A DNA stretch of 33,421 bases from Ralstonia sp. ASV6 (GTDB lineage: Bacteria; Pseudomonadota; Gammaproteobacteria; Burkholderiales; Burkholderiaceae). Both the position numbers and the translations under genes were made by a program. The notes beneath the pieces were generated by a model. It was given only the letters and a program-made list of their open reading frames with translations, was not told the DNA's origin and searched no databases. Of this stretch, positions 1 through 33,421 are shown piece after piece. The stretch covers positions 1-33,421 of the forward strand of contig NZ_JAELUI010000055.1 of assembly GCF_016429285.1 (NCBI RefSeq), given 5' to 3'. Each line of letters opens with the position of its first letter. Position 1 is the stretch's first letter.

Positions 1-1
1 T

Positions 2-421
2 CACAACAAAGCGACGGTCGGGCTGGTGATGCACGCCGGTGCACGCGGTTTTGTGGGCAAGGAAGAAGAACTGTCGGAACTGGTGCGGGCCATCCGCACC
101 GTGGCGGCGGGTGGCAAGCGCCTGAATGCCACGCTGGCTGCCGAGATGGAGCGCGATGCGCTGGCCGCCGACGCGCCGGCCCCGACATCCGCAGTGGATG
201 GCAACCAGCTCTCCGCACTGGTGGACCGCCCCGAACTGAGTCCGCGTGAGCGCGAAGTGCTGCGCTGCTGTCTGGACGGCATGTCCGTGTCCGATATTGC
301 CGAGAAGTTCGCGCGCAGCATCAAGACCATCAGCTCGCAGAAGCAGTCCGCCTATCGCAAGCTGGGCATCCGTACCGATACCGAACTTTTCAAGATCAAG
401 CACGAGTTGGAGGGGCAGTGA
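2..421 (+). CDS. RcsB-like response regulator, C-terminal part (5' end outside window)
   Basis: Open from the left edge in frame 2, so the gene is partial; the phosphoacceptor half of the receiver domain lies outside. What is visible is the end of a receiver domain (GARGFVGKEEEL, then the last helix) followed at about 235-410 by a LuxR/NarL-type helix-turn-helix starting LSPREREVL. The stretch RSIKTISSQKQSAYRKLG closely resembles the DNA-recognition part of enterobacterial RcsB as I remember it, more than the NarL or BvgA versions. It would bind DNA when phosphorylated. The stop overlaps the GTG start of the following hybrid kinase (GTGA), so the two are translationally coupled and are almost certainly cognate partners. 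The family call is firm; the regulon is unknown. Confidence 0.9.
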   Translation, partial: HNKATVGLVMHAGARGFVGKEEELSELVRAIRTVAAGGKRLNATLAAEMERDALAADAPAPTSAVDGNQLSALVDRPELSPREREVLRCCLDGMSVSDIAEKFARSIKTISSQKQSAYRKLGIRTDTELFKIKHELEGQ

Positions 422-2919
422 GCTTGCGGCGGCGCCTTGCACGCTGCCTCACCGCTTGCGCTCTGGTGGTTGCCGGCTGGCCGCTCTTGGCTGCTGCGCA
501 GCAAACACCCCAGTTCACCCCGCAAGAGCGGGCCTGGATTGCGCAGCATCCGGTTGTGCGGGTTGCATACCGGGAGAATTGGAAACCCTTTGAGTATATC
601 GAGCAGGGCAAGCCGCAAGGGCTGGCGTCCAGTTATCTCGATGCGATTAGCCGTGTCAGCGGATTGCGTTTCGAGCCGGTGCCGATCAACAACTGGGCCC
701 AAAGCCGCAACGCGTTTCTCAAGGGCGAAGTCGACCTGCTGCCGAGTCTCTCCACGCTCGCTGCGTCTGATTCGCTCAAACAGCAGTTGCTGTTGACCGA
801 CCAATATTTCATGGGGGCCACGCTGGCGGTGGCGCGCGCCTCGCAGCGCACGATCTTCCATCTGAATGAACTGGACGGCATGACGGTGGCGATCATCGGC
901 GGCGGCGCTACCGAGATCCTCATGCGCGAGAAGCTGCCTCGTGCGCACCTGCTGCTGTTTGATTCGACGGATGCGGCCCTGCAGGCCGTCGCCGATGGCT
1001 CGGCCGACGTTGCCGCCGCCACCAACTACGCCGCCGAGCCGCTGTTGCGCCGGCGCTTTGCCAACGCGCTGCATGTCTCGGGTGTACTCACGGATCTGCC
1101 GGTGCCGCTGTTCATGGGCGTGCGCACGGACCAGCCGCTGCTGCGCTCGATTCTGGACAAGTCGCTACATTCGCTCACCGCGGCGGACACCGACGTCTTT
1201 GAGCGCCACTGGCTCGAAGTTGTGGACTATGGCGCGCCTTCCTACGGCTCGATCCTGCGCTATCGGGCGCGCGAGCTGGCCCTGGTGGCCGCAGCGATTG
1301 CCGGCATCCTCTTTCTGGCATGGCGTGCGCGGGTGCAGCGCCAACGCGCCGAACGCAGTGAACGCGAGAAGACCCGTTTCCTGGCCGTAATGAGCCACGA
1401 GATCCGCACGCCGATGAATGCCATCCTCTCATCGGTCGAGCTGCTGCAGCGCACGCCGCTTGACGATAGGCAGAAGCGCCTGACCGATGTGGCGACCACC
1501 GCCTCGCAGACGCTGCTGGTGCTGCTGGATGACGTGCTCGACATCTCCAAGCTGGAAGCCCAGCGGGTCGAGCTTGAACTGCTGCCCACGCCGATCCTGC
1601 CTTGGATCAACGATGCCCTGGACGTGGTGCGCTGGCGTGCCGAACGCAAGGGTCTGGCGCTCACGTTCATGAGCGGTGTCGATCCGTCTCTGTGTCTGCG
1701 GATCGATCCGACACGCACGCGGCAGATCCTGCTGAACCTGTTGTCCAACGCGGTCAAGTTCACCGAGCACGGCGGGGTGACGGTACGCATGTCCTACGTG
1801 CCGGCAGCCAAGCGGGGCGCGGCGAGTACGCTCACGATCGACGTGGCCGATACGGGCGTCGGCATTGCGCAGAAAGATCAGCGCACCATCTTCAAAGCGT
1901 TCCAGCAGGCTGACTCCAGCACCACGCGGCGCTTTGGCGGCACGGGGCTGGGCCTGTCCATTTCTCGCGAACTCGTGCGCCTGATGCGCGGCAGGATCGA
2001 AGTGCAGAGCACGCCGGGGGCGGGCACGGTCTTTACCGTCATCCTGCCAGCCGAGGTGGCGACCATGGAGGAGGCGCAAGCCGCGGCGGCACGCCCCGTT
2101 ACCGATGCGCGCACCACCACGATCGCGCCCGAACCTGTCGGGTTGCCCGATGCCGAGCCGCAAACGGCGCCGCCTCAGACGGTGTCGGTGACAGCGCAAA
2201 CCGGCAAGCCGCGCCCGCGCGTGCTCGTGGTCGACGATCAACCCACCAACCTGATGGTGATCGAAGACCAATTGCACACGCTCGGCTGCGATGTCGAACT
2301 CGCCGCTGACGGCGCGCAGGCCCTGGAGAAGGCTGCGGCGCAGACGTTCGATCTCATCCTGATGGACTGCTACCTGCCGGATATTGACGGCTATGCGGTC
2401 ACGGCGCGCATTCGCTCGCGCGAGGCCGGTGCCGGCACGCATACGCCCATCCTCGCCATTTCCGCCGCGGTGGATGAGGAGCACCAGCAGCGCGTGATGG
2501 AAAGCGGCATGGACGGCATGCTGACCAAGCCCATCCGCCTGGATGCGCTGCGCGACATGATCGATCTATGGTGCGATGTCGCCGGCAGCGACGACAGCCA
2601 GAACACGCTGCGCGCGGTCACACCCGCCCTGGCTGGGGAAGACCGCGATCTCTGGTCGATCTATCTGGATTCGCTGGATGACGATCTGGAAAGCCTGGCC
2701 CACGCGCTGGATGCGCGCGACCCGACCGCAGCGCGCTACGTGGCGCACCGGATCAAGGGCGCGGCGCTGACGGTGGAGCAGGCCGCGATTGCCGAGCGCG
2801 CGCGCGTGCTTGAGGCGGCGCTGGCGCAGGCCGGCGCGATTCCGGCTGATGCCCCCGCAGCGCTGGCCGAACTGCGCAGCCAGCGCGACCAACTCCGCGC
2901 CGATAGCACCGTCGGCTGA
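418..2919 (+). CDS. BvgS/EvgS-like hybrid sensor histidine kinase with HPt domain
   Basis: An 833-residue, inner-membrane, unorthodox kinase. In order: signal/anchor segment 1-27; one periplasmic solute-binding (SBP_bac_3, Venus-flytrap) domain about 40-265; membrane helix about 287-303; short linker; HisKA with H-box MSHEIRTPMN (His327); HATPase with N-box Asn444, DTGVGI at 478-483 and GGTGLGL at 507-513; receiver with Asp606/607, phosphoacceptor Asp650 and Lys704; and a C-terminal HPt domain (AHRIKGAAL, His777). This gives a complete His-Asp-His relay ending on the upstream response regulator. BvgS and EvgS usually have two flytrap domains and BvgS also a PAS domain; here there is one flytrap and no PAS. 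The GTG start is chosen because it overlaps the upstream stop by 4 bases and has GGAGGGG just before it. The ligand is not predictable. Confidence 0.95.
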   Translation: MSLRRRLARCLTACALVVAGWPLLAAAQQTPQFTPQERAWIAQHPVVRVAYRENWKPFEYIEQGKPQGLASSYLDAISRVSGLRFEPVPINNWAQSRNAFLKGEVDLLPSLSTLAASDSLKQQLLLTDQYFMGATLAVARASQRTIFHLNELDGMTVAIIGGGATEILMREKLPRAHLLLFDSTDAALQAVADGSADVAAATNYAAEPLLRRRFANALHVSGVLTDLPVPLFMGVRTDQPLLRSILDKSLHSLTAADTDVFERHWLEVVDYGAPSYGSILRYRARELALVAAAIAGILFLAWRARVQRQRAERSEREKTRFLAVMSHEIRTPMNAILSSVELLQRTPLDDRQKRLTDVATTASQTLLVLLDDVLDISKLEAQRVELELLPTPILPWINDALDVVRWRAERKGLALTFMSGVDPSLCLRIDPTRTRQILLNLLSNAVKFTEHGGVTVRMSYVPAAKRGAASTLTIDVADTGVGIAQKDQRTIFKAFQQADSSTTRRFGGTGLGLSISRELVRLMRGRIEVQSTPGAGTVFTVILPAEVATMEEAQAAAARPVTDARTTTIAPEPVGLPDAEPQTAPPQTVSVTAQTGKPRPRVLVVDDQPTNLMVIEDQLHTLGCDVELAADGAQALEKAAAQTFDLILMDCYLPDIDGYAVTARIRSREAGAGTHTPILAISAAVDEEHQQRVMESGMDGMLTKPIRLDALRDMIDLWCDVAGSDDSQNTLRAVTPALAGEDRDLWSIYLDSLDDDLESLAHALDARDPTAARYVAHRIKGAALTVEQAAIAERARVLEAALAQAGAIPADAPAALAELRSQRDQLRADSTVG

Positions 2920-2950
2920 CCCGTCCTGCCGTTTGCTGTGCGCAGCGCGC

Positions 2951-3448
2951 TCAGGCGTTGTGCAGTACGCGCAGCAGCAGGTTTTCCAGTTGCTTGACCT
3001 CGGTTTGCGAGAACCCGCGCAGCAAGTGGTTCAGCACATCGATGATCAAGGGCCGGATCTCCGGATACAGCGCGCGGCCTTGCTCCGTGAGCGTGACCAC
3101 CACCGAACGGCGATCGGCATCGCTCGGTGCACGCTTCACGATGTTCTTCTTCTCGAGCCGATCGATCAGCCGCGTCATCGCACCCGGATCGTAGTGCAGC
3201 AGGCGCGAGAGTTCGGCCGGTGTGGTCGCCAGGTCTTCGGCCAGATAGATGACCACCATCCACTGCGCGGCGGTCAGATCAATCGATGCCAGTGCACTAT
3301 CGATATGCGTCACCAGCGCATGCCGGACCCGATGCACGAGTCGGCCGACGTTGGTGTCGCGATCCATGGTGTCGACCTGATAGGCGCCTTCGCCCGTGCC
3401 GCCGCCCATGGCGGTGGCCTCTGGTGGAGTTTGTACGTCGGTGTTCAT
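2951..3448 (-). CDS. MarR-family transcriptional regulator
   Basis: A 165-residue protein with the MarR winged helix-turn-helix: helices from about 57 (LTAAQWMVVIYLAE), recognition region DPGAMTRLIDRLEKKN (88-103), and the family's wing signature DADRRSVVVTLTEQG (110-124). MarR dimers usually repress their own promoter and a neighbouring gene, and are released by small aromatic ligands or oxidation. The ATG at 3448 is preferred over the longer reading because GGGGAG sits a few bases upstream and the extra N-terminal residues look non-coding. It is divergent from the SDR gene with about 280 bases between them, the classic arrangement for a MarR target. It converges on the hybrid kinase with 31 bases between stops. 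The ligand is unknown. Confidence 0.93.
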   Translation of the reverse strand: MNTDVQTPPEATAMGGGTGEGAYQVDTMDRDTNVGRLVHRVRHALVTHIDSALASIDLTAAQWMVVIYLAEDLATTPAELSRLLHYDPGAMTRLIDRLEKKNIVKRAPSDADRRSVVVTLTEQGRALYPEIRPLIIDVLNHLLRGFSQTEVKQLENLLLRVLHNA

Positions 3449-3732
3449 GGTGATGCTCCCCGTTCTGCCGGTGATCCGGCTTGTAAGGCGCGCCATGCGT
3501 TCCCGTAACGCGGAGCGTGCTTCATTGCACACTAATCGGCGCTTGCCCAGGCCGTCAAGCCGGGATCGACACCAAGGCCGATCGTCAAATCACATTGGAT
3601 ATCGCTGCAAAACGATTGCGGCTGCCAAGGGGTGCGGTGGTTCGTATCATGGTTGAAACGTCAGGGCCGCAGCGGGTTCAACCCAAGTGGCGTGACGTGC
3701 TCGTTCTCCTCCAAATTCCCTTTTCTATTGCC

Positions 3733-4521
3733 ATGAACCTCCACCTTCAGAACAAGCTTGCCCTCGTCACCGGCTCCACCAAGGGCATCGGTCATGCCAT
3801 TGCTGTAGCACTGGCTGCCGAAGGCGCCCGCGTCATCGTCAACGGCCGTACCGAAGCCTCGGTGGCCGATGCCATCAGCCGCCTACGTGCCGAGGTGCCT
3901 GACGCCCAAGTCGAGTCCTTTGCCGGAGATTTGTCTGCCCCCGAACAGGTGGCGGCACTGCTCGCCCGTTATCCCAAGGTCGACGTGCTCGTCAACAACC
4001 TCGGCATCTTCGACCCCAAGCCATTTGAAGAGATTGACGATGCCGAATGGCAGCGCTTCTTCAACGTCAACGTGATGAGCGGCGTGCGGCTCTCGCGTGC
4101 CTACCTGGGTGCAATGAAGGCGCAGAACTGGGGCCGCATCATCTTCATCAGCAGCGAGAGCGGCGTGCAGATTCCGGCCGAGATGATCCACTACGGCGTG
4201 ACGAAGACGGCGCTGCTGGGCCTCTCGCGCGGGCTGGCCGAAGTGACCGCTGGCACCGCCGTCACCGTGAATGCGGTGCTGCCAGGGCCGACGCGGTCTG
4301 AAGGCGTGGATGAATTCGTGGGCAAGCTTTCGGGTGGCCAGAGCTTCGAAGCGTTCGAGAAGACGTTCTTCGAGACCGCGCGGCCCACTTCGCTCATCAA
4401 GCGCTTTGCCACGCCGCAGGAAGTGGCGAACCTGGTTGCCTATGTTGCCAGTCCGCTGTCGGCCGCCACCACGGGTGCAGCGCTGCGTGTGGATGGCGGG
4501 GTGGTGAAGTCGGCATTCTAG
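3733..4521 (+). CDS. SDR-family NAD(P)-dependent oxidoreductase
   Basis: A 262-residue classical short-chain dehydrogenase/reductase with a Rossmann fold. Visible are the cofactor motif TGSTKGIG (13-20), the structural motif NNLG (88-91, usually NNAG), and the active site Ser141, Tyr154 and Lys158 (YGVTK). The C-terminal 'RVDGG' end is typical of FabG-like members. Length matches the family. The ATG at 3733 is chosen because upstream in-frame sequence does not resemble SDRs; no strong ribosome binding site is visible. It is probably controlled by the divergent MarR regulator. The substrate cannot be read from sequence; a FabG role is unlikely because no fatty-acid genes are nearby. Confidence 0.93.
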   Translation: MNLHLQNKLALVTGSTKGIGHAIAVALAAEGARVIVNGRTEASVADAISRLRAEVPDAQVESFAGDLSAPEQVAALLARYPKVDVLVNNLGIFDPKPFEEIDDAEWQRFFNVNVMSGVRLSRAYLGAMKAQNWGRIIFISSESGVQIPAEMIHYGVTKTALLGLSRGLAEVTAGTAVTVNAVLPGPTRSEGVDEFVGKLSGGQSFEAFEKTFFETARPTSLIKRFATPQEVANLVAYVASPLSAATTGAALRVDGGVVKSAF

Positions 4522-4562
4522 GCTGCGTTTTCCGGTGACACCGTCGTCGGCTGCTCGCTGCG

Positions 4563-4604
4563 CATCGCCCGCCGTGTGTTGCCAAGACAACTCGACGGGC
4601 GATG
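4563..4604. promoter_or_regulatory. Inverted repeat between the SDR and PelA-like genes
   Basis: CATCGCCCG at 4563-4571 is exactly complementary to CGGGCGATG at 4596-4604, with a 24-base loop. It lies about 40 bases after the SDR stop and 75 before the PelA-like start. There is no T-run, so it is either a weak terminator for the SDR gene or a leader/operator element of the next gene. Confidence 0.35.
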
Positions 4605-4679
4605 TGCAGCGACCAAGAAACGTTGCAATCGCACGCCAGCCCGACACAATGGAAGCAGGATCAATGCTTGAGGATCGGG

Positions 4680-7424
4680 ATGCAGAGCAGGCGGGCGGTG
4701 AGGAGCAATCGGCAATGGCGTTGGTCCGCATGGCTAGGTGCCGTTGCGTTGGCGTGTGGGGCTGCTGTCGCGCACGCGCAGCCCACCAGCCCTGATCCGC
4801 AGATCGCCTTCTATTACAGCCGCGATGTACCGGCCCCCGAACTGCAGGCCTTTGACTGGGTGGTGCTCGATCCGGTGGCAGCCGGCACCTTCGACCCGAA
4901 GCAGTCATCGCCCACGTTGTGGCTCGCGCGCGTTGATTTGACACAGCAGGTGGAGGCGATGCGCGACAGCACATGGCCGGCCAACGTGCTCGATCACGTG
5001 TTTGCGCCGTTGCTTGCGCAGGGCTATCAGGGGTTCCTGCTCGATGGGCTCGATACGCTGGCGGCCAAGACCCCGAATGCCGACAGCACGGTGTCGGCAC
5101 TGGTGCAGGCGCTGCATGCGCGTGCCCCGCAGGCCAAGCTCCTGGCGGGCGGCACCGCGTGGCTCGATACGCTGGCGCCGCAGTTGTCCGGCGTGGTCAC
5201 GCCCGGCCTTGTGCGTGAGCGCATCGGCGGCGAAGGCCTGCAAGATGTGAGCGATGCTGATCGCACTGCCCGCGTTGCCACGCTGCGCAGCATTGGCGCG
5301 CAGTACCATCTGCCCGCCGTTGCGCTGGACTATTGCGCCAGCTACGACCGCACCTGCCTGCGCGAGACCGCCAATGTGGCGCGTGCCGCGGGCGTCACCA
5401 GCTACGCCACCACACCCGGCGTGGATTTCATCGGCATCGGTCGCCTGGAGGTCATGCCGCGCCGTGTGCTGCTGGTCGAGCCACAAGAGCCGGGCACCAG
5501 TGCCAATACAGCGCCGTCGGTCCTGTATCTGGCCATGCCGATCAACTACCTTGGCTATCGCGTTGAATTTGCTGACGCCTACAAGCCGCTCCCGCCTGTC
5601 ACACCCGATCGCTACGCAGGTGTCGTTACTTGGTTTGATGCCAACGCACCGCGCCCGGGCGCCTGGGCATCCTGGCTTCGGCGTGCCGTGGGCGCCGGCG
5701 TGCGCGTGGCGATGTTCAACCAGTTCGGCATGAGCATGGATGCGTCGATGGCGCAGACGCTTGGCCTGAAGACCGTACCGGGTACGCCGCAGGGGCCGCT
5801 CTCCATCGTTTCGCGCGACCCGATGATCGGCTTCGAGCTGCAGCCGCATCCGGATCGGCGGACCGCCGTGGGGGTGCAGGTGGACCCAAGCGTGGCCGGC
5901 ATGCAATCGTTGCTGCGCCTGTCGGCGGGCAGCTATACCTATGACGCGGCGGCCATCACGCCGTGGGGCGGTTACGTACTGCAGCCGTTCGGTGTGTTCC
6001 GCATGCCCGACGTGGACCAGGCGCGCTGGGTGATCCAGCCGCTGGATTTCCTGCGCCGCGCACTGGCGTTGCCGGCCATGCCGGTGCCCGACACCACCAC
6101 CGAGAACGGCCGCCGCCTGATGACCGTGCATATCGACGGCGACGGGTTTGCCTCGCGTACGGAGTTCCCACCGGGCGAGTTCTCGGGCCAAGCACTGCTG
6201 CGCGAGATCTTCGAGCGCTACAAGGTGCCGACCACCGTGTCGATCATCGAGGGCGAGGTAGCGTCCGACGGCATGTATCCCAAGCTCACGTCGCAGTTGG
6301 AGCCCATCGCGCGCGCCATCTTCGCGCAGCCGTATGTGGAGCTGGCAAGCCACACGTTCTCGCACCCGTTCAACTGGCTGCGTACGACCAACCCGCCCGA
6401 GCCGCCATACGACAAGGCACCAGAAGGCACCGATTCTTTCGCACTGAACATCCCCAACTACCGTTTCAGCTTCGACCGCGAGATCGCGGGCTCCATCAGC
6501 TACATCAACACGAAGCTGGCGCCTGCGGGCAAGCGTGTGGAGGTGCTGCTGTGGAGCGGCAACGGCCAGGTGCCGCCGATTGCGGTGCAGAAGGCCACCG
6601 AGGCCGGCGTGCTCAACATGAACGGCGGCGACACGTACATCACACGCTCCAACCCGAGCTGGACGGCTGTGGCGCCGCTGGGTGTGGACAAGGGCAATGG
6701 CCTGTTCCAGGTGTTCGCGCCCGAGCAGAACGAGAACATCTATACCAACCTCTGGCACGGCCCGTACTATGGCTTCTCGCGCGCCATCGAAACGTTCGAG
6801 CTGACCGACAAGCCTTATCGCTTCAAGCCGATCGGGATCTACTACCACATGTATTCCGGCACCAAGCTCGCCTCGCTGAGCGCGCTGCGACAGGTGTACG
6901 ACTGGGCGCTCACACAACCGGTCATGCCCATCTACGCATCGGACTACATCCACAAGGTGCTCGATTTCCGCAGCTTTGCCGTCGCGCGTGATGGCGACGC
7001 CTGGGTGGTGCGCGGCAACGGTGATCTCCGAACCGTGCGCTGGGCTGGCGCCGGCGCACCGCGCCTGGCCGATGCACGTGACGTAGCGGGCTACGCGGCA
7101 GGCCCGGGTGGCACCTACATCCACCTGACCAGCGGCTCGGCGCGCTTCACGCTGGACAGCGCCCAGCAAACGCAGCCCTACGTGCGCGATGCCAGTGGTC
7201 GGCTGTCGAACTGGCAGCGCAGTGCGGATGGCCGTTCGCTGTCTGTCGACGTGGCGGGCTATACGCGTCCGTTCATCCGCTTTGCCAACGCCGCGCGTTG
7301 CCGCGCCACCGTGGATGGCCGCGAGGTGACCGGCACGCACGGCGCCGACTGGCGCATTGACCTGGGTGCGGGCAACCCGGCCAAGCTGGTGCCGCAGCGC
7401 GTGGAGCTGACCTGCGGCGCGTAG
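4680..7424 (+). CDS. PelA-like bifunctional GH114 glycoside hydrolase / polysaccharide deacetylase
   Basis: A 914-residue secreted protein (P. aeruginosa PelA is about 948). The signal peptide ends near residue 33 (AHA). Residues about 40-275 match the GH114 barrel (GFLLDGLDT around Asp122; ALDYCASYD around Asp217). A Rossmann-like middle domain spans about 280-420. The deacetylase domain carries TVHIDGDGF (Asp486, Asp488) and the zinc motif ASHTFSHPF (His558, His562), and a beta-rich C-terminus runs to the end. In Pel biosynthesis PelA N-deacetylates and cleaves the GalNAc-rich polymer in the periplasm. The ATG at 4680 is chosen for GAGGA five bases upstream and a clean signal peptide. No pelB-G genes are in the window, so this may be an orphan paralogue. 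It converges with the alginate-lyase-like gene with 7 bases between stops. Confidence 0.88.
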   Translation: MQSRRAVRSNRQWRWSAWLGAVALACGAAVAHAQPTSPDPQIAFYYSRDVPAPELQAFDWVVLDPVAAGTFDPKQSSPTLWLARVDLTQQVEAMRDSTWPANVLDHVFAPLLAQGYQGFLLDGLDTLAAKTPNADSTVSALVQALHARAPQAKLLAGGTAWLDTLAPQLSGVVTPGLVRERIGGEGLQDVSDADRTARVATLRSIGAQYHLPAVALDYCASYDRTCLRETANVARAAGVTSYATTPGVDFIGIGRLEVMPRRVLLVEPQEPGTSANTAPSVLYLAMPINYLGYRVEFADAYKPLPPVTPDRYAGVVTWFDANAPRPGAWASWLRRAVGAGVRVAMFNQFGMSMDASMAQTLGLKTVPGTPQGPLSIVSRDPMIGFELQPHPDRRTAVGVQVDPSVAGMQSLLRLSAGSYTYDAAAITPWGGYVLQPFGVFRMPDVDQARWVIQPLDFLRRALALPAMPVPDTTTENGRRLMTVHIDGDGFASRTEFPPGEFSGQALLREIFERYKVPTTVSIIEGEVASDGMYPKLTSQLEPIARAIFAQPYVELASHTFSHPFNWLRTTNPPEPPYDKAPEGTDSFALNIPNYRFSFDREIAGSISYINTKLAPAGKRVEVLLWSGNGQVPPIAVQKATEAGVLNMNGGDTYITRSNPSWTAVAPLGVDKGNGLFQVFAPEQNENIYTNLWHGPYYGFSRAIETFELTDKPYRFKPIGIYYHMYSGTKLASLSALRQVYDWALTQPVMPIYASDYIHKVLDFRSFAVARDGDAWVVRGNGDLRTVRWAGAGAPRLADARDVAGYAAGPGGTYIHLTSGSARFTLDSAQQTQPYVRDASGRLSNWQRSADGRSLSVDVAGYTRPFIRFANAARCRATVDGREVTGTHGADWRIDLGAGNPAKLVPQRVELTCGA

Positions 7425-7431
7425 CGCGGCG

Positions 7432-8391
7432 CTAAGGCAACGTCACGCCCCACGCCTGTGTGACGTTGCCGCCCAGTCGCCATTCATGGAAAGCGCGCCG
7501 TGCCGCAATCAGCGTTGGCAGACGCGAGTCGTGCTGGCTGGCGTAGTAGGGCTCCATCCACGACAGCTCGTCCTGGAAAGTCCACGGAAACAGGTCTTGC
7601 TTGATGGGGCTTACGGCGCGGAAGCTGTCCGGGTCCTGCACCGCGCGCGTGACCAGGTCTGCCAGTCGGCCGATCGCGTGCTGGTTTTCGGCATACAGGT
7701 TGATATTGCGAGGCCTGACCAGCTCGGCCGCGAATACCAGGGGTAGCAGCGCGAACGTGTGGTAGTGCAGTGCGCGATTGCCACGCTTGAGCTCGCGCTG
7801 CAGTTCACCGTGCGGGCCGATGTCGCGGATGCCTTCACGCACGCGGGCGACGCCATCGTCCACCAGGTCACCCCGACGTGCCACCGTGCCGATGGCAACC
7901 AGGTTGAGCCCGGCCCAGTAGGTCAGGTTGTTGTGCAGGCTGTTGATCTCTTGCGCATCGCGTGTGGCCATGGCGATGCGGGTTAGCCAGTTGTCGATGA
8001 TGGCGGCGCGCGACGCATCGAGGCGCCCAAGCTTTTGCGCACGCATGCGTACCAGCGCGAAATCTGTCCCTGCCCACGAGCGTTCGTAGTAGCCCTGGTA
8101 GCCGGTGATCGGCCCCATCAACGCGTCGCCCTGCGCCCAGCCCTCAAGCAGATCGATCGTGCAGGCCCAGTCGCCGGCCTCCGCGGCCTTGTTGAGCCGG
8201 TCGATGTAGGCGCGCATCGGCTTGACGGCTTGCTGGTACCCGGCCGGATCGTCGTAGAAACCGGGTGGGTCGATGGTGTGCTCGGCAGGCGGTACCACGC
8301 AGGCGGCCTGGGCGGTCGGCATCGCGCACAGCAAGGCTGCGGCGGTGAATGCGAAGGTGATGCCGTGGCATAGCGGCTGGAGAATGCGCAT
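7432..8391 (-). CDS. Alginate lyase-superfamily (PL5/AlgL-like) periplasmic protein, catalytic His absent
   Basis: A 319-residue protein with a signal peptide (cleavage near residue 29, AQA-A), matching the alpha/alpha-toroid alginate lyases. The motif around 153-159 is HNNLTYW, where AlgL/A1-III proteins have NNHxYW, so the catalytic His position (His192 in Sphingomonas A1-III) is Leu156 here. The partner residues look kept: Asn155, Arg203 and Tyr210 (KRGNRALHYH) at the expected spacings of 47 and 7. The local reading CAC AAC AAC CTG ACC TAC TGG leaves no obvious frame error. It may be a lyase using another base, a different uronate polymer lyase, or a binding protein. The start at 8391 is chosen for the signal peptide; the ribosome site is weak. 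Confidence 0.85.
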   Translation of the reverse strand: MRILQPLCHGITFAFTAAALLCAMPTAQAACVVPPAEHTIDPPGFYDDPAGYQQAVKPMRAYIDRLNKAAEAGDWACTIDLLEGWAQGDALMGPITGYQGYYERSWAGTDFALVRMRAQKLGRLDASRAAIIDNWLTRIAMATRDAQEINSLHNNLTYWAGLNLVAIGTVARRGDLVDDGVARVREGIRDIGPHGELQRELKRGNRALHYHTFALLPLVFAAELVRPRNINLYAENQHAIGRLADLVTRAVQDPDSFRAVSPIKQDLFPWTFQDELSWMEPYYASQHDSRLPTLIAARRAFHEWRLGGNVTQAWGVTLP

Positions 8392-8473
8392 GTCGTGTCT
8401 TGGCTCGTGTTGGGCGGAAGGGAGCGGCCAGAGCATTCTAGGCGGGTGGCCGCCCGCTGTCCGGTGCGTCGGA

Positions 8474-8497
8474 CATTGTCTGATTTTTCGGACAATG
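8474..8497. promoter_or_regulatory. Inverted repeat in the divergent AlgL-like/MCP promoter region
   Basis: CATTGTC (8474-8480) and GACAATG (8491-8497) are exact complements separated by 10 bases. The same segment holds TCGGACA twice in direct orientation (8469-8475, 8488-8494). It sits between two divergent starts (8391 and 8576), so it is a plausible operator for either gene. No protein is assigned. Confidence 0.4.
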
Positions 8498-8575
8498 ACG
8501 ACTGTTAAACGTTTGCGCTCAAGCTTTTCGCCGGTGATCCGTTGTTAACCCGACTGTCGATCACCAGGAAAAAGT

Positions 8576-10564
8576 ATGCGAACGCCTCCTCGCCACTCCG
8601 CCTCTGAACAACCCGCCACCAGCCTCGGCACGCGGCTGGCAGTCATCGGCCTGATTGCCCTGGTGCTGGTGTTTGGTGCCTTTGCGCTGGCGAACTCGCA
8701 TTCGAGCCTGCGCACGCTGGAAGCCAACGCACAATCGGCCATGCGCGACCAGGAGGCCGCCATGCGTGACATGATCGCGCTCTTCGACGGCGCCATGCGC
8801 ACCGAGGCGGACCGCTTCCTCACCGCCTTTGCCGATGCCGCCCCCGGCCCCTACAGCGTGGACCCGGTGCAGACCGTAGAAGTGGCCGGCAAGCCCACGC
8901 CCACCTTCAGGAGCGGCGACACGGTGCTGAACCTGAACTACACCGTGCCGGATAAATTTTTCGCCCGCACCGGCGGCACCATCGCCACCGTGTTTGCCCG
9001 TACCGGCGACGACTTCGTGCGCGTGACGACCTCGCTCAAGAAGGAAAACGGCGAACGCGCCATTGGCACGTTGCTTGATCGCGCCCACCCCAGCTACAAG
9101 GCGCTGATGGCCGGCGAGCCGTTCCGTGGTCTGGCGTGGCTGTTTGGCGTGCCGTACATGAGCAAGTACGAACCGGTGCGCGATGCTTCCGGCAAGGTTG
9201 TCGGCGCGCTGTACGTGGGTGTGGATGTGCGGACCGAACTGGCGCTGCTCAAGGACAAGATCCGCGCGCACACCATCGGCAAGACCGGCGGCTACTTCGT
9301 CATTGACGGCAAGCCCGGCGCTGACCAGGGCAAGGTGCTGATCGACCGCAACACGGCGCGCGAAGGCAAGAACTTGCTCGATGCCAAGGACGCCACCGGC
9401 CAGGCCTGGGTGCGCGAGATGATCGAGCGCCGCGACGGCATCCTGCGCCATGCGCTGGCCGACACCGAGGGTGGCGCCGCGCGCGAGCGCTTCACCGTCT
9501 TCTCGCAATACCCTGATTGGAAGCTGGTGATCGCCGGCACCGCCTACGTAGACGAACTGGAAGCCGATCTGGTCGTTGCCCGCAACCGCTTCCTGCTGCT
9601 CGGTCTGGCGCTGGGCGCACTGTTGGCCGCCGGCCTGTGGTGGATGCTGCGCCGCGCAGTCAGCCTGCCGCTGGCCGAAGTGGTGTCCGTGGCCGAGCGC
9701 GTGGCCGCCGGCGACCTGACGCACCGCCTGCCCGCCACGCGCCGTGACGAGATCGGCCAGTTGATGCGTACCATCAACGGCGTTGGCGATGGCCTCTCGG
9801 GCATCGTCGACAAGGTGCGTGCCAGCGCGTCCACCATTGCCTCCAGCACCGGCCAGATCGCTGCGGGCAATGCTGACCTCTCTGCGCGCACCGAGGCGCA
9901 GGCCGGCAGCCTGGAGCGCACCGCATCGAGCATCGAGGAGCTGGCCGCCACCGTACGCCAGAACGCCGACAGCGCGCAGCATGCACACGACATGGTGCAG
10001 TCCGCCAGTCAGGCGGCCAATGCCGGTGGGCAGACCGTCGAGCGCCTGGTCGGCACGATGTCGGGCATCCACACTACCGCGCAGAAGATTGCCGACATCA
10101 CCGGCATCATTGACGGCATCGCCTTCCAGACCAACATCCTGGCGCTGAACGCCGCCGTGGAAGCCGCCCGCGCTGGTGAGCAGGGCCGCGGCTTTGCCGT
10201 GGTGGCGGGCGAGGTGCGCAGCCTGGCACAACGCAGCGCCGCCGCCGCCAAGGAGATCAAGGTGCTCATCAACCGCTCGGTGGAGGAAGTGCAGGCCGGC
10301 AACGAAGCCGCACGCGGTGCGGGGGATGCCATGCAGGACATCGTCACGCGCGTCGAGCGCATCGCCGGCTTCATGGGCGAGATCAGCCATGCTTCGCGCG
10401 AGCAGTCGCAGGGCATTGAAGCGGTCAACCAGGCGGTGACGTCGATGGACGAGGTGACGCAGCAGAACGCCGCACTGGTGGAAGAAGCTGCCGCCGCGGC
10501 CGAAAGCCTGCGTCAGCAGGCCCAGGAACTGCGCGGCGCAGTGGATGTGTTCCGGCTGGCTTGA
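8576..10564 (+). CDS. Methyl-accepting chemotaxis protein (Cache sensor)
   Basis: A 662-residue inner-membrane chemoreceptor. Membrane helix 1 is at about 19-40; a long periplasmic region of about 41-336 looks like a fused Cache_3/Cache_2 sensor ([20 protein letters not shown] is typical); helix 2 is about 337-358; HAMP about 359-412; then the coiled-coil signalling domain to about 650. The conserved hairpin tip that contacts CheA and CheW spans about 511-548 ([20 protein letters not shown]). There is no C-terminal NWETF-type CheR/CheB tether. AGGAAAAAG precedes the ATG. No che genes are in the window, so it should feed a core pathway elsewhere. The ligand is unknown; many Cache sensors bind organic acids or amino acids. 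Confidence 0.96.
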
Positions 10565-10748
10565 GCGCGCAACGGAGGGTTGCAGAAGGTTGAGGAAATG
10601 TTGCAGTTGGCAAACAGCTATGCGGGGAATCTGTGCAAACCTGTACGTTGAGGAACTCGCGTCCAGCTCAGGCACTCGCACCACACAATCTGTCAGCCAT
10701 TTGCAACGCAACGTGATGGGATGCCCCGGAGCTTGCGCGCCTCAGTCC

Positions 10749-11333
10749 ATGTCCTCCGTAGGTCAAGCCTTTCATTCTGTGGTCGCGATCGACGACCACC
10801 CGCTCGTTCTGGAATCCATTCAAGCGCTGCTTGCCGGGTCACCGTATCTGCGCCTTGTCGCCACAGCGGCTGATGGGGCGGAAGGGCTGCAGCTGATCCG
10901 CTCGGCGCGGCCCAAGCTGGCGATCATCGACATCAATCTGCCCAGCCTGGATGGCCTTGAGCTGGTGCGGCGGGTTCGCGCACAGCGCCAGGACATCGGC
11001 ATCGTAACGATCTCGTCGGAAAGCGCAGACGACAATGCGCGGCTGGCCTTCCTGGCCGGCGCAAATGCCTACGTCGAGAAATCGGAAGCCACTTCCGTCC
11101 TGTCGGCGGCCCTCCTGCTGGCTGCGCGCGGGTATCTCTCGTTTCCCCATGCAGCGATGGGCCCCGCAGAAGGCGCAGGCATGGCAACGCTGACCAACCG
11201 AGAGATGCGCGTGAACCAGTTGCTCACGCAAGGCTACGCGAACACGGAGATCGCCAAGCGCCTCGGTATCTCGCCGAAGACGGTCTCAACCTTCAAGCAC
11301 CGCATCTCTAGGAAGATCGGGCTCGCAGCCTGA
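10749..11333 (+). CDS. NarL/BvgA-family response regulator
   Basis: A 194-residue two-domain regulator. The receiver domain shows the acidic pair Asp15/Asp16 (AIDDHP), phosphoacceptor Asp61 (IIDINLPSLDG) and Lys111 (YVEKSE). A LuxR-type helix-turn-helix follows at about 137-190 (LTNREMRVNQLLTQGYANTEIAKRLGIS cut at its core; ends KTVSTFKHRISRKI). The HTH resembles BvgA/EvgA rather than the RcsB-like one at the window's left edge. No kinase gene is adjacent, so it is an orphan or a partner of the distant hybrid kinase. The start is uncertain: 10749 begins right at the receiver fold but has no clear ribosome site; an in-frame ATG at 10716 is the alternative. Confidence 0.9.
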   Translation: MSSVGQAFHSVVAIDDHPLVLESIQALLAGSPYLRLVATAADGAEGLQLIRSARPKLAIIDINLPSLDGLELVRRVRAQRQDIGIVTISSESADDNARLAFLAGANAYVEKSEATSVLSAALLLAARGYLSFPHAAMGPAEGAGMATLTNREMRVNQLLTQGYANTEIAKRLGISPKTVSTFKHRISRKIGLAA

Positions 11334-11466
11334 CCACCGACATCTAGACGACAGCGCGCTGGCAGACACGCTTTCCTGCGGCTGCCTGGGCGCCCAATCC
11401 CTTCGACACCACCAGTTCGCAGCGATACCCGTAAAGCTATCGGGTGCGTTGGCACACGCGTAAAAA

Positions 11467-11492
11467 AAAGGCCGCTTTTTCAAGCGGCCTTT
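11467..11492. terminator. Rho-independent terminator
   Basis: AAAGGCCGC (11467-11475) pairs exactly with GCGGCCTTT (11484-11492) around an 8-base loop. An A-run precedes it and Ts close it, so it can act in both directions. It lies 133 bases after the response-regulator stop and marks the boundary with the AT-rich porin leader. Confidence 0.85.
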
Positions 11493-11830
11493 AAAGTCGA
11501 TATGAAGCTGTGAAACTGTAATTCAGGCTTCGATCGAATCATAATCCAAAACCATTGATCCGCAATAGTTTAATTTTCGTCATCCACTGGATTATTCTTT
11601 GAGATATTTGGATGGTGCAGCGTAGGATTGTGGCTTAAATTATTGTAAGCCTTGCTTATGCTGGTTGGATGGCTTGTATAGGGTGTTGATTTATATGGAA
11701 AATTTTATTATTTTGGATTAGGTATCGTATTTGCCACAGAGAAATTTCGTCCATTGGTGAGTGAGTGTCCATGGAATACATAATTACTACATCGCAAATC
11801 CCCGCGATAGTGTTTTTCAAGGACAACGAT
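11493..11830 (+). promoter_or_regulatory. AT-rich leader/promoter region of the porin
   Basis: About 340 bases with no gene that I can support, clearly richer in A and T than the rest of the window. A possible promoter is TTGATT (11686-11691) with TATTTT (11709-11714) at 17 bases, which would leave a leader of over 100 bases before the porin ATG. Neither box is strong. Long AT-rich leaders before porins are common sites for nucleoid-protein, OmpR-type or small-RNA control, but nothing in the sequence proves one here. Confidence 0.4.
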
Positions 11831-12931
11831 ATGAAGATCAAGCTGTTTGCGGCTGCTGCCGCAGCCCTGGTTTCCGCAGGCGCCTCCGCGCAATCGAGCG
11901 TGACGATGTACGGCGTGGCTGACGCTGGCATTGAGTGGGCCAACAAGGTGCCGAACACAGCCGGCACGGAAGGCAACTCGCGTGTGTCCATGCAGTCGGG
12001 CAATGGAGCCATGACCGGTTCGCGTTGGGGCCTGCGCGGCGTTGAAGACCTGGGCGGTGGCCTGAAGGGTATCTTCAACCTGGAGAGCGGCTTTGACATC
12101 GGCCGTGGCGAGAGCCAAGACAGCCGTCTGTTCGGCCGTGCCGCTTACGTTGGTCTGCAAGGCCAATGGGGTCAAGTGACCCTGGGCCGTCAGACGAACC
12201 TGCTATACGACTTCACGACCCAGTACGACCCGATGGCGCTGACCTCGCGTTACTCGATCGTCTCGCAAGACGCCGCTATGGGTGGCCGTGCTGACAACGC
12301 CATCAAGTACGTTGGTACGTTCAATGGCTTGACAGCGTCGGCGCTGTACTCCATGCGTAATGATGGTCAAGAGATCGCTGGCAACAACAAGGTCGGCCGC
12401 GAGTGGAGCGCTGGTTTGAACTACGCCGCAGGCCCGTTCTCGGTTGGCGCTGTCTATGACCAAACGAACGGCAATGACGTCACCACGGCCGACATCAAGA
12501 CGCAACGCGCTACGTTGGCTGGTACGTATGCCTTCGGTCCGGCCAAGCTGTTTGCTGGCTACCGTTGGGGCCACGTGACGGGTCTGCCGGCGGCGATTGC
12601 TGCCACTGCATCGGAAACGCGTTCGAACCTGTACTGGCTGGGTGCCGCGTACCAGGCAACGCCGGCGCTGTCGCTGACGGGCGCTGCCTACTATCAAAAC
12701 TACAAGGTCACCGGCGCGGGTAACCCGTGGCTGTTCGTGGTGGGTAGCGATTACGCGCTCTCCAAGCGCACCGACGCCTATCTGAACCTGGCCTATGCCA
12801 AGAACAGCAGCAACGCGCTCCTGCCGGTGGGTGTGGCAAGCGACACGACACCTCTGTTCTCGGCCCCGGACGGTACCACCAGCAGCAGCAACCAAATGGG
12901 TGCCATGGTCGGTATTCGCCACAAGTTCTAA
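11831..12931 (+). CDS. Gram-negative general porin (Burkholderiales OmpC-like type)
   Basis: A 366-residue outer-membrane trimeric beta-barrel porin for passive uptake of small solutes. The signal peptide MKIKLFAAAAAALVSAGASA is followed by QSSVTMYGVADAG, the usual start of the first strand in this family. The chain ends GIRHKF with the terminal Phe needed for BAM-mediated assembly. The segment 'GSRWGLRGVEDLGGGLKG' is the typical second strand and turn. Length is normal. The ATG at 11831 has AAGGA about eight bases upstream; a longer in-frame reading from 11765 would spoil the signal peptide. Its codon use looks more optimised than its neighbours, as expected for an abundant protein. Confidence 0.96.
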   Translation: MKIKLFAAAAAALVSAGASAQSSVTMYGVADAGIEWANKVPNTAGTEGNSRVSMQSGNGAMTGSRWGLRGVEDLGGGLKGIFNLESGFDIGRGESQDSRLFGRAAYVGLQGQWGQVTLGRQTNLLYDFTTQYDPMALTSRYSIVSQDAAMGGRADNAIKYVGTFNGLTASALYSMRNDGQEIAGNNKVGREWSAGLNYAAGPFSVGAVYDQTNGNDVTTADIKTQRATLAGTYAFGPAKLFAGYRWGHVTGLPAAIAATASETRSNLYWLGAAYQATPALSLTGAAYYQNYKVTGAGNPWLFVVGSDYALSKRTDAYLNLAYAKNSSNALLPVGVASDTTPLFSAPDGTTSSSNQMGAMVGIRHKF

Positions 12932-12953
12932 TCGACGCTGAGTCGGCTAGATG

Positions 12954-12983
12954 AAAAAACCCGAGCCGAGGCTCGGGTTTTTT
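12954..12983. terminator. Bidirectional Rho-independent terminator
   Basis: Six As, CCCGAGC (12960-12966), a 4-base loop, GCTCGGG (12971-12977) and six Ts form a near-perfect terminator. It ends the porin transcript (22 bases after its stop) and, on the other strand, the ferritin-like gene (22 bases after its stop). Confidence 0.95.
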
Positions 12984-13004
12984 CTTGGGCGCTTGCGGCA
13001 GAAC

Positions 13005-13859
13005 TCAGTGCAGCACCACGCGCCGCACCAGCGCCACCAGCGGCGGGCGGATCGAGCGTTCGATGACCGGCCGCAAACGCAGCGGCTTGAGCAGCATCTT
13101 GGCTGCCATGTCGATCGGCAGGTGCGAGCGCACCAGCGCGCTCACGCGCGAGTTGAGGGCGCGTACGTCGGCTTCGGGCACGTCTTCCTGATCGCGTTCG
13201 ATGCGTAGCACGTTGCGCAGGGCGATCATCGAATCTTCGTTCTTGATTTCGCGCAGGCGTGAGGCGAGTGCCTTGAGCACGCGCGCGCGGCCGACGCCCT
13301 CGCGGGCGTTGCATTCGTTGAAGAAGCGCAGGAAGTGCTTGTAGTGACGGACTTCGTCCGCCGAAATGCGGCTGGCGAGGTCGCGCAGCACGGGCTCGTC
13401 GGCATCTGCGGCGGCCTGGGCGATGGCGCGGTAGAAGGTGGCGGTGCCCATCTCGACCACGCAGCGCGCCACCATTTCCAGCGCCTGCGTCGGCTCGAAC
13501 TGGTCGATCAAGCAGGTGACGGAGTACTCGTCGAAAAAGCGGGCGTAGCCGCGCTCCCAGTCAAACTCGGGCCAGACGGTTTCAACGTAGCGGCGCAGGG
13601 CGAGGCCGTGCTGCAGTTCTTCTCGCTCCCAGTGGGCGATGAGCCAGTGGGCGGTTTCAGGGCGATCTGCGTAGTACTGGGCAAGATTGCCTGCGTAGAG
13701 ATCAGAGCCGCTCTCGACAAACGAGGCGCTGACCACGAGATAGAACAGCGTGCGGTTCTCGCGCACGCGTGCGACATCGATGCTGCCGTAGGCGATCTCG
13801 TGGACTGTCCACGGGAGTTGTTCGCTGACGGATCCTGCTTCCAGATGAACCTGTGACAC
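13005..13859 (-). CDS. Ferritin-like di-iron domain protein
   Basis: A 284-residue soluble helical protein with the four-helix di-iron ligand pattern: Glu49 (FVESG), ExxH at Glu81/His84 (EELQHG), Glu136 (VVEMGT) and ExxH at Glu169/His172 (ADEVRHY). This set is typical of ferritin-like oxidases and hydroxylases, and the spacing fits one complete site. The C-terminal about 80 residues, rich in Arg and hydrophobics ([20 protein letters not shown]), lie outside the core and may contact membrane or a partner. The GTG at 13859 is chosen because GGAGGA lies eight bases upstream; a further upstream in-frame start has no such site. The reaction is unknown. An oxygenase or desaturase-like role is possible, iron storage less so. 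Confidence 0.85.
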
Positions 13860-13904
13860 GGCACGTCCTCCGTTGGCGGAGCCGTAAGAAGTCGGCCGCC
13901 TTAG

Positions 13905-13936
13905 CATGAGAATGAAACATCACGTCTCATGTTTCA
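13905..13936. promoter_or_regulatory. Two interleaved inverted repeats upstream of the ferritin-like gene
   Basis: TGAAACAT (13913-13920) is complementary to ATGTTTCA (13929-13936), and CATGAGA (13905-13911) to TCTCATG (13925-13931). The two pairings share bases, so as RNA they exclude each other; as DNA they could be an operator. They lie 46-77 bases before the GTG start. Confidence 0.45.
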
Positions 13937-14013
13937 AGACACTTTTGCGTCAATAAAGGTTCCTATAAGCAATCTTCTGCGTACAAAGTGGCACTGAGAC
14001 TATGGCGATTGCG

Positions 14014-15240
14014 TCACTCGGGTGTTTTGCGCATCGGGTGGGCCCGTGCGTGCCGCAACCCGTAGGTGAAGGCGCCGAGCGCGATAACTGCCGCCGCCAC
14101 CATCGCCCATTCGACTGCCGCGTAACCACCGGAGGCTTTCCACAGCAGCGCGCCCAGCCACGGCGCGCTGGCCTGGGCCAGCAGCACGGGCGTCATCATC
14201 AGGCCGTTGAGCGTGGCGTATTGGCGGCGTGATACCAGTTCCGGCATGGCAATCGCGCGCAGCATGGTGTTGATGCCATTGGCTGCACCGTAGACCAGCG
14301 CAAAGACGATCAGCAGTGGGCCGGTGGAGAGCGTCAGCACCACGAGCGCGAGCGCCATCGCCACATACGTGGCTGGGGCAATGCGCACCGGATGCGCCAG
14401 ACGAAAGCGCATCATCGCCAGCCGGCCAAGCACCTGGGCCGGGCCAATGAGCGCCGCGATCAGCAACTGGCGGCTGGTCGGCTCCCCTTTCTCGGAAAGC
14501 AGCGGAATCAGGTGTGCCCCAAGCACCGTGTTGGTCAGGGCGACGGCCACGAACGCCAGCACCACTGCCCAGAACACCGGCATGCGCAGCGCCATGCGCC
14601 ACGCGGAAGGCTGCGCAGGCGCAGTTGGGCCGGCCGCTTCTGCCGGCGCGTGCGCGGGCGGCCGTACGCGCAGCCGCGCATGGATGGGCAGGCAAATCAG
14701 CAGATGCGCCAGCGCAAACAACTGCAGCGTGTGCCGCCAGCCAATGTGCTCCACGCCCCATTGCGCCAGTGGAATGCAGATCGTGCTGGAGAACCCCGCA
14801 ATCAGCGTGAGGCCGATGATGGGGCGCTGGTAGGCATCGCCAAACGCTTGGCGCAGCACGACGAATGCGGGGTCGTAGAGCGTGGTGGCCATCGCGATGC
14901 CCATCGGCAACCAGAGCAGGAGGAACGTGGTTTCACCGGAAACGTACGACCAGGCCAGCAGGCTGCCTGCGGCCAGTACCGAGCCCATGCCCATCACACG
15001 GCGCGCCGGCCAGCGGTCCAGCGCGCGCCCGACCCAGAACGAGCACAGCGCCCACACCAGGAGCCCAAGCGAGAACCCGCCCGCCAGGAACGGCCGCGCC
15101 CAGCCGAGCGTGTCGTGCATCGGCGCAAGGAAGACGGTGAAGGTGAAGTACAGCGTGCCCCACGAGACCGTTTGCGCGAGGCCGAGCAGCAACACAAGGC
15201 GCCGGCCCTCGGGTGAGGCCAGCGAGAACATGGGTGTCAT
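14014..15240 (-). CDS. MFS transporter
   Basis: A 408-residue inner-membrane protein with the hydrophobic rhythm of a 12-helix major facilitator, split near residue 200 by a polar loop with a PPAHAPAEAAG stretch. Early residues read GLAQTVSWGTLYFTFTVFLAPM, typical of the oxalate/formate-antiporter-like and 'arabinose efflux-like' MFS groups; the WVGRALDRWPARRVMG loop matches the family's loop 2-3 motif position. The substrate is unknown. The start is uncertain: ATG 15240 or GTG 15285, neither with a clear ribosome site. It follows the Crp/Fnr gene on the same strand by 110 bases and may be its target. Confidence 0.9.
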   Translation of the reverse strand: MTPMFSLASPEGRRLVLLLGLAQTVSWGTLYFTFTVFLAPMHDTLGWARPFLAGGFSLGLLVWALCSFWVGRALDRWPARRVMGMGSVLAAGSLLAWSYVSGETTFLLLWLPMGIAMATTLYDPAFVVLRQAFGDAYQRPIIGLTLIAGFSSTICIPLAQWGVEHIGWRHTLQLFALAHLLICLPIHARLRVRPPAHAPAEAAGPTAPAQPSAWRMALRMPVFWAVVLAFVAVALTNTVLGAHLIPLLSEKGEPTSRQLLIAALIGPAQVLGRLAMMRFRLAHPVRIAPATYVAMALALVVLTLSTGPLLIVFALVYGAANGINTMLRAIAMPELVSRRQYATLNGLMMTPVLLAQASAPWLGALLWKASGGYAAVEWAMVAAAVIALGAFTYGLRHARAHPMRKTPE

Positions 15241-15280
15241 GGAGGCTAAAGCGGTGGGTAGCAGGCCATGGGTGAGCCTG

Positions 15281-15293
15281 CGCACAGTGTGCG
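15281..15293. promoter_or_regulatory. 13-bp palindrome upstream of the MFS gene
   Basis: CGCACA-G-TGTGCG is a perfect palindrome 41 bases before the ATG at 15240. It is a candidate operator, or weak structure in the leader. It would lie inside the gene if the GTG at 15285 were the true start. Confidence 0.3.
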
Positions 15294-15350
15294 GACCATT
15301 CTAGCGGCGCGAGCCTGGGTGCGCGTGCCCCGGTCGAAGGGGGCGCTCAG

Positions 15351-16043
15351 CTAGTGGCTGCCGGCGAGTCCACGCAGCGCTGTCGCATCGACGATCTCCA
15401 CCGCCCGGTAGTGGCAGCGGATCCACCCCGCGCGCTGCCATGCCTGCAGGTACTTGGAGATGGTCTGCCGCGAGCGCGCCAGCATGCGGCCCAGTTCTTC
15501 GTTGCTGGCGGCGACGGTGCGGCCATCGCCCGCGCGGGCAAGCTGCAGCAGGCGCTGGGCGAGGCGCACATCGGCGGGCATCTCGCTGGCGTGCTCGAAC
15601 TCGTCGAAGATCAGGCGGATGCGCTGGCAGAGCTGCTGCATCAGCGCCCACATGCCGGCCGGATAAGCGGCCACCACGCGCGCAAACGCGGCGCTGCCCA
15701 ACAGGATGAGCGTAGTTGGCCCCTGGGCATGCGCGCTGTGCGTACGGCCGCCGCCGTCGATGAGGGCGATTTCTCCGAACCACTCGCCCGCGCGCAGCAC
15801 GCCATAGACGAGTTCGCTGCCGCCATCGGTCGTGCGGCTGATGCGCACGCGGCCACGCACGATCAGGAACATGCCCTGTGCCGGGCCGCCGTGGGGGTGG
15901 ATGCATTCGCCGTCGGGGTAGGTGATCAGGCGCGCGGCGGGCGCGATCTCGGCCAGCAGGTCAGCGGGGGCGTCACGCAGCCAGCCCTGCGCGAGTTGCG
16001 CGGGGGGAGGAGCGGGGATCGTGTGGGAGGCTTCGGCAGGCAT
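15351..16043 (-). CDS. Crp/Fnr-family transcriptional regulator
   Basis: A 230-residue regulator with an N-terminal cyclic-nucleotide-binding-type beta-roll (about 30-140) and a winged helix-turn-helix (about 160-225; EELGRMLARSRQTISKYL at 182-199). The phosphate-binding cassette reads GEWFGEIALIDGGGRTHSA: Glu91 and Arg100 are where cAMP-binding CRPs have them, though R-T-H-S departs from the usual R-S/T-A. There is no N-terminal Cys cluster, so it is not an oxygen-sensing Fe-S FNR. It is divergent from the HD-domain gene and upstream of the MFS gene on the same strand. A perfect TGTCAA-N4-TTGACA palindrome 35 bases before its start suggests autoregulation. Confidence 0.92.
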   Translation of the reverse strand: MPAEASHTIPAPPPAQLAQGWLRDAPADLLAEIAPAARLITYPDGECIHPHGGPAQGMFLIVRGRVRISRTTDGGSELVYGVLRAGEWFGEIALIDGGGRTHSAHAQGPTTLILLGSAAFARVVAAYPAGMWALMQQLCQRIRLIFDEFEHASEMPADVRLAQRLLQLARAGDGRTVAASNEELGRMLARSRQTISKYLQAWQRAGWIRCHYRAVEIVDATALRGLAGSH

Positions 16044-16077
16044 GTCGGCAGAATGCGGCGAAGGGGGCGCGGCTCAT

Positions 16078-16093
16078 TGTCAAATGCTTGACA
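16078..16093. promoter_or_regulatory. Palindromic Crp/Fnr-type operator candidate
   Basis: TGTCAA-ATGC-TTGACA has perfect 6-bp arms. Arm length and 4-base spacer equal those of the FNR/DNR box (TTGAT-N4-ATCAA), though the bases differ. It sits 35 bases before the Crp/Fnr start and 134 before the HD-domain gene. TTGACA also matches a -35 element. Confidence 0.5.
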
Positions 16094-16129
16094 GTCTGCG
16101 CGCAAGCCCCGGGCAGAGAATGGCTCAGT

Positions 16130-16165
16130 GTTATCCACAGCAGTTATCCACAGTGGTTATCCACA
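16130..16165 (+). repeat. Three tandem consensus DnaA boxes, 13-bp period
   Basis: GTTATCCACA occurs at 16130-16139, 16143-16152 and 16156-16165, all in the same orientation with 3-base spacers (GCA, GTG). Each holds the exact DnaA box TTATCCACA. The array ends 61 bases before the HD-domain gene and overlaps where its promoter should be. No rep, par or dnaA gene is nearby, so a replication origin is not supported. Confidence 0.8.
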
Positions 16166-16226
16166 ACAAGCTGCGCACCCATGACGCGGCATCCCAGACC
16201 GATTCAGGCGACGAAGGAGACACCCC

Positions 16227-16850
16227 ATGACGCACGACACCGCCCCGCGCGCGACGTTTTCCCATATGGAGCACGGCACCCGCGAGGACTGGGCCGCGAT
16301 CTCGGCCGAGTTCATGCCATTTGCCCGTGCGCTGCCCGACCGCGTGCTCGCGCACCTGAAGCTGCTCGACGGCGACTGCGGCGGCTTCCCCATCGACCGC
16401 CTCGCGCACTCGCTGCAGACCGCCACGCTGGCGCACCGCGACGGCCGCGACGAGGAATACGTGGTCTGCGCGCTGCTGCACGACATTGGCGACACGCTGG
16501 GCAGCTTCAACCACCCAGACATCGCCGCGGCCATCCTCAAGCCCTTCGTCAGCCCTGAAAACCTGTGGATGGTCGAGAAGCACGGCATTTTCCAGGGCTA
16601 CTACTTCTTCCACCACCTGGGCCTGGACCGCAACCTGCGCGAGCAATACCGCAGCCAGCCCGAGCTGTTCGAGCGCACCGCCGAGTTCTGCGCCAAGTAC
16701 GACGCCGCCGCCTTCATGGCTGACTACGACAACCTGCCGCTGTCGTTCTTCGAACCGATGGTGCGCCGCGTGCTCGCCCAGCCGCGCAACTCCATTTACG
16801 TGAAAGAAGGTGAGCGCGAACTGTCCAAGCCAAAGGCCGAGGCGGCGTAA
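16227..16850 (+). CDS. HD-domain protein of the PhnZ-like oxygenase / phosphohydrolase type
   Basis: A 207-residue protein with the metal ligand order of HD proteins: His61 (LAHSLQTA), His85-Asp86 (LLHDIGD), His96 (FNHPD), His119 (EKHGIF) and Asp159 (KYDAAAF). Six ligands and the 'AHSLQTATLA' motif resemble the mixed-valence di-iron oxygenases (PhnZ, myo-inositol oxygenase) more than nucleotide phosphohydrolases; this is inferred from memory of those sequences. If so it would oxidise a small phosphonate or polyol-like compound. AAGGAG lies eight bases before the ATG. It is divergent from the Crp/Fnr gene, with three DnaA boxes in its leader. Its stop TAA directly abuts the stop of the convergent lactate dehydrogenase gene. 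The substrate is unknown. Confidence 0.87.
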   Translation: MTHDTAPRATFSHMEHGTREDWAAISAEFMPFARALPDRVLAHLKLLDGDCGGFPIDRLAHSLQTATLAHRDGRDEEYVVCALLHDIGDTLGSFNHPDIAAAILKPFVSPENLWMVEKHGIFQGYYFFHHLGLDRNLREQYRSQPELFERTAEFCAKYDAAAFMADYDNLPLSFFEPMVRRVLAQPRNSIYVKEGERELSKPKAEAA

Positions 16851-17846
16851 CTAGGGCTTCACCACGTTCACGGGCGTGCCGGCAGCCCACGCCGCCACGT
16901 TGGCGAGCGTCGTATCGGCGATGCCCGCCAGCGCCTCGCGGGTGAAGAACGCCTGGTGCGCAGTGACGATGACATTGGGAAACGTCAGCAGCCGCGCGAA
17001 CACGTCGTCCTGCAGCACATCGGCAGAGCGGTCTTCGAAGAAGAGGTCCGCTTCTTCCTCATAGACGTCCAGCCCCAGATGGCCGAGCTGGCCGGTCTTG
17101 AGCGCATCGATCAGCGCGGGGCTGTCGACCAGGCCGCCACGGCTGGTGTTGATGAGCATCGCACCGGTTTTCATGCTGGCCAGCGCCGTGGCGTCGATCA
17201 GGTGGTGGGTGTCGGCGTTCAGCGGACAGTGCAGGCTGACGATGTCGGACTGCGCCAGCAACGCCGGCAGCGGCACGTAGTGCGCACCCAGCGCCGTCAG
17301 CGAGGCCTGCGGAAACGGGTCGAAGGCCAGCACCCGGCAGCCGAAGCCCGCCATGATGCGCGCGAACACCTGCCCGATCTGCCCCGTGCCGACCACGCCA
17401 ACGGTCTTGCCGGCCAGGTCGAAACCGAGCAGCCCATCCAGTGAAAAATCTCCTTCGCGCGTGCGATTGCAGGCGCGGTGCAGCCGCCGGTTGAGCGTGA
17501 GGATCATGCCCACCGCATGTTCGGCCACCGCATGTGGCGAGTATGCCGGCACGCGCACCACCGTCAGCCCCAGGCGCTGCGCAGCGGCCAGGTCGACATG
17601 GTTGAAGCCGGCCGAGCGCAGCGCGATCAGGCGCGTGCCGCCCGCCGCCAGTTCGGCCAGCACCTCGGCATCGAGCGCGTCGTTCACGAACGGACAGACC
17701 ACCTCAAAGCCCGCCGCGAGCGATGCCGTTTGTGCATCGAGGTGCGCGCGCTGGAAGACAAGATCGAAGTGATGCCCGCCGCGCGCGAGGGCGGCGCGAA
17801 AGCTGTCTTCGTCGTAGCGGTGGCTGCTGAAGAAAAGGATGCGCAT
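16851..17846 (-). CDS. ldhA: D-lactate dehydrogenase (D-isomer 2-hydroxyacid dehydrogenase family)
   Basis: A 331-residue cytosolic NAD-dependent enzyme reducing pyruvate to D-lactate. The nucleotide motif is GTGQIG (153-158). Catalytic Arg236 (NTSRGG), Glu265 (DVYEEE) and His297 (TAHQAF) sit one residue off the E. coli LdhA positions 235/264/296. The stretches VRVPAYSPHAVAEHAVGM and DLFFEDRSADVLQDDVF are close to E. coli LdhA as I recall it, making this the LdhA branch rather than a general hydroxyacid dehydrogenase. ATG 17846 starts the fold (MRILFFSS); the longer reading adds ten unsupported residues. It follows the sigma-54 activator gene by 40 bases on the same strand, so read-through is likely. 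Confidence 0.93.
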   Translation of the reverse strand: MRILFFSSHRYDEDSFRAALARGGHHFDLVFQRAHLDAQTASLAAGFEVVCPFVNDALDAEVLAELAAGGTRLIALRSAGFNHVDLAAAQRLGLTVVRVPAYSPHAVAEHAVGMILTLNRRLHRACNRTREGDFSLDGLLGFDLAGKTVGVVGTGQIGQVFARIMAGFGCRVLAFDPFPQASLTALGAHYVPLPALLAQSDIVSLHCPLNADTHHLIDATALASMKTGAMLINTSRGGLVDSPALIDALKTGQLGHLGLDVYEEEADLFFEDRSADVLQDDVFARLLTFPNVIVTAHQAFFTREALAGIADTTLANVAAWAAGTPVNVVKP

Positions 17847-17886
17847 GGGCGTTGGCTGGGACAGCGGTATTGGCAACCGCGCTAGC

Positions 17887-19767
17887 TTACTCCCGCGAAA
17901 TGCCGTGCTTGCGCAGCTTGCGGTACAGCGTGTTGCGGCTGATGCCGAGCGCTTCGGCGGTCTGGGCCATGCGCCAGTCGTGCGTTTTCAACGCGGCGAG
18001 CAGGGCGGTCTTCTCCGCGTCTTCCAGCGGTGCGGGTGCCTCGGCTGCGGGCTGCAGTTCGGCGGGCAGATCGCGCAGGCGGATGCGGCTGTCATCTGAC
18101 AACGCCACCAGCGTGCGCAGCACATTGCGCAACTGGCGCACGTTGCCGGGCCAGGGTTGGGTGAGCAGGGTGTCGCGTGCATCGTCGTCCAGGCGGATGA
18201 CGCGTCCGCGAGCCGCTTCGGCCAGCAGATGCGCAAGCAGCGCAGCCTTGTCGGCGCGCTCACGCAGCGGCGGCAGCGTGATGCGCAGACCGTTCAGGCG
18301 GTAGTACAGATCTTCGCGGAAGGCGCCTTCGCGCACGCGCGCCTCCAGATCCCGGTGGCTGGCGCTGATGATGCGTACGTCCACGGGTTGCGCCTCGCCG
18401 CCCAGTGGTACGACCGTGCGCTCTTCCAGCACGCGCAGCAGCCGGGTCTGCAGCATGAGCGACATGTCGCCGATCTCATCGAGGAACAGCGTGCCGCCAT
18501 CGGCTTGCTGCAGCTTGCCGCGCATGCCTTCCTTGCGTGCGCCGGTGAAGCTGCCGCCGCGATAGCCGAAGAGTTCGCTTTCGATCAGCGCTTCGGGAAT
18601 CGCCGCGCAGTTGATGGCAACAAAGGGTTGTGCGGTGCGTGAACTGGCCTGGTGGACGGCCTTGGCAAACGCCTCTTTGCCGGTGCCGGTTTCGCCGTAC
18701 AACAGCAGCGGCACATCGTGCTCGTAGACGCGCAGCGCACGGTGGAAATCGGTACGCAGCCCGTCGGTTTGCAGGCAGAGGCCCGGGGTGGCCTGCACCG
18801 GTTTGGAGGTGAGGGCCGTGTCGGCCACCGGGCGTGGGCGCGGCGCGCGCAGCAGGCCGAATAGCGTGCGGCCCTGGTGGGTATGCAACGGCCACGCCAC
18901 GCCGGAGGCTTGCGTGGCACGTGCGAGTAGCGCATCGGCCGACACGTCGAATACCGTATCCACCGGCTGCCCGAGCAACGATTGGCGCGTGGCCCCCAAC
19001 AGGTTCAACGCGCTCTGGTTGGCCGCGCGGATGCGCCCATCGCCGCCCACGGCCAGCAGCCCTTCGCTGAACAGGCCGACGTATTCCGGCTGGGCGTGGA
19101 AGCGCAGCAGCCAGTCGCGTTCGAAATGTTGCAGGAAGACACCGCCCTCGATCACCTTGGCGGAGAGATTGACCAGCGCGGTGGTGTGGAACTGCCCCTG
19201 GCGCGACATCTCGCGGCGGATGGACGACACATCCAGCACGGCCAGCAGGTTGCCGTGTGGATCGAACACCGGGCTGGCCGAGCAGGCGAGTTGAATATGA
19301 CGGCTGCGGAAATGTTCTTCCTGATAGATCGTCAGCGCCTGTCGTTCGACCACACAGGTGCCGATGCCGTTGGTGCCTTCAGCGGCCTCGCTCCAGTCGG
19401 CGCCGGACCACAGGCCGGCCTGCTCGAACAGCGAGCGCTCCGGATGGCCGGCCACACAGTCGAGGATCACGCCATCCGCATCGGTCAGTGCCACCACGTG
19501 GCCGCCGGCAAGCTGGCGATGCAGGCTGTGCATCTCGCCGCCGGCAATGCTGAGCATGGGTTGGAGCTGCTCACGGCGCTCGCGGATGCGGGCCGCTTCC
19601 AGCACGGCAGGCGCATCGGCGTGCGCTGGGTCCAGCCGATGCTGCTGTAGGCAGCGCAGCCACGAACGTGCGATGGACGGATCGGCCGCCGGGCCTGCCA
19701 GCGGAGCATTCTGCTGCGCGAGCGTCAGCACCTGGCCGGTGTGATGCGACATGCGGTGGTCTTGCAT
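17887..19767 (-). CDS. Sigma-54-dependent transcriptional activator, AcoR type
   Basis: A 626-residue activator. It has an N-terminal GAF sensor (about 80-190, AEGTNGIGTC being typical of AcoR-like proteins), a PAS-like region (about 225-300), an AAA+ core with Walker A GETGTGKE (358-365), sigma-54 contact loop GSFTGA (405-410; the consensus is GAFTGA, and Ser is a known variant), Walker B GGTLFLDEIGD (424-434) and arginine region REDLYYRLNGL, then a Fis-type HTH (about 585-622, ALGISRNTLYRKL). AcoR activates acetoin and aldehyde catabolism in Cupriavidus. It is divergent from an aldehyde dehydrogenase that has a sigma-54 promoter, its evident target. ATG 19767 is chosen because AAGGAGA precedes it. 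Confidence 0.95.
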   Translation of the reverse strand: MQDHRMSHHTGQVLTLAQQNAPLAGPAADPSIARSWLRCLQQHRLDPAHADAPAVLEAARIRERREQLQPMLSIAGGEMHSLHRQLAGGHVVALTDADGVILDCVAGHPERSLFEQAGLWSGADWSEAAEGTNGIGTCVVERQALTIYQEEHFRSRHIQLACSASPVFDPHGNLLAVLDVSSIRREMSRQGQFHTTALVNLSAKVIEGGVFLQHFERDWLLRFHAQPEYVGLFSEGLLAVGGDGRIRAANQSALNLLGATRQSLLGQPVDTVFDVSADALLARATQASGVAWPLHTHQGRTLFGLLRAPRPRPVADTALTSKPVQATPGLCLQTDGLRTDFHRALRVYEHDVPLLLYGETGTGKEAFAKAVHQASSRTAQPFVAINCAAIPEALIESELFGYRGGSFTGARKEGMRGKLQQADGGTLFLDEIGDMSLMLQTRLLRVLEERTVVPLGGEAQPVDVRIISASHRDLEARVREGAFREDLYYRLNGLRITLPPLRERADKAALLAHLLAEAARGRVIRLDDDARDTLLTQPWPGNVRQLRNVLRTLVALSDDSRIRLRDLPAELQPAAEAPAPLEDAEKTALLAALKTHDWRMAQTAEALGISRNTLYRKLRKHGISRE

Positions 19768-19844
19768 CGCCTGTGTCTCCTTCGCCTCGTGTCCGCCGTG
19801 GTCGACGAATTGTGCGTTTTCGCTGCGTACCGAAAATAGCACAG

Positions 19845-19856
19845 TGTCCTGAGACA
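19845..19856. promoter_or_regulatory. Candidate upstream activator site
   Basis: TGTC-CTGA-GACA is a short inverted repeat about 95 bases upstream of the sigma-54 promoter, a normal distance for an activator site. GTGTC (19844-19848) and GACAC (19870-19874) make a second, wider symmetry. It is a candidate binding site for the divergent AcoR-type protein. Confidence 0.4.
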
Positions 19857-19951
19857 ACGTATCGGGGGTGACACGCGCGGTTGATCCGCCGCAAGGGCCG
19901 CTTCTCGAGGAAAACCGCACGGCATGCAGGTTTGCCGTCGGGGGCCGGACA

Positions 19952-19967
19952 TGGCCCGCACCTTGCA
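19952..19967 (+). promoter_or_regulatory. Sigma-54 (-24/-12) promoter of the aldehyde dehydrogenase gene
   Basis: TGGCCC-N5-TTGCA differs from the consensus TGGCAC-N5-TTGCW at one base, with exact spacing. Transcription would begin near 19978, leaving a leader of about 60 bases before the ATG at 20038. The divergent sigma-54 activator gene makes the match convincing. Confidence 0.8.
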
Positions 19968-20037
19968 GAAGCACTCCCGGACGCGGCGCAACCTATGACG
20001 CCTGCGCCGCCCAAATCACATCAGGAGACAACCCATC

Positions 20038-21558
20038 ATGCGTTACGCCCATCCCGGCACGTCCGGCGCCATCGTTTCGTTCAAGTCGCGCTACGGTAAC
20101 TTCATCGGCGGCGAGTTTGTTGCGCCAGTCAAAGGTCAGTACTTCACCAACACCACGCCGGTGACGGGCGAGGCGATTGCCGAATTCCCGCGCTCGACGG
20201 CGGAAGACATCGACCGTGCACTCGATGCCGCGCACGCTGCGGCAGACGCCTGGGGCCGCACCTCGGTGCAGGATCGCTCGCTGATCCTGCTCAAGATCGC
20301 CGACCGCATCGAGCAGAACCTCGAACTGCTGGCCGTGACGGAAACGTGGGACAACGGCAAGCCCGTGCGCGAAACGCTCAATGCGGACATTCCGCTGGCG
20401 GTGGATCACTTCCGTTACTACGCCGGCTGCATCCGCGCGCAAGAGGGCTCGGCGGCGGAGATCAACGAGCACACTGTGGCGTATCACATCCACGAACCGC
20501 TGGGCGTGGTCGGCCAGATCATCCCGTGGAATTTCCCCCTGCTGATGGCCGCGTGGAAGCTGGCGCCCGCGCTTGCTGCCGGCAATTGCATCGTGCTCAA
20601 GCCAGCCGAGCAGACGCCGCTGGGCATCAATGTGCTGATGGAGTTGATTGGCGATCTGCTGCCGCGCGGCGTGCTCAATGTTGTGCACGGCTTCGGTAAG
20701 GAAGCCGGCGAGGCACTCGCCACCAGCAAGCGCATCGCCAAGATTGCCTTCACGGGCTCGACGCCGGTGGGCTCGCATATCCTCAAGTGCGCGGCCGAGA
20801 ACATCATTCCGTCGACGGTGGAGCTGGGCGGCAAGTCGCCCAACATCTATTTCGAAGACATCATGCAGGCCGAGCCGAGCTTTATCGAGAAGGCCGCCGA
20901 AGGCCTGGTACTCGGCTTCTTCAACCAGGGTGAGGTGTGCACGTGCCCCTCGCGCGCGCTGGTGCAGGAGTCCATCTACGGCCGCTTCATGGATGCGGTA
21001 CTGACCAAGGTCGCCGCCATCAAGCGTGGCGACCCGCTCGACACGGAAACGATGGTGGGCGCGCAGGCTTCCGAGCAGCAGTTCAACAAGATCCGCACGT
21101 ATCTGGAAATCGCGCGGGAAGAGGGCGCCGAGTGCCTGGTCGGCGGCGAGCCCGAAGTGCTGCCCGGCAAGCTCGGCACCGGTTACTACATCAAGCCGAC
21201 GCTGCTCAAGGGCGACAACAGCATGCGTGTGTTCCAGGAGGAGATCTTCGGCCCGGTGATTGCCGTGACCACCTTCAAGGACGAAGCGCAGGCCGTGCAG
21301 ATTGCCAATGACACCGAATATGGCTTGGGTGCCGGCGTGTGGACGCGCGACATCAACCGTGCCTATCGCGTGGGCCGTGCCATCAAGGCCGGGCGTGTGT
21401 GGACCAACTGCTATCACCTGTATCCGGCGCACGCAGCCTTTGGCGGTTACAAGAAATCGGGCGTGGGCCGTGAGACCCACAAGATGATGCTCGACCATTA
21501 TCAGCAGACCAAGAACCTGCTGGTGAGCTACGACACGCAGCCGCTGGGCTTCTTCTGA
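20038..21558 (+). CDS. exaC: NAD-dependent (acet)aldehyde dehydrogenase, ExaC/AcoD type
   Basis: A 506-residue cytosolic enzyme oxidising acetaldehyde or similar aldehydes to acids. The start [19 protein letters not shown] and the length of 506 match P. aeruginosa ExaC and Cupriavidus AcoD as I recall them. Catalytic residues are Glu262 (VELGGKSP) and Cys301 ([11 protein letters not shown]); the cofactor site shows IIPWNFP and [15 protein letters not shown] precedes the ATG. Expression is probably sigma-54 dependent through the promoter at 19952-19967 and the divergent AcoR-type activator. Neighbouring D-lactate dehydrogenase suggests a role in two- and three-carbon overflow metabolism, though that is inference. 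No alcohol dehydrogenase or acetoin genes are in the window. Confidence 0.95.
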
Positions 21559-21592
21559 CCTGCGCGGCTGGGGCTGGCTGTTTGGGCGGGGG

Positions 21593-21620
21593 TGCCGGCA
21601 AGGCTGTTAGCATGCCGGCA
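21593..21620. repeat. Paired TGCCGGCA palindromes between exaC and sbcB
   Basis: The self-complementary octamer TGCCGGCA occurs at 21593-21600 and 21613-21620. The two can form a hairpin with a 12-base loop 35 bases after the exaC stop. There is no T-run, so it is at best a weak or Rho-assisted terminator. Confidence 0.3.
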
Positions 21621-21649
21621 TCTTCAGCCTTTTCCTGCGAGCAATTCCC

Positions 21650-23089
21650 TTGCCCGTCACCCAGACCTTCCTCTGGCACGACTACGAAACCTTCGGCGCC
21701 GTGCCACGCCGCGATCGCCCCGCACAGTTTGCGAGCATCCGCACCGATGCCGAGCTCAACGAGATTGGCGAGCCGGTCGAGCTGTTCTGCCAGCCCTCCA
21801 ATGACTGGCTGCCCGACCCGGTGTCGTGCCTCATCACCGGCATCACGCCGCAGCAGTGCGCCAAGCAGGGCGTGCCGGAATATCAATTCGCGCAGGCCAT
21901 CGAGCGCGAACTGGGCACGCCCGGCACCATCGGCGTGGGCTACAACACCATCCGTTTTGACGACGAAGTCACGCGCCACCTGTTCTGGCGCAACCTGATC
22001 GACCCGTACGCACGCGAGTGGCAGAACGAGTGCGGGCGGTGGGACTTGCTGGACGTGGTGCGCACCACGTGGGCGCTGCGCCCGGATGGTATCCAGTGGC
22101 CTAAACACGAAGATGGCAAGCCGAGCTTCAAGCTGGAGCATTTGTCCAAGGCCAACGGCCTGGTGCACGATGCCGCGCACGATGCCGTGTCCGACGTGCG
22201 CGCGACGATTGCGCTGGCGCGACTGATCCGCAACGCGCAGCCGCGCCTGTTCGACTTCTGCCTGGCACTGCGCAAGAAAGACCGCGTGCTGGCCGAGATT
22301 GGCGATGCACCGCGACCGCTGCTGCACATCTCCGGCATGTACGGAGTCGAGCGCGGCTGCATGGCCGTGGTGTGGCCGCTGGGCTGGCACCCGACCAACA
22401 AAAATGAGTTGATCGTGTGGGACCTGGCGTTCGACCCCTCCGAGCTGTTTCATATGGATGTCGCCACGATCCGTGAGCGCATGTTCACGCGTACCGCAGA
22501 CTTGGCCGAAGGCACGACGCGCCTGCCCATCAAGTCGATCCACATCAACAAGTCGCCCATCGTCATCAGCAACATGAAGACGCTGCAGCCTGCGCAGGCC
22601 GAGCGCTGGGGCATCGACTTCACCGCCATCGAGCAACACGCCCACATCGCCCAAGGCGCGCCCGACATGCGTGAGACCTGGCGGCAGGTCTATGCCCGCG
22701 AGCTGGAGCCGATCGACGATGTGGACCAGAACCTGTACGGCGGCTTCGTCAGCAATGAAGACCGTCGCACGCTCAACGAACTGCGCACGCTCAACGGTGA
22801 ACAGCTCGCGCAACTGCACCCGGATTTCGCGGATGCGCGCCTGCCCGAGCTGCTGTTCCACTACCGCGCACGCAACTTCCCCGACACGCTCTCCGAAGAG
22901 GAATACGAGCAGTGGGAACAGTTGCGTGCCGAGCGCCTGTTCGAGGGCAATGACGGTTATTTGACCTTCGAGATGTTTGGCGAGCGGCTCCAGCAGTTGG
23001 GCGCCGAAGCCGCTGAGCGTGGCGACGCGCGCGCGCAGAACATCCTGCAAGACCTGTACGACTACGCACAGCAGATCGTGCCGGGCTGA
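21650..23089 (+). CDS. sbcB: Exodeoxyribonuclease I
   Basis: A 479-residue 3'-to-5' single-strand DNA exonuclease used in mismatch repair and recombination (E. coli ExoI is 475). The DnaQ-like active site is Asp11 and Glu13 (WHDYETFG), Asp104 (IRFDDE), His177 and Asp182 (AAHDAVSDVRA). All lie four residues below E. coli positions 15, 17, 108, 181 and 186, so the site is complete. The start is a TTG at 21650, chosen because the family begins just before HDYETF and no in-frame ATG is near. A TTG start and weak ribosome site suggest low expression. A bidirectional terminator follows the stop. Confidence 0.96.
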   Translation: MPVTQTFLWHDYETFGAVPRRDRPAQFASIRTDAELNEIGEPVELFCQPSNDWLPDPVSCLITGITPQQCAKQGVPEYQFAQAIERELGTPGTIGVGYNTIRFDDEVTRHLFWRNLIDPYAREWQNECGRWDLLDVVRTTWALRPDGIQWPKHEDGKPSFKLEHLSKANGLVHDAAHDAVSDVRATIALARLIRNAQPRLFDFCLALRKKDRVLAEIGDAPRPLLHISGMYGVERGCMAVVWPLGWHPTNKNELIVWDLAFDPSELFHMDVATIRERMFTRTADLAEGTTRLPIKSIHINKSPIVISNMKTLQPAQAERWGIDFTAIEQHAHIAQGAPDMRETWRQVYARELEPIDDVDQNLYGGFVSNEDRRTLNELRTLNGEQLAQLHPDFADARLPELLFHYRARNFPDTLSEEEYEQWEQLRAERLFEGNDGYLTFEMFGERLQQLGAEAAERGDARAQNILQDLYDYAQQIVPG

Positions 23090-23109
23090 CGTGCTGAACA
23101 CGCTCAAAG

Positions 23110-23138
23110 AAAAACGGAGGCTGAAGCCTCCGTTTTTT
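23110..23138. terminator. Bidirectional Rho-independent terminator
   Basis: AAAAACGGAGGC (23110-23121), loop TGAA, and GCCTCCGTTTTTT (23126-23138) form a strong hairpin with flanking A and T runs. It serves sbcB on the plus strand and the indolepyruvate oxidoreductase gene on the minus strand. Confidence 0.95.
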
Positions 23139-23157
23139 CATGGCGATGCCGAAGCGA

Positions 23158-26100
23158 TCAAGCTGCGCGTTGCGCCGCCGCCGGATCACGCCACTGCGTC
23201 AGCAGCTTGTTCCAGCGGATGCGCGCCGCTGCCAGGTTGGCCTCCTTCACATGGCCGAAGCCACGGATGTCTTCCGGCAGGCGCGCCAGTTCTACGGCTT
23301 GCGCCAGCTTCTGCGCCGACAGCCCCTTCACCAGTTCGTCCACCAGCGCCCGGTATTCGCCGATCAGCGCGCGCTCGGTGCGGCGCTCTTCGGTTTTTCC
23401 GAATACGTCGAATGCCGTGCCGCGCAGGCCCTTGAGCTTGGTCAGCAGCTTGAACAGCCGCATCGTGTTCGGGCCGAAGCGTTTCTTGATCAGGTGGCCC
23501 TTCTCGTCGTGCTTGGCCGTCATGGGCGGCGCGAGCCAGAAGTTGAGCTGGTAGTCGCGGCCGGGTTCGCCTTCAAACTGCGCGCGCAGCTTGTCGATGA
23601 ATGCCGGATCGGTGTACAGGCGGGCGACTTCGTATTCGTCCTTGTACGCCATCAGCTTGGACAGGTTGCGCACCACGGCTTCGGTGAGTGCCAGCGGCTG
23701 GCCTGCACCAACCACCGCCGTTTCCGCAGCACGCACACGCTCGACCACCGCGCGGAATTCAGCCGCGTATGCAGCGTTCTGGTACGCGGTCAGCAGATCG
23801 ACGCGACGGGCGATCAGTGTGTCCAGCGAGGGCAGGGCGATCACGTCCGCCTTGGCACGCGGCGCATCGTCAGCCAACTTCAGCACCGCATCACGGTCTT
23901 GCGCGAGGTGGCGGCCCCATTCGAATGCGGTCTTGTTCTTCTCGACCGCCACGCCGTTGAGTTCGATCGCGCGGATGAGCGCGTCGTACGTCAGCGGCAG
24001 CCAGCCTTTCTGCCACGCGAAGCCCAGCACCAGCGGGTTGGTGTAGATCGCGTCGCCCAGCAGGCGCACGGCCAGTGTGTTGGCGTCTTCAAACGCGCAG
24101 GCATCGCCGATGGCGGCGCGGATGTCCGCTTCCGCCGAGCTGCCCGGGAAGCGCCAGTTCGGGTTCTTGATGAAGTCGGCCGTGGGCGATGCCGTGCTGT
24201 TGACGATGGCGCGCGTCTGGCCGTGCTGTACCTTGGACAGCACTTCGTCCGACGCCGAGACAATCGCATCGCAACCGATCACCAGGTCGGCCTCGCCCAT
24301 GGCGATGCGCGTGGCGTGGATGCTGTCCGGGCGCTCGCCGATCTGCACGTGCGAGAGCACCGCGCCACCCTTCTGCGCTAGGCCCGCCATGTCGAGCACG
24401 GTCACGCCCTTGCCCTCGATGTGCGCTGCCATGCCGAGCAGCCCGCCGATGGTCACCACGCCCGTGCCGCCCACGCCCGTCACCAGCACGCCGTATGCGC
24501 GCTGGATGGCCGGCAGTTCCGGGTACGGTAGCAGCGGCAGGTCGCTCATCGACACGCCGCGCGATTCCGGCTTGCGCACCTGTGCGCCTTCGGCCGTCAC
24601 AAAGCTCGGGCAGAAGCCGTTCACGCACGAGAAATCCTTGTTGCACGACGACTGGTTGATCTTGCGCTTGGTGCCCAGCTCCGTTTCCAGCGGCTCGACC
24701 GACAGGCAGTTCGACTTGACCGAGCAATCGCCACAGCCTTCGCACACGGCGTCGTTGATGAATGCGCGGCGTGCCGGATCGGCCATCGTGCCGCGCTTGC
24801 GGCGGCGGCGCTTTTCCGTCGCACAGGTCTGGTCGTAGATCAGTACGCTGGTGCCTTGCACTTCGCGCAGCTCGCGCTGGATCGCATCCAGGCGATCGCG
24901 GTGGTGCACGGCCACGCCTTCGGGCAGTTTGATGGCGGCGTTGTACTTCTCCGGCTCGTCCGTGACGATGACGATGCGCGACGTGCCTTCGGCATGCACC
25001 TGGGCGGCAATCTGCGGCACGGAGAGCGGGCCGTCCACCGGCTGGCCGCCGGTCATGGCCACGGCATCGTTGTAGAGGATCTTGTAGGTGATGTTCACCT
25101 TGGCCGCGATGGACGCGCGAATCGCCAGCAGGCCCGAGTGGTAGTACGTGCCGTCGCCCAAGTTGGCGAACACGTGCTGGTCGCCCGAGAACGGCATCTG
25201 GCCAATCCACGCCACGCCTTCACCGCCCATCTGGCTGAAGGTATCGGTGCGGCGGTCCATCCACACGGTCATGTAGTGGCAGCCGATGCCGGCCAGCGCG
25301 CGCGAGCCTTCGGGCACGTTGGTCGACGTGTTGTGCGGGCAGCCCGAGCAGAACCACGGCTTGCGCTCGGCGGTGATGCGGGGCTTGGCCAGCGCCTTCT
25401 CTTTGGCGTCGATGATGGCGATGCGCGCGGCAATGCGCGCACGCACGTCGGACGGCAGCTCGAACTTCTCCAGCCGCGTGGCGATGGCGCGGGCGATCAG
25501 CGCGGGCGAGAGCTCGTAGTGTGCCGGCAGCAGCCAGTTGGCCATCGGCACGGACCATTCGCCGCCAGCGTTGTCGCGTTCGTCAAACTTGCCGTACACG
25601 CGCGGGCGCACGTCGTCGCGGTAGTTGTACAACTCTTCCTTGAGTTGGTATTCGAGAATCTGGCGCTTCTCTTCCACCACCAGAATCTCTTGCAGCCCTT
25701 CGGCAAACGCGCGCGCGCCATGCGCTTCGAGCGGCCACACGCAGCCGACCTTGTACAGGCGGATGCCGATGCGGCGGCAGGTGTCTTCGTCGAGACCGAG
25801 GTCGACCAGCGCCTGGCGTACGTCCAGGTAAGCCTTGCCGGCGGTCATGATGCCAAAGCGCGCCTGCGGCGAATCGAGCACCACGCGGTCGAGCTTGTTG
25901 GCACGCACGTACGACAGGCCCGCGTACCACTTGTAGTCGAGCAGGCGGGCTTCCTGCACCAGCGGCGGATCGGGCCAGCGGATATTGAGGCCGCCCTGCG
26001 GCATGATGAAATCTTCCGGCAGGATGATCTCGGCGCGGTGCGGATCGACGTCCACCGAGGCCGACGATTCCACCACGTCCGTCACGCACTTCATCGACAC

Positions 26101-26718
26101 CCACAGGCCGGAGTAGCGGCTCATTGCCCAGCCGTGCAGGCCGTAGTCGAGGTACTCCTGCACGTTCGACGGATACAGCACCGGAATGCCGGCGGCCTTG
26201 AACACGTGTTCCGACTGGTGCGCCAGCGTGGATGACTTGGCGGCATGGTCATCGCCTGCGAGCACCAGCACGCCGCCGTGTGCGGATGAACCGGCCGAGT
26301 TGGCGTGCTTGAACACATCGATCGTGCGGTCCACACCCGGGCCCTTGCCGTACCACATGCCGTACACGCCGCTGAACTTGGCGTTCGGATACAGATTGAC
26401 CTGCTGCGAGCCCCAGACCGCCGTGGCGGCCAGGTCTTCATTGAGCCCCGCCTGGAAGACGATGTTGTGCCCCGCCAGATGCTTCTTGGCCTTCCACAAG
26501 GCCTGGTCCAGCGCCCCCAGCGGCGAGCCGCGATAGCCGGAGATGAAGCCTGCCGTGTTCAGCCCAGCGGCGCGGTCGCGCTCTTGCTGCAGCATCGGCA
26601 GACGCACCAGGGCCTGCGTGCCGCTGATATAGATGCGGCCACGCTCGAGCGTGTACTTGTCGTCCAGGGAAACGGTTTCGAGCGCGCGGCGTAGCGCGTC
26701 GTTCAGAGGGGCATTCAT
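23158..26718 (-). CDS. Fused indolepyruvate ferredoxin oxidoreductase
   Basis: A 1186-residue single-chain 2-oxoacid oxidoreductase that decarboxylates aryl pyruvates (indolepyruvate, phenylpyruvate) to aryl-acetyl-CoA using TPP and Fe-S clusters. Starting near residue 20 is the pyrimidine-binding alpha-like part. A Cys pair FCSGCPHN lies near 457 and the TPP site GDGTYYHSG with NDAVAMTGGQ near 520-550. A ferredoxin-like Cys cluster CEGCGDCSVKSNC sits near 657 with more Cys (CNKDF, CVNGFC) following. The gamma-like domain GVGGTGVVTIGG is near 749, and a long C-terminal extension completes it. Archaeal enzymes split these into IorA and IorB; the fused form is usual in proteobacteria. ATG 26718 follows GGAG by about seven bases; an open frame continues upstream but is not family-like. 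It stands alone, without an AsnC-type regulator beside it. Confidence 0.93.
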   Translation of the reverse strand: MNAPLNDALRRALETVSLDDKYTLERGRIYISGTQALVRLPMLQQERDRAAGLNTAGFISGYRGSPLGALDQALWKAKKHLAGHNIVFQAGLNEDLAATAVWGSQQVNLYPNAKFSGVYGMWYGKGPGVDRTIDVFKHANSAGSSAHGGVLVLAGDDHAAKSSTLAHQSEHVFKAAGIPVLYPSNVQEYLDYGLHGWAMSRYSGLWVSMKCVTDVVESSASVDVDPHRAEIILPEDFIMPQGGLNIRWPDPPLVQEARLLDYKWYAGLSYVRANKLDRVVLDSPQARFGIMTAGKAYLDVRQALVDLGLDEDTCRRIGIRLYKVGCVWPLEAHGARAFAEGLQEILVVEEKRQILEYQLKEELYNYRDDVRPRVYGKFDERDNAGGEWSVPMANWLLPAHYELSPALIARAIATRLEKFELPSDVRARIAARIAIIDAKEKALAKPRITAERKPWFCSGCPHNTSTNVPEGSRALAGIGCHYMTVWMDRRTDTFSQMGGEGVAWIGQMPFSGDQHVFANLGDGTYYHSGLLAIRASIAAKVNITYKILYNDAVAMTGGQPVDGPLSVPQIAAQVHAEGTSRIVIVTDEPEKYNAAIKLPEGVAVHHRDRLDAIQRELREVQGTSVLIYDQTCATEKRRRRKRGTMADPARRAFINDAVCEGCGDCSVKSNCLSVEPLETELGTKRKINQSSCNKDFSCVNGFCPSFVTAEGAQVRKPESRGVSMSDLPLLPYPELPAIQRAYGVLVTGVGGTGVVTIGGLLGMAAHIEGKGVTVLDMAGLAQKGGAVLSHVQIGERPDSIHATRIAMGEADLVIGCDAIVSASDEVLSKVQHGQTRAIVNSTASPTADFIKNPNWRFPGSSAEADIRAAIGDACAFEDANTLAVRLLGDAIYTNPLVLGFAWQKGWLPLTYDALIRAIELNGVAVEKNKTAFEWGRHLAQDRDAVLKLADDAPRAKADVIALPSLDTLIARRVDLLTAYQNAAYAAEFRAVVERVRAAETAVVGAGQPLALTEAVVRNLSKLMAYKDEYEVARLYTDPAFIDKLRAQFEGEPGRDYQLNFWLAPPMTAKHDEKGHLIKKRFGPNTMRLFKLLTKLKGLRGTAFDVFGKTEERRTERALIGEYRALVDELVKGLSAQKLAQAVELARLPEDIRGFGHVKEANLAAARIRWNKLLTQWRDPAAAQRAA

Positions 26719-27099
26719 GCGTGCTCCGTGTGGGTGTGCCGGGATCACCGACAGCAGGTCTCTTTTGGTGCCGTCCGCGCCGCTTCTTGTGGAAACTGGC
26801 AGACAGCCGTGGGTCGGGGCATCGTAGCACTGCGTGACATTCCCAACACCGTGCAACGCAGCAAGAATGGGGCGGGGTTTTCCCGAGGTTGCGGCGCTTG
26901 CGGCACAGATGTGGCGCGTGGATCGAGCCGACGATAAGCATGTTGCACCGCATGCAAAGTTGGGCGGCGCACCCGCTGCGTACGACGCGAATTGGCAAAC
27001 TTCAGTCAAGAAGTAAGGCGTGCGTCACTTTGTCTCTGGACTTTCCTCAGCGTCGCCGCCATCCTGCGCGGTTACGTCCTGAAAACCCCATTCCTGACC

Positions 27100-27240
27100 A
27101 TGTCCCGCACCCAACCCACTCGCGTTCCGCGCCGGCAAGCACTGCCGGTGGCCTGCACGCGCGTGCGTTGTGGCGCGGCACATGACCTTCCGCCCGCGCA
27201 CGCTGCCCTTCGGCACTTCCTGCTCGCCCGGCTTTCGTAA
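27100..27240 (+). CDS. Possible small ORF in the structured leader (46 residues)
   Basis: ATG to TAA, 46 residues rich in Arg, Ala, His and Pro (begins MSRTQPTRVPRRQ). There is no ribosome site upstream and I recognise no family. Its stop abuts the 12-bp-arm hairpin at 27241-27284, the layout of a leader peptide with an attenuator, but in GC-rich DNA an ORF this short often arises by chance. I lean towards non-coding. Confidence 0.2.
   Translation: MSRTQPTRVPRRQALPVACTRVRCGAAHDLPPAHAALRHFLLARLS
27132..27166 (+). repeat. Two consecutive short hairpins in the leader
   Basis: CCGGCA-AGCAC-TGCCGG (27132-27148) and the self-complementary GCACGCGCGTGC (27155-27166) follow each other closely. With the larger hairpin at 27241-27284 they make the 27.1-27.3 kb region unusually structured. 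The rest of the roughly 700-base gap (26719-27413) shows nothing that I can support. Confidence 0.5.
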
Positions 27241-27284
27241 GCCGTGCGGGGCGCCGCCCATCTGGCGCCTCTGCCCCGCACGGC
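27241..27284 (+). promoter_or_regulatory. Strong GC hairpin upstream of the beta-helix gene (attenuator or ncRNA candidate)
   Basis: GCCGTGCGGGGC (27241-27252) is exactly complementary to GCCCCGCACGGC (27273-27284), a 12-bp GC-rich stem with a 20-base loop that can form a short inner stem. It starts right after the stop of the small ORF and 130 bases before the beta-helix gene. There is no T-run, so it is not a plain intrinsic terminator. Confidence 0.6.
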
Positions 27285-27413
27285 CACTTCCACTCAGTCT
27301 CGCCTCTTAACACGGGTTCGACACGGCATCGATGTGATGCGGTGTCGGCACCGGTTCGTCCGCCATCTGCCGGCAGATCGTTGATCGCCGCGTTGCCGGG
27401 CGCAGGAATTGCC

Positions 27414-28280
27414 ATGGAACTCACACAGAACTTCATCAAGGCCAAACAGCCTTGCGCGGCGGGCTACCGTTGGTACATCCGTAACCGCCACAACGGCACC
27501 GATTACCAACACCTGCTCGACAGCCTCGTGCGCGAGGGCCGCATTACCGATGCCATTTGGCTGCTCGACAACTTCGGCCCAACCGATGCCGTGCTCGAAG
27601 CCGACGACATCGAGGCCGATGCGCTCATCTTTGCCGGCACGATCATCGTGCGCGGTGGCATCCACGTCGATGGTGTGTTGCGCGCGGGGCTGGCGATCCG
27701 CGCGGGCGGCGGTGTGCGCGCGGGCGAATCCATTACCACGGGTAGCGACCTCGAAGCCAAGGCGGGTCTGTACTGCGACGGCACCGTGCACCTGGGTGGC
27801 GACCTTCGGGTCGGTTGGAGCGTAACAGCCGCCGGTGCGCTGCACTGTGGCGGCACGGCGCGTGTGCACCGCGACTTGCATTGCGACGCCGGTCTCGACG
27901 TCGCTGACAATTTGTTGATCGGCGAAGCGCTGGCTGCGCGCGGCAACGTGCGCGTCGGCAAGGGGTTGCGCGCTGGCGGCGAGGTGGTCAGCGAGGCCGG
28001 CATCGTGAGCGCGAACGGCATTCTCGTGGGCGCTGACCTACGCGCGAATACGCACCTGGAGGCCGGCTGGGGCATCAAGGCCTCGGGCGATATCGAAGCC
28101 GGCGGCGCCATCCGCGCAGGCGAGGGCGTTGAGGCGGGTGGCGTGATCGTTGCCGGGCCGGGCTATGGCATCCACGCGGGCTTGAGCGTACGCATGGATG
28201 ATTGGCCGTCCAGTGCGTGCATTCGTGCGGTCGAACAGCCCGCACGCCTCATCAGCGGCTATTGGATGGAGGCTGCATGA
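27414..28280 (+). CDS. Bactofilin-like / right-handed beta-helix protein of unknown function
   Basis: A 288-residue protein that I do not recognise as a named family. Residues 1-60 form a separate polar, mostly helical domain (GYRWYIRNRHNGTDY; LLDSLVREGRITDAIWLL). Residues about 62-255 are a regular short-period repeat with Gly/Ala turns alternating with Ile/Val/Leu strands (AGGGVRAGESI, SGDIEAGGAIRAGEGV), the look of a bactofilin or other polymer-forming beta-helix. There is no signal peptide or membrane helix, so it is cytosolic. CAGGAA precedes the ATG at 27414. Its stop overlaps the start of the GNAT-like gene (ATGA), so the two proteins are made together and probably act together. A scaffold or filament role is inference from the repeat. 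Confidence 0.75.
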   Translation: MELTQNFIKAKQPCAAGYRWYIRNRHNGTDYQHLLDSLVREGRITDAIWLLDNFGPTDAVLEADDIEADALIFAGTIIVRGGIHVDGVLRAGLAIRAGGGVRAGESITTGSDLEAKAGLYCDGTVHLGGDLRVGWSVTAAGALHCGGTARVHRDLHCDAGLDVADNLLIGEALAARGNVRVGKGLRAGGEVVSEAGIVSANGILVGADLRANTHLEAGWGIKASGDIEAGGAIRAGEGVEAGGVIVAGPGYGIHAGLSVRMDDWPSSACIRAVEQPARLISGYWMEAA

Positions 28281-28942
28281 GCGCCGTACTGACCCTGCCC
28301 GTGCCATCACCGGCTTTGCCAACATTGGCATCGACCGTGCAATCGCTGCGTCGGTGGCTTGCACCGCTTGGCCTGCGCACCGACGTCGACTTCAACAACG
28401 AAGACATCGAGCGCGAACTCGACGCGCTGTATGAACGCATGCAAACGCCCGGCACGCCGCTGCATGGCATGACGTTCGACGACGGCACCTTGCCGGGTTT
28501 TCGCCTGCACACCCGCGAGGCCGATGGCGAGATCTACGTGTATGTCGAAGACGTGGCGGCACGGCGCCTGGCCGGCTACACCGTCTTCAACCGCTTAATT
28601 GAGCTGGACAAGCGCGCAGATCGCTATCTGCGTTCGCCGCACTCGAAGTACGCGTTGGCGTACCAGCGGCGCGGGTTGGCCTCGACCGTATTCCGGCGCG
28701 CGCTCGACGGTGGGATGTGTCTGATGAGCGGCGCGCGTCAGTCCGTCGGGGTGCATGGGGTGTGGCAGTCGCTCGCCAGGCGCTACCCATCGGGGTATGT
28801 GGAGGTGTGCGACAAGCGCCTGCGCTACCTGGGCGACCATGTGGACGATGTTGTGCTGGAGGCCCTGCACACGCGGCGTGTGCTGCTGGGGGCGGGCTGG
28901 AGCTTGGCCAAACTGGCCGCCGCCACAAGGATGGTCGTCTGA
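28277..28942 (+). CDS. GNAT-like acetyltransferase candidate
   Basis: A 221-residue protein translationally coupled to the beta-helix gene. Residues about 85-170 fit the GNAT fold: a beta strand EIYVYVEDVAARRLAGYTVF, then YQRRGLASTVFRRAL with the acetyl-CoA loop Q130-R-R-G133-L-A135 (consensus Q/RxxGxA/G), then a strand and helix MCLMSGARQSVGVHGVW. The 'SGARQS' stretch recalls acetyltransferases found in phage and plasmid genomes, from memory only. The N-terminal about 60 residues and C-terminal about 40 lie outside the fold. The substrate could be the partner beta-helix protein or another protein. The fold assignment is moderate and the function unknown. Confidence 0.7.
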   Translation: MSAVLTLPVPSPALPTLASTVQSLRRWLAPLGLRTDVDFNNEDIERELDALYERMQTPGTPLHGMTFDDGTLPGFRLHTREADGEIYVYVEDVAARRLAGYTVFNRLIELDKRADRYLRSPHSKYALAYQRRGLASTVFRRALDGGMCLMSGARQSVGVHGVWQSLARRYPSGYVEVCDKRLRYLGDHVDDVVLEALHTRRVLLGAGWSLAKLAAATRMVV

Positions 28943-28967
28943 CTGGGTGCCTGATGCGCAGCAGATC

Positions 28968-30443
28968 CTATGCGGCGACCGCCTCAATCACGCGCTGCAT
29001 CTGCAAGACCAACCCGTCCATCGCTTCGGCCGGCACATTGCCGTAGCCGAGCACCAGGCCGTTGTATTGCGGGGTCAGCGTGCCCGGCAGGCAGAAGCGC
29101 GACAGCGGCCGCAGCACCATGCCCTGTGCGCGGGCGGCAACGCTCACATCCAGGTCGCGCACCGGCGCATCGAGCCGCGTCGACAGGTGCATGCCACCGG
29201 CGCCGCCCGAGACGGTCACCACACCGTGCAGGTGCCGCTCAAGCGCGGCCTGCAACGCATCACGGCGCTCGCCGTATAGACGCCGCATGCGCCGCAGATG
29301 CCGTGTGAAATGTCCTGCTTCAATGAACTCTGCCAGCGCCAGCTGATCAGCCACGCGCCCGCGCAGCATGAGCGCACCCGCCGCCGGACGCAGCACGGTG
29401 GCCAGTGCCGGCGGCACGACCATGTAGCCGAGACGCAGCGCCGGAAACAGCATCTTGCTGAAGGTGCCGAGGTAGACCACCGGCGCATCGGCGGTGAGCC
29501 CCTGCACGGCAGACAGCGGTGCACCACTGTGGCGGAACTCGCTGTCGTAGTCGTCTTCGATGATCCACGCGCCCACGGCACGTGCCTGTTGGATCAGCGC
29601 AAGGCGGCGCTCCAGGCTCATCACCGAGCCCAGCGGGTACTGGTGCGACGGCGTGATGTAGATCAGCTTGGGTGGCGTATCGCGCCAGTCTTGCGGGCGC
29701 GGAGCAAGGCCATCGGCATCAATGCCGATCGGCACCAGCCGCAGGTCGGCCGCCTGCATGGAGGCGCGTGCACCGTAGTAGCCGGGGTTCTCGATCCAGG
29801 CGATGTCGCCGGCATCGGCCAGGGCGCGGGCGCACAGGTCCAGGCTGTTCTGCGTGCCATCGGTGATGAACACCTGCGCGGCTTCGCAGCGCACGCCGCG
29901 CGAGACGCGCAGATACTCCGCCACGGCCTGACGCAGCGCCACATTGCCTTCCACCTGCCCGTAGCCCATCTGTGCCGGCCCAATGTGGCGCCACGCTCGC
30001 TCCATGCAGCGCCGCCATTGCGCGAGCGGAAACGCATCCAGCGCGGGTGTGCCCGGCAGGAAGGGCAGCAGATCGCTCATCTCGCCGCTCGGGCGTGCCA
30101 ACCCAGCAACGCGGTGCGACAACGCGGGTGGCGCTTCTGGTGCTTGCGTCGGGGCCTGCTGCAAGCCAACGCGTGCGACCACCGTGCCTTGTCGGCGGCT
30201 GAGCACAAAGCCCTCTGCTGCCAGTTGTTCGTACGCATACAGCACCGAGTTGCGCGCCATGCCCAGCTCTTCCGCCAATGAGCGCGATGAAGCCAACCGC
30301 GTGCCTTCCTCAATCTGGCCACTCAGGATGGCGGTGCGCAGGCAGGCGTACAGCCGGTGCTGCTGCGATGGCCGTGCGCCGCCCTCCGCCTTGCCGCGTG
30401 GGGCGGTCCGTTCGTAGTTCGACAGCAAGACGCCGTAGTCCAT
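28968..30443 (-). CDS. MocR/PdxR-type regulator (GntR wHTH fused to aminotransferase fold)
   Basis: A 491-residue PLP-binding regulator. The N-terminal GntR winged helix (about 25-95; LASSRSLAEELGMARNSVLYAYEQL cut at its core) is followed by a fold-type I aminotransferase domain (about 125-485) with the PLP lysine in GTFSKMLFPALRLGY (Lys330) and EDDYDSEFR typical of the family. MocR proteins sense PLP or PLP-amino-acid adducts. It is divergent from a PPOX-class flavoprotein and an EamA exporter with 93 bases between starts, the usual MocR target geometry. ATG 30443 has GGAG a few bases upstream. It ends 25 bases from the GNAT-like gene's stop, convergent. Confidence 0.95.
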   Translation of the reverse strand: MDYGVLLSNYERTAPRGKAEGGARPSQQHRLYACLRTAILSGQIEEGTRLASSRSLAEELGMARNSVLYAYEQLAAEGFVLSRRQGTVVARVGLQQAPTQAPEAPPALSHRVAGLARPSGEMSDLLPFLPGTPALDAFPLAQWRRCMERAWRHIGPAQMGYGQVEGNVALRQAVAEYLRVSRGVRCEAAQVFITDGTQNSLDLCARALADAGDIAWIENPGYYGARASMQAADLRLVPIGIDADGLAPRPQDWRDTPPKLIYITPSHQYPLGSVMSLERRLALIQQARAVGAWIIEDDYDSEFRHSGAPLSAVQGLTADAPVVYLGTFSKMLFPALRLGYMVVPPALATVLRPAAGALMLRGRVADQLALAEFIEAGHFTRHLRRMRRLYGERRDALQAALERHLHGVVTVSGGAGGMHLSTRLDAPVRDLDVSVAARAQGMVLRPLSRFCLPGTLTPQYNGLVLGYGNVPAEAMDGLVLQMQRVIEAVAA

Positions 30444-30456
30444 CCTGGCTCCAAGG

Positions 30457-30471
30457 TTCTGTGTTTCTGTG
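30457..30471. promoter_or_regulatory. Tandem TTCTGTG direct repeat in the MocR/PPOX divergent promoter
   Basis: TTCTGTG occurs at 30457-30463 and again at 30465-30471, just outside the MocR start. MocR/PdxR regulators are known to bind direct repeats, so this is a candidate site, though the spacing here is short. Confidence 0.3.
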
Positions 30472-30536
30472 GGTCTACGCATGGTGCCACGGTTTTTTTA
30501 TCGTCGGCAGATCAAATTCCTGTTCAGGTCCTTGCC

Positions 30537-31229
30537 ATGACGACAACCACAACGCCGGCCACCGCCACCCCACCGACCGATCGCACGCGCGTGAACCGTG
30601 TCGCCCGCCGCGGCCACTACGATGCCGCCACGCTGCACGCCATCCTGGACGCGGCCTACGTCTGTCACATGGCCTTTGCCGATGAGCATGGCGTGCACTG
30701 CATCCCCACCGCGTGCTGGCGCGAAGGCGATCATCTTTACGTGCATGGTTCCAACGGCAGCCGCATGCTCAAGCTGGCGGCCAGCGGCGCACAGGTGTGC
30801 GTGACGGTCACGCATATCGACGGGCTGGTGCTGGCGCGCTCGGCGTTCAACCACTCGATGAACTATCGGTCGGCCGTCATCTACGGCGCGTTCGAAGTCG
30901 TGCCCGACGAACAGAAGCCGGCCGTGCTCGACACCTTCATGGAGACGCTGGCCCCCGGGCGCTCGAAAGAGGCGCGCCCCGGCAATGCCAAGGAACTGGC
31001 GGCCACCACCGTGCTGCGCATTCCGCTGGACGAAGCCGCGTGCAAGATCCGCACGGGCGGCCCGAAGGACGACGCAGAAGACCTTGCCTTGCCCGTATGG
31101 GCCGGCGTGTTGCCGATGGCATTGCTGCCGCTGCCGCCGGTGGTGGACGCCGCACCGGCTGGTACGCCGGACTATGTGCGCGAGTGGAAAGTTACCGCTC
31201 GTGTTCCCGCGGAAGCGGTGACGACATGA
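30537..31229 (+). CDS. Pyridoxamine 5'-phosphate oxidase-related flavoprotein
   Basis: A 230-residue PPOX-class protein of the Pyridox_ox_2/NimA-like group: RVARRGHYDAATLHAIL, then YVCHMAFADEHGVHCIPTACW (split-barrel FMN site) and HGSNGSRMLKLAASGAQVCV. Members bind FMN, F420 or heme and many have no known reaction; this is not a true PdxH by sequence. It is divergent from the MocR regulator and overlaps the EamA gene by 4 bases (ATGA), so the two are one transcript. The ATG at 30537 opens the low-complexity Thr/Pro N-terminus; the longer frame lacks homology-like sequence. The link to a PLP-sensing regulator suggests a vitamin B6 or amino-acid context. Confidence 0.92.
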   Translation: MTTTTTPATATPPTDRTRVNRVARRGHYDAATLHAILDAAYVCHMAFADEHGVHCIPTACWREGDHLYVHGSNGSRMLKLAASGAQVCVTVTHIDGLVLARSAFNHSMNYRSAVIYGAFEVVPDEQKPAVLDTFMETLAPGRSKEARPGNAKELAATTVLRIPLDEAACKIRTGGPKDDAEDLALPVWAGVLPMALLPLPPVVDAAPAGTPDYVREWKVTARVPAEAVTT

Positions 31230-32137
31230 CCACCGCCGTCGGCACCGCCACAACCGGAAGCCCGGCGCGCACCGCCTGGTTGCTGCTCGGCGTGGTCGCG
31301 CTGGCCTGGGGGATCAACTGGCCGGTCGGCAAGGGCATGCTTGCGTATCTGCCGCCCATCTGGGTGGTGGCGTTGCGCTCTGCTGTCGGCACGCTTGCGC
31401 TGCTGGTGATCTGCCTGCTGCGTGGGCGGTTGGTGATACCGAAGCGCGGCGACATCCCGGTCATCCTGAGTGTTGGCGTGCTGCACATGACGGCGTTTTC
31501 GGCGCTGGTCAGCCTTGGGTTGCAGTTCGTGCCGGCGGGGCGCTCGGTGGTGCTGGCGTACACCACGCCACTGTGGGTGGTGCCGGGGGCGTGGCTGTTG
31601 CTCGGCGAGCCCTTGACCGGGCGACGGTTGCTTGGCGTCGGGCTTGGCTTGCTGGGGTTGCTGCTGATCTTCACTCCGCTGACGTTTGACTGGCATGCGG
31701 GGCATGCAGTGTTCGGCAATGGGCTGGTGATGCTGGCGGCGTTGTGCTGGGCGGCGAGCATTCTGTACGTCCGGTCGCACAAGTGGGTGACGCCGCCGTT
31801 CGAGTTGGTGTTCTGGCAGGCGTTGCTGGCGACCGTGCTGTTGGTGCCGCTGGCGCTTGTGCACGATGGAGTGCCATCGATTGACTGGCAGCCTTCGCTG
31901 ATCGGGTTACTGCTTTACGGTGGCGTGTTTGGGATTGCGCTGGCGTATTGGGCGGTCACCACGGTCAATCGGATGTTGCCGGCTGCGACGACGTCGCTGG
32001 GGCTGTTGGGGGTGCCAGTGTTTGGGATTGTCTGCTCTGCTGTGGCACTGGGGGAGGTGGTCAGTGCTGCGTTGCTGGGGGCGATGGGGTTGATTCTTGG
32101 GGGGATATTGGTGGGGGCTTTCGGGAGGCGTTCCTAG
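31226..32137 (+). CDS. EamA-family (DMT) exporter
   Basis: A 303-residue inner-membrane protein with ten hydrophobic segments in two EamA repeats (about 15-145 and 160-297). It begins WLLLGVVALAWGINWPVGK and includes the family's 'YTTPLWVVPGAWLLLGEPLTGRR' region at the end of the first repeat. DMT proteins usually export amino acids, nucleosides or drugs. Coupling by ATGA overlap to the PPOX gene and control by a MocR regulator suggest export of an amino acid, amine or B6 vitamer (inference). The start is the overlapping ATG at 31226. Codon use in the last third has longer G/T-rich stretches than the neighbours, as usual for membrane segments. Confidence 0.94.
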   Translation: MTTAVGTATTGSPARTAWLLLGVVALAWGINWPVGKGMLAYLPPIWVVALRSAVGTLALLVICLLRGRLVIPKRGDIPVILSVGVLHMTAFSALVSLGLQFVPAGRSVVLAYTTPLWVVPGAWLLLGEPLTGRRLLGVGLGLLGLLLIFTPLTFDWHAGHAVFGNGLVMLAALCWAASILYVRSHKWVTPPFELVFWQALLATVLLVPLALVHDGVPSIDWQPSLIGLLLYGGVFGIALAYWAVTTVNRMLPAATTSLGLLGVPVFGIVCSAVALGEVVSAALLGAMGLILGGILVGAFGRRS

Positions 32138-32194
32138 GTTTGTGTTCTGTATTGGCCCTGGTGGTGCATCCCTGTTTCGTACCCTGCCGGGCAC

Positions 32195-32669
32195 GACTCA
32201 CTTTTCTTTGTCTTGCCAAAGAAAAGTAAGCAAAAGAAAGGCGCGCCCGAGATGGCGACCCCCTCCTTGAATTTTCATAACCGGGCGGAGACGGGAAAAA
32301 CTCGCTGCGCTCAAACAGTTTCCCGTCTTTTTTCCGCCCGCTTACGAAAATTCAAGGCGCCATCAAGGGCAGGAACGTCAAAGGCCAAACCGGCGGGGCA
32401 CAAACGTGAGCGCCAAAGCGTGTTTGATCGAGAGATGCGTGCAGCGGCACCCAAGATGAAGTTGTGCGCTGGCAAGAGATTGTTTGCTTTTCCCTTGCCC
32501 TATGCGGCGCCTTGAATTTCTGTTGCAAGGAGGAAAAAGGAAGGGAAACTGTTTGAGCGCAGCGAGTTTTTCCCTTCCCCTCCTTGCGACAGAAATTCAA
32601 GGAATCTTTCGCCGCATCGGGCGCGCTTTTCTTTGCTTACTCTCTTTGGCAAGACAAAGAAAGTGAGTC
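32195..32669. repeat. Nested inverted-repeat element (MITE-like or composite palindromic)
   Basis: About 475 bases bounded by imperfect terminal inverted repeats of about 55 bases (32195-32257 and 32610-32669), starting GACTCACTT in each inward reading and containing CTTTGTCTTGCCAAAGA. Inside are two long imperfect hairpins, 32251-32364 and 32502-32617, both with stems closing on CCTTGAATTT/AAATTCAAGG. The hairpin loops hold the same 32-base sequence in opposite orientation, exact at 32293-32324 and 32543-32574. No transposase or supported gene is inside; the short frame at 32213-32515 runs through the stems. It separates the EamA gene from gspF and looks like a repeat family, but copies elsewhere cannot be seen here. 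Confidence 0.8.
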
Positions 32670-32719
32670 AGCCCCAGCAGGGGATGAAACAAGGGGCACA
32701 CCACCAACAAAAAAGCCAG

Positions 32720-33421
32720 TCAGTGCACCAACTGGTTGATCTCAATAATCGGCATCAACACAGCCAAGACGATCAGCAGCACAACCACACCCATCGTCAA
32801 AATCAGCGCCGGTTCGAGCAAGCCCGTGAGGAACAGCGTACGACGCTCCAATTCCTGCGCTTCACCTTGAGCCGCCCGCTCCAACATCGCAGGCAAATTC
32901 CCCGTCGCCTCGCCAGAGCGAATCAAGTGCACCAGCACCGGCGGAAACTGATTCTGCGCCGCCAACGCCCGCGCCAGCGACGTCCCCTCCCGCACCCGCG
33001 TGGACGCATCCTCCACGTTGGTCTTGAGCGCGACGTTGTTCAGCGTCTCCCCCGCCGCCTGCAGCCCCCGCAAGATCGGTACGCCCGCACTGGTCAGAAT
33101 CGCCAGCGTGCTGGCAAACCGCGCCGTGTTGTAACCCCGTACGAGCTTGCCGAACAGCGGCGCCGTCAGCAGCCACTTGTGCCACGACAACCGCAGCGCC
33201 GGCTGCTTGAGCAGATTGCGAATCAGCAGGCCGAGCACCACCAGCACGATCGCCGCCAGCCACCCCCAGTTCCGCACGAAGTCTGAGAGCCACAGCATCA
33301 CGATGGTCAGCGTCGGCAGCTTTTGCTTCGTGTTGGCAAACACGCTTACCACCTGCGGCACCACGTACGACAGCAGGAAGATCACGATCGCAAACGCCAC
33401 CACCGTGACGATGGCCGGGTA
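32720..33421 (-). CDS. gspF: Type II secretion system inner-membrane protein GspF, C-terminal part
   Basis: A partial gene running off the right edge; 233 residues up to the stop at 32720. It begins YPAIVTVVAFAIVIFLLSYVVPQVV, the central membrane region of GspF. The second T2SSF domain follows, with FASTLAILTSAGVPILRGL, LARALAAQ, LIRSGEATGNLPAML and the final helix EPALILTMGVVVLLIVLAVLMPI, all typical. Full GspF is about 400 residues, so the missing part is the first domain. It anchors the assembly platform that drives pseudopilus growth with GspE. The other gsp genes would lie beyond 33421. The repeat element lies just downstream of its stop. Confidence 0.95.
   Translation of the reverse strand, partial: YPAIVTVVAFAIVIFLLSYVVPQVVSVFANTKQKLPTLTIVMLWLSDFVRNWGWLAAIVLVVLGLLIRNLLKQPALRLSWHKWLLTAPLFGKLVRGYNTARFASTLAILTSAGVPILRGLQAAGETLNNVALKTNVEDASTRVREGTSLARALAAQNQFPPVLVHLIRSGEATGNLPAMLERAAQGEAQELERRTLFLTGLLEPALILTMGVVVLLIVLAVLMPIIEINQLVH

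Follow-up and report, generated by a model that had tools for sequence, protein, structure and literature searches.

The tandem DnaA boxes upstream of a gene for an HD-domain protein (hereafter HD) are best explained, with a probability of roughly 0.55, as a cluster of three high-affinity DnaA sites that was gained in one Ralstonia lineage and that would act as a DnaA sink past the likely HD transcription start, where it might also obstruct HD. They belong to the window, i.e., the whole 33,421-nucleotide stretch of DNA analyzed, which is contig C517 of a 5.9-Mb genome in 718 contigs (G000). Of the four arrays of this kind in that genome, one resides in an origin-like element and one is separated by 0.7-1.9 kb from a different such element, so the boxes of the window are very probably DnaA sites; the other two arrays are placed just upstream of metabolic genes, HD and the gene of a sugar-binding protein. 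Titration of DnaA is plausible as the likeliest role of the window array, and its position makes local repression of HD possible.

As the first-pass annotation had stated, TTATCCACA occurs three times on the plus strand of the window (16131-16139, 16144-16152, and 16157-16165), each copy being exact and the period being 13 bp (35 bp in total). The base directly 5' of each box is G, and the linkers are GCAG and GTGG. Elsewhere in the window, allowing up to one mismatch yields a single further match, an isolated TTGTCCACA at 6683. The whole genome contains 30 exact copies of TTATCCACA, versus 7 of the reversed pattern, and the window array accounts for a tenth of them (3/30). If the boxes are taken as independent, which duplicated repeat units would violate, the genome-wide 9-mer count gives an expected number of ~2e-10 in 5.9 Mb for three exact boxes at a 13-bp period, and of ~6e-9 if any equal period of 9-40 bp is allowed. 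These estimates, together with the genome-wide box count, led us to reject a lone chance cluster, in agreement with the earlier claim that three in-phase boxes are not expected by chance; because of the independence assumption, tandem expansion is still allowed.

The array is a DnaA-box cluster in the sense of several close matches to TTATCCACA within a short intergenic stretch, and the DnaA of the host possesses the box-binding C-terminal domain (Bac_DnaA_C, E 2.7e-32). An oriC at this locus was rejected because a DnaA-trio is missing there: the trio core (≤3 mismatches) was found three times in the genome, on C171, C181, and C470, and not on C517. An array carried on a plasmid is not supported either, since a blastn search of positions 15900-16900 against plasmids returned seven records, which matched 31-51% of the query at 66-77% identity, always within the HD gene and never over the array. 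The features of the window and the four arrays are listed in Table 1.

Table 1. Features around the window array and the arrays of DnaA boxes at 13-bp spacing in three Ralstonia genomes
Feature	Position or setting	Strand	Units	Basis
Divergent Crp/Fnr-type regulator gene	15351-16043	-		cNMP_binding (1.9e-18), HTH_Crp_2 (7e-13)
Inverted repeat TGTCAA-N4-TTGACA	16078-16093	.		candidate Crp/Fnr-type activator operator
Candidate -10 AGAATG of the HD promoter	16117-16122	+		conservation in genus alignment
Three exact DnaA boxes in tandem (13-bp period)	16130-16165	+		window sequence; orthologous arrays in G004 and G006
Ribosome-binding site AAGGAG of the HD gene	16214-16219	+		window sequence
HD-domain protein gene, downstream of the array	16227-16850	+		Pfam HD (3.1e-6)
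Array A (window array)	at the HD gene		3 (G000), 4 (G004), 5 (G006)	
Array B	between the 2-keto-3-deoxy-galactonokinase gene and the periplasmic sugar-binding protein gene		4 in each of G000, G004, and G006	
Array C	738-1881 bp from origin-like element II		4, partly degenerate	
Array D	right-hand end of origin-like element I		3	

The first-pass annotation had proposed a genome-wide scan for clusters with 13-bp spacing, and our genus-wide scan revealed four arrays of at least three boxes in G000 (on C109, C171, C181, and C517); G004 and G006 have arrays at the corresponding four places, as matched by flanking sequence. Two of the five boxes of array A in G006 contain one mismatch, and array B of that genome is found at 2.905 Mb, ~470 kb from the closest origin-like element. 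At the site of element I, the boxes of G002 and G013 are also 13 bp apart, with the outer one mismatched, and in G011 four exact boxes follow one another at 22 bp. The HD gene is present in all 16 Ralstonia genomes, but an alignment of the 16 showed the array upstream of it only in G000, G004, and G006, with a clean short junction there in the other 13. Conservation of the genes without the array, which had been named beforehand as grounds for refutation, was thus encountered in part. It follows that the array is no ancestral regulator of HD, which weakens the idea of an ancestral DnaA promoter for this gene, and that replication control in the genus does not need it. Upstream of the sugar-binding protein gene, the array exists in three genomes and is missing from seven in an alignment of 10 of the 14 genomes bearing the gene; in the four left out (G007, G008, G009, and G011), the genus-wide scan gave no array at that gene.

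Among named database records, the nearest matches of the HD protein are from Ralstonia, the best being that of Ralstonia sp. A12 with 99% identity, and of the 27 named HD loci inspected (L033-L059, of 80), boxes precede HD only in that of A12; the six closest named loci lacking the array comprise five Ralstonia records and "Burkholderiaceae bacterium 26." Strong relatives of the HD protein also occur in Cupriavidus and Pseudomonas. No three-box array (≤1 mismatch) was detected in the other 398 of 399 sampled genomes of the same order, presumably Burkholderiales, a sample without other Ralstonia. Two-box pairs, with one mismatch allowed, are less special: at least one was found in 14 of the 16 Ralstonia genomes and in one of 25 other genomes (G028). 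In a single-locus tree, G000, G004, and G006 are grouped with a support of only 0.88-0.89 and some branches are long (0.37 for G013), and the word "lineage" is therefore tentative. Three viral contigs in IMG/VR also carry three boxes at 13 bp (L304:4612-4646, L305:11597-11631, and L306:799-833), two of which share sequence around the boxes; they might be DnaA sinks of phages.

The elements near arrays C and D are composed of the parts expected of basal unwinding, which have been described as DnaA boxes, a GC spacer, and DnaA-trios (BUS; PMC8287927, in the portion concerned with its architecture). Alignment of 40 distinct elements showed T-rich DNA, TAGTAGTAGATAA trios, a GC spacer, and tandem boxes in the order T-rich DNA, TATA, (A/G)ATAGTAGTAGTAGATAAC, GGTGGATA..., four bases, TGTGGATAA, and AAA-cgCTtt, with further boxes ~180 bp on. 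In composition they agree with BUS, as far as parts recognized from sequence alone can be compared, but they number three per genome and their core boxes are separated by 4 bp, whereas the published search, in its portion on box spacing, assumed gaps of ≤3 bp (PMC8287927). The window array, in contrast, consists of boxes alone, without a trio. All 40 distinct elements have their core box positions 13 bp apart, the first box being degenerate in some, and this spacing is the same as that of the window array.

The copies of the element, each ~280 bp long, are homologous and are located in G000 at ~24959 of C171, ~2172 of C181, and ~6943 of C470 (L148, L149, and L139). Three cores are present in 14 of the 16 Ralstonia genomes and one each in G001 and G007, which are the least complete (90% and 88%); all three share one contig in 5 of the 14 (G006, G008, G010, G011, and G013) and are split over contigs in the other 9. 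In a family-wide sample of 80 genomes, the core was not found in 73, and the seven matching genomes comprised six Ralstonia plus one non-Ralstonia genome, whose only match had two mismatches. A tree of the 40 distinct copies placed 39 in three groups according to locus, leaving L114 of G007 unplaced and joining the third group with a support of 0.68. Since the copies group by locus, the three elements seem to be older than the divergence of these Ralstonia species. They are perhaps of more interest than the window array itself. DnaA-box clusters away from oriC are already known, but in the open-access literature (subscription papers and DoriC itself being outside its scope) we met no match to the dispersed 13-bp cassette or to three origin-like modules, and nothing that combines Ralstonia with the DnaA-trio.

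The relation of the arrays to these elements bears on where in the chromosome the window array lies. The distance from HD to the third element is 11.4-23.8 kb in all 12 genomes that have both on one contig; in the assembly of the window they are on different contigs, and the distance there is given by synteny. The window array thus probably belongs to the origin region without being adjacent to dnaA, and the earlier description of it as lying away from origin genes is right for dnaA but misleading with regard to the origin-like elements. In G006, on a 3.759-Mb contig that starts with dnaA, the elements are at 3.377, 3.516, and 3.540 Mb, and 16 of the 41 exact boxes of this genome fall within 250 kb around them (3.29-3.54 Mb; 12 sites once boxes ≤100 bp apart are merged), an interval that was picked post hoc and contains three of the four arrays.

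Which of the candidate origins fires is less clearly indicated. The cumulative GC skew reaches its minimum at 3.62 Mb (G006) and 3.36 Mb (G011), which is 135 kb and 123 kb, respectively, to the left of dnaA; the trough is broad, and a near-flat step around or right of the third element precedes a further fall (3.34-3.46 Mb of G006:C1 and 3.08-3.20 Mb of G011:C1). KOPS is a motif of Escherichia coli. Counts of KOPS-type motifs, which may not be those of Ralstonia, turn at 13-18 kb in G006 and at 45-76 kb in G011, measured rightward from the contig start at which dnaA sits. In these two genomes, neither the skew minima nor the KOPS turns coincide with any of the three elements, gene orientation is uninformative, and the intergenic DNA before dnaA contains two exact boxes. 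For comparison, the skew of Cupriavidus metallidurans has been reported to turn ~90 kb away from dnaA, with three perfect boxes lying beside it (PMC2864759). A putative double origin, one on the dnaA side and one on the hemE side, was proposed by Gao in 2015 for chromosome 1 of Ralstonia pickettii 12D (PMC4403523), and the present elements likewise represent multiple predicted origins on chromosome 1 in Ralstonia. The two proposals differ in place, because the pair of Gao lies beside dnaA and hemE, whereas the hemE-priA gap of G006 (~3.4496 Mb), with which 12D was matched by gene neighborhood, contains three boxes with ≤1 mismatch and is distinct from all three trio elements. In the stretch of G006 that separates elements III and I, three exact copies of GTTTCACGTGAAAC (parS-type) were noticed beside gidA and a ParA-type gene (G006:C1:3482740-3484341), 275 kb from dnaA.

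A more far-reaching, and in our judgment doubtful, proposal is that chromosome 1 of Ralstonia contains, to one side of dnaA and within a span of ~150-180 kb, three BUS-type origin modules that are homologous to each other, that firing or DnaA loading may occur at more than one of them, and that the 13-bp cassettes gained in one lineage, the window array among them, would rebalance DnaA among the modules.

The surroundings of the window array also allow its relation to HD to be considered. The HD protein matches NCBIfam Phn-HD with an E value of 9.6e-8, yet with 31.7 bits against a cut-off of 214.6, and PhnZ chains with 8.6e-6; it thus weakly resembles PhnZ-type oxygenases, and the label "oxygenase-like" of the first-pass annotation is fair but unproven. 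The inverted repeat upstream of HD is present in all 16 Ralstonia genomes in the alignment, and it may be the binding site of the divergent Crp/Fnr-type regulator. A sigma-70 scan of positions 16000-16300 gave no consensus (E. coli-type) promoter. If the repeat is a Crp/Fnr-type operator centered near -41.5, HD transcription would start at ~16127-16130, the place that the candidate -10 would also predict, directly before the array, which would then span about +1 to +40 of the HD transcript.

This arrangement recalls regulation of a promoter by DnaA, in which the arrays at HD and at the sugar-binding protein gene would have been selected so that the genes follow the DnaA-ATP cycle through roadblock or repression, with titration being incidental. 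Both gene-linked arrays indeed follow the likely promoter or the preceding gene, come before the ribosome-binding site, and share the orientation of the gene, and roadblocking by DnaA is on record for E. coli in the relevant portion of a recent study (PMC11317965). We nevertheless regard such selection as unlikely: HD, with its weak likeness to PhnZ, and the periplasmic sugar-binding protein have no obvious common function, 13 of the 16 genomes keep HD without the array, and the number of boxes varies among the three genomes that have it. That variation, with 3, 4, or 5 units at one site, is compatible with near-neutral copying, in which a short DnaA-box cassette has spread between loci, its unit number has shifted by slippage or recombination, and no role at HD has been selected. 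The HD array of G004 and array B of G006 match at 47 of 48 bases (11 of 12 within the linkers) and contain the same order of box variants despite unlike flanks, whereas in the comparison with array C the linkers agree at just 5 of 12 bases; this near-identity suggests that the cassette was copied between loci. Such near-neutral copying is a real alternative, though an unlikely one in our view, since all four arrays are retained at orthologous places in the three genomes and linker columns vary more than box columns across them. In G000, G004, and G006, variation affects 11 of 126 box columns, versus 15 of 40 in the linkers (p = 6e-5, Fisher test), or 8 of 99 versus 11 of 32 when the HD array, whose register is uncertain, is excluded (p = 7e-4), both p values being limited by the non-independence of alignment columns. 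The lower variability of box columns suggests that the boxes, rather than the repeat as such, are maintained.

Iterons are typically direct repeats, and the repeats might accordingly be iterons of another initiator or regulator that merely resemble the specificity of DnaA; their layout, and its recurrence in the three viral contigs, would fit. However, the 9-mer is an exact DnaA box, one such array belongs to a DnaA-trio element, and TTGTCCACA, the variant box inside the arrays, is one that we take to be of the DnaA type too. In addition, no replication-initiator family was matched among the nine window ORFs scanned (of 156 listed). We therefore consider iterons very unlikely.

If the array is a DnaA sink, as we favor, DnaA would bind it, and the main effect would be to hold DnaA in the origin region and thereby shift the level of free DnaA that sets initiation. 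Bound DnaA covering about +1 to +40 of the likely transcript would also obstruct HD transcription, either incidentally or as a second layer of control, in the manner of the DnaA roadblocking described for E. coli in part of that same study (PMC11317965). In the account given there of binding, E. coli DnaA prefers pairs of boxes 2-3 bp apart, and one base added to a 3-bp gap sharply lowers binding (PMC11317965). By analogy, the 4-bp gaps of the window array speak against strong cooperative binding, but the Ralstonia elements use a 4-bp gap throughout, so Ralstonia DnaA may differ, or consensus boxes may bind singly. Further points that weigh against a sink are the small share of the exact boxes that the window array contributes (a tenth), its absence from 13 of the 16 Ralstonia genomes, the negative sigma-70 scan, and the remoteness of array B from the elements in G006.

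DnaA-box clusters outside oriC are found in Bacillus subtilis. In E. coli, DnaA boxes are concentrated near the origin and titrate DnaA, as outlined in a recent report (PMC12371093), and, insofar as its account of these sites extends, they resemble those described here in being intergenic groups of consensus boxes enriched near the origin. The Ralstonia arrays differ from them in their strict 13-bp, same-strand tandem form and in their lineage-specific presence at four loci, E. coli pairs preferring 2-3-bp gaps in the portion of PMC11317965 cited above. The first-pass annotation had called the array datA/DARS-like. Like datA, DARS1, and DARS2 of E. coli, in the descriptions available to us, the window array is a non-coding DnaA-box cluster distant from dnaA. 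In those descriptions, however, datA and DARS are conserved control loci with nucleotide-switch activity in which IHF and Fis are involved, whereas the site at HD is without an array in 13 of the 16 Ralstonia genomes and thus is not conserved across the species group, which leaves the label unsupported.

Among a small number of related genomes, a cluster of DnaA boxes appears, varies in its number of units, and was seemingly copied from one locus to another, and the occurrence of 3, 4, 5, or no boxes at one site constitutes a natural experiment on DnaA sinks. The natural use of more than one origin per bacterial chromosome was posed as an open question in 2015 (PMC4403523). Ralstonia, with three origin-like modules in 14 of 16 genomes, would allow multiple origins to be tested by copy-number sequencing.
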